Shown: piece after piece, positions 1 to 64,000 of the stretch
Layout of the letters: the number at the start of each line of letters is the position of its first letter
How positions within the stretch are numbered: position 1 is the stretch's first letter
Source of the DNA: Sandaracinaceae bacterium
GTDB lineage: Bacteria; Myxococcota_A; Polyangia; Polyangiales; Sandaracinaceae
DNA length: 64,000 nt
Reading direction: 5' to 3'
Assembly: GCA_040218145.1 (NCBI GenBank)
Contig: JAVJQK010000015.1
Span: 1 to 64,000 of the forward strand
The notes under the pieces: generated by a model
The model's database searches: none
Told to the model about the DNA's origin: nothing
What the model saw: only the letters and a program-made list of their open reading frames with translations
Program-made: the position numbers and the translations under genes

Positions 1-61
1 GGCGGTGTGAGGACGAAGGGTGTCAGGTCGACATCCGGGTTGTCTCCGACGGAGGGGCGAG

Positions 62-388
62 ATGCTCCGGATCACCGAAGAAGCGATCGTTTGGCTGCGC
101 TCGATGAAGCCGATCTGGGAACAGGTCGCGAAGCACGACAGGAACCTCGCTCGGCAGATGCGCGACAGCGCGGCGAGCGTGGTGGGCAACCTGGCCGAGG
201 GTGAGAAGCGGGTCGGCGGGCATGAGCGCGAGCGGTTCGGCACGGCCTACGGATCGGCGGGCGAGACTCGCGTGTGGCTGCTGGCGGCTGCTGCGCTCGG
301 GTACGTCACTGACGAGGCGGTCGAAGGGCCCGCGGACTGGGCGGACAAGGCGCGCGCGACGACGTGGAAGCTGATGCATCGCGGGTGA
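62..388 (+). CDS. four-helix-bundle protein, 23S rRNA intervening-sequence (IVS) type
   Basis: This 108-residue protein is predicted to be entirely helical. It carries the SAASVVGNLAEGEKR segment typical of the four-helix-bundle family first found inside 23S rRNA intervening sequences. Most members are free-standing genes and their function is unknown. The ATG at 62 was chosen because GGAGGGG lies 4 nt upstream; an in-frame ATG at 20 would add an unconvincing Arg-rich stretch. The length matches the family. No rRNA gene is adjacent, so it is not part of an intervening sequence here. Confidence 0.85.
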   Translation: MLRITEEAIVWLRSMKPIWEQVAKHDRNLARQMRDSAASVVGNLAEGEKRVGGHERERFGTAYGSAGETRVWLLAAAALGYVTDEAVEGPADWADKARATTWKLMHRG

Positions 389-505
389 GCAAAGCGAGGG
401 CGGCTCCGGCTTCGGTCGGAGTCGCCTTCGCGTTCATCGTCGAGCTCGACGTGGCGGGCGCGCGCCGTTCGGTCCGAGGCCCGTGTCGCGGCGTATTCTG
501 TGGGC

Positions 506-826
506 TTCCGCCGCTGCTTCCCTTCCGCTTCCGCTTCCGCCGCCGCTTCCGCCGCCGCTTCCGCCGCCGCTTCCGCTTCCGCCGCCGCTTCCGCTTCCGC
601 CGCCGCTTCCGCTTCCGCCGCCGCTTCCGCTTCCGCCGCCGCTTCCGCCGCCGCTTCCGCTTCCGCTTCCGCCGCCGCTTCCGCTTCCGTTGCCGGTTCT
701 GCCGCCGCTTCCGTTGCCGGTTCTGCCGCCGGTTCTGCCGCCGGTTCTGCCGCCGGTTCTGCCGCCGGTTCCGCCGCCGGTTCTGCCGCCGGTTCTGCCG
801 CCGCTTCCGCCGCCGCTTCCGCCGCA
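506..826. repeat. simple-sequence tract 1, CTTCCG / CCGCCG hexamers
   Basis: About 320 bp of near-perfect hexanucleotide repeat fills most of the 388-838 gap between two converging genes. The left part is built of CTTCCG and CCGCCG units. From about 690 the unit becomes the 12-mer GCCGGTTCTGCC, repeated several times. The plus strand is pyrimidine-rich. All frames stay open, giving Arg-, Pro- or Ala/Ser-only translations, which I read as a by-product of the repeat. The rest of the gap (389-505) shows nothing clear apart from an isolated TATTCT. Confidence 0.9.
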
Positions 827-837
827 TCGCGGGCCGT

Positions 838-3012
838 TCAGTCCGCTACGGGCGCGGCGTCGATCGGCGGGCGGACGGTATGCTCGGGGGGCGCCGCGAC
901 GTTCGCCGCGACGACGTCGTCTTGCTCGAGCGTGGTGAGGATCTCTGCGACGAGGCCGCGGGTTCGCGAGTAGTCGACCGGGGGGCTCCAGTCGTCGGAG
1001 AAGGCCATCTGGCGCTCGATCAGCTCGCGGCGCTCGCGCATGCGCCGCTCGACGATGGCGCGAAGGTCCGCGGGGGAGCGGATCACCCAGGGGGTGACGA
1101 AGAACAGGAGGTTGCGTCGGACGGTACGCTCCTCGGTGCGGCCGAAGAGCGCGCCGAGGATGGGGATGTCGCTCAGGATCGGCACGCCGCTACGGATCAG
1201 CTCGGTCTGGTCGCGCGTGAGGCCGCCGATCACCACCGTCTGACCGTCGTGCGCGACCAGCTCGGTCTCGGCCACGCTCTGGTTGAAGATGGTCGCGTTC
1301 AGGTTGCCCTCGGCGGAGTCGGCCGCGCGCGAGTCCTCGGCCCGGATCTCGAGGCGGATCTCGCCGTCGTCGTTCACGTGCGGCGTCACCTCCACGATGG
1401 TGCCGGTGTCTCGACGGCCGCCGCTCGTGCTGCTCGAGGTGAAGGCCGACGCGGCGGCCGCCGCGCTCGCGTCGTCGGCGCCGGTCAGGAGCGGGTTGAA
1501 GCCCGGCACGCTCGAGCCCTGGAGCGGGACCGACTGGCCGATGTTGATGCTCGCCTCGCGGTTGTCGAGCACGAGCACGTGCGGGGTCGACAGGATGTCG
1601 GCCTGGGTCGTCCCGGCCAGCGCGTGGATGAGCGCGCCGTACTGCGGGACGGACTCCCCGTTCAGGCTCAGCCCGCTCACGTCGTCGCCCGTCACGCCGA
1701 AGAGGAGCCCGTTGAGGAGGTTCTCGCTCGAGGGCGCCACGCCCGCGTGGAAGAAGCCCATCGCGCTCGTGCCGAAGAGCTGCGCCAGCCCGCCGAGCAG
1801 ATCCACGTGCAGCGCGTTGGAGTGATCGACCGTCAGCTCCATGACCACCATCTCCAGGAAGACCTGCCGCGGGGGCGCGTCGAGCTCGTCGATCAGGTCC
1901 TGCACCGCGCGCTGGTCCGCGGGCGTCGCCGTCACCACGAGCGCGTTCAGGTCGGCGTGCGCTTCCACGCGCACGCGACCCTGTAGCCCGAGCGACTGAC
2001 CCTGCGCCTGGCCCGGTTGCGACTCCGAGAGCCCGAGCAGGCTCTGCAGGGTCGTGGCGACGTTCGCCGAGTCGCCGTGCTGGAGCCGGTGGACGCGGAC
2101 GGTGGCGCGCGCGCCGTCCTCGCGGTCGAGCTCGCGGAGCAAGCCGATCACCCGGCGGTAGCCGTCCTCGGTCGCGACGATGATGAGCGCGTTGGTGCGC
2201 GGCTCGCTCAGCACGCGGTAGACGTCGCGCTGCCCCTCACCGCCGACCGCGGTCGTGCCCGCCTCGGTCTGTGGTGTGGCGCGGGCGGGGCGACGTGGGG
2301 TGGAGGGGCGCGCGCTCGGAGTGGGCGTCTCGTCCGCTTCTCCGAGCACCGACATCACCTGCTGCGCGGTCTCCTCCGCGTCCGCGAAGTGCAAGCGCTC
2401 GACCCAGACGTGCGCGTCGCCCCGCGGCACGTCGATCTCTTCGAGGATGCGTCGCATGCGCCCGATGTTCGCGCCGGTGTCGACGAGGATCAGGGTCGCC
2501 GTCGACGCGTGCGTGACGATGCGACCCGAGGGGGAGCGGAAGGTCTCGAGGAGCTGCGCCGCCTCGGCGACCGGCACGTGCGAGACGTGGTGGAGCCAGG
2601 TGAGATAGCGCTCGCCGCCGCCGACCGCGTCGTCGTCGGTCACGAATGGGGTGGGGTCGCGCACGATCTCGTCGTTGTCCTGGACGTAGTAGATCCGGCC
2701 GCGGCGCACGAGCGTGAGCCCGTTCTGCTCGAGGATCGCCTGGAACGCTTCCCACGCCTCTCCCGCGGTGACGTCTCGCTGGCTGGCCACCGTCGCGCGG
2801 ATCTCGCGCGTCGCCCCGGTCACGATGATTCTCCGCCCCGTGAGGCGGATCATCATCTGCACGAGGTCCATCAGATCCCCGTCCTCGAGGTTGAAGCGCA
2901 CGCGCTCTCCCGGGCGCGCGGGGGAGGGCGGCTCCTCCGCCTCCGCGTCTTGCGCCCTGGCGTCGAGCGGGATCGAGAGGGCCAGGAGGAGACCGAGCAG
3001 TCGGAGGCGCAT
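838..3012 (-). CDS. gspD: type II secretion system secretin GspD
   Basis: GspD forms the outer-membrane pore of type II secretion systems. The 724-residue protein starts with a signal peptide (about 1-20, ending ARA). An N0 domain follows (about 36-112), then three repeated N1-N3 modules up to about 380, each ending in an ..LL.ELD-like helix. The secretin domain covers about 385-645, with VPILSDIPILGALF near its end and FFVTPWVI closing the barrel. A Pro/Thr-rich linker interrupts N2. Length and order fit the family. No other gsp gene is in the window, so it is an orphan or its partners lie elsewhere. The C-terminal tail after the secretin domain is about 80 residues and charged. Confidence 0.93.
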   Translation of the reverse strand: MRLRLLGLLLALSIPLDARAQDAEAEEPPSPARPGERVRFNLEDGDLMDLVQMMIRLTGRRIIVTGATREIRATVASQRDVTAGEAWEAFQAILEQNGLTLVRRGRIYYVQDNDEIVRDPTPFVTDDDAVGGGERYLTWLHHVSHVPVAEAAQLLETFRSPSGRIVTHASTATLILVDTGANIGRMRRILEEIDVPRGDAHVWVERLHFADAEETAQQVMSVLGEADETPTPSARPSTPRRPARATPQTEAGTTAVGGEGQRDVYRVLSEPRTNALIIVATEDGYRRVIGLLRELDREDGARATVRVHRLQHGDSANVATTLQSLLGLSESQPGQAQGQSLGLQGRVRVEAHADLNALVVTATPADQRAVQDLIDELDAPPRQVFLEMVVMELTVDHSNALHVDLLGGLAQLFGTSAMGFFHAGVAPSSENLLNGLLFGVTGDDVSGLSLNGESVPQYGALIHALAGTTQADILSTPHVLVLDNREASINIGQSVPLQGSSVPGFNPLLTGADDASAAAAASAFTSSSTSGGRRDTGTIVEVTPHVNDDGEIRLEIRAEDSRAADSAEGNLNATIFNQSVAETELVAHDGQTVVIGGLTRDQTELIRSGVPILSDIPILGALFGRTEERTVRRNLLFFVTPWVIRSPADLRAIVERRMRERRELIERQMAFSDDWSPPVDYSRTRGLVAEILTTLEQDDVVAANVAAPPEHTVRPPIDAAPVAD

Positions 3013-3125
3013 GCTCCGAGCAGCTCAGCAAGCGCTGTGCCTCTCGTCGCTTCAGCCACCTCCAGCCGCGCCGGTGACGCGCTCGGACAAATCGTCGTCT
3101 TCGCGCGCCTCCAGCCGACAGCGAG

Positions 3126-4109
3126 TCAGCCGTCGAGCAGATCTTCGAGGCTGGGCGCGCTGAGGACGCGCCTCGCCCAGGCGTCGAGCTGCGCGATCGA
3201 CGCGCGCTGCAGACGCTCGCGGAGCTCGCCGGACAGCGGACCGAAGCGCTCCTCGAGCTGGAGCGAGAGCGTCTCGACGCGCCCCTCGACGCGCCCCTCG
3301 ACGCGTCCCTCGACGCGCCCCTCTTCCAACCAGATCTGCTGGTATCCCATGACCGCCTCCCTCACCTCGTCCGAGAGCTGGGTCTCGCGCAGCGCGTCGA
3401 GGATCCCGACGCCCTCATCGATGCCCAGAAGATAGCGCAGCAGGTGTGCGAACGCCTCGCTCGGCGCGTCGGCCTCCGCCGCGTTCAGCTCCGCCGCCCA
3501 CGCGTCGAGCAGCCGCGGCTCGAAGCCGACCCGGGCGGCGCGAATGGCCCAGAAGACGACCTTTCCCAGGGGCCGCATGTCGCGCCGCAGGAGCTGCTCT
3601 TCGGGCACGCGGGTGAGGTCGTCCACGATGAGCTCGAGGTTGGGCACGAAGCGGGCCAGGACGCGCCGCGTCGCGTCGTCCCAGCCGAGCATCTGGTGAA
3701 GCCTGCGCGGCGCGGTCCACCCGGTGCGGCCGTGGTGGAGGATCACGGGGACGATCGGCGGCAGCGGCTCGGAGACGCCGCGCTTCCGCTGATCCGCCCG
3801 CACCGAGCGCCAGATGCGGCCCGCGTAGATCAGGACGCGGAGCGGCATGTCGGCGTCCGGCGTCGATTGGTGCTCGAACAGGAAGTAGAGGAGCAGTCGG
3901 CGCTCGCCGATGCGCGCCGAGAACAAGAGATCCGTCCGCGATTCGCCGCGCCGGTCCACGAACGTCCCGGGCTCCCGGCGCAGCGTCGACCAGTCGATGC
4001 GCCGCGCGAGTCGGGGCGGGAGCGCGCCACGCAGGGCGTCGGCCATGTGCTCGGGGGAACCGAAGATCTCTCGGACCAGGCGATCGTGGGGGGAGCTCTC
4101 GTCGGGCAT
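3126..4109 (-). CDS. Rpn / PD-(D/E)XK nuclease-family protein
   Basis: The 327-residue protein belongs to the Rpn (YhgA-like) family, annotated as recombination-promoting nuclease or putative transposase. The nuclease core is visible as ESRTDLLF followed by YFLFEHQS, giving the D...E-x-Q pattern of PD-(D/E)XK enzymes. The opening SPHDRLVREIFGSPE is also typical. Near the C-terminus a VEGR motif is repeated four times, encoded by a 12-bp DNA repeat. The ATG at 4109 is preferred because the family begins close to this point; an upstream in-frame start at 4121 adds only four residues. No terminal inverted repeats suggest a mobile element. Confidence 0.85.
   Translation of the reverse strand: MPDESSPHDRLVREIFGSPEHMADALRGALPPRLARRIDWSTLRREPGTFVDRRGESRTDLLFSARIGERRLLLYFLFEHQSTPDADMPLRVLIYAGRIWRSVRADQRKRGVSEPLPPIVPVILHHGRTGWTAPRRLHQMLGWDDATRRVLARFVPNLELIVDDLTRVPEEQLLRRDMRPLGKVVFWAIRAARVGFEPRLLDAWAAELNAAEADAPSEAFAHLLRYLLGIDEGVGILDALRETQLSDEVREAVMGYQQIWLEEGRVEGRVEGRVEGRVETLSLQLEERFGPLSGELRERLQRASIAQLDAWARRVLSAPSLEDLLDG
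3273..3323. repeat. 12-bp repeat (CTCGACGCGCCC) x4 inside the Rpn gene
   Basis: Four tandem copies of a 12-bp unit, one with a single C-to-T change, encode the repeated VEGR motif of the Rpn-type protein. Because the unit is a multiple of three, copy-number change would alter linker length without breaking the frame. Confidence 0.85.
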
Positions 4110-4319
4110 GTGGCGACGCAAATCAACCGTCGTGCCGGACCCGGCGTATGTGATCTCGCGTAGTTGCGAGCGCGAAACGGCGGGGGTGGCGGGCCGAGGG
4201 CTGGCGGCCGCCGGTCGCGAGGGGGGTCCACGGCCGGCGTGCGCAGCCTCTCAGGTGGTTGGACCAGTCCGTGCTACGGCGAGCGAGGGCGACTCGACCT
4301 ACCCTTGGGATGGAGACAC

Positions 4320-7300
4320 ATGGCAGACGATGATCGCTACCGGCTGAAGCACCCGGTCCGCCTCGTGACGGCGGCGGCGCTCTTCGATGGACACGACGCC
4401 TCCATCAACATCATGCGCCGCATCCTGCAGGCGTCGGGCGCGGAGGTGATCCACCTCGGGCACAACCGCGCGGTGGAAGAGGTCGCGCTGGCCGCGGTCC
4501 AGGAGGACGCGCAGGGCATCGCGCTGACGAGCTACCAGGGCGGGCACGTCGAGTACTTCGAGTACCTCCGCCAGCGCCTGGACGCGCTGGGCGCGCCCCA
4601 CGTCCGCATCTTCGGCGGCGGCGGCGGCGTCATCGTGCAGAAGGAGATCGACCGCCTCCACCAGAACGGCATCGACCGCATCTTCAGCCCCGAGGACGGC
4701 CGCAACATGGGCCTTCAGGGCATGATCGACGTGGTCCTCGAGGGCTGCGACTACGACATCGCGGAGAAGGCGCCGGCCAGCGACGAGGGCTGGCTGCCGC
4801 TCGCGCGCAAGATCTCGCTCGTGGAGCTCGGCAAGGAGCGACCCGAGGGCGAGCCGCCGAAGGTCCCCGTGATCGGCCTGACCGGCACCGGCGGCGCGGG
4901 CAAGAGCTCGCTGACGGATGAGCTGGTCCGGCGCTTCGTCACGGACTTCCCACGGAAGCGCGTCGCGGTGCTCTGCGTCGACCCGACCAAGCGCAAGACG
5001 GGCGGCGCGCTGCTCGGCGACCGCATCCGGATGAACAGCATCAAGCAGGGGCGCGTCTTCATGCGCTCGCTCGCCACGCGTGGCTCGCGCGACGAGGTGG
5101 GCGCCGCGGCCAAGGACGTGATCGCCGCGATGAAGCACGAGGGCTTCGACATCATCTTCGTGGAGACGGCCGGGATCGGGCAGGGCGACAGCTCCGTCAC
5201 CGAGCTGGCCGACCTGAGCCTCTACGTGATGACGGCCGAGTACGGCGCGCCGAGCCAGCTCGAGAAGATCGAGATGCTCGACTACGCGGACTTCATCGCG
5301 ATCAACAAGTTCACGCGGCGCGGCTCGGAAGACGCCTTGCGTGATGTGCGCAAGCAGTTCCAGCGCAATCAGCAGCGCTTCACCGACGATCCCAAGACGC
5401 TCCCCGTCTTCGGCACCAGCGCGGCGCACTTCAACGACAGCGGCGTCAACGCGCTCTACGCGCACCTCGTGAAGGCGGCGAGCGACCGCTTCGAGCTCGG
5501 CTGGAGCTCGCACTACGAGGCGGGCCCGGCGCGGGTCACCGACACCAGCCAGCACGTGATCCCGCCCGGCCGCGAGCGCTACCTCAGCGAGATCAGCGAC
5601 ATGTGTCGCGGCTACCGCCAGTGGACGAGCGAGCAGTGCGCGCTGGCCAGCGACGTCGACGCGCTCGCGCGCACCACGCAGCTCCTCGGCGGCCCCGCCC
5701 ACCCCGGCTTCCTCCCCTACGGCGAGGCGGCGCTCGGGGCCGCGAAGGAGAGCGTCGCGGGGCTCATGGCGGAGCACGACGAGCGCCTCGAGCGCCTCGA
5801 CGCGCGGTGCAGGCAGATCCTCTCCGAGTGGAGCGACTGGGACGCCGCCTACGCCGCGGACCAGTACACCTACCGCGTCCGCACCCGCGACATCACGGTC
5901 GAGAGCTACCGCCACTCGCTGAGCGACACGAAGATCCCGAAGGTCGCGCGCCCGCGCTACGAGGGCGCGGCGGACCGGCTCCGCTGGCGGCTGCTCGAGA
6001 GCGTGCCGGGCGAGTATCCCTATACGGCGGGCACCTTCCCGTTCAAGCGCACGGCCGAGGACCCGACGCGCATGTTCGCGGGTGAGGGGCCGTCGGAGCG
6101 CACCAACGCGCGCTTCCACTACCTCGCGGGCGGTCAGCCAGCGGCGCGCCTCAGCACCGCCTTCGACTCGATCACGCTCTACGGCGAAGACCCGGACTTC
6201 CGCCCCGACATCTACGGCAAGATCGGCGAGAGCGGCGTCAGCGTCTTCACGGTCGAGGAGGCCGAGCGCCTCTACGCGGGCTTCGATCTGTGCGACCCGA
6301 CGACCAGCGTCTCGATGACCATCAACGGGCCCGCGCCGACGGTGCTCGCCTTCTTCTTCAACACCGCCATCCGCCAGCAGTGCCGCCGCTTCCTGAAGGA
6401 GGAGGGCCGGCTCGACATCGACGACAAGATGGTGCTCCAGCCGGACGCCGAGCGCGGCGCCACCTGGGCCGAGACCCGCGCGCTACTGAGCGACGAGGAG
6501 CTCGCGGCGTGCCGGGAGAGGGCGCTGAAGAGCGTCCGCGGCACCGTGCAGGCCGACATCCTCAAGGAGGATCAGGGCCAGAACACGTGCATCTTCAGCA
6601 CCGAGTTCGCGCTGAAGATGATGGGCGACGTGCAGCAGTTCTTCATCGACCACGGGGTCCGGAATTTCTACAGCGTCTCGATCAGCGGCTACCACATCGC
6701 CGAGGCTGGCGCGAACCCGATCCACCAGCTCGCCTACACCCTCGCCAACGGCTTCACGTACGTGGAGTACTACAAGGCGCGTGGCATGGACGTGAACGCC
6801 TTCGCGCCCAACCTGAGCTTCTTCTTCTCGAACGGGATGGACCCGGAGTACAGCGTCATCGGTCGGGTGGCGCGGCGCGTCTGGGCGGTCGCGATGAAGC
6901 GGCTCTACGGGGCGAACGCGCGCAGCCAGATGCTCAAGTATCACATCCAGACGAGTGGCCGATCGCTGCACGCGATGGAGATCGAGTTCAACGACGTCCG
7001 GACCACGCTCCAGGCACTGCTCGCCACCTACGACAACGCGCAGTCCCTCCACACCAACGCGTACGATGAGGCGATCACCACGCCGACCGAGGAGTCGGTG
7101 CGCCGCGCGATGGCGATCCAGCTCATCATCAACAAGGAGTTCGGCCTCGTCTTCTGCGAGAACGCCACGCAGGGAAGCTTCCTCATCGAGGAGCTCACCG
7201 ACCTCGTGGAGGAGGCGGTGCTGTTGGAGTTCGACCGTCTCACCGAGCGCGGCGGCGTGCTCGGCGCCATGGAGCGCCAGTACCAGCGCGGTCAGATCCA

Positions 7301-7643
7301 GGACGACTCGCTGAAGTACGAGCACCAGAAGCACTCCGGCGAGCTGCCGATCATCGGCGTCAACACCTTCCTCCCCAAGCACGCGGCTGAGGCCTCCACC
7401 CCGACCGAGGTCGCGCTCACCCGCGCGAGCAAGGAAGAGAAGGAGCGCTGCATCACCCGGCTCGAGGCCTTCCACGCCGCGCACCGCGCGGACGCGCAGG
7501 AGGCGCTCGCCGAGCTCGAGCGGGCCGCGCTCGCGAACGAGAACCTCTTCGACGCCTTGCTGCACGCCACCGAGCACTGCTCGCTCGGCCAGATCACCCA
7601 GGCCCTCTACCGCGTCGGCGGCGAGTACCGCCGCAACCTGTGA
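4320..7643 (+). CDS. icmF: fused isobutyryl-CoA mutase IcmF
   Basis: IcmF interconverts isobutyryl-CoA and n-butyryl-CoA with adenosylcobalamin. It fuses the mutase to its G-protein chaperone. The 1107-residue product has the expected order. A B12-binding domain comes first (about 1-150) with [11 protein letters not shown] holding the cobalt-ligating His. A MeaB-like GTPase follows, with P-loop [12 protein letters not shown] near residue 186. The TIM-barrel mutase domain fills the second half. Length matches the family. The ATG at 4320 follows GGAGACAC, and TACCCT 14 nt upstream may be its -10 box. The gene stands alone, divergent from the Rpn gene, and no cobalamin riboswitch is visible upstream. 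Confidence 0.95.
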
Positions 7644-7816
7644 GCTGATCGACCGCGAGCGGGGAAGGTGCCCTTATCGTGGACCGGGACGGACGGCGAG
7701 CACTACGTCTCGGGCTGCTCCGCGCTGGGTGATCGCGCGGCCGCGGCGGTCACCTTCGCGGGGCGTCATCCGCGGGCGCCCCGGGAACTCTCGCCCGCGC
7801 GCGCGGTCGGAGCGGC

Positions 7817-8464
7817 ATGCGAACGATGTCCATCGCGCTGCTCCTGCTCCTCTGTCAGCCCTGCGCGCTGTCGGCGCAGCCGCCGTCGGTGGAGGACGCG
7901 ATGCGGGCGCTGCGCGACGCCCACGGGGCGACGTCGCGTGAGCGCGCGCTCGAGCAGGCGGCCATCCGGATGCTCGACGCGGCGGCCGCGGACCCGCGCC
8001 ACCCGGCGGTGAACATCGGCCTCGCCAACGCCGCCCACGCCTTCGCCGCGGTGGACCGCTGGGAGACGGCCGAGGCGCTCTGGCGGCGCGCCGTCGCGGA
8101 GGGGCTGCCGCAGCTCGCGGAGGGTCCGCCGGACGACCTCGTCCCGATGCTCGAGACGGCGCTCGCGGACGCGCTCGTGCAGCTCGCGCGCCGCGCCGCC
8201 CTGCGAGGCGACTGGGGCGAGGCGGCCGCGCGCTACGGCTCCGTGTGCGACGCGGCGCGCTTCGAGCGATCCCGGGCCGTCGGGATGGACGAGCGGATCC
8301 TGGCCGCGCTCGACGGCGCAGCCGAGGCCTTCGAGCGACGGGGCGACCTGGTCCGAGCGGCGCACTATCTCTCGCGCGCCGCGGACCACCCCCTCGGCCG
8401 CGCGCACGCGACCGAGCGCCGCGCCCATGCGCCCGCGCTCCTCCGTCGCGTCAGCCCCGACTGA
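7817..8464 (+). CDS. exported protein of unknown function, TPR-like
   Basis: The 215-residue product has a clear signal peptide (SIALLLLLCQPCALSAQ) and then Ala-rich helices with the spacing of tetratricopeptide-like repeats (for example AAADPRHPAVNIGLANAAHAF). GGAG lies 4 nt before the ATG at 7817; a second ATG at 7826 is possible. Its end overlaps the end of the converging downstream gene by 14 bp. I do not recognise a specific family, so only an exported scaffold-like role can be suggested. Confidence 0.7.
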   Translation: MRTMSIALLLLLCQPCALSAQPPSVEDAMRALRDAHGATSRERALEQAAIRMLDAAAADPRHPAVNIGLANAAHAFAAVDRWETAEALWRRAVAEGLPQLAEGPPDDLVPMLETALADALVQLARRAALRGDWGEAAARYGSVCDAARFERSRAVGMDERILAALDGAAEAFERRGDLVRAAHYLSRAADHPLGRAHATERRAHAPALLRRVSPD

Positions 8465-9056
8465 CCGAGCGCCGTCGGCCCGCGCGCCCGATCAGCCACC
8501 CGAACGCGCCCAGCATGAGCCAGGGGAGGTTGGGTGCGTGACCCGCGCTCCGGCAGCCACAGCCGGCGCTCTGCGCCGCGGCCGGCGGCTCCTCGGCCTC
8601 GACCGCGGGCTCCGTCGCCGGCTCTGTCGCCGGCTCTGTCGCGGGCTCCGTCGGCTCCCCGATGGGCGGCGGCTCGCCGTCGGGCTCGACGCAGCGTCGC
8701 GCACGATCGCACGTGCTGTCGTTGTTCAGGCAGGTCCCGTCGGGCTCGCAGCCGCGGGGGCGGATGCGCGGGTGCGCCTGCCCCTCGACCTCCTCGAGGC
8801 ACATCCCGATCTCCTCGGGCGCGCAGGTCCGCCCCCCGTCGCAGTCCGCGTCCGACGCGCAGCGCGTGGGCACGCAGACGGGCCACGGCCGCAGCGGTCG
8901 ACCGAGCGGATCGGTCGCGCCCTCTTCGACCTCCGGGAGGATGGCGATGGCGCCGCGTGGGCAGCTCATCTCCTCGAGCGGCGGCGGCGCGACGTCGGCG
9001 CGGGCCGCGAGCGGGGTCAGGAGGACGAGCAGGCCGAGCGTTCGAGCGATTCGCAT
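8451..9056 (-). CDS. secreted protein with MYXO-CTERM-type tail
   Basis: This 201-residue protein has a signal peptide (about 1-20) and then a cysteine-rich region (CASDADCDGGRTC, CLNNDSTCDRARRC). A TEPATEPATEPATEP linker follows, and the tail is GCGCRSAG, a hydrophobic helix and RAGRRRS. That tail layout (Cys motif, helix, Arg cluster) is the MYXO-CTERM anchoring/sorting signal of myxobacteria. The ATG at 9056 starts directly at the signal peptide. Function beyond surface display is unknown. Confidence 0.78.
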   Translation of the reverse strand: MRIARTLGLLVLLTPLAARADVAPPPLEEMSCPRGAIAILPEVEEGATDPLGRPLRPWPVCVPTRCASDADCDGGRTCAPEEIGMCLEEVEGQAHPRIRPRGCEPDGTCLNNDSTCDRARRCVEPDGEPPPIGEPTEPATEPATEPATEPAVEAEEPPAAAQSAGCGCRSAGHAPNLPWLMLGAFGWLIGRAGRRRSVSRG

Positions 9057-9118
9057 GCCCGAGCATCTCATCCCCCGCCCTCGGCCGCGAGCCTGAAGCA
9101 CGGAGCTGCGGGCGCTGC

Positions 9119-9829
9119 CTACACCACGAGGCGCACTTCGCCGAGGAGCCCGTCGCGGCCCCCGACTCGCCCGGGCGTGAGCGCGAGGGTCCGCGCAGGA
9201 TCATCCGAGAAGCAGGTCGGCGGCTGGCAGCTGTCCGCGGGCCCGAGGCGTGGGTCGCCTTCGAAGTAGAGCTGCGTGATCAGCCGACCCGCCCCGCCGG
9301 GCGCGAACACGCGCGCGTGCAGGTGGGCCGGGCGGGGCCCGTCGCTCGTCTCGTACGCGCCCGGCATGATGGTCTCGAACGCGAAGCCGCCGTCGGCCGC
9401 GGTGACCACGCGCCCCCGCAGGCGATGATCGGTCGCGCCCGCGGCGTGGTAGACGCCGTCCGCGTCCGCCTGCCAGATGTCGATCACGTAGCCCGAGAGC
9501 GGCGTGGCGCAGTCGCGCACGTCGATGAGCGAGCCGCGGATCAGCAGGCGCTCGCCCGGCTCGTCCGCGGCCGCGATCACCATCCGGCTCGGAGCGCCGT
9601 CCTCGTAGAACGGGCCGAGCGCGTCCTCGCCCGTCGCTTCGCACGCGCCCGCGTCGGTCCCTCCGTCGCGGCCGGCGTCGCTGCCCCCATCAGCGGCCGC
9701 GTCGATCATGGGCGAGGCGTCGCTCGCGTCCGTCCCGGCGTCGGTCAGCCCGAGGGCCTCTCCGCAGCCGGAGAGCGCCGCGCCCAGGGGGACGGCGCCG
9801 AGCAGGCGTAGAGCGTGGCGTCGTCGCAT
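9119..9829 (-). CDS. intradiol ring-cleavage dioxygenase-like lipoprotein
   Basis: Intradiol dioxygenases open catechol-type rings using Fe(III) bound by two Tyr and two His. This 236-residue protein carries the catalytic core: an IWQADADGVYHA segment with one ligand Tyr, AFETIMPGAYETS with the second, and RPAHLHARV with the two His. The N-terminus RRRHALRLLGAVPLGAALSGC combines a twin-arginine-like start with a lipobox, so it is probably exported folded and lipid-anchored. An Asp/Ala/Gly-rich linker follows the Cys. The start at 9829 has GGAGA 4 nt upstream. Related extracytoplasmic intradiol dioxygenases are common, but their substrates are poorly known. Confidence 0.85.
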   Translation of the reverse strand: MRRRHALRLLGAVPLGAALSGCGEALGLTDAGTDASDASPMIDAAADGGSDAGRDGGTDAGACEATGEDALGPFYEDGAPSRMVIAAADEPGERLLIRGSLIDVRDCATPLSGYVIDIWQADADGVYHAAGATDHRLRGRVVTAADGGFAFETIMPGAYETSDGPRPAHLHARVFAPGGAGRLITQLYFEGDPRLGPADSCQPPTCFSDDPARTLALTPGRVGGRDGLLGEVRLVV

Positions 9830-9895
9830 CGGGTCTCCGGCCATCGCGAGGTGTAGCCTGCTGCTCCTCGATAGTCTCGCTCTCCGGGAGACCCG

Positions 9896-11086
9896 ATGCG
9901 GACCACCACCCTCACGCACCGACGAGCCACGGGCGGCCTGCTCGCCGTGGTCCTCACGCTTGGCGCCTGCGCGTCTTCGAGCACGGACTCGACCCCGGAC
10001 GCCGCCGCCCCGGACGCGCGGCGCCTCGACGCCGACGATCCGCGTCCGCCTCCGCCTCCGCCGCGGCGGGCGTGGAGCCCCGCCCCGCTCCCGCCGGCCT
10101 ACGACCCGGGCCCCGCCACTGACCGCGAGCCGCTCGCGCTCCCGGAGCGGGAGTGGGCGTGGGTCCCGCTGCCGCGCACGCGGTGCCTGGACGGATCGTC
10201 GAGCGGCGTCCTCATCAGCGCAGGCGCGCCCGACGCGGGCCTGATCCTCTACCTTCAGGAGGGCGGCGCCTGCTTCAACGAGGCCTCTTGCAGCTCCGGC
10301 ACGTCCCGATTCAGCTTCGGCGCCGAAGCCGGCGAGCGCTTCGCCGAGCGCCTGGACACCTACACGTGGCTCTTCACGCGCGGCGACGCCTCCAACCCCT
10401 TCCGAGACTGGACCTTCGTCTTCGTCCCGTACTGCTCGGGCGACGTCTTCGCGGGCGACGTTCTCGAGGCCGAGAGCGGCTTCACCCATGTGGGGGCGGT
10501 GAACATGCGCATCGCCCTCGAGCGGCTCACCGACACCTTCGAGCCATCGCATGTATTATTGACGGGATCCAGCGCGGGCGGCTTCGGCGCCGCGATGAGC
10601 TACGAACGCGTGCACGACGCGTTCGTGGACGCGCGGGTGACGCTCCTGGATGACTCGGGCACCCCGCTCCACGAGCCCTATATGCCCACCTGCCTCCAGC
10701 GGCAGTGGCGCGACGCCTGGGGCCTGACGAGGACGCTCCCGTCCAGCTGCGAGGTGTGCCGCGAACCAGAGGGTGGCGGCCTCGTCGGCCTCCTCTCTCA
10801 CCTCGCCGAGCGCTATCCCGCCCAGCGCTTCGGTCTGATGACCTACCGCGAGGACTACGTCATCCGCCTCTTCTTCTCGATGGGCTACACGGCGCGCTGC
10901 GACGTCTTCACGCTCTACCCTCCGGAGGTCTTCGTCGAGGGGGTCGGGCAGCTCGAGCGAGAGGTGTTCGCGCCTCACGCGAACCTCTCCCTCTTCGTCG
11001 CGGAGGGCGCCGAGCACATGCTCCTCCCCGGCGCCGGCTCCGATCCCGACCGGGCCTTCGTCCGCGACCTCGTCTTCGGCGAGTAG
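9896..11086 (+). CDS. pectinacetylesterase-like hydrolase, lipoprotein
   Basis: The 396-residue protein resembles the pectinacetylesterase (PAE/NOTUM) family of serine hydrolases. It shows ILYLQEGGACFNEASC near the oxyanion region, VFVPYCSGDVFAGD, the nucleophile motif HVLLTGSSAGGFG, a likely catalytic Asp in VTLLDDSGTPL, and a likely His in EGAEHMLLP near the C-terminus. The start is a lipoprotein signal ending LTLGAC with a long Pro/Asp linker. It is divergent from the intradiol dioxygenase, with 66 bp between the starts, and the two start regions share the motif AGACCCGATGCG. The physiological substrate is unknown. Confidence 0.85.
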   Translation: MRTTTLTHRRATGGLLAVVLTLGACASSSTDSTPDAAAPDARRLDADDPRPPPPPPRRAWSPAPLPPAYDPGPATDREPLALPEREWAWVPLPRTRCLDGSSSGVLISAGAPDAGLILYLQEGGACFNEASCSSGTSRFSFGAEAGERFAERLDTYTWLFTRGDASNPFRDWTFVFVPYCSGDVFAGDVLEAESGFTHVGAVNMRIALERLTDTFEPSHVLLTGSSAGGFGAAMSYERVHDAFVDARVTLLDDSGTPLHEPYMPTCLQRQWRDAWGLTRTLPSSCEVCREPEGGGLVGLLSHLAERYPAQRFGLMTYREDYVIRLFFSMGYTARCDVFTLYPPEVFVEGVGQLEREVFAPHANLSLFVAEGAEHMLLPGAGSDPDRAFVRDLVFGE

Positions 11087-11241
11087 CAGCGCTCGGCGCC
11101 TCGGGACGACCCCGCTGGCGACGTTGCCCCTGCGCTGCGCACGCGCCGCCGACGAGCCTCTGTTCTGTATATACGGGGGTTGTGATCGTGCTCGTGCCGG
11201 AGCCGAGGAGTAGTCTCGCGCGGGGAGTGGGCGCCGCGGGT

Positions 11242-12393
11242 TCAGATGGCCCCGGTGGTCGGCGGCGCCTCGTCCTCGGGCGGGGTGACCGGCGCGTCGC
11301 TGGGGGCGACCACGTCGCCCGAGCCCGATTCTCGGCGGCGCGGGAGAGCGAGCCCGGAGTCCTCGCGGCGCTCGCCGGGGGGCAAGTCGAGGTCGGGGGC
11401 TGCGCCGAGCAGCTCGGCCCGGCGCAGGAGCGTGACGAGCACGAACCGGCGAAGCCCGCTCGCGACACGCGACAGGTCGAAGCGGAACGAGCAGTAGTTG
11501 AGCTGCGCGTGGTCGGTCACGCCGAGCGCGAAGAAGCCGCGAATGTCGTCGATCGACCAGACCATTCGCTGACGGCTCTCGGAGACGTCGCGCAGCGTCG
11601 CCGAGATGGCGGCCGGGCCTGCCTCGAGGCCGACTGCGCAGTCCTCCGGGAAGCCCGCGCGATGCCGGGTCTCGATCGCCATCCGCACCTGGTTCTGCTG
11701 CTCTCCGTCGTACTCGAGCGTCAAGCTGACGAAGGAGTCGAGCTGCAAGCTCCCCGACACGTGCGCCTCCTGCTCCGCGGGAGCTTCCGCGATCGGTCCC
11801 GTCGCCAACGTGGGCAAGGCCATCGCGGGCGCTGCCTGGGCGCGGCGATAGATGGCCAGCAGGGCCATGCGCCGGAGCTCCGCCATCTGGTGCACATCGA
11901 GCTCCAGTTCTTGCCCGCAGGCTTGGAACGTCGCGGACGACGCCGCGGCGGCCCGCACGACGCCGCTGAAGGGCAGCTCGTAGCGCACCTGCAGTCCCTG
12001 ACGATCGAACGACTCGAGCTCGGCGCTGGCATACGACGAACCGAAGCGCAGCTGCATCTCTGCGCATCCGCGAAGGCCGGTGCGACGCGTGAGGAGGGTC
12101 GACACGTAGTCCGTGCTGATGGTGGGCGCAGAGACGAGCGTGAGCTCGGTCAGACCCCAGCGCATCTGCGCCACGACCACCGGAGCGTCGGAGTCGCCCA
12201 GACGAACGTCCGCCACGTGCGCGGTGGCCCCCCTTCGACTGGGAGCGCCGCGCGACGAGCCAGCTCCGCCGCTCGACCCCGCCGACTCCGAAGGCATCGA
12301 GGAGGCCGTGCGTGGGCGACAGCCCACGCCGAGGATCAGGCCGAAGATCATCGCGACCGAGAGGCCGCGGCTGAGCCACGTGAGTCCACTCAT
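11242..12393 (-). CDS. lipoprotein of unknown function
   Basis: The 383-residue product begins with a lipoprotein signal (SVAMIFGLILGVGC). Ser/Gly-rich linker sequence follows, then a soluble body with alternating beta strands, and an acidic and proline-rich tail. No family is recognised. The start at 12393 is supported by a promoter in the right place: TTGTCT, 17 bp, CAGTCT and then only 8 nt to the ATG, implying a leaderless mRNA. It converges with the pectinacetylesterase-like gene. Confidence 0.72.
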   Translation of the reverse strand: MSGLTWLSRGLSVAMIFGLILGVGCRPRTASSMPSESAGSSGGAGSSRGAPSRRGATAHVADVRLGDSDAPVVVAQMRWGLTELTLVSAPTISTDYVSTLLTRRTGLRGCAEMQLRFGSSYASAELESFDRQGLQVRYELPFSGVVRAAAASSATFQACGQELELDVHQMAELRRMALLAIYRRAQAAPAMALPTLATGPIAEAPAEQEAHVSGSLQLDSFVSLTLEYDGEQQNQVRMAIETRHRAGFPEDCAVGLEAGPAAISATLRDVSESRQRMVWSIDDIRGFFALGVTDHAQLNYCSFRFDLSRVASGLRRFVLVTLLRRAELLGAAPDLDLPPGERREDSGLALPRRRESGSGDVVAPSDAPVTPPEDEAPPTTGAI

Positions 12394-12401
12394 CGCGGCC
12401 G

Positions 12402-12430
12402 AGACTGGCGGCTGCCGAGTTCGAAGACAA
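12402..12430 (-). promoter_or_regulatory. sigma-70-type promoter, leaderless
   Basis: On the minus strand TTGTCT (12430-12425) and CAGTCT (12407-12402) are separated by 17 bp, and the ATG follows after 8 nt. This geometry puts the start site at or next to the start codon of the lipoprotein gene. Confidence 0.5.
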
Positions 12431-12506
12431 GGCGATCTGTTGGGGATGGCCCAGGGCGCCCTCGCGGCACGCGGGAGGTGCTGCGCGAGCGAGCCCGCGC
12501 GGCGGG

Positions 12507-13304
12507 TCAGTCGGCGCGCTCGGGGCAGCTCGCGCCCGCCTCGAGGGAGACGACGGGCAGGGTGCTCCGGAAGGTGCGACCGGCGACCTGCACCTCGACT
12601 TCGACCTCCGACTCGTCGGCGCCCACGTCGTAGACGACGCAGTCCCAGAAGAGCGGCTCCTCGACGAGCGGCTGTCCGTTGGCCGAGACCGTCATGCCCT
12701 CGTCGAAGCCGCGGAGGGGGACGTCGCTCTGGTCGGCCAGGAGGCGGACGCCGATCATCTCCTCGCACCCCGCGTACAGCGCCTCGCGCTCGGGCTCCTG
12801 CGCGACGACGACGGCCACGCTGTCGAGCTCGACGGCTTCGATCTCCAGGCGATCGAAGAGCTCCCCCGAGGTCGCGTCGCCGATGCGGACGTGAGAGACG
12901 CCCGGTCGGTTGGCGCGCACGGTCACGTAGCCCTCCACGGGGTAGAGCGGATCCCCTTCCTCGGTGGTCGGGCCGAAGGTGGAGTCGCCCTCGCGCACCG
13001 TCAGCGCGGGGCCGGTGGAGGTCGCGACGTAGTCGGGCAGCGGCGCGCCCTCTCTCGTCCGGAGGCCGATGTCGAGCGTGCCGCCGACGAGCACGGGGCC
13101 GAGCCGCAGCATCGGCTCGTCGAAGAACATGCGCCCCACGAAGGTCAGACCGTCGGGGGTCGCCGCCGAGCAGGTCTCCCCGGCGGGGCACTCCCCCGTC
13201 GTCGCCCGCTCCCCGTCGACCTCGCCGAGGCAGGCCAGGCAGAGCACAGACAGGAGAGCGACGCTCAGGGCCAGGGCTCGAGCGCGGTGGGTCTTGGAAC
13301 GCAT
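12507..13304 (-). CDS. lipoprotein of unknown function
   Basis: The 265-residue product has a lipoprotein signal (LSVALLSVLCLAC) and a beta-rich body, possibly with two Ig-like or cadherin-like segments (DPLYPVEGYVTVRANRPGVSHVRIGD reads like a bacterial Ig-like strand pair). GGAGG lies 7 nt before the ATG at 13304; the adjacent ATG at 13307 is also possible. No family is recognised. It lies in a run of small exported proteins from 9 to 16 kb. Confidence 0.7.
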   Translation of the reverse strand: MRSKTHRARALALSVALLSVLCLACLGEVDGERATTGECPAGETCSAATPDGLTFVGRMFFDEPMLRLGPVLVGGTLDIGLRTREGAPLPDYVATSTGPALTVREGDSTFGPTTEEGDPLYPVEGYVTVRANRPGVSHVRIGDATSGELFDRLEIEAVELDSVAVVVAQEPEREALYAGCEEMIGVRLLADQSDVPLRGFDEGMTVSANGQPLVEEPLFWDCVVYDVGADESEVEVEVQVAGRTFRSTLPVVSLEAGASCPERAD

Positions 13305-13451
13305 CATCGGACCTCCATGAAAAGTCATGGGGGGCGTCATCGCAGAGACCGTGCCGAGCGCCCTGCGGCCGTGGAATGCGCCTCGCGGCGCTCGTCGGCC
13401 TGGAGACCGTGGCTCCTCCTCACACCTGCGCCGCGGTGTGTCAGGGTCGGC

Positions 13452-14036
13452 TCAGAAGCCCGCGCCGGTGACTCTCCAGTGCCCGTCGATCAGGCTCAGC
13501 CTCACGAGGGTCTGGAAGCCGGGCGGGATCGCTTCGCCCTCGAGCTGCACGACGAACACCCGGCGCGGATACGAACCGGCGAGGGCGATCGCGTCGTCGT
13601 CCTCGGCGGAGCCGCAAGAGCCGGGCTCGGGGTCGAGCTGCGCCCAGTACGACGCCAGGTCGCCCTCCAGGCCGTCCGGCCCCTCCACCTCGCGCAGGAG
13701 GGTGACCTCCACCTCCCCCGTCTCGCTGAAGCCCGCCGCCTGGCGGAGGAGCGCCTCGAGGTCGATCGCGACGTCGCAGGGCGAGTCCATCGTGTGCGGC
13801 ACGCCCACCACCTCGGAGAGCGACTCGGCGTCGTGCGCCATGAGCGACTGGAAGTAGGTGGCGGCGAGGGCCTGCGCGCCGTCCTGGTCCAGCGTCTCGG
13901 ACGCCTCCGGCGCGCTCGCTGGTTCCTCGTGGCCGGAAGACGCGACGGGAGTGTCCGACGCCGTCTCCGGGTTCGGCTGGGGCGCGGCGCACGCGCAGAG
14001 CGCGACGGCGAGAGACCATGACGAGAGTCGTGTCAC
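13452..14036 (-). CDS. small lipoprotein of unknown function
   Basis: The product has a lipoprotein signal (WSLAVALCAC), an acidic linker, then a compact domain with TYFQSLMAHDAESLSEVVG that resembles an NTF2-like or lumazine-type fold with an added strand region. The start is uncertain. An ATG at 14054 exists, but the GTG at 14036 is preferred because TATCGT ends 6 nt before it, the same -10-to-start spacing seen in several neighbours, and it gives a cleaner signal peptide. Function is unknown. Confidence 0.65.
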   Translation of the reverse strand: MTRLSSWSLAVALCACAAPQPNPETASDTPVASSGHEEPASAPEASETLDQDGAQALAATYFQSLMAHDAESLSEVVGVPHTMDSPCDVAIDLEALLRQAAGFSETGEVEVTLLREVEGPDGLEGDLASYWAQLDPEPGSCGSAEDDDAIALAGSYPRRVFVVQLEGEAIPPGFQTLVRLSLIDGHWRVTGAGF

Positions 14037-14133
14037 GGATGGACGATACCGCATGCGTGGCGCTCGGCCGGGGATGCGCGCGGCGCTCGCGCAGGGTCGG
14101 ACCCGAGTCCGCTTGCTCTGCTACGTTTGCGTG

Positions 14134-14442
14134 ATGACCCTCGCTCGCGCCGCGGCGCTCTTCTTCCTCTGCGTCACTCTCGCGTCGGGATGCAGTGAGG
14201 CTTCGCCGGGCTCGGACGCGGGGCGCGACGCCGGGCAGGACGCGGGACCCGCCCCGGGGGTTCCTTGCTCGGAGCCGGCGCCGGGGCCCTGCTTCGGAGC
14301 GGGGGGCCCGTCCAACCCCTGCCTGACCGAACGCGCGGAGTGCGTCGACGACTACTGGCGCTGCACCTCCGCCGAGCAGCACTTCGAGAACACCGGCACG
14401 TTCTGCGAGACGCAGCCCGCGCCTTCCGACGGCGGGCTCTGA
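14134..14442 (+). CDS. small cysteine-containing lipoprotein
   Basis: The 102-residue product is a signal peptide ending LASGC, an Asp/Gly linker, and a short domain with six cysteines (CSEPAPGPCFG, CLTERAECVDDYWRC). TACGTT ends 6 nt before the ATG at 14134, so the transcript is probably leaderless. It is divergent from the lipoprotein gene at 13452-14036, whose transcript also appears leaderless. Function is unknown. Confidence 0.65.
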   Translation: MTLARAAALFFLCVTLASGCSEASPGSDAGRDAGQDAGPAPGVPCSEPAPGPCFGAGGPSNPCLTERAECVDDYWRCTSAEQHFENTGTFCETQPAPSDGGL

Positions 14443-14448
14443 GACGCG

Positions 14449-15033
14449 TCAGCCTCGGGCGCCGAGCGCCTCGCGCGCCTCGTGGATGTTGTCGCGCATC
14501 ATCGACGGGTCGGCCCCGTGGGCGAGCGCCCGCTCGTACCACTCGATCGCCACGGCGTACTCACCGAGGAAGTAGCAGGCTGCGCCGACCTGCGAGTAGG
14601 CGTCGCCGCGGCGCTCGGGGAACTGTTCGGCGACCGCGAGGTAGGCGCGCCGCGACTCGTCGAAGCGTCGGTCCAGCATCAGCGCGGCCGCGGCGTTGAC
14701 GGCCTGGTTGTCGGCCGAGCCCGTGTCCACGTGCTTCATGAACTGCTCGCGGGCGGCCTTTGCGTCGCCGAAGTCGACGCTGGCGGGCCGGCTCACCTTC
14801 ATGAACCCGAAGATCGCCGCGGCGAGCGCCAGCGCCGCCAGCACCCCCGTGCAGGCGCCCGCGACCATCGCCCCGCTCGTGTTCTCCGTTCCCCCCAGCG
14901 CGAGGTCGACGAGCGCCAGGAGGCTGACGGAGCCGAAGGCCAGGGCCCCCATGGCGCCGAGGCAGCCGAGCACCTTGCTGCGCGAGCGGCGAACGGGCGC
15001 CGCGCCCACGTGGGCGTCGAGTCGTGTCTGCAT
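14449..15033 (-). CDS. membrane protein with TPR-like C-terminal domain
   Basis: The 194-residue protein has two predicted membrane helices (about 22-46 and 55-75). The soluble tail contains TPR-like helices (RRFDESRRAYLAVAEQFP, YFLGEYAVAIEWYERALAHG). A role in protein-protein contact at the membrane is likely, but the partner is unknown. It converges tightly with the preceding plus-strand gene. Confidence 0.72.
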   Translation of the reverse strand: MQTRLDAHVGAAPVRRSRSKVLGCLGAMGALAFGSVSLLALVDLALGGTENTSGAMVAGACTGVLAALALAAAIFGFMKVSRPASVDFGDAKAAREQFMKHVDTGSADNQAVNAAAALMLDRRFDESRRAYLAVAEQFPERRGDAYSQVGAACYFLGEYAVAIEWYERALAHGADPSMMRDNIHEAREALGARG

Positions 15034-15174
15034 GGCGAGTCTACGAGGCGGCCGCGCTGACCTCCCCCTCGTCCGAGGACGTCTCCGGCGGGATGTGCCC
15101 GGCGCCGGCACGATCGCTCGATGAATCCCCAGAAGCGTCGCGTCGCCCGCGGACATGATAGAAGTCCACGGGAC

Positions 15175-15579
15175 ATGCGACATGCGAAGACCTGGGTCCT
15201 GGCGGCGCTGCTCGCGGCTGGATGCGCGAACGCACCCGCCAGCCCGTGCGACGAGATGTGCGATGGCACCGCCCGCTGCATCGCGGGGAACGAGGCGTGC
15301 GGCGCGGAGGGCTTCTCCGGTGGCGGCGCGTTCGCCGCGGACTGCGTCAGGCTCTGCGAGGCGGCGGGCACTGGGCTCGACGCCTCGCAGGAGGCAGACG
15401 CGCTCGCGTGCCTCGACTGCTTGCGCGCGGGGACCGACTTCGCCTCGTGCAACGGGGAGACCGCGCTCGACACGGTCTGCCACGACGTCTGCCGAACCGA
15501 CGGGGCGGCCGCGTTCCGCAACACGTTCGGGCCCGCGATCTTCGACGCGCAGCCGGGCATCGAGTGCCTGCGCCGATGA
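15175..15579 (+). CDS. cysteine-rich lipoprotein
   Basis: The 134-residue product has a lipoprotein signal (VLAALLAAGC) and a body with about a dozen cysteines in a CxxxC-like rhythm (CDEMCDGTARC, DCVRLCEAAG, CLDCLRAG, CHDVCRTDG). It probably folds as a disulfide-stabilised extracytoplasmic domain. The ATG at 15175 starts right before the signal peptide. Function is unknown. Confidence 0.68.
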   Translation: MRHAKTWVLAALLAAGCANAPASPCDEMCDGTARCIAGNEACGAEGFSGGGAFAADCVRLCEAAGTGLDASQEADALACLDCLRAGTDFASCNGETALDTVCHDVCRTDGAAAFRNTFGPAIFDAQPGIECLRR

Positions 15580-15645
15580 CGCCCTGACGCGGCGGCGGCC
15601 TCACGGAGCGAGTGTCCGCGAACCCTCACCGAAGAGCCGCGCACC

Positions 15646-16080
15646 ATGCAGCGAATACGCGCAGATGTCCTGGGCTGGCTCGGTGGCGTGGGCCTCGGCC
15701 TCCTGATCGACCTCGTCCACGCGGTCGCCTGGCGCGCCGCGCTGCGCAGGGCCGACGGCGACCTCGCGTTCGTGGTGGTCGTGGCGCTCCTGGCCGCCAC
15801 GCCGTTGGTCGTCACGGTCGTGGTCTCCCTGAAGATCCTGTCGCTTCGGCTCACGGTCCCGCGCTGCGTGGTCCTCTTCGTGGTCCTGGCGCTGACCAAT
15901 GTCGTCCAGAGCGTGGCGTACTTCGAGGTGGCCTTCCCCGGGATGCTCGCGCCCGTCGCCATCGGTGGGCGCGGCCTGGGCCTGCTCCTCTCGCCGTTTG
16001 CGTTCGGCGTCGCCGCAGTGCTGGCGTGGCGGCGCATCCGCGCCTCGACGGACTCTGCCTCCAACGCCGGGAGGGGGTGA
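15646..16080 (+). CDS. small integral membrane protein
   Basis: The 144-residue product has four predicted membrane helices (about 9-28, 42-64, 74-95, 105-128) joined by short loops, and basic ends. No family or functional residue pattern is recognised. The ATG at 15646 has only a weak purine stretch upstream. Confidence 0.65.
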   Translation: MQRIRADVLGWLGGVGLGLLIDLVHAVAWRAALRRADGDLAFVVVVALLAATPLVVTVVVSLKILSLRLTVPRCVVLFVVLALTNVVQSVAYFEVAFPGMLAPVAIGGRGLGLLLSPFAFGVAAVLAWRRIRASTDSASNAGRG

Positions 16081-16090
16081 GCCTCGTGGG

Positions 16091-16198
16091 TCATCGCGGC
16101 GGCGCGGCGGCCAGGCGAGTGAGCGCGAGCGCGAGGGCGCCGAGCGAGAGGACGAGGCACAGCCCGATCCCGGCCAGCGCCGCCACGTGCTCCGTCAT
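16091..16198 (-). CDS. 35-residue single-pass membrane microprotein
   Basis: A 36-codon frame encodes MTEHVAALAGIGLCLVLSLG and then a second hydrophobic stretch and a basic end, which reads as one membrane helix. Its ATG overlaps the TGA of the upstream gene (ATGA at 16198-16195), the same coupling seen across this genome. It is below usual gene-finding length. Support is the overlap and the hydrophobic profile only. Confidence 0.45.
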   Translation of the reverse strand: MTEHVAALAGIGLCLVLSLGALALALTRLAAAPPR

Positions 16199-16665
16199 GG
16201 CGTCTCGCCGTCCCGGTCGGGCGGGTCTTCGAAGATGTCGGTCCAGAGCTCGACTCTGTGCGCGAGGTACGCGTCGTCGGCGCTGAAGGTGACACGCCCC
16301 CGCACCTCGGCGAAGGGGAACGCCACCTGGTCGCCGGGGAGGTCGGCGCCGAGCGTCGATGCTCGGAGCAGGACCAGCGAGCCATCCGCTTCGGCCAGCC
16401 CGACGTGGAAGCGTCGCATGATGTCGTCGCAGCTCGCGTCGCCATCGAGGGCGGACCGGAACCCGTCGGCGACCTCCCGGGTGGCTCGGACGAGGCCGTA
16501 GATCCGGGCCCCGTCGGGTCTCGCCGCGAGCAAGAACGCCAGCCAGTCTCGGCCCGAGCGCTCTCGCACCGTCGCCGTCACCGGGCCGTCGTACCAGTCG
16601 TGGTGCTCGACGTCGGCGCCAGCGAGGTCCACGCGGGATAGGGGATTCGGCAATGTGGCTGGCAC
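16195..16665 (-). CDS. protein of unknown function
   Basis: The soluble 156-residue product has no signal peptide or recognised domain; its body mixes acidic beta segments with helices. The start is unclear. GTG at 16665 gives the longest form, but TAGAGT overlaps it and could be a -10 box serving a TTG ten nt further on. It ends in an ATGA overlap with a 35-residue membrane microprotein. Confidence 0.55.
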   Translation of the reverse strand: MPATLPNPLSRVDLAGADVEHHDWYDGPVTATVRERSGRDWLAFLLAARPDGARIYGLVRATREVADGFRSALDGDASCDDIMRRFHVGLAEADGSLVLLRASTLGADLPGDQVAFPFAEVRGRVTFSADDAYLAHRVELWTDIFEDPPDRDGETP

Positions 16666-16802
16666 TCTAGCATGTGCGGGCTCGCGTCCCCGCGTCTCGA
16701 AGGGGGGGCGTCACGAGATGGGTGGTGATGCGCGGGGTGGACCGGTTCGTAGGTAGTAGAGCGTGGCGACCACGCGAGGGTGGTCGGAAAGGAGACGTGA
16801 GC

Positions 16803-17612
16803 ATGAGCGAGCAGCGTTTCGGGGAGAGCTATCGGGGGACGGCGCCGGAGAACTATCAGAAATTCTTCGTGCCCATGATCGGCGCGCCCGTCGCGGACGA
16901 CCTGGTCGAGCGAGCTGGGCTGGCGCCTGGGGAGCGGGTCCTGGACGTCGCCTGCGGAACGGGGGTGGTCACGCGCCTGGCCGCGGAGAAGGTCGGCCCC
17001 GACGGGCGGGTGGCCGGGCTGGACGTAAACGCTGGCATGCTCGAGGTCGCACGGCGTGCGACCCCGCCCGGGTTGTCCATCGACTGGTACGAGGCCGCCG
17101 CCGAGTCGATTCCCCTGTCGGATGAATCCTACGATGTCGTGCTCTGCGCGATGGGGTTGCAGTTCATGACGAAACGGCTGGATGCGCTGCGCGAGATGCG
17201 GCGCATCCTCGTGGAGGGAGGACGGGCCCTCTTCGAGCTCCCGGGGCCGACCCCGAGGGGGTTCGAGCTGATGGCGGACACGCTGACCCGGCACGTGGGC
17301 GCGAAGGCGGCTGGCTTCGTGCAGATCGTCTTCTCGCTGCACGACACGGACGACCTGGAGCAGCTCGTGACGAGCGCTGGCTTCCGGGAGGTTCGCGCCA
17401 CCTCCGAGCTGCGTCGCTTTCCTCTGCCGCCCCCGGCGAAGCTCCTCTGGGGGTACGTGAGCAGCACGCCCCTCGCGGCCGCGGTGGCGTCGGCCACGCC
17501 CGAGCAGCGAGCCGCGCTCGAGGGCGAGTTCTGCGCGCGATGGACGGACCTCCCCGCGCAGGCGCAGTCGTCGCTCGAAGTGCGCATGACCACGGTCGAG
17601 GCGGTGAAGTGA
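16803..17612 (+). CDS. SAM-dependent methyltransferase, class I
   Basis: The 269-residue protein has the UbiE/Methyltransf_11 core. Motif I is VLDVACGTGVVTRLA (about 46-60), an acidic loop VAGLDVNAGML binds SAM ribose, and DVVLCAMGLQFM is motif IV. A helical C-terminal part probably binds the substrate. GGAG is found 11 nt before the ATG at 16803. The substrate is unknown and no pathway genes lie beside it. Confidence 0.85.
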   Translation: MSEQRFGESYRGTAPENYQKFFVPMIGAPVADDLVERAGLAPGERVLDVACGTGVVTRLAAEKVGPDGRVAGLDVNAGMLEVARRATPPGLSIDWYEAAAESIPLSDESYDVVLCAMGLQFMTKRLDALREMRRILVEGGRALFELPGPTPRGFELMADTLTRHVGAKAAGFVQIVFSLHDTDDLEQLVTSAGFREVRATSELRRFPLPPPAKLLWGYVSSTPLAAAVASATPEQRAALEGEFCARWTDLPAQAQSSLEVRMTTVEAVK

Positions 17613-17619
17613 AGACAGC

Positions 17620-18891
17620 TCAGGGCTCGCGGCGGAAGCGCTTCTTCACCCCGCGCACGGCCTCTCCGAACGCCGGGTCGCGGTGGGGCGCCGCGAGGGC
17701 CCACGGGCTGAGCTGCATGGCGAAGGTGCTCTCGAGCTGCATCCAGCGCTCTCCGACCCCGAGGCGGCTCGGCGCGTCGCCCTCGCGGTCCAGCTCGCGC
17801 TCGATCGCGCGGTCGGGCACGCCGTGCGGGGTGTGGGGCGGGGTGAGGAAGAGGCCGCCGCGTCCGAAGACCTGGTCTCGGTCGGGGCCGGTGAGGATGC
17901 CGTTCAGCTCGGTCGCCGCGTTCTTGTGGAAGTAGGGCGGCCGGAAGGTCTCCTCGGTGACGTCCCAGCGCTTCGGGAAGGCGACGAAGTCAGCCGCGTT
18001 CTCGCCCGGGTGATCCAGCGGCGCGCTCAGGACCGTGAAGAGCGAAGGGTCGGGGTGGTCGCGATCGATGGCGCCCACGGGGACGAACATCTCGAGGTCG
18101 TAGCGGTAGGGCGTCAGGTTGCCGTGCCACGCGACGACGTCGAAGGGGCTGCCTTCGCGCTCGGCGTGATGGAGGGCGCCGCCGTGCTTGGCGACGATCT
18201 CGAAGGGCGAGTCGTCCTCCTCGAAGGCGGCGACGGGCGCCTCGAAGTGACGGGCGTCGGTCACGGCGTTGGCGCCGATCACGCCGCGCTCGGGGAGCTC
18301 GAAGTGGCGGGCGTAGACCTCGAAGACGTAGCCGCGCGACGGCCCCTCGACGTCGACGGCGAAGGTGACGGCGCGGGGCAGGATGGCCAGCTCGCCGGGA
18401 GAGAGCGAGAAGTGGCCGAGCTCGGTGCGGACGTGGAGCGCGCCGGTGTCCGGCAGCAGCAAGAGGTCTCCGTCGTGGTCGACGAACGCGCGGCGGTCCA
18501 TCGAGCGGGTGGCCGCGTACTGGTGGGCCGCGAAGCCGCGCCGCGTGGCCGGGTCGCCCGCGCCGCCGTAGGTCGCCATGCCGTCCACGAAGTCGTGCTC
18601 GGCCTCGATGGCGCGAGGCCTCCAGCCGCGAAGGGCGATCTCGGGGCGCGCCTCGAGGTAGCTGAGGTTCCAGGTGGGGTGGGCGTAGGCGCGCCAGGGG
18701 CCGACGCAAGTGGACGGGCGGATGCGGTAGGTCCAGACGCGCTTGTTCTTCGCGCGCGGCACGGTGAAGGACGTGCCGTTGATCTGCTCGGCGTAGAGGC
18801 CGTACTTCGGCGCCCGCGGGTTGTTGCGATCACGCGGGAGCGCGCCGTCGAGCGCCTCGGACTCGTGCATGGCTCCGAACCCGCGGATCAT
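17620..18891 (-). CDS. hmgA: homogentisate 1,2-dioxygenase
   Basis: This enzyme opens homogentisate in tyrosine and phenylalanine breakdown. The 423-residue length and cupin architecture fit the family. The Fe ligands are visible as YFHKNAATEL (His and Glu) and TPPHTPHGVP (second His). The N-terminus contains NGTSFTVPRAKNKRVWTYRI, also family-like. Its ATG overlaps the stop of the upstream flavin reductase gene (ATGA), so the two are translationally coupled. Maleylacetoacetate isomerase and fumarylacetoacetase, the usual partners, are not in the window. Confidence 0.9.
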   Translation of the reverse strand: MIRGFGAMHESEALDGALPRDRNNPRAPKYGLYAEQINGTSFTVPRAKNKRVWTYRIRPSTCVGPWRAYAHPTWNLSYLEARPEIALRGWRPRAIEAEHDFVDGMATYGGAGDPATRRGFAAHQYAATRSMDRRAFVDHDGDLLLLPDTGALHVRTELGHFSLSPGELAILPRAVTFAVDVEGPSRGYVFEVYARHFELPERGVIGANAVTDARHFEAPVAAFEEDDSPFEIVAKHGGALHHAEREGSPFDVVAWHGNLTPYRYDLEMFVPVGAIDRDHPDPSLFTVLSAPLDHPGENAADFVAFPKRWDVTEETFRPPYFHKNAATELNGILTGPDRDQVFGRGGLFLTPPHTPHGVPDRAIERELDREGDAPSRLGVGERWMQLESTFAMQLSPWALAAPHRDPAFGEAVRGVKKRFRREP

Positions 18892-19571
18892 TCGCCGTCC
18901 TCCTCGTTCTCGTCGTCGCGTCCGAAGGGCAGCGGCGCGCTCAGCGCGTCCTTGCCGCGCACGAAGTCGAAGCGGTCGCGGGTCAGGCAGTAGCTCGGCC
19001 CGCCCAGGCGACCGACGGTGTGGAGCGCGTCCTGATCCACGTGCCAGCGATCGTTGGCGAGGCCGTCCGCGAGCCAGACGTGCACGACCTCGGCGATGAC
19101 GAGGTTGCCGGCCATGGGCTTGCCCGGGTTGGTGCGCACGATCTGGAGGGTACGGCACTCGAAGGCGACGGGGGCCTCCAGCAAGCGCGGCGGCTTCACG
19201 ACCTTGCTCGGCGCGGCGCTCAGGCCGACCATGTCGAGCTCGCTCTCACCGTAGGGCAGGTCCTCCGCGCACGCGGCCATCTCGCGGAAGTACGACTCGA
19301 CCGCGACGTGCACCACCATCTCCCCCGTGCCGCCCTCGGCCGGCGGGGCGACGTTGCGCAGGGTGTCCTTGTCGCCGTCCTTCATCGTCAGCGGCGAGAA
19401 GACGAGGACCATCGGGTCGGCGCCCACGCCGTTGAAGAAGGAGAACGGCGCCAGGTTCACCTGGCCCGCGGGCGAGAGGCTGGAGACGAAGGCGATGGGC
19501 CGCGGCGTCACGCAGCCCGCGAGGATCTTGTAGCGGTCGGAGGCGCTCAGCGAGCGAGGGTCGACGTCCAT
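18888..19571 (-). CDS. flavin reductase-like FMN-binding protein
   Basis: The 227-residue protein has the split-barrel flavin reductase fold: PRPIAFVSSLSPAGQVNLAP binds FMN, followed by FFNGVGADPMVLVFSP and a C-terminal beta region with GRLGGPSYCLT. Such proteins supply reduced flavin or act as small FMN enzymes. It lies 32 nt after the SUI1 gene and overlaps hmgA by ATGA, suggesting co-expression with homogentisate dioxygenase. Why a flavin reductase is coupled here is not known. Confidence 0.85.
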   Translation of the reverse strand: MDVDPRSLSASDRYKILAGCVTPRPIAFVSSLSPAGQVNLAPFSFFNGVGADPMVLVFSPLTMKDGDKDTLRNVAPPAEGGTGEMVVHVAVESYFREMAACAEDLPYGESELDMVGLSAAPSKVVKPPRLLEAPVAFECRTLQIVRTNPGKPMAGNLVIAEVVHVWLADGLANDRWHVDQDALHTVGRLGGPSYCLTRDRFDFVRGKDALSAPLPFGRDDENEEDGE

Positions 19572-19603
19572 GGCGCCAACCCTGGGGTCCCGGGCCGCGT
19601 TTG

Positions 19604-20011
19604 TCACTGGCTCCGTGAGATGCGCCTGGCGCCCTTCGCCGCGAGCCAGTCCGCCGCGCGGTCGACGACGCTCCCGAGGAGGAGCACGTCCTCGCCCTCG
19701 ACCGTGGCCCCGCAGCCGAGCGCCTTCTTCATCTCGGCCGCGAGCGCCTCGCGGTGCGCCTCGGGCAGGCCGCTGACGCGCGTGGCGGTCTTGCCGCCGC
19801 GCCCCTTCTTCTCGCGCCGCACGGTCACCTTTTGATCGAAGCGCAGCGGATCGAAGGGCGGCGGCGCGTCGCGTTCGTCCGCCTCGGGTGTGTCGACCGC
19901 AGGCGCGCTCGGGAGCTCCAGCCCTCCACCCAGCGCGGCGAACGGGTTGTGCTTCAGCGCGTCGGCCCCGCCCGTCTCCACGCCGCGATCCTTCTTGCTT
20001 TTCTTCCCCAT
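19604..20011 (-). CDS. SUI1 / YciH-type translation initiation factor
   Basis: The 135-residue protein has a charged N-terminal tail, then a SUI1 (eIF1-like) domain from about 60. It includes VTVRREKKGRGGKTATRV, the basic loop, and LKKxLG-like MKKALGCGATV. Bacterial homologues bind the small ribosomal subunit, and their role is only partly known. Its start lies 32 nt from the divergent membrane-protein gene at 20044. It appears to head a row with the flavin reductase and hmgA. Confidence 0.88.
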   Translation of the reverse strand: MGKKSKKDRGVETGGADALKHNPFAALGGGLELPSAPAVDTPEADERDAPPPFDPLRFDQKVTVRREKKGRGGKTATRVSGLPEAHREALAAEMKKALGCGATVEGEDVLLLGSVVDRAADWLAAKGARRISRSQ

Positions 20012-20043
20012 GGTCGACGCTCAGCATGCCATCGTCGGCCCCG

Positions 20044-21204
20044 ATGGCGAGCGAAGCCCGAGCTTGGCGCTGGCTGCTGCTGCTCATGCCCGTGGCGCTC
20101 CTCCACCGCGCCGCGTACGGCATGGCGCGCGTCGGCGCGGCGTACGCGCCGCTGGAGCACGGGCGGGACTGGGAGCTCGACCGCGTCGCCCTGTCGCTCG
20201 CCAGCCACGCCCACTGGGTCGGCTACCTGCTCACGGCGGCGCTGTGCTGGAGGCTGCCGCCCAAGCTCGTGCTCTGTCTCGGCGCCGCGATCTTCCTCGC
20301 GGGAGCGGGGGTCCTCGCCGCCTCCCCCGAGCTCGCGCAGGTCGGCTTGGTGGTGATCGAGCTGGGCCACGCCGTCACCGCGCTCTCGTTCTGGTTGGTG
20401 CTCGCGCGCATGTTCGGCGCGGGGGAGCGGCACCTCTGCAGCGTCGCGTTCGTCGGGCTCGTGCTGGCGTACACGCTCGGCACCGTCGTCGGATCGACGG
20501 CCCTCGAGCTGGCGCATCGCTACGTGACCCGGTCCGGCTGGGTGGTCCTGGTCGCCGCCGCCGCGGCGGCGGTGGCCGTGTTCGCGTGGGCCGCGTGCAG
20601 CTCTCCGCGGGAGCGGGTCAGCCTCGTGGGCGCCAGGCCCGTCCTGCTGCGCGCGGGCGTGGCCACCGTGGTGTGGTCGGGCGTGGCCCTGGTCGGGCTG
20701 GTCAGCGTGAGCTACGTGGAGCTCGCCGAGGCGTCCACGACCGGCGTCATGATCGCCGCCGTCTCGTCCTCGCTCGCGACGCTCGCGGCTCCGATCGGCC
20801 TCTACTTGCTGCATCGCCGACAGGCGGCGATCTCGACCCTTCAGCTCGTCGCGCTCGCGGTGCTGCTCCTCGGCCTCGGCGCCGCGGCGAGTCGGTGGGG
20901 CGGCGGGGCGGTGGGAGTCGTGGGCGTCGCCCTGTGGGGAGGGGCGGCGGTCGTCGTGAAGCCCCTGCTCGCCGCGTGGCTGACGTTCGGCGCGCCGACG
21001 CGGTGGGCCGCGATCGGGCTCGCCGCGAAGCTCTGCGTCGGGGCGCTGCTGGCGTACCTCCTGGCGGCGGCGCCGCCCGGCGTGACCCTCTACGGGGCCG
21101 CGTCGGGCGTCGGGTTGGCGCTCGCGCTCACGTTGCTCGCGACGGCGCGGTCCCTCGACGCCAAGCTCGGCCCGCCGGACGTCGACGCGCCGCGCTCGTT
21201 CTGA
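20044..21204 (+). CDS. multi-pass membrane protein, paralogue A
   Basis: The 386-residue protein has roughly eleven or twelve predicted membrane helices and very little outside them. No transporter signature is recognised. The N-terminus contains MPVALLHRAAYGMARVG and the C-terminus ends DVDAPRSF. The protein at 21959-23164 has the same size, topology and ending (DEPRSF), so the two are paralogues. The ATG at 20044 is preceded by TGCCATCGT, a motif also found 8 nt before the paralogue's start. Confidence 0.75.
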   Translation: MASEARAWRWLLLLMPVALLHRAAYGMARVGAAYAPLEHGRDWELDRVALSLASHAHWVGYLLTAALCWRLPPKLVLCLGAAIFLAGAGVLAASPELAQVGLVVIELGHAVTALSFWLVLARMFGAGERHLCSVAFVGLVLAYTLGTVVGSTALELAHRYVTRSGWVVLVAAAAAAVAVFAWAACSSPRERVSLVGARPVLLRAGVATVVWSGVALVGLVSVSYVELAEASTTGVMIAAVSSSLATLAAPIGLYLLHRRQAAISTLQLVALAVLLLGLGAAASRWGGGAVGVVGVALWGGAAVVVKPLLAAWLTFGAPTRWAAIGLAAKLCVGALLAYLLAAAPPGVTLYGAASGVGLALALTLLATARSLDAKLGPPDVDAPRSF

Positions 21205-21206
21205 GG

Positions 21207-21815
21207 TCAGCTCGGAGCCGTCGCCCACGTGACGGAGTGCGCGCAGTCCGCGTCACCCTCGTCGACGCACGTGAGCTGCGCGACCTCGACCCCATCGAGA
21301 CCCATCGCGCCGTAGATGATGAGGTCGCTGAAGGTGCAGAGGTCGCAGATGAACGGGTGATGGCTGGTCCAGTCGGTGTAGCGCACGATCGAGCGGCCTG
21401 GCTCGAGCAGCTCGACCTCCACGCGCCCGGTGTCGAAGTGGGCGCCCCAGAGCCGCGGCGCCAGGGCCCGATGCAGCTTGGGCGAGGCGATGCGTCGGAG
21501 GAGCATCCGGTGGACCAGCGTGAACGACCTCTCGAGCGCCTCGGTCCCGCCCTCGCGCGCCAGCCGCCGCGCGCCTTCGCGCCCGAGGTCGCGCACGATC
21601 TCGTCGCAGAAGCCGTGGAACATCGACGCGGGGTACCATCGCGACGACAGGATGCCGAGGGCGGGCAGCTCCCGGTGAATCCGCTCGCCGTCGGTCTCCA
21701 GGGAGCGCGCGAGGCGCTGCATTCGCTCGGCGGGCTCGTGCTCCTGCATCCAGAGCAAGATCTGACGCACGGCGGCGCCCTTGATCCGCCCGGAGGGTTC
21801 ACCGCCCGCACCCAT
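21207..21815 (-). CDS. possible DUF2378 (TIGR02265)-like protein
   Basis: The 202-residue soluble protein resembles the DUF2378 family, which is abundant in myxobacteria. Visible pieces are ILSSRWYPASMFHGFCDEIV, a helical middle, and the C-terminal strand VDEGDADCAHSVTW with paired cysteines, reminiscent of V4R / haem-NO-binding-like ends. The assignment is tentative. TACCGT ends 7 nt before the ATG, so the mRNA may be leaderless. It lies inverted between two paralogous membrane proteins. Confidence 0.6.
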   Translation of the reverse strand: MGAGGEPSGRIKGAAVRQILLWMQEHEPAERMQRLARSLETDGERIHRELPALGILSSRWYPASMFHGFCDEIVRDLGREGARRLAREGGTEALERSFTLVHRMLLRRIASPKLHRALAPRLWGAHFDTGRVEVELLEPGRSIVRYTDWTSHHPFICDLCTFSDLIIYGAMGLDGVEVAQLTCVDEGDADCAHSVTWATAPS

Positions 21816-21958
21816 CGGACAGACGGTAGCAGCTGGTCCTCAGCTCGGCGCGCCGCGGGGAGCTCGGAGCGAGTCTCGACGCGTCTCGGGCTCGCTCGAG
21901 CTACGGCGACGCCGCTCGTGCTTCGCGCGCGTGCGGCGGCGTGCCATCGTGAGCGCCG

Positions 21959-23164
21959 ATGGTGAAGCGCAGGCGACGGTGGATGGCGCTGCTCGGCCTC
22001 GGGCTGTTCGCTTCGGCGGCGGCGACGACCTACCTGTCGGACCTCGCGCACTTCGCGCAGCGGGGCTTGCTCTCCGCGACTCGGTCCGGGATCCCGCGAG
22101 GCTGGCTCGACGCGGCGCCCCTCCTCGGCCTCGTGATCGCCGTGGCGCTCGGCTGGCGTTGGCGCCCACGCTGGGCGCTCGTGGTCGGCGTGGTCGTCGT
22201 GCTCGGCAGCGCGGGCGTGTTCGTCGCGGATCCCACCAGCGCGAGTCTCGCGGGCGCCGCCGCGAGGCTGAGCTACTCCATGCTCGGCTTCGCCGCCGTG
22301 ACGAGCGCCGCTCGATGGTACGCGCCCGACGAACCCCTCCGCTTCGTGACGTGTCTGGTGCTGCTCGCGTGGGCGCTGTCCGCCGGCGGCGTCGGCGGTC
22401 GGCTCCTGAGCGGCGTGTTGGAGGAGACGCCCGACTGGCTCCCGCTCGCGCTGGCGGGGTACGCGACGCTCTGCTGCGTCGGGTGGGCACTCGTCGCGCC
22501 CGTCGGCGAGGGCGCCTCGGTGCTCCCGCAGTCGCCGATCGGTCCGTACGCGCGTGGCGCCTCGGCGTGCGTTCTCCTGACCTCGGTGACCTTGCTCGAC
22601 TCGCTGCCGGACTACGACGTGGGTCTGGACGCACGCAGCACGATGCCCGACGTCGCGCTGGTCTCCGGCGCGACGTGGGCGGGGGCGCTGCTCTTCCTCG
22701 CGACGCTGGCGTGGCTACGACGGCGCGGCACCACGCCCTCGCTCATCCGGTGGGCCGCGGGCGCGGCCCTCGTCGCCACGTGCGGGTGGCTGGCCATCGA
22801 GCTGACCTCGCTTCCCGGCGGCCCGGACTTGCGCGCTCCTGTTGACTACGACCCTGCCGAGCTCCCGCCGCTCCTCGGGCTCGGGCATCTCGCGAAGGGC
22901 TGGGCCGCGACCGCGCTGTCGCCCCTGCTCGCCTCCTGGGTCTTGATCGGTACGGAACGACGCCACGGCGCGGCGGCGCTCGGCCTCGCGCTCCTCGGGC
23001 CCGCGGCGCTCTGGACCGTCTGGACCGACGTGAGTCACGCCGAGTGGCTCCGGTTCCTGGTGGCCGGGCTGGCCGCGGTGGTCGCCCTCGTGCTCCTCGC
23101 GGCGTCCGGCGCCCTCGAGAGCAGCTTCGGCCCGCGCGTGCGAGACGAGCCCCGCTCGTTCTGA
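21959..23164 (+). CDS. multi-pass membrane protein, paralogue B
   Basis: The 401-residue protein has about eleven membrane helices, matches the gene at 20044-21204 in size and topology, and ends RVRDEPRSF. The basic start KRRRRW precedes the first helix. It contains LPDYDVGLDARSTMPDVALV in a loop that could face the periplasm. TGCCATCGT stands 8 nt before the ATG. No function can be read from the sequence; the duplication suggests a lineage-specific pair. Confidence 0.75.
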   Translation: MVKRRRRWMALLGLGLFASAAATTYLSDLAHFAQRGLLSATRSGIPRGWLDAAPLLGLVIAVALGWRWRPRWALVVGVVVVLGSAGVFVADPTSASLAGAAARLSYSMLGFAAVTSAARWYAPDEPLRFVTCLVLLAWALSAGGVGGRLLSGVLEETPDWLPLALAGYATLCCVGWALVAPVGEGASVLPQSPIGPYARGASACVLLTSVTLLDSLPDYDVGLDARSTMPDVALVSGATWAGALLFLATLAWLRRRGTTPSLIRWAAGAALVATCGWLAIELTSLPGGPDLRAPVDYDPAELPPLLGLGHLAKGWAATALSPLLASWVLIGTERRHGAAALGLALLGPAALWTVWTDVSHAEWLRFLVAGLAAVVALVLLAASGALESSFGPRVRDEPRSF

Positions 23165-23208
23165 GCCAGGCGAGCGCTGCGCGAGGACGACCCGTTTCGT
23201 TCACCGCG

Positions 23209-23541
23209 CGAGAATGACGACTGAACAGGATCGTCCCCCTCGCCCGCGCTGCCCGACAACCACGCGAGAATGACGAACGAATAGGATCGTCCCCGTCGCC
23301 CGCGCTGCCCGACAGGTTTCGTTCACCACGCGAGAATGACGAACGAATAGGATCGTCCCCGTCGCCCGCGCTGCCCGGTCCCGAGAATGACGAACGAATA
23401 GGATCGTCCCCGTCGCCCGCGCTGCCCGACAACCACGCGAGAATGACGAATGAATAGGATCGTCCCCGTCGCCCGCGCCGCCCGACAACCACGCGAGAAT
23501 GACGAATGAATAGGATCGTCCCCGCCGCCCGCGCTGCCCGA
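23209..23541. repeat. 56-bp tandem repeat array, six copies
   Basis: Six copies of a unit beginning GAGAATGACGAACGAATAGG and ending in CCCGCGCTGCCCG start at 23210, 23266, 23332, 23383, 23439 and 23495. Spacing is 56 bp except for one of 66 and one of 51, where short indels occur between cores. Copy 1 is the most diverged. The core GGGGACGATCCT (minus strand) is in every copy except that copy 1 has one extra G. It lies in the gap between two converging genes and abuts simple-sequence tract 2. Confidence 0.92.
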
Positions 23542-23542
23542 C

Positions 23543-23690
23543 ACGGATGCGGATGCGGTGGCGGAAGCGGTCGCGGGTGCGGAGGCGGAAGCGGTGGCGG
23601 TGGCGGTGGCGGAAGCGGACGCGGGTGCGGAGGCGGAAGCGGAGACGGTCGCGGATGCGGACACGGACGCGGTGGCGAACGCCGACGAAG
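23543..23690. repeat. simple-sequence tract 2, GCGGAN / GCGGTN hexamers
   Basis: About 150 bp of hexamers such as GCGGAT, GCGGTG and GCGGAA follow the 56-bp array. The plus strand is purine-rich. Like tracts 1 and 3 it lies between two converging genes. The remainder of the gap (23691-23775) shows nothing recognisable. Confidence 0.88.
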
Positions 23691-23775
23691 GTCCAAACGC
23701 CTTGGGACCCGACGCCGCGGTCGCAGCGAGCCACCGCGGGTCCCGGGCCAGCGCTCGGGCCCCGCGGCTTCTCGC

Positions 23776-24948
23776 CTATCGCTCGCAGGCCTCGACCAGC
23801 GCACCCACCGCGGCGTCCAGCTCCAGCGCGGGCTCTCCCTCCAGCCCCCGCACCGCGACTCTCCGCGCGCGCTGCTCGCGCTCGCCGACGACGGCGACGA
23901 AGGGCACCGCCAGGGCGTGCGCGTCCCGGACTCGCCGCGACAGGCTCTCCGCCCGCGGATCGAGCCTCGCCCTGAGGCCCCGCGCCGTCAGCTGCGCGTG
24001 CACTTCTCTCGCGTACGGCAGCGAGGCGTCCGAGACCGGGAGCACCACCGCTTGCTCGGGCGCGAGCCACGGCGGCAGGCGCCCCTCGTGGTGCTCGAGC
24101 AGGACGCCGAGGAAGCGCTCCAGGCTGCCGAGCATCGCCCGGTGCAGCATGGCGGGGACCCGCCGCGCCCCGTCTTCGTCGGCGTACCAGACGCCGAAGC
24201 GCGCCGGGAGCACGAGGTCGAGCTGGATCGTGCCGCACTGCCACGCGCGACCGAGGCGGTCCTCGAGCGCGAGCTCGATCTTCGGTCCGTAGAACGCTCC
24301 CTCTCCCGGGTGCACGACGTGCTCACGCTCGCCGAGGGCGGCGCGCAGGGCGGCCTCGGCGCGATCCCACGCCTCGTCAGAGCCCGCGCGCTCCGCGGGG
24401 CGCGTCGAGAAGGCGAGCTGCACGCGGTCGAAGCCCACGCTGCGGTAGAACGCGGCGAGCGAGTCGAGGAACCGCGCGACCTCCGCCGCGACGTCGCGCT
24501 CCGGCAGCATGATGTGGCCGTCGTCCTGCGTGAACTGGCGCAGCCGGAACAGGCCGTGGAGCGAGCCGCTCGGCTCGTTCCTGTGGACGAGCCCCAGCTC
24601 CGCGTAGCGCAGGGGCAGGTCTCGCCACGAGAGGCTGCGCCGCGCGGCCAGCGCCAGGTGGCCCGGGCAGCTCACCGGCTTGAGCGCGTCCTCGCCCGAG
24701 ACGAAGAGGCCGTCCCGGAAGTGCGCCCAGTGGCCGCTCCGCTCCCAGACCTCCCGACGCATGAGCTGCGGCGTGCGCACCTCCTCGAAGCCCTCCTCCC
24801 GGAGCCGCTGCCGCACCGCCGCCTCGAGCGCGCGGTAGGCGGCCCAGCCGCGCGGGTGCCAGTAGGCCATGCCCGGCGCCTCGGGCGCGAAGTGGAAGAG
24901 GTCGAGGCGCTCGCCGAGCGCGCGATGATCGGATTCGTCGAAGGACAT
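23776..24948 (-). CDS. thrS: short threonyl-tRNA synthetase (no TGS or editing domain)
   Basis: The 390-residue protein holds the class II catalytic core and anticodon-binding domain of threonyl-tRNA synthetase. Motif 2 is seen in HRNEPSGSLHGLFRLRQF, and motif 3 region in VPAMLHRAMLGSLERF. The three zinc ligands are Cys in KPVSCPGH, His in DDGHIM and His in MLHRA. Full-length bacterial enzymes are about 640 residues; the N-terminal TGS and editing (SAD) domains are absent, so mischarged Ser-tRNA(Thr) would need another editor. The ATG at 24948 follows AAGGAG. A threonine-rich leader peptide and hairpins lie upstream. Confidence 0.9.
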   Translation of the reverse strand: MSFDESDHRALGERLDLFHFAPEAPGMAYWHPRGWAAYRALEAAVRQRLREEGFEEVRTPQLMRREVWERSGHWAHFRDGLFVSGEDALKPVSCPGHLALAARRSLSWRDLPLRYAELGLVHRNEPSGSLHGLFRLRQFTQDDGHIMLPERDVAAEVARFLDSLAAFYRSVGFDRVQLAFSTRPAERAGSDEAWDRAEAALRAALGEREHVVHPGEGAFYGPKIELALEDRLGRAWQCGTIQLDLVLPARFGVWYADEDGARRVPAMLHRAMLGSLERFLGVLLEHHEGRLPPWLAPEQAVVLPVSDASLPYAREVHAQLTARGLRARLDPRAESLSRRVRDAHALAVPFVAVVGEREQRARRVAVRGLEGEPALELDAAVGALVEACER

Positions 24949-24995
24949 GTCGGTCTCCTTGGAAGCCGGACGCCCGGCGGAGACCGCGATCACGC

Positions 24996-25024
24996 GAGCC
25001 CCGTCCGGGGCTCCGGCGGGGCTC
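24996..25024 (-). promoter_or_regulatory. bistable hairpin, candidate attenuator terminator of thrS
   Basis: On the minus strand two copies of GAGCCCC (25024-25018 and 25013-25007) compete for one GGGGCTC (25002-24996). The proximal pairing gives a 7-bp stem with loop GGAC. The first copy follows GACCAC, which can pair with TGGTC inside the leader coding region, so ribosome position could select the structure. There is no U-run after the stem, which weakens a pure rho-independent terminator reading. Confidence 0.5.
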
Positions 25025-25045
25025 GTGGTCAGTGGGATGAGACGC

Positions 25046-25120
25046 TCAGCGCGCGCGCACGACCAGGCCTCCGCAGGAGCGGAGAGCGGTGGTCGTGGTG
25101 GTGACGCGAGAGACGATCAC
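25046..25120 (-). CDS. threonine-rich leader peptide of thrS
   Basis: A 24-residue frame starting GTG at 25120 reads MIVSRVTTTTTALRSC and ends with a TGA at 25046. Five consecutive threonine codons (ACC ACC ACG ACC ACC) are exactly what a ribosome-stalling leader for threonine would need. CACGACCA within the Thr codons is the reverse complement of TGGTCGTG later in the same leader, so a stalled ribosome would free the second segment. It lies 98 nt before the short thrS. Confidence 0.65.
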   Translation of the reverse strand: MIVSRVTTTTTALRSCGGLVVRAR

Positions 25121-25126
25121 GCCCTG

Positions 25127-25155
25127 AACGTGAGCCGCGTGGCGCAGGGCGTCAA
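25127..25155 (-). promoter_or_regulatory. promoter of the thrS leader
   Basis: On the minus strand TTGACG (25155-25150) and CACGTT (25132-25127) are 17 bp apart. The leader GTG follows 6 nt after the -10, so the leader peptide is probably translated from a leaderless end. The -35 overlaps the 3' end of the upstream gene. Confidence 0.6.
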
Positions 25156-26600
25156 GGCGCGATCTCGTACGCGCCGAGGGTCGGAGGCTCCGCGTAGCAA
25201 GCGCCGCTGCGGTCCCCCGCGAGCGTCTCCGCGCGACCCGCGCCCTGCGCCGGGCTCCCGGGCATCAGGCGGTAGTCGCCGCCGGCGCGATCGATCATCA
25301 GCGGATCCATCTGGATGATCGCCCCCGTCTCCGGCGGGATGCCATCCGAGAAGGTGGGGCCGGACCAGGAGGCGTCTTCGTCGAGCGCGAACCACAGGTT
25401 GTTGGCGAACGTGAAGGTCTCCGGAGACGTGCCCCCGCCGACGTTGACCCAGGTCCGGAGGTCGGCCGTGTTCAGCACGATGATGTTGTTCGCGAACACT
25501 CCGTCCCGCGACGGCACGAAGCGCGCGTCGGTCGACTCCTGAAGGATGCGCGCGATCCAGGTCTGCGGCTCGACGATCGTGTTGTGGACGAACGAACACG
25601 CGTCGCAGCCGACGTAGGCGATGGACGCGCCGCTCATCCCGCCCACGCGGACGAAGACGTTGGACTGCACGCGGATGCGCGCCGCCTCGTGCGGGGCGTC
25701 GTCGGGGCGGAAGAAGGCGAGGCCGGTCGAGCCGCCCGCGTTCACCGCGCGGCCGGGGATGTCCTCGAAGAGGTTGCCGTGGATGAGCGTGTCGGCGCTG
25801 CCGCCCTTGGCCTGCACGCCGTTCTGCACGACGTCGTGCACGTGGTTGCCGGTGATGACGCCGCGGTGGCAGCCGACCATGTCCACCGCTTCACCGCGGT
25901 CACAGCCGCTGATCTCGTTGCCGATGAGCCAGAAGTCGTCGACGCCGCTCATCTTGATGCAATCGTTGTTGCCGCCGCTGCCCGCGTCGCGCACGGTCAG
26001 GTTGCGCAGGACGAGGTGGTGCGCGGGGGTGCTGTAGTCGCCGCCGTCGTCGAGGTTCATGCCGTGCACCATGGCGTCGGCGATGGTGAAGCCCTCGATG
26101 ACGACCCACGCCGCGTCCTGCATCGCCCAGCCCGTTCCGCTCGACGCGTCGATGGTCACGTCGCCGTCCGCGACGAACGCGATCGGGGCGCCCTCCTCGC
26201 CCTGGACGGTGCCGAGGTTCTGCGCGGGGTAGGTGCCCGCGGCGACGCGCACCTCGGTGCCCGGCGTGGCCATGCGCGCGGCCGCGCCGATGGTCTGGAG
26301 CGGCGCGCCCGCCGAGCCGTCGTTGCCGTCGTCGCCGTCGGTCGCGACGTGGAGCGTGCGGGCGTAGGTCACGCCGACGTCGAACGCGGGGGGCGGCGCG
26401 CAGGCCGGCGTGGGCATGCCCCCGTCGGGGCTCGACGCGTCCGGGTCGTCGCCTCCGTCGGGGGGCGGGTCGCTCGCGTCGACGCGGCCGCCGTCGATCG
26501 GCGCCGCGCCGTCCGGGCGTGGGCCCGCGTCCGCTTGCTCGCCGCCATCGCATCCCCACGCCGCCATCGCGGCGAGCGCCACCCAGGTCAGTCTGCCCAT
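25152..26600 (-). CDS. right-handed beta-helix lipoprotein
   Basis: The 482-residue protein has a lipoprotein signal (ALAAMAAWGC) and a long Asp/Pro/Gly linker (about 20-70). A parallel beta-helix domain follows, with an opening DUF1565-like motif (HVATDGDDGNDGSAGAPLQT). Rungs such as LVLRNLTVRDAGSGG, FWLIGNEISGCDRG and GVITGNHVHDVVQNG are visible. Such proteins often bind or cleave polysaccharides, but no catalytic set can be named. TACCAT ends 6 nt before the ATG. Confidence 0.82.
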   Translation of the reverse strand: MGRLTWVALAAMAAWGCDGGEQADAGPRPDGAAPIDGGRVDASDPPPDGGDDPDASSPDGGMPTPACAPPPAFDVGVTYARTLHVATDGDDGNDGSAGAPLQTIGAAARMATPGTEVRVAAGTYPAQNLGTVQGEEGAPIAFVADGDVTIDASSGTGWAMQDAAWVVIEGFTIADAMVHGMNLDDGGDYSTPAHHLVLRNLTVRDAGSGGNNDCIKMSGVDDFWLIGNEISGCDRGEAVDMVGCHRGVITGNHVHDVVQNGVQAKGGSADTLIHGNLFEDIPGRAVNAGGSTGLAFFRPDDAPHEAARIRVQSNVFVRVGGMSGASIAYVGCDACSFVHNTIVEPQTWIARILQESTDARFVPSRDGVFANNIIVLNTADLRTWVNVGGGTSPETFTFANNLWFALDEDASWSGPTFSDGIPPETGAIIQMDPLMIDRAGGDYRLMPGSPAQGAGRAETLAGDRSGACYAEPPTLGAYEIAP

Positions 26601-26606
26601 GGGGGC

Positions 26607-26612
26607 ATGGTA
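26607..26612 (-). promoter_or_regulatory. -10 element (TACCAT) of the beta-helix gene
   Basis: TACCAT on the minus strand ends 6 nt before the ATG at 26600. No good -35 is seen 17 bp upstream. The position implies a leaderless mRNA. Confidence 0.4.
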
Positions 26613-26714
26613 CCCCGCCAGCGCGCTGTGTGGGTGTCGGGGGGCATGCTCTCGCTCACGCGAGGAGGTGCGGGCGGCTCGAACGCGGGGCTCGTGCGGG
26701 CCGATGGAACGCGG

Positions 26715-26720
26715 TATCCC
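26715..26720 (+). promoter_or_regulatory. -10 element (TATCCC) of the downstream membrane protein
   Basis: TATCCC ends 6 nt before the GTG at 26727, the same spacing as at several other genes in this window. It supports the GTG over the ATG at 26646. Confidence 0.4.
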
Positions 26721-26726
26721 TCGGTC

Positions 26727-27398
26727 GTGGAGCAGCGAACCCTCGAGCCGAAGGACGAGCGCGGGCCGTGGCGCTGGGTCGTGATCGGCTGCGGCGCGCT
26801 GTTCCTCGGCGGGCTCTGCCTCGTGCCCGCCGTCGCGACGTGGCTCTTCTTCGAGCGGGACGCGGTCGACGAGGACGCGCCGCCGCCCGTCGTCTCCCCG
26901 GCGCCGACGCCTCCGATCGTGCCCGCGCCGCCCTCACCCACGCCGCCCTCACCCACGCCGCCCTCACCGACGCCGCCCACGCCGCCCTCACCGACGCCGC
27001 CGACGCCCAACGTCCCGCCGCCTCCGGCGACCGAGGCGCCGCGTCACGTCGAGGCGCGGGTGACCGAGTCGACGGGGCTCGGCTCGGTGCCCGTGGGCGC
27101 GACGTGCAGCTTCGACGTCACGCGGGAGGCGCTCGCGGACGGGACGTTCTGGTGCAACGCGCAGGTGCGCTGCGCGGGGCAGCTGCTCTATGGCGGACCC
27201 AGCGCGGGGTTCTTCGACTGCACGCTCTATGAAGGCGCGGAGCGGCACGTGGTCGGTGAGGACGCGAACACCACGAGCGTGGACCGTGACAGCGCGATGT
27301 CCTTGAACACCCTGACGCACACCCTGGTCGTGCGGGATGACCCGACCGGCAACCTCGGCGCGTTCACCGTGCGGGCCGAGGTCACCTCCGTTCGCTGA
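26727..27398 (+). CDS. membrane-anchored protein with Pro-rich linker
   Basis: The 223-residue form has a short cytoplasmic end (EQRTLEPKDERGPWRW), one membrane helix, a long PSPTPPSPTPP linker, and a C-terminal beta domain with four cysteines (CSFDVTREALADGTFWCNAQVRC, CTLYEG). The GTG at 26727 is preferred because of the -10 element; an ATG at 26646 would add 27 residues. Homologous short domains recur in myxobacterial surface proteins, but I cannot name the family. Confidence 0.65.
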   Translation: MEQRTLEPKDERGPWRWVVIGCGALFLGGLCLVPAVATWLFFERDAVDEDAPPPVVSPAPTPPIVPAPPSPTPPSPTPPSPTPPTPPSPTPPTPNVPPPPATEAPRHVEARVTESTGLGSVPVGATCSFDVTREALADGTFWCNAQVRCAGQLLYGGPSAGFFDCTLYEGAERHVVGEDANTTSVDRDSAMSLNTLTHTLVVRDDPTGNLGAFTVRAEVTSVR

Positions 27399-27432
27399 CT
27401 CCACGTCAGCCCCATCGGGCGCCCGGGCGTCG

Positions 27433-28008
27433 TCAGGAGCCCCAGCGCTCGACGAGCCCGAGCACGCGATCGCGGAACGCGGCCTCGTGGTGCCGACCGA
27501 ACTCCTTCCAGGTGCACAGGGTCTTCGGATCCTCGACCCGGTCGACGAAGAGCTTGCCGTCGAGGTGGTCGCACTCGTGCTGGTAGGTCCCGGCGGTCAC
27601 GCCCCGGACGACGACGTCGATCGGCTCGCCGTGGCGGTCGAAGGCCTCGACCTTCAGCTCCGCGTGGCGCCGCACCACGCCTCGCAGATCGGGCACGCTC
27701 AGGCAGCCCTCGTAGTTCTCGAAGGTCTCGTCCGAGAGCGGCGTCAGCCTCGGGTTCACGAGCACGGTGAGCGGGATGTTGGGCTTGTACGGATAGCGCG
27801 GGTTGTCCTTCACCTCGAGCGCGCAGATCCGCAAGGGCACGTGCACCTGGTTGGCCGCGAGGCCGGCGCCGGAGGCGTCCCGCATCGTCTCGACGAGGTC
27901 GTCGATGAAGGTCTGCACCTCCTGCGACTGGAGCTGCTGCGGGGTCACCTCCGCGGCTGGCTCGCGGAGGATGGGGTTACCGATCTGGGCGATCTTGAGG
28001 AGGGTCAT
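27433..28008 (-). CDS. def: peptide deformylase
   Basis: Peptide deformylase removes the formyl group from nascent proteins. The 191-residue product carries all three motifs: GAGLAANQV (GxGLAAxQ), EGCLSVPDLRG (EGCLS with the metal Cys) and QHECDHLDGKLF (HExDH). GGAGACCCC stands just before the ATG at 28008. Its start overlaps the stop of the upstream phosphatase gene (ATGA). The gene for methionyl-tRNA formyltransferase, often adjacent, is not here. Confidence 0.95.
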   Translation of the reverse strand: MTLLKIAQIGNPILREPAAEVTPQQLQSQEVQTFIDDLVETMRDASGAGLAANQVHVPLRICALEVKDNPRYPYKPNIPLTVLVNPRLTPLSDETFENYEGCLSVPDLRGVVRRHAELKVEAFDRHGEPIDVVVRGVTAGTYQHECDHLDGKLFVDRVEDPKTLCTWKEFGRHHEAAFRDRVLGLVERWGS

Positions 28009-28703
28009 GGGGTCTCCGGAAGCGCGCGGTTCGAGGAGGCTGCGAGGCGCGCCACCGCGCTGCGTTGCACCGCGTGCAGGTGCACGCCGGGGCGCGCGCG
28101 CTTCATCAGGGCGATGGCGTCGTCGACGTCGGCCGCGAGGCCGCGCCGGATGATGAGGGCGGCGGCGAAGGTGGCGCTCCGGCCGTGCCCCATCGCGCAG
28201 TGCACGAAGATCGGGCCCGCCTCCTCCGCCAGCTCGTCCACGAGCGCGCGGAGCTCGGCCTCGGTGGGCGCGGCGGTGTCGAGGGTGGGCACGCAGACGT
28301 AGCGGTCCACCTTGGCGGTCCACGCGGAGCGCGGGAACTCGCTCGTCAGGTCGACCACGAGCCGCGCGTCCGCGGGGAGCTCGCGCGCGCTGATCGGACG
28401 GCGGCCGACGAGGATCCCGGGGGCGACCTCGTCGTGGGGGCGCTCGCCGAGGAGCCGCCCCTTCAGCTGCCAGAGCGTCCACGCGACGACGAGGTAGGGG
28501 AGCACGAGCAGGAGGCGCCAGGTCGTCAGGCGCCCGAGCTGCGCGTCCTTGCCGAACACGGCGGGGCCGAGCCCGAGGTAGCCGCAGCCGACGTAGAAGA
28601 CGCTGACGCCGGGCCACGCGAGCGCCCACGCGAAGTTTCCGTAGACGGGCCCCGCGGCCATGAGCGCGACGCCGAGCGCCATCTGGAGGAGGCCGAAACG
28701 CAT
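28005..28703 (-). CDS. membrane-anchored dual-specificity protein phosphatase
   Basis: The 232-residue protein has an N-terminal membrane part with about three helices (1-30, 35-55, 62-82) and a C-terminal dual-specificity phosphatase domain. The catalytic loop is FVHCAMGHGRSATF (HCxxGxxRS), and the general-acid loop probably lies near VPTLDTAAPTEAE. It is related to diacylglycerol-diphosphate or PTPMT-like phosphatases by layout, so the substrate might be a protein or a phosphoinositide-like lipid. Translation is coupled to def by an ATGA overlap. Confidence 0.82.
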   Translation of the reverse strand: MRFGLLQMALGVALMAAGPVYGNFAWALAWPGVSVFYVGCGYLGLGPAVFGKDAQLGRLTTWRLLLVLPYLVVAWTLWQLKGRLLGERPHDEVAPGILVGRRPISARELPADARLVVDLTSEFPRSAWTAKVDRYVCVPTLDTAAPTEAELRALVDELAEEAGPIFVHCAMGHGRSATFAAALIIRRGLAADVDDAIALMKRARPGVHLHAVQRSAVARLAASSNRALPETP

Positions 28704-28730
28704 GACTTCTCGCGGAAGATAACCCCGCGA

Positions 28731-30104
28731 TCAGCCGACCGCCGCCTCGACGTCGGCCGCGCGCTTCGGGATGTCGCGGGTGAGGACCTCCGCGCCGGTC
28801 TCCGTCACCAGCACGTCGTCTTCGATCCGGATGCCGCGCACGTCGGAGAAGCGGGCCAGGGCGTCGCGGTTCAGGCGATCCCCGGCGACCGAGACGCGCG
28901 CCTCGTCCTCGAGGATGGCCGGCACCTGGTAGAAGCCGGGCTCGATCGTCACGGCCATGCCCGCCTCGAGGTCGCGGTCGAGCCGCAGGTACGCGAGCCC
29001 GAACTGCTCGCTCCGGCTCCGGCCCGGGGCGTAGCCCGCGCGGTCGCCCAGGTCCTCCATGTCGTGCACGTCGAGCCCGATCAGGTGGCCGACGCCGTGC
29101 GGGAAGAAGAGCGCGTGCACGCCGTCCGCGACCAGCTCGTCCGGATCGCCGCGCAGGACGCCGAGCTCCACCAGGCCGCTCGCGAGCGCGCGCGCCGCCG
29201 CGAGGTGCACGTCGCGGTAGCGCACCCCGGGCGCCACCTTCGCGATGGCGGCCTCCTGCGCCGCGAGCACGATCTCGTACATCACGCGCTGGGTGTCCGA
29301 GAACGTCCCGTTGACGGGCCAGGTGCGCGTCACGTCGCCCGCCCAGCCGCCGGAGGACTCGGCGCCCACGTCGGCGAGCAGGAGGTCTCCGTCCGCGAGG
29401 GTGTGGTGGTAGACGTCGTTGTGCAGGATCTCGCCGTGCACGGTGACGATCGGGCCGTAGGCCGCGCTCAGGTCGCGCCGGGAGAATTCGTGGATCATCG
29501 CCGCCCGCACCTCGGCCTCCCGGACGCCGGGCCGGGTCGCCTTCATGCCCGCGAGGTGCGCGGCGCGGGTCGCCTCGGCCGCCTCGCGGAGGCCCACCAC
29601 CGCGGCCTCGTCGTGCACGAGCCGGAGCGCGATCAGGGCGTCGATCACCCGCTCGTCGGCCTCGGTCCGGGTGGCGAGCGGTCGCCCCAGCGCTCGCTCC
29701 TGGGCCGCGCGGCCGCGCGCGTCGACGGTGGGGATGGTCCCGGTGGCGATGGCGTCGGCGCCGCCGAGCGACGGAAGCTCCGTCAGCGGTCGCACCGCGC
29801 AGCCCACCGCCTCGCCGATCTCGGCGTACGAGGGGAGGGCGCCGTGCCACAGCGCGTCGGCGGGGTCGTGGGGCGGCACGAAGAGGGTGCTCTGCTCGCC
29901 CTCGACGAGCAGCATCGCCTCGGGGATGGGCAGGCCCACCAGGTAGAGGAAGTGGCTCGACGCGCGGAAGGGGTAGGTCGCGGCGGGGTAGTTGCGTGCG
30001 CGGGGCTCGCCCGCGGCGAGGAGCGCGCGCGTCCCATCCAGGCGCTGCGCGAGCCGCGCGCGGCGCGCCTTCACCGCCGCCGTGGGGGCCATCGAGAGCT
30101 GCAT
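28731..30104 (-). CDS. Xaa-Pro aminopeptidase (M24B family)
   Basis: The 457-residue protein is a pita-bread metallopeptidase that removes N-terminal residues before proline. The N-terminal creatinase-like domain (about 1-165) has RNYPAATYPFRASSHF. The catalytic domain shows LLADVGAESSGGWAGDVTRT with two metal Asp, HGVGHLIGLDVHD with metal His, and IEPGFY with Glu, and a final Glu in IRIEDDVLVTETG. The ATG at 30104 is preferred because TACAGT ends 6 nt upstream. Confidence 0.92.
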   Translation of the reverse strand: MQLSMAPTAAVKARRARLAQRLDGTRALLAAGEPRARNYPAATYPFRASSHFLYLVGLPIPEAMLLVEGEQSTLFVPPHDPADALWHGALPSYAEIGEAVGCAVRPLTELPSLGGADAIATGTIPTVDARGRAAQERALGRPLATRTEADERVIDALIALRLVHDEAAVVGLREAAEATRAAHLAGMKATRPGVREAEVRAAMIHEFSRRDLSAAYGPIVTVHGEILHNDVYHHTLADGDLLLADVGAESSGGWAGDVTRTWPVNGTFSDTQRVMYEIVLAAQEAAIAKVAPGVRYRDVHLAAARALASGLVELGVLRGDPDELVADGVHALFFPHGVGHLIGLDVHDMEDLGDRAGYAPGRSRSEQFGLAYLRLDRDLEAGMAVTIEPGFYQVPAILEDEARVSVAGDRLNRDALARFSDVRGIRIEDDVLVTETGAEVLTRDIPKRAADVEAAVG

Positions 30105-30211
30105 GCCCGGACTGTAGTGTCGGCGACCCGGGGTCGCCCGCGGCGCGTGTGACAGCGCACGGGCCGGAAATCGTCGTTCCTCGAGGCGGTGGCGGGGTAC
30201 CATCCGCGGCG

Positions 30212-31885
30212 ATGAGCGAGGCGGCCCACACGGACCCGCTGATCGGCACGACGATCGCGGAGCGGTACCGGATCGAGGCGCCCCTCGGGGAGGGCGGCAT
30301 CGGCCGCGTGTACCGGGCGCGGCACGAGACCCTCGGCCGCGCCGTCGCGCTCAAGGTCCTGCTCGCGCAGTATGAGAGCATCCCCGTCCTGAAGCAGCGC
30401 TTCGAGCGGGAGGCCAAGGCCCTCGCCGCGCTCTCGCACCCGAACATCGTCACCGTCACCGACTTCGGCGTCGAGGGCGACATGCCCTACCTCGTGATGG
30501 AGCTGCTCGAGGGGGTGGATCTGTCCGGGCTCGTGCACGGCCCGCCGCTCGAGCCCCAGCGCGCGCTCGAGATCGTGCGTCAGGCGCTCCGCGCGCTCGA
30601 CTACGCGCACGCGCAGGGGCTCGTGCACCGCGACCTCAAGCCGCACAACGTCTTCGTGCGCGAGATGGGGGACGGGACCGATCACGTCGAGGTGCTCGAC
30701 TTCGGCCTCGCGCGCTTCGTCGGCGACGCGGCCAAGCACTCGCCCAAGCTCACGCAGCAAGGCGCCTTGCTGGGTACGCCCGCGTACATGGCCCCCGAGC
30801 AGGCGTCCGGGATGGAGGCCGACGCGCGCGCGGACGTCTACGCGATGGGGTGCGTGCTCTTCGAGGCGCTCACCGGCCGCCGCGTCTTCGAGAGCAACGA
30901 TCCGGGGCAGGTGCTCAAGGCGCATCTGCTCAGCCCGCCGCCGCGCATGAGCCAGGCGGATCCCGGGCTGGCCGTCGACGCGTCGCTCGAGCGCCTGGTC
31001 GCTCGCGCCCTGGCCAAGAGCGCGCCCGAGCGCTTCCAGAGCGCCAAGGAGATGCTCGACGCGCTCGACGCGCTGCCTCCCGATGCGGTGCGCCGCGTGG
31101 GCCCGCGCCCCGCGCGCTCCGCGCCCGTCAGCGGCGTCGCGCCGACGCAGGCGCCCGCCATCTCGGCGCCCACCGCGGCGGGCACGCCGAAGGCCCTCGA
31201 GCAGCGTCAACAGCAAGCGGCGAGCGAGGGGAGCATTCATCTCCCGCAGTCCCGCCTCCCGCTGATGGCCGGGCTGGGCTGCGGCGTGGTGCTGATCATG
31301 GGCCTGCTCGGCGGCGGCATCATGTGGGCGAGCGACGCGTTCTCGTCGGAGGAGCAGGGCGACACGCCGCCCGCGCCCGTGCCGGGCGTCCAACCGTCGC
31401 CCGTCGCGCCGCCCACGCCATCTGCGCCCGCGCGTCCGGCCGCGCGCGACCCCTTCGCGGGCGCGGTGCCGGAGGAGCTGGCCGGGCTGAAGCGACGGGC
31501 GGAGGCGGTGCGCCGCGGCAGCCGCCCCGCGCGGCAGCTCCTGAGCGACATCAGCCGCTACCAGAGCGCGCATCCGGACGACCCACGCCCGCACCTCGTC
31601 CTGGCCCACCTCTACGTGCGCGCGCGCTGGCTCAGCCGCGCCCTGCCCGAGTACCAGACCGCGCTCGCGCTCGACGAGAGCGTGCGCGGGTACGCCGAGC
31701 TGCTCCCCGACCTGCTGGAGATGGTCCGCAGCAACTCGCTCGAGACCGAGGCGGGCGACGTGGTGCGCGACGTCTTCGGGGCCGCGGCTCGCCCCGCGGT
31801 GCAGGCGGCGCTCGAGGAGCGGATGCGCCCGGAGGAGCGGCAGCACCTCGAGGCGCTGCTGGCCCGCCTGCCCGCCGCTCCGTAG
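30212..31885 (+). CDS. Pkn2-type serine/threonine protein kinase
   Basis: The 557-residue protein has a kinase domain at about 14-290: GEGGIGRVYRA (P-loop), VALKVL (Lys), LVHRDLKPHNVF (catalytic loop), LDFGLARF (DFG) and GTPAYMAPEQ (APE). A membrane helix lies at about 349-372, followed by an Ala/Pro linker and a helical extracytoplasmic domain with TPR-like repeats (HPDDPRPHLVLAHLYVRARW). TACCAT ends 8 nt before the ATG. Ligand and substrate are unknown. Confidence 0.93.
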   Translation: MSEAAHTDPLIGTTIAERYRIEAPLGEGGIGRVYRARHETLGRAVALKVLLAQYESIPVLKQRFEREAKALAALSHPNIVTVTDFGVEGDMPYLVMELLEGVDLSGLVHGPPLEPQRALEIVRQALRALDYAHAQGLVHRDLKPHNVFVREMGDGTDHVEVLDFGLARFVGDAAKHSPKLTQQGALLGTPAYMAPEQASGMEADARADVYAMGCVLFEALTGRRVFESNDPGQVLKAHLLSPPPRMSQADPGLAVDASLERLVARALAKSAPERFQSAKEMLDALDALPPDAVRRVGPRPARSAPVSGVAPTQAPAISAPTAAGTPKALEQRQQQAASEGSIHLPQSRLPLMAGLGCGVVLIMGLLGGGIMWASDAFSSEEQGDTPPAPVPGVQPSPVAPPTPSAPARPAARDPFAGAVPEELAGLKRRAEAVRRGSRPARQLLSDISRYQSAHPDDPRPHLVLAHLYVRARWLSRALPEYQTALALDESVRGYAELLPDLLEMVRSNSLETEAGDVVRDVFGAAARPAVQAALEERMRPEERQHLEALLARLPAAP

Positions 31886-31908
31886 CCATCCGGAACCCGG
31901 GTGAGTCC

Positions 31909-33267
31909 TCAGCCGTAGGGCGGGATCACGAGCGAGCGGGCGCTGAAGCCGTCCTTCACGTACGGCCACACCACGCGGTGGAAGTTCGTGCGGGCGTCGG
32001 CGCGGGAGAAGTACTCGTAGTAGCCGAGCACCACGCGGCTGAGGAAGATGAAGTGCCGCTGCGCGGGGGGCGGGCGTCGGCGCGTGAGGAAGTGCATCAC
32101 CAGCTCGCGACCGGCGGCCACGTAGTCGAAGTCGCGGAAGTCGAAGACCTCGTCCTGGCGCACGCCGGCCGAGAAGTACTCGGCGATCTTCAGCATGTCC
32201 TCGAACTCCTCGTCGCTCTCGCGGTCCTCCATCAGCTCGAGCCGCATGAAGGCGTCGCGCAGGCGCTCCTCGTCGTCGTCGATGCTCGCGTGCATCATCT
32301 CGCCGAACGCTCGCATGAAGGGCTCCTCGAAGATCTTCACGCAGCCGTAGTCGAGGATGCCCAGGCGCCCGTCGGCGAGGATCTTGAAGTTGCCCGGGTG
32401 CGGGTCGGCGTGGAGCAGGCCGCCGCGGAAGAACTGGTGCCAGAACGCGTGGCTGAGCTGCGCGACGACCCGCGCCCGCACCGCCTCGTCCTCGTGGGCC
32501 AGCCCCCAGTCGAGATCCTCGCCCTCGAGCCAGTCGTAGGTGACCACGCGCAGGCCGCTGTGGGAGTCGTGCACGCGCGGCACGACGATCTCGGGATCGT
32601 CCGCGAAGAGCCGGCCGAGCAGCTTGGCGTTGAAGGCCTCGCGGCAGTAGTCGGTCTCCTGCTGGAGGTGCTCCGACAGCTCCTCCGCGATGGGGGTCAC
32701 GTCGAAGCGGGTCTGCCCGAGCATGTCGGCGACGAGCTTCTTCATCATCTTGCTGCCGAGCTGGATGTTGGCGAGGTCGCCCTCGACGCTCTCCTCCGCG
32801 CCCGGGTACTGGACCTTGACGGCGACCTCGGTCCCGTCCGGCAGGACGCCCTTGTGGACCTGGCCGAGCGAGGCGGCGGCGACCGCCTCCTCCGTGAAGT
32901 CCCGGAAGAGCGACTCCGGGGGCTCGCCGAGGTCGTCGATCAGCACCTCGCGGATCGTGCGGTAGGACATCGGCGGCGCCGACGACTGGAGCGTCTTGAG
33001 GATGCCGCCGTACTCGTCCGGGAGCGCCTCTCCGTGGGTGCTGAGGAGCTGGCCGATCTTCATGAGCGGGCCGCGCAGCTGCGCCATCGTGCTCGCGATG
33101 CGCTTGGCGTTCTCCACGTGGCGCTGGCCGGCGACCTCGTCGGTCTCCTTCCGGAAGGCGCCCGCGATCTTGCCGCCCAGGTAGCTCGAGCTGACCCGGC
33201 CGCCGAGCAGCCCCATCTTCAGGGTGCGCGCGAGCCGGCCCGGGATGCGCTCTTTGTCGTCGCCCAT
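31909..33267 (-). CDS. UbiB / ABC1 / ADCK-family atypical kinase
   Basis: The 452-residue protein has the UbiB-type core. KIGQ is in GPLMKIGQLLSTHGEALP, the Ala-rich loop is AAASLGQVHKG, the lysine is in VAVKVQYPG, and GGLLHADPHPGNF and ILDYGCVK are the catalytic and metal-binding loops. UbiB/Coq8 proteins support ubiquinone synthesis through ATPase activity. The ATG at 33267 is preceded by TACGTT eleven nt away. It is divergent, with 78 bp between starts, from a Coq4-like gene, which fits a quinone role. Confidence 0.92.
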   Translation of the reverse strand: MGDDKERIPGRLARTLKMGLLGGRVSSSYLGGKIAGAFRKETDEVAGQRHVENAKRIASTMAQLRGPLMKIGQLLSTHGEALPDEYGGILKTLQSSAPPMSYRTIREVLIDDLGEPPESLFRDFTEEAVAAASLGQVHKGVLPDGTEVAVKVQYPGAEESVEGDLANIQLGSKMMKKLVADMLGQTRFDVTPIAEELSEHLQQETDYCREAFNAKLLGRLFADDPEIVVPRVHDSHSGLRVVTYDWLEGEDLDWGLAHEDEAVRARVVAQLSHAFWHQFFRGGLLHADPHPGNFKILADGRLGILDYGCVKIFEEPFMRAFGEMMHASIDDDEERLRDAFMRLELMEDRESDEEFEDMLKIAEYFSAGVRQDEVFDFRDFDYVAAGRELVMHFLTRRRPPPAQRHFIFLSRVVLGYYEYFSRADARTNFHRVVWPYVKDGFSARSLVIPPYG

Positions 33268-33345
33268 GAGGGCCCGAAAACGTAGCAGACCTCCCGTCTC
33301 TCGCATGCCCTGCGGAACGACCCGAGCTCCGCCATATTGAGGGGC

Positions 33346-33807
33346 GTGAGCCAGACGGTCCGAGAGGGGCTCGCCCGCTACCACGCCGACAACGGGTTCG
33401 CGGGCGACGCCATGACGAGCGAGACGATCCAGATGCACCTCTTCGGCCAGACCCTGGACCTCCCCAACCCGGAGTTCCAGCGCCCGCTCCTCGCCAGGCA
33501 CGACCTGCATCACGTCCTGACCGGGTACGGGACGGATCTGCGCGGGGAGGCGGAGATGGGCGCCTGGGAGCTCGGCGCGGGGCCCGGGCACTGGTTCGTC
33601 TGGCTCAACGACCTCGGGGCGCTCGCCCTGGGCGTGCTCTGCCCCCTCCGCGCCGCGCGGGCGTTCGCGCGTGGGCTCCGGTGCCGATCGCTGTACGGGG
33701 ACGACACGCCCTACGAGGGGCTGCTGGACATGGAGCTCCACGCGCTGCGCGCCCGCCTCGGCCTGGTGCCTCCGGGCGAGGCGCGTGGCACCCTCGATGC
33801 GCCGTGA
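33346..33807 (+). CDS. Coq4-like ubiquinone biosynthesis protein
   Basis: The 153-residue protein shows the Coq4 metal-site pattern HDxxHx11E exactly: HDLHHVLTGYGTDLRGE (about residues 53-69). Coq4 proteins act in coenzyme Q assembly and have recently been linked to C1 decarboxylation/hydroxylation of the ring. It is shorter than yeast Coq4 (335 aa) but like bacterial relatives. The GTG at 33346 is chosen because CATATT ends 7 nt before it; a TTG at 33337 lies in the -10. Its stop overlaps the next gene by GTGA. Confidence 0.82.
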   Translation: MSQTVREGLARYHADNGFAGDAMTSETIQMHLFGQTLDLPNPEFQRPLLARHDLHHVLTGYGTDLRGEAEMGAWELGAGPGHWFVWLNDLGALALGVLCPLRAARAFARGLRCRSLYGDDTPYEGLLDMELHALRARLGLVPPGEARGTLDAP

Positions 33808-34340
33808 CGCGCGCACTCTGTCTCACCCTCCTGCTGGTCGCGTGCGCCGAGGAGCCCGCGCCCGACGCGCCCACGAGCGCGGCTTCGGAAAGCGAGCCGC
33901 CCTCCGACGAGCAGGGCCAGCGCCTCGGCGTGCCTCCATCGCAGCTCGCGCGCGCCCGCCGGGAGGCCTCGGGGCTGTCGCATCTCTCGCCCTCGCTCCG
34001 TCGGCAGGCGCTCGCGGGGCAGGACGCGGACGACCAGCCCAGCTACGTCGCGCTCCGCCGTGACGCCGACGCGCACGCCGACGCCAGCGTGCACCTCCGC
34101 GGTCGGGTGGGGCTGGTCCGCCCCGCGGGCGAGCACCTCTGGATCCTCGCGCTCATGCTCCGGCGGGAGGACGCCGGGTGGCGCGATCCGCTCTACGTGC
34201 TGAGCGTCGTCGAGCCGGACGCGCCGCCCGAGGGAGGCGCGCTCGTGCGCGTGCACGGCTGGGTGGTGGGAGAGCGCACGATCGGGCGCCACGCGCTCCC
34301 GCTCGTGCTCGCCTACGCGGTCGAGCCCGAGCCCGAGTGA
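33804..34340 (+). CDS. small lipoprotein of unknown function
   Basis: The 178-residue product has a very short lipoprotein signal (TRALCLTLLLVAC) and then an acidic linker and a beta-rich domain (ASVHLRGRVGLVRPAGEHLWIL, GGALVRVHGWVVGERTIG) that resembles an OB-like fold. The GTG at 33804 overlaps the stop of the Coq4-like gene, so it is translationally coupled to it. Its 3' end overlaps the converging histidine kinase gene by 28 bp. Confidence 0.68.
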   Translation: MTRALCLTLLLVACAEEPAPDAPTSAASESEPPSDEQGQRLGVPPSQLARARREASGLSHLSPSLRRQALAGQDADDQPSYVALRRDADAHADASVHLRGRVGLVRPAGEHLWILALMLRREDAGWRDPLYVLSVVEPDAPPEGGALVRVHGWVVGERTIGRHALPLVLAYAVEPEPE

Positions 34341-37228
34341 GCCGCGTGCGTCCCCAGCAGGCGCAGCAGCCCCTCCAGATCGATCGGCTTGACCAGGTGG
34401 TGGGCGAACCCGGCCGCCGCGCTGCGCTCCCGATCCTGTTGCTGGCCGTAGCCGGTGACCGCCACGAGCAGCGTCGCGGGGTGGGCGGCCCGGAGGCGGG
34501 TGGCCAGCTCGAGCCCATCCATCACCGGCAGCCCCAGGTCCAGCAGGGCGACGTCGGGCGGGCTCGTCGCGGCGAGCTCCAGCGCGCTCGGCCCGTCGTA
34601 GGCGACGAGCGCCTCGTGTCCGCGGCGCCGCAGCGCCCGCTGCAGCAGGAAGGCCGCGTCCTCGTTGTCGTCCACCACGAGGACCCGGAGGGACGTGGAC
34701 ACGGTCGGCGCGCGGGGCGCGAGCGAGACCGCGTGGGGCGGCGGGTCGATCCGCGGGAGCGAGACGAGCGCGGTGGTCCCCGCGCCCAGGCCCTCGCTCT
34801 TCAGCTCCACCTCGCCCCCCATGGCCTCCACCAGGTGGCGAACGATGGTCAGCCCGAGGCCCAGCCCGCCGTCGGCGCGATCGAACGAGCGGCTGCGCTG
34901 GACGAACGCCTCGAAGAGCTCCGGGAGCAGCTCGGGCGCGATGCCCTCCCCGTCGTCCGTCACGCTGAGGATGGCGCGCTCGCCCTGCGCCCGCGTCGCG
35001 ACCACCACGCGTCCTCCCGGCGGCGTGTACTTGGCGGCGTTGGTGAGCAGGTTCGAGGCGACCTGCGCGAGCCGGTGGGCGTCTCCCTTCACCCACGCGT
35101 CGCCGTCGACGTCGTGGGTGAGGTGGTGCGAGCGCGCTTCGAGGAGCGGGCTGGCCAGCTCGATCGCGCGGTCGATGACGTCCTGCAGGCGGACCGGCGC
35201 CAGCTCCATCGTCAACGTGCCGCGCGTGATGCGTGAGATGTCGAGCAGGTCGTCCACGAGCCGGCTCATGTGATCGACCTGCCGCCGCAGGATGCGCCGC
35301 TCGTCCTCGAAGGCGGGGGCGCCCATGTCCATCAACTCGAGCGCCGTGCGCATGGGCGCGAGCGGGTTGCGGAGCTCGTGGCCGAGCATGGCGAGGAAGT
35401 CGTCCTTGACGCGGCTCGCCGCGGTGGCGCGGTCACGCTCCGCGCGGAGCGCGTCGAGCAGCATGTGCGTCTCGACCGACACCGAGGCCATGTGCGCGAG
35501 CGAGACGAGCAGGTCCTCGTCCGACGCGTCGAACTCCTCGTCGTCGAGCTTGTCCGAGAGCTGGATCAGCCCGAGGTTCTCCCCGTCGCGATCCACCAGC
35601 GGCGCCGCCAGCCAGCCCCGCATCGGCGGGTGCTCCGCGGCGTGCTCGCCCAGACCGCGCCAGCGAGGGTGCGCCTCGAGCTCGGCCTGCGTCATGCGCG
35701 CGGTCTCGTTCCGCTCGCAGATCATCGCGTAGATCCCGGATCCGTCGGGCGGCGTGTCGTACTCCCGGTACGCCGCGTAGCGCTCGCTCAGCGAGACCGC
35801 GGTGATGGCCTGGCCCCAGCGCTGGTTCCGGGTCATCGAGGTGATCGCCTGGTGCGCCCCGATGGCGGCGCGCGCCGCGTCGGTGATGACCTGCAGGGCC
35901 TCGCCAAGCGTGCGGGCGGAGGTCATCGCGACGGCGGCCTCGGCGAGCGCGCGCTGGCTGCGCGAGCGCTGCTCTTCGAGCCGCCGCTGCGTGCGCAGGT
36001 CGAGCACGTAGCAGAGGATGTTGCGGCTGCCGTCGCCGAGGTGCGCCCCGCCCAGCAGGATGGGGACGCGCGTTCCGTCCTTCGCGATGTACTCCTTCTC
36101 GAACGGCGCGAACCGCCCGCTCTGCTCGAGCTCCGAGAGGGCGGCGTCGTCGAGCCTCACGTATTCGTCCGGGGTGAGGGCTCGCCAGCGGATCACGCCC
36201 GCCTCCAGCTCCTCGCGCGAGTAGCCCACGAGGTGCAGGAACGCGTCGTTCGCGTCGGTGATGTTGCCCGCGTGGTCCCCGAGGATGAGCGGCGCCATCT
36301 GGGTCTCGAAGAGCCCGCGGAAGCGCTGCTCGGCGTCACGCGCCTCGTTGGTGAGGAACGCGTTGTCGAGCGCGAGGGCGGCGCGGCGCGTCAGCTCGCG
36401 GGCCATCTCGACGTCGGCGCCTGAGAAGCGTCGTTCGGATTCGCTCGCGAACGTGCAGAGCGCCACGACGCGGTCCGCTTCCACCAGCGGCGTGATGATC
36501 ACCGAGCCGAGGGAGAGCGCGCGGAGCGCGCGGAGGTGGTCCTCGTCCTCCGCCGCGTGGCTCAACATCGCGTCGGGGATCTCCTGGGCGAAGTAGGCTT
36601 CGCGCGTCTCGATGACGCTTCGCGCCTTCGGGCTGCGCTCGAGGCTGGGCGGCCAGCGTCGAGCCATCTCGTGCGCGTTGGCCTCCGCGGCGGGGTCGAC
36701 GTGCCTGATCACGACGCGCTCGAGCGCTCCGTCTCGCACGCGATCGACCGCGCACCAGTCGGCGACCTCGGGCACGGCCAGCTCCGCGATGCGCGGCAGC
36801 ACGGCCTCGAGGGCCGAGGTCTCGGCGAAGACGTCGGAGACGCGCGCGAGGAAGCGCTCCCGGCGCGCGGCCTCGCGAACCAGGTGCGCGTCGGTGACGT
36901 CTCGGAGGAGCGCGCACGTGCCCTCCTCGAGCCGCACGAATCGCACCTCGAGCACGCGCTCTTCGCGGCGGAGCTGCGCCTCGCCGTCCTCCCCGGGCTC
37001 CCACGCGCCCCGCAGGAGATCGTTGATGGACGCGCCCAGGATCGTCTCCTCCGGCGGGGTCACGTCCTCCGCGAAGAGCAGCCGCCGCGCCGCGGGGTTG
37101 GCGCCCACGACGCGACCCTGGGCGTCGGCCCACACGACCCCCTCACGCAAGGCGTCGAACGCCGCGGCCAGGACGCTCGACCTGGACGCGGGAGGCTGCG
37201 GGGGGGATGGCGGGGTTCGTTCGGGCAA
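34313..37228 (-). CDS. hybrid histidine kinase, PAS-GAF-PAS-GAF-HisKA-HATPase-REC
   Basis: The 971-residue cytoplasmic protein has no membrane helix. Predicted order is PAS (about 15-120), GAF (125-290), PAS (295-420), GAF (430-590), HisKA (about 605-670, phospho-His in LAMLGHELRNPLAP), HATPase (about 720-835, with GLGLGLTIV) and a C-terminal receiver (about 850-965, phospho-Asp in DVALLDLGLPVMDG, Lys in HHLVKPIDL). It begins with TTG at 37228, and TAGATT lies 12 nt upstream. No partner regulator gene is adjacent, so output may go through the receiver to unlinked proteins. Confidence 0.92.
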   Translation of the reverse strand: MPERTPPSPPQPPASRSSVLAAAFDALREGVVWADAQGRVVGANPAARRLLFAEDVTPPEETILGASINDLLRGAWEPGEDGEAQLRREERVLEVRFVRLEEGTCALLRDVTDAHLVREAARRERFLARVSDVFAETSALEAVLPRIAELAVPEVADWCAVDRVRDGALERVVIRHVDPAAEANAHEMARRWPPSLERSPKARSVIETREAYFAQEIPDAMLSHAAEDEDHLRALRALSLGSVIITPLVEADRVVALCTFASESERRFSGADVEMARELTRRAALALDNAFLTNEARDAEQRFRGLFETQMAPLILGDHAGNITDANDAFLHLVGYSREELEAGVIRWRALTPDEYVRLDDAALSELEQSGRFAPFEKEYIAKDGTRVPILLGGAHLGDGSRNILCYVLDLRTQRRLEEQRSRSQRALAEAAVAMTSARTLGEALQVITDAARAAIGAHQAITSMTRNQRWGQAITAVSLSERYAAYREYDTPPDGSGIYAMICERNETARMTQAELEAHPRWRGLGEHAAEHPPMRGWLAAPLVDRDGENLGLIQLSDKLDDEEFDASDEDLLVSLAHMASVSVETHMLLDALRAERDRATAASRVKDDFLAMLGHELRNPLAPMRTALELMDMGAPAFEDERRILRRQVDHMSRLVDDLLDISRITRGTLTMELAPVRLQDVIDRAIELASPLLEARSHHLTHDVDGDAWVKGDAHRLAQVASNLLTNAAKYTPPGGRVVVATRAQGERAILSVTDDGEGIAPELLPELFEAFVQRSRSFDRADGGLGLGLTIVRHLVEAMGGEVELKSEGLGAGTTALVSLPRIDPPPHAVSLAPRAPTVSTSLRVLVVDDNEDAAFLLQRALRRRGHEALVAYDGPSALELAATSPPDVALLDLGLPVMDGLELATRLRAAHPATLLVAVTGYGQQQDRERSAAAGFAHHLVKPIDLEGLLRLLGTHAAHSGSGSTA

Positions 37229-37443
37229 GACGCCGAGGCGAATCTAGAGAGTTGAGCCGCTTACCGGACCGAGCATGCCGTTTCCCGCGTTTTCTGGGCA
37301 AGGCGCGACGAGGGAGCGTGCTCTCAGCACGTGACCTCTCACACGTGACCGAGGAAGCAACGCAGCCCAGGGATCGCGGGGGACGGCAGGCGACGGGAGG
37401 TGACTGGATCCTCTCTCTAGCCCCGTGACCGCCGGGACAAGGC

Positions 37444-39300
37444 TCAGTAGCCGCTCGGGAGGTTGCCCAGAGCCTCCGCCAGATCGGGCGGCAGGTTGCC
37501 GAGCCCGAGGCGTGGCGGGTCGCCTCGCATGTCGCGCTCCGACGCGACCTGCGCCTGTCGGTACGCGTTGGAGTCGGGGCGGAAGAAGGCGAGCGAGAGC
37601 TGGTTGCCCAGGTTGCTGAACGCGCGGTTGCCCATGACCGAGTAGACGAGCCCGTCCTGGTAGGCGCTGTCGCCGTTGGCGTCGAAGCCGAGGCGATCGT
37701 AGCTCGTGACCGTGAAGTGCTCGGGCGGCTCGACGCTCGTGTCGAGGCCCCACGTCTCGCCCGAGTCGGGGATGCGCATCTGGATGTGGAAGTCGACGTG
37801 GATGCCGACGAACCCGCGCGTGGAGCTGTCGCTCGTGTAGACCGAGCCGCTCGGGCGGATCGTGTAGCTCACGTCGAACGCGGGCTGGGTCAGCGCCTCC
37901 GCCTGCTGCGCGGGCCCGATGCGCCCCGCGTGCTCGAGCTGCATCACGTCGCTCGGGAAGATGGGCGCGAAGCCCTGCTGCAGCGTCGTGGTGATCCCGT
38001 TCTCGCGGCGCTCGCTCCGCTCGGGCGTGAAGTGCGGCGCGACCGGGGCGATGCCCCCCGTGACGCCCTCGACCTCACCGAGCAGGTCGTTGTTCTGATC
38101 GATGAGGGCGAGCGACTCGGCGCTCGGCGCGAAGAAGCGGACGCGCACCGGCGGGGAGTCGTGGGCCTCGAGCCAGTCCAGCAGCTGCCCCATGAACGCC
38201 GGCATGCGGGGGTCCCCCGTCGCCGCCTGCGCGAGGAAGTCGCGCCGGACCTGGGCGAAGCGCTCGTGGATCGCCGCCCGCGCTTCATCGATGCGCGCGC
38301 TGTTGGGATGCTCCCGCACGAAGTCACGGAGCGCGGAGACGGTGCCCTCGCGCTGGGCCTCGGCGAACGCGGCCTCGGGCAAGAGCTGGTCCTCCACCTC
38401 CTGCACGTGTCGGCCTCCGGCGCGGAGGTAGTGGTTGAAGGCCCAGGTGGTGTTCAGGTCGCGGGCCCGCGCGAAGGCGGCCTCGTCGGACGCCAGGTTT
38501 CGCCCGAACCAGAGCGGGGCCGCGAGCACCGCGGTCGCCAGGCCCAGGAGCGCGGCGCGCTGGAGGACCGGGCTGATGGGGGTCGCGAGCGCCTGTCCCT
38601 GCGCCAGCGACGCGGCCTGCTTGGCCGCCGCGGGGTCGTTCCAGACGGGCGAGATCCGCGACTCGAAGAAGAGGTCCATCGCGCCGAGCATCTCGAGGTC
38701 CTGATGCTGGACGGCCTCGGAGATGCGCTGCTGCGAGAAGTGCATCTCGTCCATGATCTGCTCGGCGAGCTCCTTGCCGCGCACCGAGAAGAACTCCTTG
38801 CCCCACCCCTCGAACTCGAAGTTGAGGTCGGTCGCCTGATAGATGCCGTTGACGTGCCGGTGCACGCCGTCGAGCTTCTTCAGCCGGCCCATCGGCACGA
38901 TGGTGATCGTGTCGGAGTCGGCGATGACCAGGTCGGTCGGGAAGACGTAGCGCCCGCGCCGGAAGGGCATCGCCTTGGCCAGGGCCGCGGTCCGCAGCGC
39001 GCGCACGACACCCCACGTCGCGAGGAACAGGCCGCACGCGTACCCCGGGATGAAGGCCCAGGACTGCGCGTGATCGGCGGGGCTGCCGAACTCGATGATG
39101 GCGAGGCCGAGCACGCCCGCGATGCCGACGCACGCGAGGAACACCCAGCCGAAGACGGCGCCGCCGGTGGAGCTCGGCTGGGAGAGGATCGGCCGCGGGC
39201 TCGATCGCCCCTCGATGGCGTCGACGAGGCGCTGTCGGGTGTTGGCGTCGAGCCCGTTGAAGGGGATCTCGCGGTAGGGCGGGCTGTCGGGTTGGGTCAT
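37444..39300 (-). CDS. membrane protein with PH-like cytoplasmic domain
   Basis: The 618-residue protein has membrane helices at about 46-70, 80-102 and 250-270. Between them is a PH/GRAM-like beta domain (RGRYVFPTDLVIADSDTITI, FEFEGWGKEFFSVRG). The large C-terminal part has TPR-like helices and then a beta domain (VSYTIRPSGSVYTSD, GFVGIHVDFHIQMRIP). A GGAG lies 9 nt before the ATG at 39300. I do not recognise a named family; a homologous Sandaracinus-type membrane protein set is likely. Confidence 0.75.
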   Translation of the reverse strand: MTQPDSPPYREIPFNGLDANTRQRLVDAIEGRSSPRPILSQPSSTGGAVFGWVFLACVGIAGVLGLAIIEFGSPADHAQSWAFIPGYACGLFLATWGVVRALRTAALAKAMPFRRGRYVFPTDLVIADSDTITIVPMGRLKKLDGVHRHVNGIYQATDLNFEFEGWGKEFFSVRGKELAEQIMDEMHFSQQRISEAVQHQDLEMLGAMDLFFESRISPVWNDPAAAKQAASLAQGQALATPISPVLQRAALLGLATAVLAAPLWFGRNLASDEAAFARARDLNTTWAFNHYLRAGGRHVQEVEDQLLPEAAFAEAQREGTVSALRDFVREHPNSARIDEARAAIHERFAQVRRDFLAQAATGDPRMPAFMGQLLDWLEAHDSPPVRVRFFAPSAESLALIDQNNDLLGEVEGVTGGIAPVAPHFTPERSERRENGITTTLQQGFAPIFPSDVMQLEHAGRIGPAQQAEALTQPAFDVSYTIRPSGSVYTSDSSTRGFVGIHVDFHIQMRIPDSGETWGLDTSVEPPEHFTVTSYDRLGFDANGDSAYQDGLVYSVMGNRAFSNLGNQLSLAFFRPDSNAYRQAQVASERDMRGDPPRLGLGNLPPDLAEALGNLPSGY

Positions 39301-39423
39301 CGTCGCTCCGGCGTCGAGCCGGGGGCTTCCGATTCCCGGCGGGTCCACGTCTCGCTGCATCCTCCGCGGCAGGGTCCCGGATCTTCCCTGGCGTGCGCGA
39401 GTCCTCGGGTGGAGACTCGGGCC

Positions 39424-40215
39424 ATGGCGGTCCCCACCCTCGGCGGCGCGCAGCTCTGGGCCGACCGGCGCTGGAGGGCGGGCTGGCGCGTCCAGCAGAA
39501 CGTGCTGACGGGGCATCATCGCCTGCTCGACCCGAGCGACCGACGCCACGCGTTCGGGAGCCTCGAGGAGTGCGCGTCGCGGCTGTCGGCGCTGCCGGCC
39601 GGGCCCGCGCGGCTCGTGGTGCTCCTTCACGGGCTCGGCCGCACCCGCCGCTCGCTCCGCGGCATGGCCGACGCCCTCGAGGCGGCGGGGCACGCGGTGG
39701 CGCTCCTCGACTACCCGAGCACGCGGCGGCCCATCGAGGACCACGTCGCGCAGGTCGTCGATCTGGTCTCGCACCTCGAGGGGGTGTCCGAGCTGAGCTT
39801 CGTGACCCACTCGCTCGGCGGCGTCGTCGCGCGCGGCGTGCTCGCGCAGCTGCCCCCGCGCGTGGCGGCCCGGCGCCTGGTCATGCTCGCGCCGCCGAGC
39901 ACCGGCGCCTCGCTCGCGCGCATCCTGCACGGGCAGCTCGGGCTCCTCTTCGGCGCCGTCATGGGCCCCGCCGGCGCGCAGCTCGCGAAGGGGCCGCCGG
40001 TCCCCGCGCCCGGCGTGCCGTTCCTGGTCGTCGCGGGCGGCACGGGAGCCGGCGGACACAACCCGCTCCTCGAGGGCGACGACGACGGGATCGTGACGGT
40101 GGAGGAGACCAAGCTCGCGGGCATGGCCGAGCACGTGGTCGTCGACGCGATCCACACGTTCGTGATGGACCACCCCGAGGCGCGCGCGGCGGCCCTGCGC
40201 TTCCTCTCAGCGTGA
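39424..40215 (+). CDS. alpha/beta hydrolase, lipase-like
   Basis: The 263-residue protein has the alpha/beta hydrolase pattern of esterases and PGAP1/lipase relatives. VVLLHGLGRTRRSLRGMADA forms the oxyanion region. The nucleophile elbow is FVTHSLGGVVARG, with Thr instead of the usual Gly before His. A likely Asp sits in LEGDDDGIVTVEE, and the His in DAIHTFVMDHP. GGAG lies near the ATG at 39424. No signal peptide is present. Its substrate is unknown. Confidence 0.85.
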   Translation: MAVPTLGGAQLWADRRWRAGWRVQQNVLTGHHRLLDPSDRRHAFGSLEECASRLSALPAGPARLVVLLHGLGRTRRSLRGMADALEAAGHAVALLDYPSTRRPIEDHVAQVVDLVSHLEGVSELSFVTHSLGGVVARGVLAQLPPRVAARRLVMLAPPSTGASLARILHGQLGLLFGAVMGPAGAQLAKGPPVPAPGVPFLVVAGGTGAGGHNPLLEGDDDGIVTVEETKLAGMAEHVVVDAIHTFVMDHPEARAAALRFLSA

Positions 40216-41160
40216 TCGGCGCAGCCGCGCGACGGGCCAGAGCAGGGCGAAGAGCGCGAGCAAGCCAGGGCGGCTTCCCCCCGCGGTGCGGCAGCCGCAG
40301 CCTCCCTCGGCGCCTCCTGGCAGGCCCGCGTCGGGCGGCGCGCCGCCGTCGGGCTCGCGGCCTCCGTCCACCCGGGTGCGTCCCGCGTCGCGTGGCAGGC
40401 CCGCGTCGAGCGCGACGCACGCGCCGTCGAGGCAGCGCTCGCCGGCGGGGCAGCCGCTGACGTCGCAGCCCGGCGCGGGGTAGAGGAAGCAGATTCCGTC
40501 GACGTCGTCGGGCTCGAGCGTGCGCTGGTTCTCGCCCGTGTAGCGCGGCCACATCGTCTCGGGCTCCGCGCCGTCGGCGCAGGCCGGCGCGCCGTCGGAG
40601 GCGCTGGGATCGCAGCTGTGGAGCAGGCCGAAGAAGTGCCCGGCCTCGTGCACCACCAGCCCCTGCACGTCGACGGGGTCGGCGTCCGACGTGCCGCCGT
40701 CGATCACCCAGCGGAAGTCGTCCGCGTTCAGCTCCATGTCGGACTCGTCGAAGGTCCATCGGTCCGAGACGCGCAGGAACTGGCTGGTGGTGACGCCGAT
40801 GGTGAACTGCGAGAAGCCGCGCGCGCCCCAGCTGCCGTCCTCGACCCACTCGACCACGTTCCGGTCGTCTCCGTAGATCGCCGCCGCGCCCCCGAAGCCG
40901 CCGCCGTCCACGCGGAGCGCGCTGCACGCGGGGAGCGTCCAGGTCTCGAAGGCCGCGCGCGTGGCCCGCTCGACGTCCGCGACCGCGAGCCCGGGCGGGC
41001 CGCGGAAGATCGAGTAGCGCACCGGGAGGGGCTCGAAGGCGACCCGGCCCGTGATGCCGTTGCGCTGGTTGAAGAGCGAGTCCTGCGACGTCCGGTAGGC
41101 GTGCGCGGTGGACGCGGACCAGGCGCTCAAGGTCAGAATCGCAGCCAGCAGCTCACGCAT
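40207..41160 (-). CDS. matrixin-like metalloprotease with MYXO-CTERM tail
   Basis: The 317-residue protein has a signal peptide (about 1-21) and an M10-type zinc metalloprotease domain with HEAGHFFGLLHS (HExxHxxGxxH). A Cys-rich module (CDVSGCPAGERCLDGAC), an Asp/Gly/Pro linker and a C-terminal GGCGCRTAGG, helix, RLRRSR tail follow. That tail is the MYXO-CTERM pattern, so the enzyme is probably displayed on or released from the cell surface. A Met-turn is likely in ETMWPRYTG. The 3' end overlaps the converging hydrolase gene by 9 bp. Confidence 0.88.
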   Translation of the reverse strand: MRELLAAILTLSAWSASTAHAYRTSQDSLFNQRNGITGRVAFEPLPVRYSIFRGPPGLAVADVERATRAAFETWTLPACSALRVDGGGFGGAAAIYGDDRNVVEWVEDGSWGARGFSQFTIGVTTSQFLRVSDRWTFDESDMELNADDFRWVIDGGTSDADPVDVQGLVVHEAGHFFGLLHSCDPSASDGAPACADGAEPETMWPRYTGENQRTLEPDDVDGICFLYPAPGCDVSGCPAGERCLDGACVALDAGLPRDAGRTRVDGGREPDGGAPPDAGLPGGAEGGCGCRTAGGSRPGLLALFALLWPVARLRRSR

Positions 41161-41207
41161 CGCGCGCCATGATGTGCGCGTGGGCCAGGGCGCGCACGCC
41201 AAAAGCG

Positions 41208-42143
41208 TCAGCGGCCCGCGCGCACGCGCAGGGGCCCGCGCGTCCACCGCGCCCAGCCGTAGATCGCGAGCGTGCCGACGACGATCGCGACCAGCCCCGT
41301 CACTCCGGCCTCCGGTCCGAAGTCGCCCCCGGTGAGCCAGACGGGGCCGTGCACCTCGCGCACCAGCGCCGCGCACCAGTCGAAGTCGTTGCCGCTGACC
41401 GGCATGCCGAAGACCGCCTGGATCCAGTTCCACGACAGGTGCAGCCCGAGCGGCAGCGCCAGCTCTCCCGTCACGAGGTAGCCGGTGGCGAGGAAGACGC
41501 CCGCGAGCGCGATGTTGCTCGTGCTTACCGCCGTCGCGTCGGGGTTGCCCATGTGCGCGGCGCCGAAGACCACGCTCGAGACGACCGTCGCCAGCGCCCA
41601 CGCCGTGGGGCGCGACCAGAGGCGCGACGTGAAGCCCTCCGCCGCGTTGGTGAGCAGGGCGCCCCGAAAGAGGAGCTCCTCGTTGAACGAGACGCCGGCG
41701 AAGAGGACCAGCGCGACGGGGGTGAGCGCGGCCCGGGGCATGCCCTCCCACGAGGGGTCGGCCACGCGCACGCTCGAGAGGCCGAAGCCCACCTCGACCG
41801 CCAGGATCGCGCCGATCAGCGCGCCGCCGAGCGCGAAGCCGAAGCCGAAGTCGTGCGCGTAGCTGCGCTTGCGAACATGCAAGCCCATGTCGGCGAGCGG
41901 GCGCCGGTCGAGGAAGCGCGCGCCGATCGCCACCGCGGCGAGCACGGCCCCGGCCTGCCAGGATGCGAAGAGCGCGAAGCCGGCGGGCGCGGCCGCGGGG
42001 TCGAGGATGGGCCGCAAGAAGTAATGCGCGATCCCGCCGGGCAGGACGAACAGCACGGTCAGGAGAAGGACGGCGAGCAAGCGCAGGGCGGCGCGCAGCC
42101 GACGCTCCTCGGGGTTCCAGAACAGCATGAGCAGCGCGCGCAC
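41208..42143 (-). CDS. CPBP-family intramembrane metalloprotease
   Basis: The 311-residue protein has about eight membrane helices and the CPBP (Abi/CAAX protease) motifs: FNEELLFRGAL (EExxxR), VFGAAHMGNP (FxxxH) and LGLHLSWNW (HxxxN/B). These enzymes cleave inside the membrane; roles include prenyl-protein processing and bacteriocin immunity, and the role here is unknown. The start is a GTG at 42143 or an ATG at 42128. Confidence 0.88.
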   Translation of the reverse strand: MRALLMLFWNPEERRLRAALRLLAVLLLTVLFVLPGGIAHYFLRPILDPAAAPAGFALFASWQAGAVLAAVAIGARFLDRRPLADMGLHVRKRSYAHDFGFGFALGGALIGAILAVEVGFGLSSVRVADPSWEGMPRAALTPVALVLFAGVSFNEELLFRGALLTNAAEGFTSRLWSRPTAWALATVVSSVVFGAAHMGNPDATAVSTSNIALAGVFLATGYLVTGELALPLGLHLSWNWIQAVFGMPVSGNDFDWCAALVREVHGPVWLTGGDFGPEAGVTGLVAIVVGTLAIYGWARWTRGPLRVRAGR

Positions 42144-42182
42144 CCCGCGAGTCTCGCGCGTCTCGGGGCGCGCAGCCAGCCG

Positions 42183-42668
42183 CTACCAGCCGGACGTGCC
42201 GGGAGGGCCCTTGAACGGGCCGACGACCTTGCTCGTGATCCAGCCGCCGTAGAAGTCGCTCGCCTGCGCCTTCGCCTGCTCGTCGCCCACCCACGCCTCG
42301 TCCACCTGGCTCGCGTAGAAGCAGAGGTGGTCCGCGATCGCCTCGAAGCCGCTCGAGGGAGAGGCGTACGACCAGGCCACGATGCGCTCGGGATCGTCGG
42401 TCAGCGCCCAGTACTGCGCGGTCCCCTTGAACTCGCAGAAGCTCGTCTTGCCCGCCACGCACATGAGCCTCTGCATCGCCACGTCGCTCGCCGGGATGTA
42501 GTAGGTGGGCGGGTGGCTCGTCTCGAGCACGCGGAGCGCGCGGCGGCTCTCGGCGAGCACGCCGCCGCCGTGCACGACCTTCACGGTCTCCGCCACGGGC
42601 TCCACGCGCGGGGGGCGTGGGTAGTCCCACACCGACTCTCGTCCGGGGCCCGGCTCGATGCGTTCCAT
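42183..42668 (-). CDS. DUF427-domain protein
   Basis: The 161-residue protein matches the DUF427 family. It contains SVWDYPRPPRVEPV at the start, PPTYYIPASDVAMQRL, and CEFKGTAQYWAL, and the small beta fold ends DEAWVGDEQAKAQASDFYGGW. Members are small soluble proteins of unknown activity common in actinobacteria and proteobacteria. No neighbour explains its role. Confidence 0.85.
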   Translation of the reverse strand: MERIEPGPGRESVWDYPRPPRVEPVAETVKVVHGGGVLAESRRALRVLETSHPPTYYIPASDVAMQRLMCVAGKTSFCEFKGTAQYWALTDDPERIVAWSYASPSSGFEAIADHLCFYASQVDEAWVGDEQAKAQASDFYGGWITSKVVGPFKGPPGTSGW

Positions 42669-42745
42669 GCCCCCCACATGGGACCGGGAGCGGCGAGCGA
42701 CAATCTCGATCTCCGGAGGGACACGCGCCCCCGCCATCTCACGCG

Positions 42746-43126
42746 TCAGAACGTGGTCGGCCCGGTGGCGAGCTTGTTCAGCTCGTCCTGCACGATCATC
42801 ATCGCGAACAGGCCCGTGAAGCCGTTGAGCACCGCGAGCGCGTGCAGGATCAGCACGAACGCCGCGCGATCCTCGTGCCGCTGTCCGCGCGCCTCGAACA
42901 CCTGGTGGACGACCTGGACGTTTCGGTACTGGACGTAGATGCCCCAGAAGCCGCAGCAGAGCAGGGTGATGATCAGGTCCAGGACCGGGTTCAGGTCCTC
43001 GCGGCCCGTCACCCGCTTGAGCTCGTCCGTCGTCACGAACTGCCAGTAGAAGTAGTAGATCCCGCAGGTGACCAGGGTCAGGACCGGCGGCACCCAGCTG
43101 TCTCGGCGCGTCATGGAGCGCAGCAT
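42746..43126 (-). CDS. DUF4234-like small membrane protein
   Basis: The 126-residue protein has about three membrane helices. It contains VTCGIYYFYWQFVTTDELK, a pattern of the DUF4234 family (T.GIY..YW). The start could be the second ATG at 43114. Function is unknown. Confidence 0.72.
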   Translation of the reverse strand: MLRSMTRRDSWVPPVLTLVTCGIYYFYWQFVTTDELKRVTGREDLNPVLDLIITLLCCGFWGIYVQYRNVQVVHQVFEARGQRHEDRAAFVLILHALAVLNGFTGLFAMMIVQDELNKLATGPTTF

Positions 43127-43239
43127 GACGGGCCGGCCCCGGGGACGGCAAGCGCCGCGTAAGGCTGTCCCTGGCTTGCACAGAGCCTCCGCCTCCTCAA
43201 TCTTTACGCGGCTCGGATTACCCCGAACGGAGGCCCTAC

Positions 43240-44529
43240 GTGCCGCTTCGATTCTCGCTCGCCCTCGCCCTCGTCCTCGCGCTCGCTGGCTGTGACGGCA
43301 GCACCGACGGTCCCCTCCGCCCGGACTCGGGCATGATGAGCCTGCCCGACTCGGGCGGCGACGTCTCCGAGACCACCTACCACGGTGACCTGCGCCCCAT
43401 CCTCGCCGCGAACTGCATGACCTGCCACGAGGAGGGCGGCGTCGCGCCCTTCGCGCTCGAGACCTACGAGCAGGCGGTCGAGGTCGCCGAGCGCATGGAG
43501 GAGGTGACCCGCGACCGGATCATGCCGCCGTTCCTCGCCGACAACTCCGGCGAGTGCAACACGTGGTCGAACCACCGCGGCCTCACCGACGACGAGATCG
43601 CCGTCTTCGAGCAGTGGGTGCTCGACGGCAAGCTCGAGGGTGACCCCACCACGCCGGACCCCGAGCGGGCGGTGCTGCCCGAGCTCCCCTCGGTCGACCT
43701 GACGCTCGAGATGCCGACCTACGCCATCGACGCGAGCGAAGACGACGACTACCGCTGCTTCGTCGTCGAGACCGGCCTGACCGAAGATCAGTACGTCACC
43801 GGCTACGACGTGCACCCCGGCAACGTGCAGCGCGTGCACCACGTCATCGTCTACAACCCGACCGGCGCGGACGCGATGCGCGCGGCGGAGGAGCTCGACG
43901 CGCGTGACGGCGTGGTGGGAGACGGCTACCCGTGCTTCGGCGGCCCCCGCGTCGAGGCGCCGCCGATGGTGCTCTGGGCCCCGGGCGCGGGCGCGACCGC
44001 CTACCCGCGCGGGACCGGCGTGCTGGTCGAGGCCGGCATCAAGCAGATCATCCAGGTGCACTACAACAACCTCGTCGAGGAAGCGCCGACCGAGGACCGC
44101 ACCACGATCGATCTGACGCTGCGCGCGAGCGCGAACCGCGCCTACATCGCGCCGCTCTTCGACTTCGACCTCAACCTCCCGCCCCGCATGGAGGAGGTGG
44201 TCGAGAGCAACACGATCAACTTCAGCTCCATCGGGTTGCCGGTGAACGTGCGCGTGTGGGGCGCCTTCCCGCACATGCACACGCTGGGGCGCTCGCTCTC
44301 GGTCCAGATCCACCGCGGGGACGGCGCCGATCAGTGCCTGATCGAGGTGCCGCGCTGGGACTTCAACTGGCAGCTCGCCTACTGGCTCGACGAGCCCATC
44401 GAGGTCAGCCCCTCCGACTCCGCCACCATCACCTGCACCTACAACACGATGGAGCGGGACGAGACGGTGAACTGGGGTGACGGCACGCAGGACGAGATGT
44501 GCCTGAACTTCGTCTACGTGACGCTCTGA
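43240..44529 (+). CDS. copper type II monooxygenase-like protein with haem c site
   Basis: The 429-residue exported protein has a lipoprotein signal (LVLALAGC). A c-type cytochrome segment follows with CMTCHEEGG at about 60, then a domain like the copper type II ascorbate-dependent monooxygenases (PHM/DBM). VQRVHHVIVYNPTG and FPHMHTLGRSL carry His ligands, and DEMCLNFVY carries a possible Met/Cys ligand. Such fused proteins are common in planctomycetes and myxobacteria, but their substrates are not known. The GTG at 43240 follows GGAGG 6 nt upstream. Confidence 0.82.
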   Translation: MPLRFSLALALVLALAGCDGSTDGPLRPDSGMMSLPDSGGDVSETTYHGDLRPILAANCMTCHEEGGVAPFALETYEQAVEVAERMEEVTRDRIMPPFLADNSGECNTWSNHRGLTDDEIAVFEQWVLDGKLEGDPTTPDPERAVLPELPSVDLTLEMPTYAIDASEDDDYRCFVVETGLTEDQYVTGYDVHPGNVQRVHHVIVYNPTGADAMRAAEELDARDGVVGDGYPCFGGPRVEAPPMVLWAPGAGATAYPRGTGVLVEAGIKQIIQVHYNNLVEEAPTEDRTTIDLTLRASANRAYIAPLFDFDLNLPPRMEEVVESNTINFSSIGLPVNVRVWGAFPHMHTLGRSLSVQIHRGDGADQCLIEVPRWDFNWQLAYWLDEPIEVSPSDSATITCTYNTMERDETVNWGDGTQDEMCLNFVYVTL

Positions 44530-44572
44530 TCCGCTCGGCGCCCGGAAAGCCTGGCTGAGGCCTCCGGGGTGC

Positions 44573-44578
44573 TATAAC
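44573..44578 (+). promoter_or_regulatory. -10 element (TATAAC)
   Basis: TATAAC ends 6 nt before the GTG start of the FG-GAP protein gene. It is the best -10 match in the window and implies a leaderless mRNA; the -35 region is weak. Confidence 0.5.
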
Positions 44579-44584
44579 CGGGCC

Positions 44585-46039
44585 GTGAAGAAGGTCTGGG
44601 CGACGCTCCAAACGTTCGGCGTGCTGGTCGGCCTGTGGGTGATCCTGGCCGTGGTCGGGATCCTCACCGGCGCGGTGCCGATCGAAGGGCTGCGCCCGCA
44701 GGTCTCGCTCGGCGACGAGCCCGAGGAGCAGGCCGACGCCGACGCGGGCGTCGACTCGATCGCGGAGGCGGAGGCCGACGCGGGGACCGAGGTGGCGGCG
44801 CAGGTCGTGGACTCGGGGATCGAGGAGGCGCCCACCCTGGCCCAGCCGGTCGACGGGCCGGAGGCCGAGACCGAAGGGACCGACGCGACCGAGGCGGAGC
44901 GCTGGGCGGTCTGCCCGAGCACCGACGCGGAGCCCTCCCTGGCCATCGCGGACGTCTTCGGCGACGCGCGCCCCGAGATCGTGGTGGGCTGCCCCAACGG
45001 CTGGCACGTGCTCGGGCTGACCTCGCGCGGGCCCCAGCGCATCGCGGTGTTCTCGATCGCGCCGAGCCCGGCCGAGCAGCGGGCGCGCGTCGGTCGCGCC
45101 GCGTTCGGAGACGTCGACGGGGACGCCACCGTCGATCTCGTGCTCCCGCTCGCGTTCGAGAGCGAGGCGGGCGCGACGCGCGGCGGTGGCCTCTGGTGGG
45201 TCCCGCGCGACGGCTTCGGGGGCATCCGCGAGCCGGTCGCCCTCGCGCCGATCGCGGCGGTGGACGTGGCGATCGCCCCGCTCGACGGCTCGGCCGGAGC
45301 GGAGATCGTGGCCATGAACCGCACCAACGCCCTCGCGCAGCTGCCGAGCGAGGCCTGGGTCTTCGGCGGCGGGCCGGCCCCGGCGCGCTCGGCCGCGCTC
45401 GTGCTCGGGCTCGGCGGCGCGATGGTGCAGCTGGGCGACCTCGACCGCGACGGACAGACCGACGTGGTGGCGCTCTCGCGGGGGCGCATCGATCTTCACT
45501 TCGGAGACGGGACGGGCTTCCCCCGCAGCCACCGCTTCGACCTCGCCGGCGCGCGCGAGATCGCGCTCGGCGACGTCGACGGAGACGGCGGCGGCGACCT
45601 GGTCGTGCTCGGCGAGGGGGTCCGCTGGATCCGCGCCGGCTCCCTCGAGGGCATGGAGCCGCGCGGCGTCGACGGCGTCCCGGCCACGCTGCGCGGGCTG
45701 CAGGTCCTCGACGTGAACGGCGACGGCAAGGTCGACCTGACGGGCTGGGATCACCCGCGCCTCGTCGTGCTCGAGCACACGGGCGAGGTCGACTTCGTGC
45801 CGCGCGACGCCCTGACGCTGTCCGGAGGCCCGTTCGGCCCGCGGCGCCACCGCATCGTCGATCTGGACCACGACGACCAGGCCGACGACGTCGCGCTGCT
45901 CGGCACGACGAGCGGCGAGGGCGCCCAGCTCGAGCTGGTGCTGGTGACGGACGCGCTCGACGGCGCCGCGATCGCCCCCGCTGGCGAGGCGCGCGACGTG
46001 CCGAACGCCCCCCTGGTGCTGCGCGCGCACCTGCACTGA
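44585..46039 (+). CDS. membrane-anchored FG-GAP / VCBS propeller protein
   Basis: The 484-residue protein has a short cytoplasmic end, one membrane helix (about 8-30), an acidic Ala/Glu linker, and a beta-propeller built of FG-GAP-type repeats. Ca-binding loops are seen as GDVDGDATVDLV, GDLDRDGQTDVV, GDVDGDGGGDLV, DVNGDGKVDL and DLDHDDQADDV. It is probably a surface adhesion or scaffold protein. It starts with GTG at 44585. Confidence 0.85.
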   Translation: MKKVWATLQTFGVLVGLWVILAVVGILTGAVPIEGLRPQVSLGDEPEEQADADAGVDSIAEAEADAGTEVAAQVVDSGIEEAPTLAQPVDGPEAETEGTDATEAERWAVCPSTDAEPSLAIADVFGDARPEIVVGCPNGWHVLGLTSRGPQRIAVFSIAPSPAEQRARVGRAAFGDVDGDATVDLVLPLAFESEAGATRGGGLWWVPRDGFGGIREPVALAPIAAVDVAIAPLDGSAGAEIVAMNRTNALAQLPSEAWVFGGGPAPARSAALVLGLGGAMVQLGDLDRDGQTDVVALSRGRIDLHFGDGTGFPRSHRFDLAGAREIALGDVDGDGGGDLVVLGEGVRWIRAGSLEGMEPRGVDGVPATLRGLQVLDVNGDGKVDLTGWDHPRLVVLEHTGEVDFVPRDALTLSGGPFGPRRHRIVDLDHDDQADDVALLGTTSGEGAQLELVLVTDALDGAAIAPAGEARDVPNAPLVLRAHLH

Positions 46040-46163
46040 GCGATCGAGCACCGCGTCCCGGATGCGCCCCCGCGGCGCACCGGGGGCGAATCGCCCCGCG
46101 TCCGGACCCCCGCATCTCGACAACGCGTGGCTCCTGGCATGGCACACGCCCTGCTTCGTCGCC

Positions 46164-48170
46164 GTGACTCCCAACGTCGCCCAGCCCCTTCGGGACATGG
46201 CCGCGCTCGCGGAGGAGCCCGCGCGAGCGCTCCCCAGCCTGACCCCGCTCGAGGCGCTCTTCGGCGCGCTCGGGACCGCCGCCGAGCCGGACGCCGCCGC
46301 GCGTGAGCTGATCGCCCTCCTCGAGGCCGAGCCCGTCCTGCGGGAGGGCGTGCTCGTCTACGTCGGGCGCCTCTGCCGGAGCGTGCGGTCCTGGGCGGCG
46401 CTCGCCGACCTGAGCCTGCTCCCCGCCCACGGCCTCCTCGCGGAGATGCAAGACCGGCTGACCGCGAAGATCCTGCCGTCGCACCGTCCTCCGCACGACC
46501 TCATCGAGGTGCTCGACGAGATCGGGCAGGGGCGGGGCGCGTCCCTCTGGGCGGAGCGGACGAGCGACGACGCGCTCATCGCCCTCTGTCGCGCGCTCCT
46601 GCCCGAAGACGAGGCCTCACGGCAGACCCTCGTGCACGGCTCGTTGCGCGCGATCGAGCTCCTCTCACACCGCCTCGCCGCCACGGGCGAGGAGCCGCAC
46701 CTCGCCCTCTTCGCCGAGGGCGGCGGCGATCACGAGTCGCCGTTCCTGGCCCAGGCGCACGAGGTGGTCCGGTTCACGGCCGCGCGTCGCGAGCAGCGCG
46801 ACGACGCCGACCCCGCGCACGCGTTCGTGCTCCTTCGGCAGTGCGAGGACGAGACCGCGCGCATCGAGCGGCGCATCCCGCAGAGCGGCGCGACCATCCG
46901 GCTCACCTACGAGCTCGAGCGGATGAGCGACCTGATCGCGCGCCTGCGTCTCCTGCTGACCACGCTCTCTCCCGACCCCGAGGTCGCGTGGCCGGCGCGG
47001 ATCACGCTGCTCCGGCAGCTCCTCCGCGCGCGCATCGAGTCGCAGCGGGTGCTCCCCGTCGTGCGGCGCGGGCTCCACCTCGTGGCGGCGGAGATCGTCT
47101 CGCACGCGGGCCGCGCGGGCGGCTCCTACATCACGCGGACACGCGGCGAGTACATGCGCATGTGGCGCGCGGCGGCGGGGGCGGGCGCGCTCGTGGCGCT
47201 GGCCGCCGTGTTCAAGGTCGGGCTCGGCGCCTGGAAGGCCCCCCTGGTGATCGAGGCCTTCCTCTTCAGCCTCAACTACGCCGCGTGCTTCGTCGCGGTG
47301 CAGATGCTGGGCTTCACCATCGCGACCAAGCAGCCCGCGATGACCGCGGCCGCGCTGTCGGAGAACGTCGACGGCCAGCGCGACGACCACACCCGCCTCG
47401 TCGAGACCATCGTCTGCCTCTCGCGCAGCCAGCTCGCGGCCATCCTCGGCAACGTGCTCGTCGCCTTCCCGGCCGCCTTCCTCGCCTCGTGGGGCCTCGC
47501 GCACCTGCTCGGCGCCCCGGTGGCCGACGCGGCGAAGGCGGCGCACCTCGTCCACGATCTGCACCCGCTCGAGAGCGGCGCGATCCCGCACGCGGCGCTG
47601 ACGGGGGTGTGGCTCTCGCTGGCGGGCATCGTGGCCGGCTACGTCTCGAACTCGGTGATCGCGCGGCACGTCCCGACCCGGATCGCGCGCAGCCGCCCGC
47701 TCGGTCGCTGGCTCGGTGAGGCCCGCCGCGCGCGCCTCGCCGAGCTGACCGCGAGCCGGGCTGGCGCCACCACCGGCAGCGTCGTCCTGGGCGTCCTGCT
47801 CGGGAGCACGGGCATGGTCGGCCTCGCGCTCGGCCTGCCGCTCGAGATCCGACACGTCAGCTTCGCGTCCGCCAACCTCGGCCTCGCCATGCACAGCCTC
47901 GGACCGAGCGGCGTCGCGCTCGCCTGGAGCGTCGCGGGCATCGCGAGCATCGGCGTGACCAACCTCGTCGTGAGCTTCTTCCTGAGCCTGGTCCTGGCCA
48001 TGCGCGCCCGCGGCCAGGGCTTCCGCGAGCTGCCGTCGCTCGCCGGCCACCTCGCCCGCGCCTTCTTCCGCGACTTCCCGGGCTGGTTCCTGCCCGTGGG
48101 CCGCACGGCGCGCGCCTCCGAGCCCCCGCCGGCGAGGCCGAGCCTGCCGGGGATGCGGCGCCCCGCGTAA
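46164..48170 (+). CDS. Gcr-family membrane protein (annotated site-specific recombinase)
   Basis: The protein of about 668 residues matches the Gcr family: a soluble helical N-terminal half (to about 345) and several membrane helices in the second half. A conserved stretch reads NYAACFVAVQMLGFTIATKQ and PAMTAAALSENV. The family name comes from gonococcal gcr and the recombinase label is not supported by any catalytic signature here. The start is uncertain: GTG at 46164 is used, ATG at 46062 and ATG at 46197 are alternatives. Confidence 0.78.
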   Translation: MTPNVAQPLRDMAALAEEPARALPSLTPLEALFGALGTAAEPDAAARELIALLEAEPVLREGVLVYVGRLCRSVRSWAALADLSLLPAHGLLAEMQDRLTAKILPSHRPPHDLIEVLDEIGQGRGASLWAERTSDDALIALCRALLPEDEASRQTLVHGSLRAIELLSHRLAATGEEPHLALFAEGGGDHESPFLAQAHEVVRFTAARREQRDDADPAHAFVLLRQCEDETARIERRIPQSGATIRLTYELERMSDLIARLRLLLTTLSPDPEVAWPARITLLRQLLRARIESQRVLPVVRRGLHLVAAEIVSHAGRAGGSYITRTRGEYMRMWRAAAGAGALVALAAVFKVGLGAWKAPLVIEAFLFSLNYAACFVAVQMLGFTIATKQPAMTAAALSENVDGQRDDHTRLVETIVCLSRSQLAAILGNVLVAFPAAFLASWGLAHLLGAPVADAAKAAHLVHDLHPLESGAIPHAALTGVWLSLAGIVAGYVSNSVIARHVPTRIARSRPLGRWLGEARRARLAELTASRAGATTGSVVLGVLLGSTGMVGLALGLPLEIRHVSFASANLGLAMHSLGPSGVALAWSVAGIASIGVTNLVVSFFLSLVLAMRARGQGFRELPSLAGHLARAFFRDFPGWFLPVGRTARASEPPPARPSLPGMRRPA

Positions 48171-48225
48171 GCACGCGCCCGATGGCGCCAGCGCCGACGC
48201 GGGGATGGACGCCGCGACGGCGACG

Positions 48226-48876
48226 TCAGTCGCTGACCATGATGCCTTGGAGGTTGAAGTCGAGCAGCACGCGCGAGAGGTGATCGAGGTCGAGCTCCTC
48301 CTCCTCGAGCACGCGCTGGACGAGCTGCTTGACCGAGCCGAGGATGAGCCAGGCGACCGACTCGGTGTCGAGCGCGCGGATGAAGCCGATGGCGTGGCCG
48401 TTGGCGAGCGACATGCTCAGCCAGTCGTGGAGCTGGCGGTAGAAGCCGTCGAGCTTCTCGTCGATGGTCTCGTCGATGCCGACCGCCTCGCGCAGCACGA
48501 ACTTCGCGAGCGCGGGGTCCTCGCGGAAGGAGGCGAGGATGTTGCGCACGGTGTCGAGGATCTGGTCGCGCACCGCGGGCGCGCCGGGCGAGAGATCGAC
48601 GCCGACCATGTTCTCGTGGATGCGCTCGAGCAGCAGATCGAGCAGCTCGTGGAAGATGGCGTTCTTCGAGTCGAAGTAGAGGTAGAACGTGCCGCGCGCG
48701 ATCGACGCCTCCTCGATGATGTCGGCCACGCGGGTCTGGTGATAGCCCTTGTCGCTGAAGACGCGGAGGGCGGCGTCGAGCACGGTGCGGCGGCGGCGCT
48801 TGCGCTTCTGCGCGGCCCGCAGGCTCCGCCCGTCCCGGTCCTCGGCCGGGAGATCTTCGGTGGTCGTGACGGTCAT
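48226..48876 (-). CDS. TetR-family transcriptional regulator of the lipid operon
   Basis: The 216-residue protein has an N-terminal TetR helix-turn-helix (about 29-76; ADIIEEASIARGTFYLYFDS is the recognition region) and a helical ligand-binding domain. It is the last gene of the eleven-gene lipid operon and overlaps the PlsC gene by ATGA. It probably senses an acyl-CoA, fatty acid or the product lipid and binds the palindrome at the operon promoter (60228-60241), so it would regulate its own synthesis. The ligand is inferred, not seen. Confidence 0.88.
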   Translation of the reverse strand: MTVTTTEDLPAEDRDGRSLRAAQKRKRRRRTVLDAALRVFSDKGYHQTRVADIIEEASIARGTFYLYFDSKNAIFHELLDLLLERIHENMVGVDLSPGAPAVRDQILDTVRNILASFREDPALAKFVLREAVGIDETIDEKLDGFYRQLHDWLSMSLANGHAIGFIRALDTESVAWLILGSVKQLVQRVLEEEELDLDHLSRVLLDFNLQGIMVSD

Positions 48877-49730
48877 CGGCGGCTCGCCCAGTAGTCGTTC
48901 ACGCGCTTCGCGACCACGCTCTGGGCCTGGTCGGCGAGGGCCGGGATGTCGGCGTCGTCGAGGCCCGCGGAAGGGATGGGCGCGTCGCAGTAGACGGTGA
49001 CCTCCTGGCCCGGGCGCATGATGAGGCTGCCGGGCCGCATGAGATCGAAGCTCCCCGTGACCGCGACCGGCACGATCGGCACGCCCAGATCGCGCGCGAT
49101 GTAGAAGATGCCCTTGCGGAAGGGCTGCACGTAGCCGCTGCGGGTCCGGCTGCCCTCGGGGAAGGCGAGGATGGAGCGGCCCTCGTCGATCTCGCGGCGG
49201 ATCTTCTCGCGCAGATCCTCGGTCTGGTTCTTCGCGCCCTTCTTCACCGGGATGGTGCCGCGCTTGCGCATGAAGGCGCCGTAGAACGGGTACTCGAAGT
49301 GACTCTCCAGCTCGAGCCCCTGCTTGAAGTGCGGGGTCGCGTTGTAGAGCATCACGTGGTCGAGGTGGTTGGTGTGGTTCTGGGCGAAGATGTACGGCTG
49401 GTCCGGGTCCACGTCCGGGTGCACGACCGCGCGCCACTTGCACCCCGTCAAGGCGATCTGCCCCTTGCAGTAGAGGCGGCCGAGGATGTTCACCTTGTGC
49501 GAGGGCACGACGCTGTAGACCGCGCTCATCGCGCCCAGGCTCGGGGCGAACCAGCTCAGGCCCGCGCCCCAGAGTGCGGTCGAGACGAGCTTGTCCTTGA
49601 GAGTCGGCTCCCGGAAGGAGATGGCGGGCGCGCGCTCCTCGAGCGGCACCTCGGGAGGTCGCCTCCGCTTCTTCGCCTTGGCTCCCTCGTGTTCCGCGGC
49701 GCGGGCGGGCTCGATCGAACGCTGCATCAT
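48873..49730 (-). CDS. PlsC-type 1-acylglycerol-phosphate acyltransferase
   Basis: The 285-residue protein has the PlsC catalytic motifs: FAQNHTNHLDHVML (HxxxxD), GAFMRKRGTIPV, LAFPEGSRTRSG (phosphate-binding) and VPIVPVAVTG. The N-terminus is rich in Lys/Arg, and a hydrophobic stretch at about 50-75 is likely membrane-associated. The start codons at 49730 and 49727 are adjacent; 49730 gives the ATGA overlap with the lipid kinase gene. It would put an acyl chain on a lyso-lipid made by its operon partners. Confidence 0.9.
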   Translation of the reverse strand: MMQRSIEPARAAEHEGAKAKKRRRPPEVPLEERAPAISFREPTLKDKLVSTALWGAGLSWFAPSLGAMSAVYSVVPSHKVNILGRLYCKGQIALTGCKWRAVVHPDVDPDQPYIFAQNHTNHLDHVMLYNATPHFKQGLELESHFEYPFYGAFMRKRGTIPVKKGAKNQTEDLREKIRREIDEGRSILAFPEGSRTRSGYVQPFRKGIFYIARDLGVPIVPVAVTGSFDLMRPGSLIMRPGQEVTVYCDAPIPSAGLDDADIPALADQAQSVVAKRVNDYWASRR

Positions 49731-50623
49731 GCGACCACCTCCAGAGCGCCGGGCAGGATCTCCAGGCGCTCGAGCTTCAGCTTCATCACCTCGCCGTCGA
49801 CCATCGCGTCCACGGCCTCGTCGAGCGACAGCTCGACCACCTTCGCGCGGCCCTGCTCCACCTCCGGGCGCTGCACGTGCGCGCCGCGGAAGATGCTCGG
49901 GAAGCTCCTCACGAAGGACAGGCGCCCCATCTCGCCGATGCGGATGACGTCGAAGGCGCCATCGGTCGCGTCGGCCTCGGGGGCCATCATCATGGTGCCG
50001 CCGGTGAAGCGGCTGTTCGAGAACGAGAGGAGCACGCAGGGGCGCGTGTCCTCGGCGCCGCCGTCGACCCGCAGCGAGAAGCGCGGGTGCTTGAGGCGGG
50101 CGGCGGTGATCAAGACGGCCGCGATGTAGCCCGCGGCGCCGAGCGGCTTGAAGCGCCGGTTCGTCAGCCCGCCCGCCTCGGCGCTGAAGCCGACGCTGAG
50201 CAGGTTGATGAAGTAGAGCTCGCCGTCCGCGTGGGTGGCCTTGACGACGTCGCAGCGCTGCGTGTCGCCCCGCTCGAGCGCGCGGAGCGCGTGCTCCGCC
50301 TTCGTGATGCCGAAGTCGCGCAGGAACGAGTTGCCCGTGCCGAGCGGCAGCATGCCGATCGTGGGGCGCTCGTCGCCCGAGAGGGCGTGCGGGAAGACGC
50401 CGTTGACGATCTCGAAGCTCGTCCCGTCGCCGCCCACGGCGAGGAACCTCCGTTGCCCGCGCGCCCAGGCCGCGCGGGACAGCTCCGTGGCCTCGCCCGC
50501 GCGCGAGGTGTGCTGGACCTCGATCTCCATGCCCGCCGCGCGCAGACGCGCGATCGCGGCCGGGGCGCGCTTGCCGCAGCGCCCGCCGCCGGCGGCCGGG
50601 TTGATGAGCGCGAGCCAGCTCAC
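49727..50623 (-). CDS. diacylglycerol / lipid kinase (DAGK catalytic family)
   Basis: The 298-residue protein has the DAGK fold of lipid kinases: INPAAGGGRCGKR (nucleotide loop), FLAVGGDGTSFEIVNG (GGDGT), and MLPLGTGNSFLRDF. Members phosphorylate diacylglycerol, sphingosine, ceramide or undecaprenol-like lipids. The GTG start overlaps the stop of the upstream ligase gene (GTGA). In this operon it could phosphorylate an acyl- or alkylglycerol made by its neighbours. Confidence 0.9.
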   Translation of the reverse strand: MSWLALINPAAGGGRCGKRAPAAIARLRAAGMEIEVQHTSRAGEATELSRAAWARGQRRFLAVGGDGTSFEIVNGVFPHALSGDERPTIGMLPLGTGNSFLRDFGITKAEHALRALERGDTQRCDVVKATHADGELYFINLLSVGFSAEAGGLTNRRFKPLGAAGYIAAVLITAARLKHPRFSLRVDGGAEDTRPCVLLSFSNSRFTGGTMMMAPEADATDGAFDVIRIGEMGRLSFVRSFPSIFRGAHVQRPEVEQGRAKVVELSLDEAVDAMVDGEVMKLKLERLEILPGALEVVA

Positions 50624-52347
50624 GCGAGCCGCTCCTCGGTCGCGGCGTGATCACGGAGCGCCTCGGCGAGGCGCTGACGCTTGACCTTCATCGAGGCGGT
50701 GCGCGGGAACGCCTCGTCGACGAAGAGCACACCGCGGACGCGCTTGTGCTCGGGCAGGCGGCGGTTCTTGGCCACCAGCTGCGCCCGGACCTCGTCCGCG
50801 CTCACGGCCTCGACGCCGTTGCCCTTCTTGCGGCGGATGACGGCGACGAGCCGCTCGTCGCCCAGCCGCGCCTGCTCCGGCCAGAGGAAGCCCGACGCGA
50901 AGACGGCCAGCTCCTCGACCGGCAGCGCCTCGAACGCGCCCTCGACGTCCTCCGGGTAGACGTTCTTGCCTCCCTCGGTGACGATCATGTTCTTGCTCCG
51001 CCCCACGAGGTGCAGGTGGTGCGCGGCGTCCATCCAGCCGAGGTCGCCCGTCCGCAGCCAGCCGTCCTCGGTGATCGTCTCCGCCGTGAGCGCGTCGTCG
51101 TCGAGGTAGCCCTGCATGAGCGTGCGGCCGCGGATCCAGACCTCCCCCACGCCGTCGGCGCCGGGTCGATGCACGCGGACCTGCACGCCCTCGACGGGCC
51201 GGCCCACCGAGTCGGCGCGGAACGGCGACAGATCGTTGACCGTCGCGACGGTGCAGCACTCGGTCAGGCCGTAGCCGATGACCACGGGCAGGCCGAGGCG
51301 ATAGAAGAGCTCGGCGCGGGCGCGGTCGACGAACGCGCCGCCACAGAAGAGCACCTCGAGCTCGCCGCCGAAGGCCTCGTGAATGGGCGACAGGAGCGCG
51401 CGGCTCAGCGCCGGGTTCGGCTTCTTGGTGGTGAGCATCTCGTTGAGACCGCCCACCACGCTGACCATGCGGCGCGCCCACGAGGGCTGGCCGAGCAGCT
51501 TCTCCTCGATGCTGGTCTCGAACGCGGCGAGCACGAGCGGGACGAGCGCCATGTGCGTGATGCCGTAGCTCTGCATGGTCGACTGCAGGAACTCGGGGCG
51601 GAGCGAGCGCTGGTGCACGACCGCGGCGCCGCAGCTGAAGGGCCCGACGAAGCCGACCATGAAGTCGATCGCGTGGTTGGTCGGGAGGATCGAGAACGTC
51701 CGGTGACCGACCCGCATGGGGAAGAGCGCCATCAGCGCCTTCAGCTGCTCGAGGTAGGCGTCGTGGCTGAGCATGCAGCCCTTGGGGCGGCCGCCCGTGC
51801 CGGACGAGTAGACGATGGTCGCCGTGTCGGTGCGCTTGCGCGGCACCTGCGCGGGCGTCTCTCCCTCGGCCGCCAGCGTGTCCCAGTCGGTGTGCCCGAA
51901 CGCGTACTCGCCCTTCGCCTCGGTCACGAGCGCGGCCCGCACCTCGAGCGCGCCGAAGCGCCGCGCCATGCCGTGCTCGGTGATCAGCGCCGCGGGCCGG
52001 CAGTGCGCCATGAGCGCCTCTTGCTCGGCGGCCGACAGCTTGTAGTCGAGCGGGACGAGCACGCCGCCGCGCGCGAAGACGGCGCAGGCGGCGATGAGCC
52101 AGCGGCTCTGGTTGCTCATCACGATGGCCACGCGGTCGCCGGCCCCGACGCCGCTCGCCGCGAGGAAGCGCGTGACCCGGTCCACCTCGCGCTTGGTGTC
52201 GAGGTAGGTGAGCCGGTGCGACTCCTTCTTGCGGTCGACCTCGATGAGCGCTGTCTCCGTCTTGAAGGTGACGAGCGCGTCCGCCAGCAGCTCGCCGAGC
52301 GAGCCGTAGCGCGTGGGGTCGATCATCTCGGGGTGCGGCGTGGCCAT
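50620..52347 (-). CDS. AMP-forming acyl-CoA/ACP ligase (ligase 2)
   Basis: The 575-residue protein has the adenylate-forming motifs: TIVYSSGTGGRPKGCML (P-loop), GYGLTECCTV, LRTGDLGWMD and VGRSKNMIV, and the catalytic Lys in FPRTASMKVKRQRL near the C-terminus. It would activate a fatty acid as an acyl-adenylate for loading on CoA or on the adjacent acyl carrier protein gene product. GAGA is found 7 nt before the ATG. The stop is 10 nt from the ACP gene. Confidence 0.92.
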   Translation of the reverse strand: MATPHPEMIDPTRYGSLGELLADALVTFKTETALIEVDRKKESHRLTYLDTKREVDRVTRFLAASGVGAGDRVAIVMSNQSRWLIAACAVFARGGVLVPLDYKLSAAEQEALMAHCRPAALITEHGMARRFGALEVRAALVTEAKGEYAFGHTDWDTLAAEGETPAQVPRKRTDTATIVYSSGTGGRPKGCMLSHDAYLEQLKALMALFPMRVGHRTFSILPTNHAIDFMVGFVGPFSCGAAVVHQRSLRPEFLQSTMQSYGITHMALVPLVLAAFETSIEEKLLGQPSWARRMVSVVGGLNEMLTTKKPNPALSRALLSPIHEAFGGELEVLFCGGAFVDRARAELFYRLGLPVVIGYGLTECCTVATVNDLSPFRADSVGRPVEGVQVRVHRPGADGVGEVWIRGRTLMQGYLDDDALTAETITEDGWLRTGDLGWMDAAHHLHLVGRSKNMIVTEGGKNVYPEDVEGAFEALPVEELAVFASGFLWPEQARLGDERLVAVIRRKKGNGVEAVSADEVRAQLVAKNRRLPEHKRVRGVLFVDEAFPRTASMKVKRQRLAEALRDHAATEERLA

Positions 52348-52357
52348 GCTCGGTCTC

Positions 52358-52600
52358 TCAGATGCGGCTCGCGACGACGTCGGCGAGCTCGGCGAAGGTG
52401 CGCACGTCCTGCACCTCGTAGTCGGGGATCTCGACGCCGAACTTCTCCTCGAGCGCGCTCAGGAGGCTGAGCGCCTGCATGGAGTCGATGTCGAGGGCGT
52501 CGAACATGTCGGCCGCCTCGTCCAGCTCGCTGCGCTCCTTGCGGAAGCGCTCCGCGGCGAGGGTCAGCAGCTCGTTCAGCACTTGGCTCTGGGCGCTCAT
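52358..52600 (-). CDS. acyl carrier protein
   Basis: The 80-residue protein is an acyl carrier protein with the phosphopantetheine site in ALDIDSMQALSL (Ser 40). It is acidic and follows the usual three-helix pattern. Start overlaps the crotonase stop (ATGA), and the product lies between two ligase genes. It is a dedicated ACP, not the housekeeping AcpP, which would sit in a fab cluster. Confidence 0.93.
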   Translation of the reverse strand: MSAQSQVLNELLTLAAERFRKERSELDEAADMFDALDIDSMQALSLLSALEEKFGVEIPDYEVQDVRTFAELADVVASRI

Positions 52601-53559
52601 GATGCGGGGCTCGCTTGGGTTCGGGGGGCGCGCGCGCGCGGCAGGTAGGGCATCGCGTCCTTCGAGTGCACGAAGGCGTCGAGCGCCTCCATCACGGCCG
52701 GGGACGTCAGAAGCCGGCAGAACAGAGCCTTCTCCTCGGCGAGGCGCCGCGCGGGGAAGGGCTTGAGGAACGGCTTGGCCGCCGCGACGGTCGCGGCGTC
52801 GAACTTCTGGGTCTGCTTGGCGAGCTTGCGCGCCACGTCGAGCGCCTTGCCGGGCGCGACGAGCTGCGCGACCAGCCCGACCTCGTGCGCGCGGGGGGCG
52901 CCGAGGCTGCGGCCGCTCAGCAGCAGCTCCCGGACGAGCGCGTTTCCGAGGTCGCGCTCGAGGCGCGGGACGCCGCCGAAGCCCGGCACGAGGCCGAGCC
53001 GCAGCTCCGGGAACGCGAAGCGCGCCGTCTTGTCGGCCACGATCACGTCCGCGGTGAGCGCGAGCTCGAAGCCGCCGCCGAAGCACACGCCGTGCACCGC
53101 CGCGATGACCGGGATGGGCGCGGTGTCGAAGGTGTCGAAGACGGCGTGGATGCGATCGAGGAAGGCGCGCACGCCCCAGACCTTCGCCGCGCGGAGCGGG
53201 TCGAGGCCGTAGTCGCCGCGCAGCGCGCCCTTCAGCGCGGAGGCGCCCGCGCGGGTGGCACGGCGGGGCGAGTCGAAGAGGCGCGACGCGTGGTCACGCA
53301 GCGCGCCCATGCCCTCGTCGGCCGAGGAGAGCCCCTGGTGGAGCTCCCACAGGTTGGCGCCCGCGCTGAAGCCCTTGGCGTTCTCGCTGTGGAAGAGCAC
53401 CGCGCGCGCGCCGTCGGCGCCGTCGCGGATCATCGCCGCCACGCGCTCGAGCTCGGCCAGCATGTCGAGCCCGATCTCGTTGAGCGGGTCCGCGTGCAGC
53501 GCGACCTCCAGCACGCCGTCGACGTGCTGCGTGCTCAGGCGGGCGCCCGTCCAGTTCAC
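52597..53559 (-). CDS. enoyl-CoA hydratase/isomerase family protein (crotonase)
   Basis: The 320-residue protein has the crotonase core: oxyanion loop KGFSAGANLW, VHGVCFGGGFELAL, RFAFPELRLGLVPGFGG with one of the usual catalytic Glu, and a RELLLSG helix. It is about 60 residues longer than typical (around 260) because of a helical insertion at about 70-130 next to the oxyanion loop. GTG at 53559 overlaps the ligase stop (GTGA). Hydration, isomerisation or hydrolysis of an acyl thioester is possible. Confidence 0.85.
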   Translation of the reverse strand: MNWTGARLSTQHVDGVLEVALHADPLNEIGLDMLAELERVAAMIRDGADGARAVLFHSENAKGFSAGANLWELHQGLSSADEGMGALRDHASRLFDSPRRATRAGASALKGALRGDYGLDPLRAAKVWGVRAFLDRIHAVFDTFDTAPIPVIAAVHGVCFGGGFELALTADVIVADKTARFAFPELRLGLVPGFGGVPRLERDLGNALVRELLLSGRSLGAPRAHEVGLVAQLVAPGKALDVARKLAKQTQKFDAATVAAAKPFLKPFPARRLAEEKALFCRLLTSPAVMEALDAFVHSKDAMPYLPRARAPRTQASPAS

Positions 53560-55181
53560 GCGTACAGCCTCTCGATCGCGTCCGCGTAGTGCGCCTCGAT
53601 GGCCTTGCGGCGGAGCTTGGAGTTCGCCGTCAACAGACCGTTCTCGATGCTGAACGGCTCCGGGCTGAGGTGGAACGAGCGGATGCGGCGGTAGTGCGGC
53701 AGCCCCTCGTTGATCGCGTCGATGGCCTTCGCCGCCTCCTCGCGCGGCGTGTCGCCGGTGAGGATCGCCGTGAGGTAGGGGCGGCCGTGACCGATCACCA
53801 CCGCCTGGGTCACGCCGGGCACGCCCTCGAGGAGGCGCTGCTCGATCGGCTCGGGCGCGACGTTGTGGCCGCTCTCCGGGACGAGGATGTTCTTGACCCG
53901 CCCGACGATGACGAGCCGGCCGTCGGTGTCGATGCGCCCCTGGTCGCCGGTGCGGAACCAGCCGCCCTGGAACGCGTCCTCGGTGGCCTCGTCCTTGCCC
54001 CAGTAGCCGCTGAAGATGTTCGGCCCGCGCACGAGCAGCTCGCTGCCGTCGCCGAGCTTCATCTCCACGCCGTCGATCGCGTAGCCCACCTTGCCGGGCG
54101 CGGCCGCGCGCGGGCGGTCCATGCTCACGATCGCCGTCGTCTCCGTCAGGCCGTAGACCTGGTAGACGGGGAGGCCGAGCAGCTCGAACCAGGCCTGCGT
54201 CTCCTCGGCCAGCGGGGCCGAGCCGCAGATCAGGCAGCTGAGCTCCTCGCCGATCTGCGCCTTGATCTTGGCGAAGATGGTGCGCCGCGCTGCGGCGAGC
54301 AAGAGTCGCTGCGGGAGCGTCGCGCGGTCCTTGCGCGCGTCACGCCACGCCTCGATGGCCGCGTCGTAGAGCTTGCGCACCGGCAGCCCCTGGCCGGCGA
54401 TCTTCTTCTCGACCCCCTCCTTCACGCGCTCGAGCAGGGCCGGCACGTTGAGGAACCACTCGGGCTGGGCCGTCTTCAGCTCCTCCGGGAGGTTACTCAG
54501 GTCGGTCGAGACCATCACGCCGTTCTCGCGGTAGAGGTTGCTCCAGAGCACGAAGCGGCTGCCCGCGAAGCAGAACGGCAGGTAGTGAAAGACCCGGTCG
54601 CGCCCGCCGGGGCGGCCCATCAGCTCGGTCAGGCGCCGGTCGATCGTGTCGAGCATGAAGCGGACGTTGCCCGCGGTGGTCATCACGCCCTTGGGCTCGC
54701 CGCTGGTGCCCGAGGTGTAGATGATCGTGACCACGTCCTCGTCGGCGCGAGGCTTGGGCGCCTCGCTCACCGCGTCGCCCGAGAAGAGCTGGTCGAAGGT
54801 GACGGTGGGCGCCTCGGCCCACTCCGCCTTCACGCCCTGCTCGAGCGCCTCGTCCGCGCACACGACCAGCGACGCGCCGGCGTCCTTCATCATCAGGACG
54901 AGCTCGTCCTTCGCCTGGCGCGCGTACATCGGCACCACGATGGCGCCCTCGGCGAGCATCGCGATGTCGGCCGCGACCCACTTGGCGGAGTTGGGCGCGA
55001 GGAGCACCACGCGGTCGCCCGGCGCGATGTCGTGCGCGCGGAGCGCGCCGCGGGCGTGCGCGATCAGCTCGGCGAGGCGGCCGCCGTGCGTGCGCTCGAG
55101 GCGCGCGCCGTGCACCTCGGTGACGAAGGGGCGGCTGGGGTTCTTCTTCAGGTTCGCGAAGAACGTGTCGACGAAGCTCAT
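53556..55181 (-). CDS. AMP-forming long-chain acyl ligase (ligase 1)
   Basis: The 541-residue protein is an adenylate-forming ligase: TIIYTSGTSGEPKGVMTT (P-loop), YQVYGLTETTAIVSM, WFRTGDQGRID, VGRVKNILVPESGHNV, and a C-terminal Lys in NGLLTANSKLRRKAIEAHY. It follows the FadD/FACS type in length and in the QVYGLTET motif. Its stop overlaps the crotonase GTG start. The ligase probably supplies an acyl thioester to the reductases upstream. Confidence 0.92.
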   Translation of the reverse strand: MSFVDTFFANLKKNPSRPFVTEVHGARLERTHGGRLAELIAHARGALRAHDIAPGDRVVLLAPNSAKWVAADIAMLAEGAIVVPMYARQAKDELVLMMKDAGASLVVCADEALEQGVKAEWAEAPTVTFDQLFSGDAVSEAPKPRADEDVVTIIYTSGTSGEPKGVMTTAGNVRFMLDTIDRRLTELMGRPGGRDRVFHYLPFCFAGSRFVLWSNLYRENGVMVSTDLSNLPEELKTAQPEWFLNVPALLERVKEGVEKKIAGQGLPVRKLYDAAIEAWRDARKDRATLPQRLLLAAARRTIFAKIKAQIGEELSCLICGSAPLAEETQAWFELLGLPVYQVYGLTETTAIVSMDRPRAAAPGKVGYAIDGVEMKLGDGSELLVRGPNIFSGYWGKDEATEDAFQGGWFRTGDQGRIDTDGRLVIVGRVKNILVPESGHNVAPEPIEQRLLEGVPGVTQAVVIGHGRPYLTAILTGDTPREEAAKAIDAINEGLPHYRRIRSFHLSPEPFSIENGLLTANSKLRRKAIEAHYADAIERLYA

Positions 55182-55206
55182 GGTCGGCTCTCGTTTCGGG
55201 TGTGGA

Positions 55207-56696
<1,490 letters not shown>

Positions 56697-56700
<4 letters not shown>

Positions 56701-57845
56701 TCCGCGGCCTCCGGGAGCTTGGACGGCCGCGCGGGCAGCGGCGCGTAGGGGTACTCGTAGCCGACCGACTTCGACCAGCGGTAGAGGTCGACGCAGTAGT
56801 CGGTGAAGCGCGGGGGCGCCTCGCCGAGCTCCGTCACCACGCGGGTGTTGTCGAAGACGACGTCGTTGGTGAAGTAGGGCAAGAAGACCTTGATGAGCGA
56901 GGCGTAGAGGCTGACCGCGCCGCGCGGCCCGTTCGCGAGCCCGTTGCTCAGCGAGTCGAAGGCGCCGTAGAGCTTCGGGGCCAGCTTCGGCGTGCGGATG
57001 CCGGCCTCGTCGAAGGCGCGCTTGACCTCCCGCACCGTGGGCGCGCTCGTGCCCGCGCTCAGCTGGTAGCAGTCGTGCGCGACGTCGTCCTTCAGGTGCA
57101 GCTTGGCGATCGACGGGCCGACGAAGTCCGCGGGCACGAAGTCGAGGCGCGTGTCCGGGTGGCAGGGCACGACGGGGGCGTCGAGCATCCAGTTCAGGAT
57201 GCGCACCATCTCGAACTGGCTCGTCTGCGGGAAGCGGCTGTCGCCCATCACGGTGGGCGGCCGGAGGATCGTCTTGGGCACGTCGGGGAGCAGCTCCCGC
57301 ATCATGTGCTCGGCGAACTTCTTCGTGCGCGCGTAGGGGTCGTAGTCGCTCAGCGCCCAGTCGATCGCCTCGTCCTCCTTCACCACCTGATGCTCGCGCT
57401 TGCCGGCGACGGCGGTGGTGGAGACGAAGGAGAACCGGCGCAGCCCGCCGCGCTTCTCGGCCAGCTCGCGGGTGAGCTGTACGACGCTCAGGCTGCCGCG
57501 CAGGTTCGCGTTGAAGCACGCCTTGGCGCTCTTGCGGTTCAGGCTCGCCGCGATGTGGAGGACGCTGTCGCACTCCTCGGCCAGCCTGGCGCGCGCCTCG
57601 CCCGAGATGCCGAGCCCGGGCTCCGAGAGATCGCCCGGCACGAAGACGACGCGATCGAGGAAGGCGTAGAACTGCTCGGCCGTCAGGTGCAGCTGCAGCG
57701 CCTTCCAGAGCTTGGCCGTGCCCTCCTCCGCGTCCTTCGCGCGAGTGAGCAGGAAGAGCCGGCCCGCGTCGGGGTGGCGGCGCAGCTCGTCGAGCACGTA
57801 GGAGCCGAGGTAGCCGGTGCCGCCCGTGATGAAGATGCCGCTCAC
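56697..57845 (-). CDS. NAD(P)-dependent SDR, fatty acyl reductase-like (NAD_binding_4)
   Basis: The 382-residue protein has an extended SDR fold: FITGGTGYLGSYVLDEL (TGxxGxxG), VFVPGDLSEP, DSVLHIAASLNRKS, FVSTTAVAG, and the active site DPYARTKKFAEHMMR (YxxxK). The layout is the NAD_binding_4 type used by fatty acyl reductases and carrier-protein reductases; it lacks a separate FAR C-terminal domain. It starts with GTG at 57845, overlapping the neighbour stop. Likely substrate is an acyl thioester, by context. Confidence 0.85.
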
Positions 57846-59482
57846 TCCGCGCCTCCTAGCTCGGCCGGGATGGAAGGGGCCGACACCGGGAGGGCCGCCG
57901 CCGCCGAGGGCGGATCGCCGCCGAGATCGAAGCCCTCGTCGTCCGGCACGTCCTTGCCGCGCAACAGCGGGAGAGACCACTTGTCGAGGCCGGGGATCTC
58001 GATGTCCATCCAGTAGTGCCGCCAGTCGAGCGTCTCGAGGTCCCAGCCGAAGGCGCGCCGCTCGTCCTCGTCGAGCCTCGCCGTCCGGGCGCGCACGTGG
58101 CTCGTGTCGAAGCGGTAGTCGAAGTCGTGGATGAACGGCTGGTAGACGTGCCACATCTGCTCGATGCTCCGGAGCAGCATCGAGGTCTTGTTGAGCTTGA
58201 GGCTCGCGTCGTGCACGCGGGCTTGCCAGGTCTCCCGCAGCTCGTCGTCGATCGACGCGGGCAGCTTCTTCGCGTCGAACTTGCGGAAGGTGTCGCGCAG
58301 CCACCGCGTCGCCTTCTGCGCCGCGGGCACCAGCACGCTCCGGTCGGCGCCGTGCTCGAGCGTGGTGGAGTCCATGTGGGTCAAGAGCGCGCGCTCGAGC
58401 GGCGAGACCCCGCTCGGCACGTAGCCCTTGCGGACCTTGAGCGCCGTCAGATCCAGCGCGCGGTCGAAGGTGAAGCGGTTCGCGTCGCCGCTCGCGAGCT
58501 GATAGACGGCCTCGGCCTCGTCCTCGAGCGCGTCCGCCAGCGCGATGGTCATGCCGCGCGCGACCGTGTCGACCGGCACCACGTCGAAGCAGCTCTCGGC
58601 GCGCATCGGCACCTTCCACGCGAAGCCGCTGCACATCCAGACGATGGGGCCGCTCGTGTTGAGCCCCTCGTTCCAGCCCTCGAAGGGGTAGCTGCGCGCG
58701 CACTCGACGATGCTCGGGCGCACCAGCGTCAGCGCCACGTCGTCGCGCCGCGCCAGGGCGTGCTCGGCGAGGCCCTTCGAGTAGGTGTAGAGGTTGGGCC
58801 AGCCGAGCGACTTGGCGCGGCGGGTGCCCACCTCGACCCGGCCCTTGCGCGCGGCGGGGCGCTTGCGGCCGCCTTCACGCTCGTCGACCGCGTCGCACGC
58901 GCTGTCGATCGCGAGCAGCTCCGCGTCCACGTCGAAGCGGGTGCCGTTCGGCGACAGGCCCGGGGTGACCGACTCGGGGATCGGCCCGTCGACCTCGCCG
59001 GCCACGAAGCACGTGCTGATGTGCAGGAGGCGCTTGCTCGGGATGCGCGCCGCGACGTCGGCCGCGTGCATGGCGCCGCGCACGTTCACGTCGACGGCCA
59101 TGCGCGGGTCGGGCGCGAAGTCCGTCAGCCCCGCGCAGTGCACCACCGCGTCGAGGCGCGGCGCGAGCTGCGCGAGCACGTGCGGCGGGATGCCCATCAG
59201 GGGATCGGAGGCGTCCCCTTCGATGACCTCGATCTTCTCGCGCACGAGGGCGAGCAGCGCCCGGCCGTGCTTCTCGCGCAGCGGCCGCAGCGCGGGCGAT
59301 CGCTCGAAGATGCGGCGGACGCGCGCGGCCGCGTCCTCGGTGCGTCGGCCCCGGACCAGCAGCGTGAGCTTGCCGATCTCGGGAAGGTGGTCGAGCAGGA
59401 ACGTGACCCACACCTTGCCGAGGAAACCGGTGAACCCGGTGACCAGCAGGTGGCGGCCCTTCAGCGTCTCGGAGATTCGCAC
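57842..59482 (-). CDS. fatty acyl-CoA reductase (FAR-type)
   Basis: The 546-residue protein has the alcohol-forming FAR layout: an SDR domain (LLVTGFTGFLGKVWV, VIEGDASDP, DAVVHCAGLTDF, ISTCFVAGEV, LYTYSKGLAEHALA as YxxxK) up to about 370, and a helical FAR_C-like domain after it. Such enzymes reduce acyl-CoA or acyl-ACP to the fatty alcohol. It starts with GTG at 59482 with GGGAG 8 nt upstream, and its start is one base away from the HAD gene stop. It is the strongest sign of fatty alcohol chemistry in the operon. Confidence 0.87.
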   Translation of the reverse strand: MRISETLKGRHLLVTGFTGFLGKVWVTFLLDHLPEIGKLTLLVRGRRTEDAAARVRRIFERSPALRPLREKHGRALLALVREKIEVIEGDASDPLMGIPPHVLAQLAPRLDAVVHCAGLTDFAPDPRMAVDVNVRGAMHAADVAARIPSKRLLHISTCFVAGEVDGPIPESVTPGLSPNGTRFDVDAELLAIDSACDAVDEREGGRKRPAARKGRVEVGTRRAKSLGWPNLYTYSKGLAEHALARRDDVALTLVRPSIVECARSYPFEGWNEGLNTSGPIVWMCSGFAWKVPMRAESCFDVVPVDTVARGMTIALADALEDEAEAVYQLASGDANRFTFDRALDLTALKVRKGYVPSGVSPLERALLTHMDSTTLEHGADRSVLVPAAQKATRWLRDTFRKFDAKKLPASIDDELRETWQARVHDASLKLNKTSMLLRSIEQMWHVYQPFIHDFDYRFDTSHVRARTARLDEDERRAFGWDLETLDWRHYWMDIEIPGLDKWSLPLLRGKDVPDDEGFDLGGDPPSAAAALPVSAPSIPAELGGAE

Positions 59483-59483
59483 T

Positions 59484-60176
59484 TCAGTGACTCCCTTCGA
59501 CGACCGGCCAGTCCAGGTCGCGCGCCATGCGGCGCAGCTCACGATCGGGGGTGACGGCGCAGGGGAGGGCGACGGCGCCCAGGAGCACCGAGTCGTGGTG
59601 CCCGCTCCCGTACGCGCACGCGGCGCGGAGGTCGACGCCCAGCTCGGCCAGGCGCGCGTGGAGCGGTCGGCCGCCGAGCGCGGGGCCGAGCACGGGCGGG
59701 CGGAGCTCCCCCGTGGCCCGGCCGTGGCTGTCGAGCTCCATCGTGTTGGCGATGACCGCGTCGAAGCCCAGGTGCGCCGCGACGGGCTTCGCGATCACGT
59801 CGAGGTTGTCGCTGAGCAACACGAGGCGCTGGCCCTGATCCCGACAGCGCTCGACCAGCTCCACTCCGACGGAAGAGAGGGCGGGGCGAATGTGCTCGTC
59901 GGCGTAGATCTCCCCGAGCACGATCAAGCGGTCCTCGGTCATGCCCTCGAGCATCGACCAGGCCATCTTCGTCGCCCGGCCGGGATCACGCAGCGCGAGC
60001 GGCGCGGCGAGGGCGAGGCTCGAGAGCCCCAGCACGCGAGCCCGCACGCGGCGCGCGTTCATCGCCATCCAGGCGGCGGCGGTGAGGGTGGGCCGGGGGC
60101 TCAGCGGCCCCTCGAGGCGGAACAACGCGGCGGGGCGCGTCGAGCGGCTCGGGTCGATCGTGATCGCGTCGGTCAT
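59484..60176 (-). CDS. HAD-superfamily protein with degenerate motif I
   Basis: The 230-residue protein has the HAD/phosphoserine-phosphatase-like fold, with motif II as RLVLLSDNLD, a Lys in AKPVAAHLGFD, and motif III as AYGSGHHDSVLLGA. However, motif I, normally DxDxT, reads ALFRLEGPLS, so the nucleophile Asp is replaced and the acid Asp is Glu. It is probably inactive as a classical phosphatase or has another role. First gene of the eleven-gene operon; promoter at 60212-60240. Confidence 0.75.
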   Translation of the reverse strand: MTDAITIDPSRSTRPAALFRLEGPLSPRPTLTAAAWMAMNARRVRARVLGLSSLALAAPLALRDPGRATKMAWSMLEGMTEDRLIVLGEIYADEHIRPALSSVGVELVERCRDQGQRLVLLSDNLDVIAKPVAAHLGFDAVIANTMELDSHGRATGELRPPVLGPALGGRPLHARLAELGVDLRAACAYGSGHHDSVLLGAVALPCAVTPDRELRRMARDLDWPVVEGSH

Positions 60177-60211
60177 GCGTCCCCATGCCCCCCGGGGCCG
60201 GAAAGGGAGCC

Positions 60212-60240
60212 GGGATAGCAGAGGTAGACTGACGTGTCAG
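60212..60240 (-). promoter_or_regulatory. promoter of the eleven-gene lipid operon
   Basis: On the minus strand CTGACA (60240-60235) and TATCCC (60217-60212) are 17 bp apart. The expected start site is near 60205, giving a leader of about 28 nt that ends in GGGGACGC before the ATG at 60176. No other promoter-like sequence with this geometry was found between the operon genes. Confidence 0.6.
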
Positions 60241-60241
60241 T
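60228..60241. promoter_or_regulatory. palindrome ACTGAC-GT-GTCAGT, probable TetR operator
   Basis: Six-base arms around a GT centre give a 14-bp inverted repeat that covers the -35 box and start of the spacer of the operon promoter. Size and position suit repression by a TetR-type dimer; the operon's last gene encodes one. Binding is inferred from position only. Confidence 0.55.
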
Positions 60242-60602
60242 TCTTTTTGGGCGACCAGGTGGTCACGGAACGTGAGGCGCACGGAATCGTTGGGGAATGG
60301 TCGAATTGGCCTCCGGGGTGCGGTCTCCCGGCGGTCACCTCCTCGCCTCTTTCGCGCGTTCCGTCACACTCGCGAAAAAGAAAGCGAGCCTCCCCCCCTG
60401 CGGCGTGGTACCTCCTTCTCGTCGCGCGGGTGTCCGAGCGGAGCCCTCGATTCCAAACGGGGTCGAGAGCAGCTCGAGCGCTTCAGCCAATCCTGGCGCG
60501 CGGTTCCAAGCCCGGTCGAGCGCTGAGTCTGGAGAGTCCAGCCAGCATCAACCGGGGACGGCGACGTGCCGTCACCATGCAAGAGAGAGAACAGAGAAGA
60601 TC
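60242..60602 (+). other. 360-nt gene-free stretch, probable long leader of the RRM gene
   Basis: No gene is seen between the operon promoter and the RRM gene. GACGGC-GACGT-GCCGTC (60557-60573) is a hairpin about 30 nt before the start. A short out-of-frame reading frame beginning at 60577 (MQEREQRR) overlaps the RRM start and could be an upstream ORF. Direct repeats of TCGAGCGCT occur. A long, structured leader is typical of cold-regulated RNA-binding proteins, but cold control is not shown by the sequence. Confidence 0.5.
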
Positions 60603-60911
60603 ATGTCCAACAAGCTTTTCGTCGGTAGCCTGAGCTGGAACACGGACGACCACGGCCTCGCGGCCGCGTTCGAGCGTTTCGGTGAGATCACGGACGCCAA
60701 GGTCATCACGGACCGCGACTCCGGTCGCAGCCGTGGCTTCGGCTTCGTCACGTTTGCCGACTCGAGCGCCGCGCAGAACGCGGTGCAGGAGATGAACGGC
60801 GTCGAGCTCGACGGCCGTTCGATCAACGTCGACATCGCGCAGGAGCGCGGTGGCGGTGGTGGTGGCGGCGGTCGTCGCGGTGGCGGCGGCGGCGGCGGCG
60901 GTCGCTGGTAG
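60603..60911 (+). CDS. glycine-rich RRM RNA-binding protein
   Basis: The 102-residue protein is one RNA recognition motif plus a glycine-rich tail. RNP2 is KLFVGSLSW (about 4-12), RNP1 is RGFGFVTFAD (about 43-52), and the tail from about 83 is GGGGGGGGRRGGGG. Such proteins in cyanobacteria and myxobacteria are often cold-induced and act as RNA chaperones. GAGAAG stands 4 nt before the ATG. Confidence 0.93.
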   Translation: MSNKLFVGSLSWNTDDHGLAAAFERFGEITDAKVITDRDSGRSRGFGFVTFADSSAAQNAVQEMNGVELDGRSINVDIAQERGGGGGGGGRRGGGGGGGGRW

Positions 60912-60918
60912 TCCCAGC

Positions 60919-60972
60919 GAGCGTCTCATCGCTCGAACGAGCCGGTGACCTCTCGAGGTCGCCGGCTCTTTC
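60919..60972 (+). terminator. rho-independent terminator of the RRM gene
   Basis: A small hairpin GAGCG-TCTCAT-CGCTC (60919-60934) is followed by a strong one at 60939-60968, with GAGCCGGTGACCT pairing AGGTCGCCGGCTC (one T-G pair) around loop CTCG, then TTTCAATT. This ends the RRM transcript before tract 3. Confidence 0.8.
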
Positions 60973-60992
60973 AATTGGCGCGACAGGGTCAC

Positions 60993-61207
<215 letters not shown>

Positions 61208-61220
61208 CAGTTCGGGGACC

Positions 61221-61412
61221 CAGGGACGATCCTACCCAAACGCCTTCGGCCTCGTCGCCGCGCTCGGTGGTCTCCCGCACCTCTCCTCGCGTGCGCCCTT
61301 TGTGTCTTTGCGTCTTTGCGCGAGCTTTCGAAAGAGGACTCGCGCAAAGACGCGAAGGCGCAAAGAGAGATCGAACGGTCTCCCACTCGGGGATCGGGGA
61401 CGATCCTACCCA
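61221..61412. repeat. inverted-repeat element bracketed by 16-bp direct repeats
   Basis: GGGACGATCCTACCCA occurs at 61221-61236 and again at 61397-61412, 176 bp apart, identical and in the same orientation. Between them is a 27-bp inverted repeat, left arm 61298-61324 starting CTTTGTGTCTTTGCG, right arm 61339-61365, with a 14-nt loop that contains the palindrome CTTTCGAAAG. The three arm differences are T opposite G, so the plus-strand RNA would pair throughout. A mobile or dispersed repeat is plausible. Confidence 0.75.
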
Positions 61413-62078
61413 TCTCCCCATTCGCAGTTCAGGAGACGAGGAGGTCGTCCTCGGGCGCGCTCTCGCGCGCGGGAGTCGCCTGCCGACCCGCTTCGTGCGG
61501 GTCTGGCGCGCGGGGGTCGCCTCCCGACCGGCTCGAGGGGCGTTCCCCGGCCGGGGAGACGCGTGTGAGCGGCTCGAAACCCGATTCCCCGGCGGGGAAG
61601 GCCTCCAAAGCGGCTGGCGGACCGTCCCCCCGCTTGGGACGCGCGCTCGAACGCCGATGGGACGCGTCCCGGCCGCGCAGGACGCGCTCCGAGCCGCCGC
61701 GCACGCGTCCCCCGCGCGCCAGGGCCGTCTGAAGCCGGTTCGCGCGCGTCTCCCCGGCGGGGAGGCCCTCGAAAGCGGCGTTCGAGGCGGCTCCCGATTC
61801 GGGGAACGCCGCGCGCGGGCTCCGAGCGCGTCTCCCGAAACGCGAAGGGCGGCGAGACGCGTCGCGGAGCGCCTTCAGGAGCGCGCGGCGCGCCGGCGCG
61901 GCGAGCGGTGGCTTCCTGGACCGGGCGGCCGACCTTGGCGAAGGCGGCGCGCTCGGCGGGGCCTCGGGTGGTGCACGGTGACGCCGTAGCGCTCGAGGTT
62001 GCGAGCCAGGAGGGGATCCATGCGGCGCGCCTGCGTGCGGCCGTCGGTGAGGATCGCCTGCGCGCACGTCGGCGCAGC
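61413..62078. other. gene-poor GC-rich stretch with imperfect repeats
   Basis: This 660-bp gap has no gene I can support. A 33-bp unit containing CCCCGGCGGGGA occurs at 61582-61614 and 61747-61779 with five differences, and the same palindrome-like centre recurs near 61545. The long open frames here have the amino-acid bias of frame-shifted GC-rich DNA and no domain. Confidence 0.6.
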
Positions 62079-62507
62079 TCAGCGACGGCAGTGCTCGTCG
62101 ACGATGCCCTCGACCTGGCCGCACGCGAACGTGCAGCCCCTCGGGTCCGGCTCGGCTCCGCACCGGACGCGGCACCGCTGCTCGATCGGGTTGGCGTTGT
62201 TCGCGCAGAAGTCCTCGGGCACGGCGGCGACCTGCAGGCAGCGGCGGAACATCATCTGGCCGCCGGCCGCGCACGAGATGTCGCTGCCGCAGGCGCGGAC
62301 GTCCGCCATCGCCGCCTCGTGGCACTCCGAGAGGGGCCGGCCCGCGAACGCGTCCGCGCGGGTCACGCCCTCGCGCGCGGTCGCCGCCGTCTCCTGGCCC
62401 CACTCGAGCACGAGCAGGCCCGTGACGCAGCAGCCCGCGAGGAGCAGCGCCACGGTCGCGCCGCCCACGATGAGAAACACCCTCGTCTTCGAGCCGCCTT
62501 CGCTCAT
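62079..62507 (-). CDS. cysteine-rich single-pass membrane protein
   Basis: The 142-residue protein has one membrane helix (about 9-34, IVGGATVALLLAGCC) and an extracytoplasmic domain with about eleven cysteines (CGSDISC, CLQVAAVPEDFC, CRVRCGAEPDPRGCTFAC). The helix could also serve as a lipoprotein-like signal. TAGCAG ends 6 nt before the ATG at 62507, so the mRNA may be leaderless. Function is unknown. Confidence 0.72.
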   Translation of the reverse strand: MSEGGSKTRVFLIVGGATVALLLAGCCVTGLLVLEWGQETAATAREGVTRADAFAGRPLSECHEAAMADVRACGSDISCAAGGQMMFRRCLQVAAVPEDFCANNANPIEQRCRVRCGAEPDPRGCTFACGQVEGIVDEHCRR

Positions 62508-62549
62508 CGCGCTCTGCTACCGCCTGCGTCCCCCGGGGTCAACGCACGA

Positions 62550-62581
62550 GAGGCCGGAGGAGCGCTCGCTCCCCCGGCCTC
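62550..62581 (-). terminator. strong hairpin after the propeller / lamin-tail gene
   Basis: On the minus strand GAGGCCGGGGGAGC pairs with GCTCCTCCGGCCTC, a 14-bp stem with one G-T pair and loop GAGC, 22 nt after the stop at 62604. There is no U-run, so termination may need Rho or rely on the GC stem. Confidence 0.6.
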
Positions 62582-62603
62582 GCGTCACGTCCTCACGCGG
62601 CGA

Positions 62604-64000
62604 TCAGGGCAGGTAGCCGTCCGGGAACGTCCCCACCGAGTACGCGCCCACCGAGCCGGGCAGGGTCGAGTGGCGGACCCACGTCGCGCCGTCGCGCACG
62701 ATCGACTGGTCCATGCCGCCCTCGCTGCCGTAGCTCGCCATGTCGATCACCGTCGCGCCGTCGCGCAGCGTCAGGGTGTCGCCCGTGTTGTTGAGGCCCA
62801 GCCCGCCGCTGGAGGCCACCTGAACCGCCGCGCCCGCGAAGGTGCCCGTCGGCGTACCCCCCGCGAAGACCACGACCGCGCCCAGCGAGGGCACCCAGGT
62901 GCCGGCCGGGAACGTGTGACGCACGCCCGTCGCGTCGCTGAGCGTGAGGCCGCCGATGTCGATGGCCACCGCGGTGACGTTGATCAGCTCCACGAACTCG
63001 TCCTGCGTGGTGCTGGCCGTTCCGTCGCCGTTCGGATCCGCGCCCGACGCCGGGTCCGCGAGGACCTCCGCGATGAGGATGTCCCCCGCCCCGGGTCGGA
63101 ACGTCGCGCCCGCATAGAAGCTCTGATAGATGTCGAAGCTCCCGAGCCGGTTGTCGTGCCAGACGATGTGACTGCCGGAGCTCGACACGCCCACCTGGGT
63201 CGCGGTCGACGAGGTGATGGTGAGCGGCGCCGCGCCGAGGAAGGCCGCCGCCACGTTCCAGTCGCCCGCGGTGTGGTCGTCGAAGACGACGATCTGGCTG
63301 TCCACCCCGCGCACGATCTCCGCGCCCGAGCCGGTGGCGAGCGGGTTCTCACCCGGCCAGGTGTTCAAGCCCGTCACGGCGGAGAAGGGCGCGTAGTAGG
63401 CGTGCCAGTCGCTCGTGAGCGTGGCCGTGCCCGTGACCGCGCGGCCGTCCGTCCAGGCCCCCATCACGAAGTCGATGGCGGGCGCGGCCTGTCCCGCGCC
63501 GGCCGTCGAGCCCGGGGTCTGCACCACGGGCGCGCCCCAGGCTCCCGCCGTCGCGTCGTACGCCACGAGCGTCGCCACGAGGTCCCCGGTCGCGTTCCCG
63601 ACGTACATGATCTGCCCGCCGCGGATGGCGGGCGAGAACTCGTCGCTGCCCGGCGCGCCCAGGTTGGTCGTCGTCCCCGTCGTCAGGTCGTGCACCATCA
63701 CGTCCCACTGGGTCCCCCCGGTGAGCTGATCCCAGACGACGAAGTTGGCCGCGATGTCGACCTGGCCGGTCTCGACCGTCGACAGCACCGTCTCGGTGGA
63801 GGTCGACAGCTCGTAGAGCACCGCCCGGGCCGCCGCGCCGGTCCCGCGCACGAAGACCAGGCGATCGCCCGAGATGCGCACGCCGAGCTCGTCCTCGGGG
63901 GTCGTCGTGATCTGCCGCGGGGCGCCGCGGTCGAGGTTCTCGAAGACGATCTCCCAGTTCCCGCCGCGCATGACGGAGTACGCCAGGTTGCGATGGTAGA
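62604..64000 (-). CDS. TolB-like propeller / lamin-tail domain protein (5' end beyond window)
   Basis: The frame is open to the window edge (last codons read YHRNLAYSV before Met at 63971), so the start lies beyond 64000. The visible part has a beta-propeller of TolB/WD40-like blades (DNRLGSFDIYQSF, WDQLTGGTQWDVMVHD) and a C-terminal lamin-tail domain (DILIAEVLADPASGADPNGD, EFVELINVTAVAIDIGGLTL). Such proteins are secreted surface proteins of unknown role. Confidence 0.85.
   Translation of the reverse strand, partial: YHRNLAYSVMRGGNWEIVFENLDRGAPRQITTTPEDELGVRISGDRLVFVRGTGAAARAVLYELSTSTETVLSTVETGQVDIAANFVVWDQLTGGTQWDVMVHDLTTGTTTNLGAPGSDEFSPAIRGGQIMYVGNATGDLVATLVAYDATAGAWGAPVVQTPGSTAGAGQAAPAIDFVMGAWTDGRAVTGTATLTSDWHAYYAPFSAVTGLNTWPGENPLATGSGAEIVRGVDSQIVVFDDHTAGDWNVAAAFLGAAPLTITSSTATQVGVSSSGSHIVWHDNRLGSFDIYQSFYAGATFRPGAGDILIAEVLADPASGADPNGDGTASTTQDEFVELINVTAVAIDIGGLTLSDATGVRHTFPAGTWVPSLGAVVVFAGGTPTGTFAGAAVQVASSGGLGLNNTGDTLTLRDGATVIDMASYGSEGGMDQSIVRDGATWVRHSTLPGSVGAYSVGTFPDGYLP

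Follow-up and report, generated by a model that had tools for sequence, protein, structure and literature searches.

Upstream of a gene for a short threonyl-tRNA synthetase (ThrRS), on the minus strand of the window (the whole stretch of 64,000 nucleotides that was analysed), a small reading frame with a row of threonine codons is followed by a chain of potential hairpins. The question which this locus raises is whether the region acts as an attenuator that reads the supply of charged threonine tRNA and, if so, at which level it would control the gene, here termed thrS2. Ribosome stalling at rows of regulated codons controls thrABC of enteric bacteria and pheST of E. coli, and E. coli thrS is subject to translational feedback by ThrRS. 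The following features were assigned at the locus, the evidence being given in parentheses:

25127–25155, minus strand: sigma-70-like promoter with the −35 box TTGACG (25155–25150), a 17-nt spacer and the −10 box CACGTT (25132–25127) (sequence).
25046–25120, minus strand: leader peptide MIVSRVTTTTTALRSCGGLVVRAR, followed by a stop codon, apparently leaderless (sequence; upstream frame with a Thr run kept at all homologous loci).
25088–25102, minus strand: five consecutive Thr codons, ACC ACC ACG ACC ACC, the proposed sensor and the start of pairing segment 1 (sequence).
25055–25100, minus strand: protector hairpin 1:2, CACGACC..CTCCGC with GCGGAG..GGTCGTG (swap test, window fold, covariation).
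25012–25079, minus strand: antiterminator 2:3, GCGGAGGCCTGGTCGTG.. with GACCACGAGCCCCGCCGGA, overlapping the 5' arm of the terminator (swap test, covariation, prefix folds).
24996–25024, minus strand: terminator-like hairpin 3:4, GAGCCCCGCCGGAGCCCCGGACGGGGCTC, with a weak U tail in the window (swap test, compensatory changes, U enrichment in the family).
24952–24985, minus strand: hairpin 5:6 sequestering the Shine-Dalgarno (SD) sequence, GGTCTCC (24985–24979) with GGAGACC (24958–24952), inner stem GCCGG/CCGGC (sequence, swap test).
23776–24948, minus strand: thrS2, short threonyl-tRNA synthetase of 390 aa (Pfam PF00587 and PF03129, NCBIfam TIGR00418, above cut-off).

The promoter and the 24-codon frame, which starts with GTG at 25120, 6 nt behind the −10 box, and contains the five Thr codons, were found where an earlier note on this DNA had placed them. 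The complementarities claimed there are present as well, namely CACGACC with GGTCGTG within the leader and the TGGTCGTG segment with GACCACGAG past its end. Across all frames of the 64-kb window a run of at least five Thr codons occurs a single time, in this leader. The −10 box is weak in the window and better in most relatives.

Homologues were gathered by searches of the family, the order and the phylum, and 33 short-thrS loci from 22 genera and 8 families of Myxococcota were compared. Besides the window bacterium, 33 further genomes of Myxococcota carry the leader and hairpin chain before the short thrS. At 33 of 33 loci the ThrRS gene was preceded by a short frame, predicted to be translated, in which 4 to 9 Thr codons follow one another, and another genome from the species of the window has this frame as well; at locus L041 the thrS2 frame is extended, so that the leader lies further upstream. 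None of the upstream regions of 22 full-length thrS genes, on the other hand, contained a Thr run of four codons. Evidently, the distribution of the Thr run is more than chance, and neither the Thr codons nor the hairpins, whose loss in homologues the earlier note would have taken as evidence against an attenuator, were missing at any of the 33 loci. The consensus leader peptide is roughly M-xxxx-TTTTTT-R-x-GG-xx-VV-x-x-R-stop. Among the relatives Thr is kept while the third codon base varies (ACC 80, ACG 62, ACT 19, ACA 1), and the start codon, the promoter spacing and the stop of the leader are conserved.

In the promoter search, which covered 0 to 30 nt before the leader start codon, the best match ended 5 to 10 nt before this codon in 26 of 28 leaders, and the promoter score exceeded the 95th percentile of the background in 19 of 28. 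Since the match stays so close despite the wide range allowed, the untranslated region appears to be conserved at no more than a few nucleotides. With transcription predicted to start on the start codon or at most a few nucleotides away, and without an SD sequence, the frame is apparently leaderless, a design that had seemed unusual in the single locus and is in fact maintained in the family.

For the analysis of RNA pairing the leader was cut into six segments: the Thr run (1), the leader end GGCGGG..GGTCGTG (2), the spacer with the 5' arm of the terminator (3), the 3' arm of the terminator (4), the anti-SD (5) and the SD (6). For each segment, the mean duplex energy with the native partner was set against the value for partners swapped between species, using one representative from each of 23 lineages. 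All adjacent pairs favoured their own partner, with z values of −4.2 (1:2), −5.9 (2:3), −7.8 (3:4), −4.0 (4:5) and −6.0 (5:6). Among seven further combinations, six ranged between −0.5 and +1.6; the remaining one, 3:5, reached −2.9, a signal which probably stems from extensions of some terminator stems within segment 5. Dinucleotide shuffles within loci agreed with the swap tests and were weaker for 4:5. In a MAFFT alignment of 21 leaders, 86% of the cells of the protector and terminator structure were paired and 15 were doubly changed, versus 6.0 in shuffles, and sliding the partner destroyed this pairing signal. The antiterminator 2:3 was paired in 72.6% of the cells, and its covariation score was reached by none of 500 shuffles. 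The protector, antiterminator and terminator helices are consequently supported by swap tests and compensatory changes alike. RNAalifold recovered from the MAFFT alignment the terminator hairpin only, the antiterminator being an alternative fold.

The conserved form of the element differs in several respects from the first reading. As proposed there, both GAGCCCC copies (25024–25018 and 25011–25005) can pair with GGGGCTC (25002–24996); their competition, however, is a detail of the window. It was rejected as the core of the switch, since in the relatives only one 5' arm is found, where the window has the first copy. The conserved hairpin uses this first copy and reads GAGCCCCG-CCGG-loop-CCGG-A-CGGGGCTC (25024–24996). 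Judged from the comparison, the conserved antiterminator is a long helix of the GGCGGG..GGTCGTG segment with the 5' arm of the terminator. Furthermore, a conserved hairpin over the thrS SD, absent from the first reading, was found, and the gene itself is an auxiliary second ThrRS gene.

In model folds the 3:4 hairpin dropped on average from 0.90 to 0.60 (p about 8e-7) once the ribosome was placed at the Thr codons. In prefixes that end at the terminator loop, a stalled ribosome gave more pairing of the terminator 5' arm than a finished one did, at 31 of 31 loci. Computation thus yields mutually exclusive antiterminator and terminator hairpins, of which a stalled ribosome would select the former. 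For the window, for which the earlier note had suggested this type of folding, the outcome was divided: the equilibrium fold of the full leader kept the 3:4 hairpin at 1.03 in all states, with no opening on stalling and with a slight opening of the SD (0.20 to 0.28), whereas the prefix fold switched (0.83 stalled versus 0.46 finished for the terminator 5' arm). Co-transcriptional timing would therefore be needed in the window. Uracil is enriched directly after the 3:4 stem across the family (2.96 versus 1.37 per 10 nt), and 8 of 26 leaders carry four or more U within these 10 nt (31% versus 6%). Several members show clear U tails; in the window and many relatives the tail is poor, so that intrinsic termination is not assured. 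Since U is enriched over the family yet poor in many members, 3:4 may be read either as a weak-tailed terminator or as a switch element.

In most members the SD of thrS2 is buried in a hairpin directly upstream of the gene, with both arms differing in sequence: GGUCUCC/GGAGACC in the window, GUCGUUCUCC/GGAGAACGAC in L028, CUCCGUC/GACGGAG in the g83 genomes (L029–L035), CCGUUUCG/CGAAACGG in L037 and GAUUCCUC/GAGGAAUC in L009. The anti-SD arm of several genomes could in addition pair with the 3' arm of the terminator, over 11 bp in L030 (one of six g83 genomes); in the window this 4:5 pairing is weak. A test restricted to the anti-SD arm gave z −2.9, with controls between −0.5 and −1.5, and the 4:5 relay is accordingly regarded as suggestive. 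Equilibrium folding was rejected as a decisive test of SD release, the effect of stalling being small (0.16 to 0.20). Because the anti-SD arm can also pair with the terminator 3' arm, a single stall may control both termination and translation, for which the pairing data provide moderate support.

The leader is specific for thrS2. We scanned 360 genomes from the phylum and 179 from the order with a covariance model of the leader; every match with E < 1e-7 lay before a short thrS, one of these genes being a broken copy. At this locus (L071, G311:C1 about 7273451, minus strand) an intact-looking Thr leader precedes a thrS2 copy whose catalytic core was lost by internal deletion, apparently a decaying gene with a still recognisable regulator. 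Weak matches were plentiful at E 1e-4 to 0.1; those inspected as candidates for other genes under the same leader (L118–L122) do not precede Thr genes and resemble chance hits. The sensitivity of the model is incomplete, since some true leaders (e.g. in G090, G093 and G363) scored E 1e-5 to 1e-2 or were missed. In the window no Rfam family reached its gathering score, and at a relaxed threshold the leader returned malK-III alone (E 3.2), a chance match; neither window nor leader gave an Rfam match to a T-box. The leader represents a family absent from Rfam.

The product of thrS2 comprises a class II catalytic core and an anticodon-binding domain, and Pfam and NCBIfam assign it neither a TGS nor an editing domain. 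Compared with solved structures, it agrees with the catalytic core of the E. coli type, and it possesses the zinc ligands C334, H385 and H511 (E. coli numbering), as expected for a threonyl-tRNA synthetase. A full-length ThrRS is encoded in the same genome (at C76), and such an enzyme accompanies the short one in 33 of 33 genomes tested. In a maximum-likelihood tree the 33 short proteins form one side of a branch with a support of 100/100. The full-length rows nearest to them are, within limited sampling, from Pseudomonadota, which suggests that the short ThrRS arose by acquisition and domain loss. At position 332 (E. coli numbering) all 33 short enzymes have Val versus Met in 46 of 46 full-length ones, and at position 384 Gly replaces Ala in 31 of 33. 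Both positions adjoin zinc ligands of the amino-acid pocket, and the exchanges may alter selectivity or inhibitor sensitivity. The housekeeping ThrRS of the window genome (G000:C76:314802-316640, L124) is itself divergent, with about 44% or less identity to the enzymes of most relatives and 66–71% to those of G456, G337 and G174, a pattern which suggests replacement via transfer.

Taken together, we consider it highly likely that the region is a ribosome-mediated, apparently leaderless attenuator of the auxiliary ThrRS gene with the following switch logic. Transcription would begin at the leader start codon or at most a few nucleotides from it, and the leader would be translated at once by a ribosome. 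With ample charged Thr-tRNA this ribosome would reach the stop codon and cover segment 2; hairpin 3:4 could then form, the anti-SD arm (5) would bury the SD (6), and thrS2 would be off. When charged Thr-tRNA is scarce, because the cell starves for threonine or the housekeeping ThrRS fails or is inhibited, the ribosome would stall in the Thr run and cover segment 1, so that segment 2 could pair with 3, block hairpin 3:4 and allow expression of thrS2. In a less certain step, the freed arm 4 would pair with the anti-SD arm 5 and open the SD. Very probably, therefore, the leader serves to turn thrS2 on only when charged threonine tRNA runs short. Of the earlier proposal that Thr-tRNA shortage stalls the ribosome and lets thrS be transcribed, the stalling part is backed by the comparison; owing to the extra conserved SD hairpin, control may act on translation, either alone or together with transcription. 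Rather more tentatively, and with somewhat less than an even chance in our estimate, the parts may form a six-segment relay, in which one stall in the leaderless poly-Thr leader would set five successive, mutually exclusive helices (1:2, 2:3, 3:4, 4:5 and 5:6) and thereby decide termination and SD access for a ThrRS that lacks an editing domain and has exchanges in its pocket (Met332 to Val, Ala384 to Gly); this enzyme would be an inducible spare for failure or inhibition of the housekeeping one.

The division between termination and SD occlusion is where the closest rival enters. In a purely translational attenuator 3:4 would be a switch element and not a terminator, and the burial of the SD by 5:6 would be the regulated step, relieved by 4:5 after stalling. 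The poor U tails of many members including the window would agree with such a device, as would the conserved SD hairpin (z −6.0) and the 4:5 complementarity, which is detectable for the whole segment (z −4.0) as well as for the restricted arm (z −2.9) and extends to the 11-bp helix of L030. The enrichment of U after the 3:4 stem and the clear tails of several members speak against it, however, and 4:5 is weak in the window; we regard this alternative as unlikely, albeit one to be taken seriously.

Far less probable is a leader whose Thr run serves RNA pairing in an untranslated frame and which senses another signal, e.g. ThrRS as in the E. coli thrS feedback. The pairing of segments 1 and 2 (z −4.2) would agree with it, and the SD-proximal hairpin resembles the E. 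coli thrS operator in position; against it stand Thr being kept over 4 to 9 codons with a variable third base and the conserved start codon, promoter spacing and stop. That a low-complexity ACC/ACG run and GC-rich hairpins, as in any GC-rich genome, merely coincide here is a notion to which the many hairpins produced by high GC and the abundance of weak covariance-model matches lend some colour; in view of the 33 loci against none of 22 controls, the covariation and the unique Thr run of at least five codons in 64 kb, it appears already refuted by the comparison and retains a negligible probability. Since the Thr codons, the mutually exclusive hairpins and the leaderless start are kept at 33 of 33 loci with compensatory changes, stalling in response to Thr-tRNA is by far the best reading.

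Known systems share parts of this design. The enteric thrABC and pheST leaders likewise combine rows of regulated codons with 1:2, 2:3 and 3:4 hairpins; they have SD sequences and strong U-tract terminators, and the thrS2 leader differs by its SD-sequestering hairpin. Vecchione and Sello reportedly described in 2010 that the auxiliary, indolmycin-resistant trpRS1 of Streptomyces is under ribosome-mediated attenuation. This case shares the second synthetase gene, the leader with cognate codons and the presumed induction upon failure or inhibition of the main enzyme; it concerns Trp and Actinobacteria, the likeness is one of description and not of sequence, and drug resistance is a feature of trpRS1. 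Bacillus thrZ is a second, inducible ThrRS copy. Its leader also responds to Thr-tRNA and consists of tandem T-boxes (PMC2494555), which bind uncharged tRNA directly without a leader peptide, whereas the ribosome is the proposed sensor for thrS2. His leader peptides before hisS paralogues in bacilli again place cognate codons before a duplicated synthetase gene, but for His and in Firmicutes, and leaderlessness is not mentioned for them in the excerpts of PMC2965389 consulted. Excerpts of PMC8079986 describe for Streptomyces lividans a candidate leaderless thrL leader before thrS, also without a clear U tract after the hairpin; its peptide MKRVRPFLETTPGFVPAR has two Thr codons and is reported there for one species, with no comparative structure given in these excerpts. 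In mycobacteria, poly-Cys short ORFs that are leaderless (Canestrari 2020, cited in PMC9031893) likewise control a downstream gene by consecutive cognate codons, though for cysteine, operonic genes and another phylum. In Anabaena a duplicated ThrRS is stress-induced under Zur and low zinc.

In the part of the literature covered by our search, neither a Thr leader nor a leader-peptide attenuator of any kind was found described for Myxococcota. Because of this and of the differences from the known relatives, we regard the element as a new family, a ribosome-mediated, leaderless Thr attenuator controlling an auxiliary ThrRS; attenuation, leaderless leaders and leaders of synthetase paralogues as such are already known. 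It adds to the phylum a conserved RNA regulator outside Rfam, which combines a conserved, apparently leaderless start with a putative second control layer at the SD. A monophyletic, editing-less second ThrRS that is on only when charged Thr-tRNA falls would be predicted to serve as an emergency or inhibitor-proof enzyme.

Inspection of the gene order in the window and four other genomes revealed no conserved neighbours or operon partners of thrS2. In the window the leader −35 box (25150–25155) overlaps the stop codon of the upstream gene for a right-handed beta-helix protein (25152–26600, minus strand). Directly downstream of thrS2, positions 23203–23543 hold six head-to-tail copies of a 56-bp unit (ACCACGCGAGAATGACGAACGAATAGGATCGTCCCC...), which are adjoined by a GC-rich 6/12/24-bp repeat at 23544–23677.
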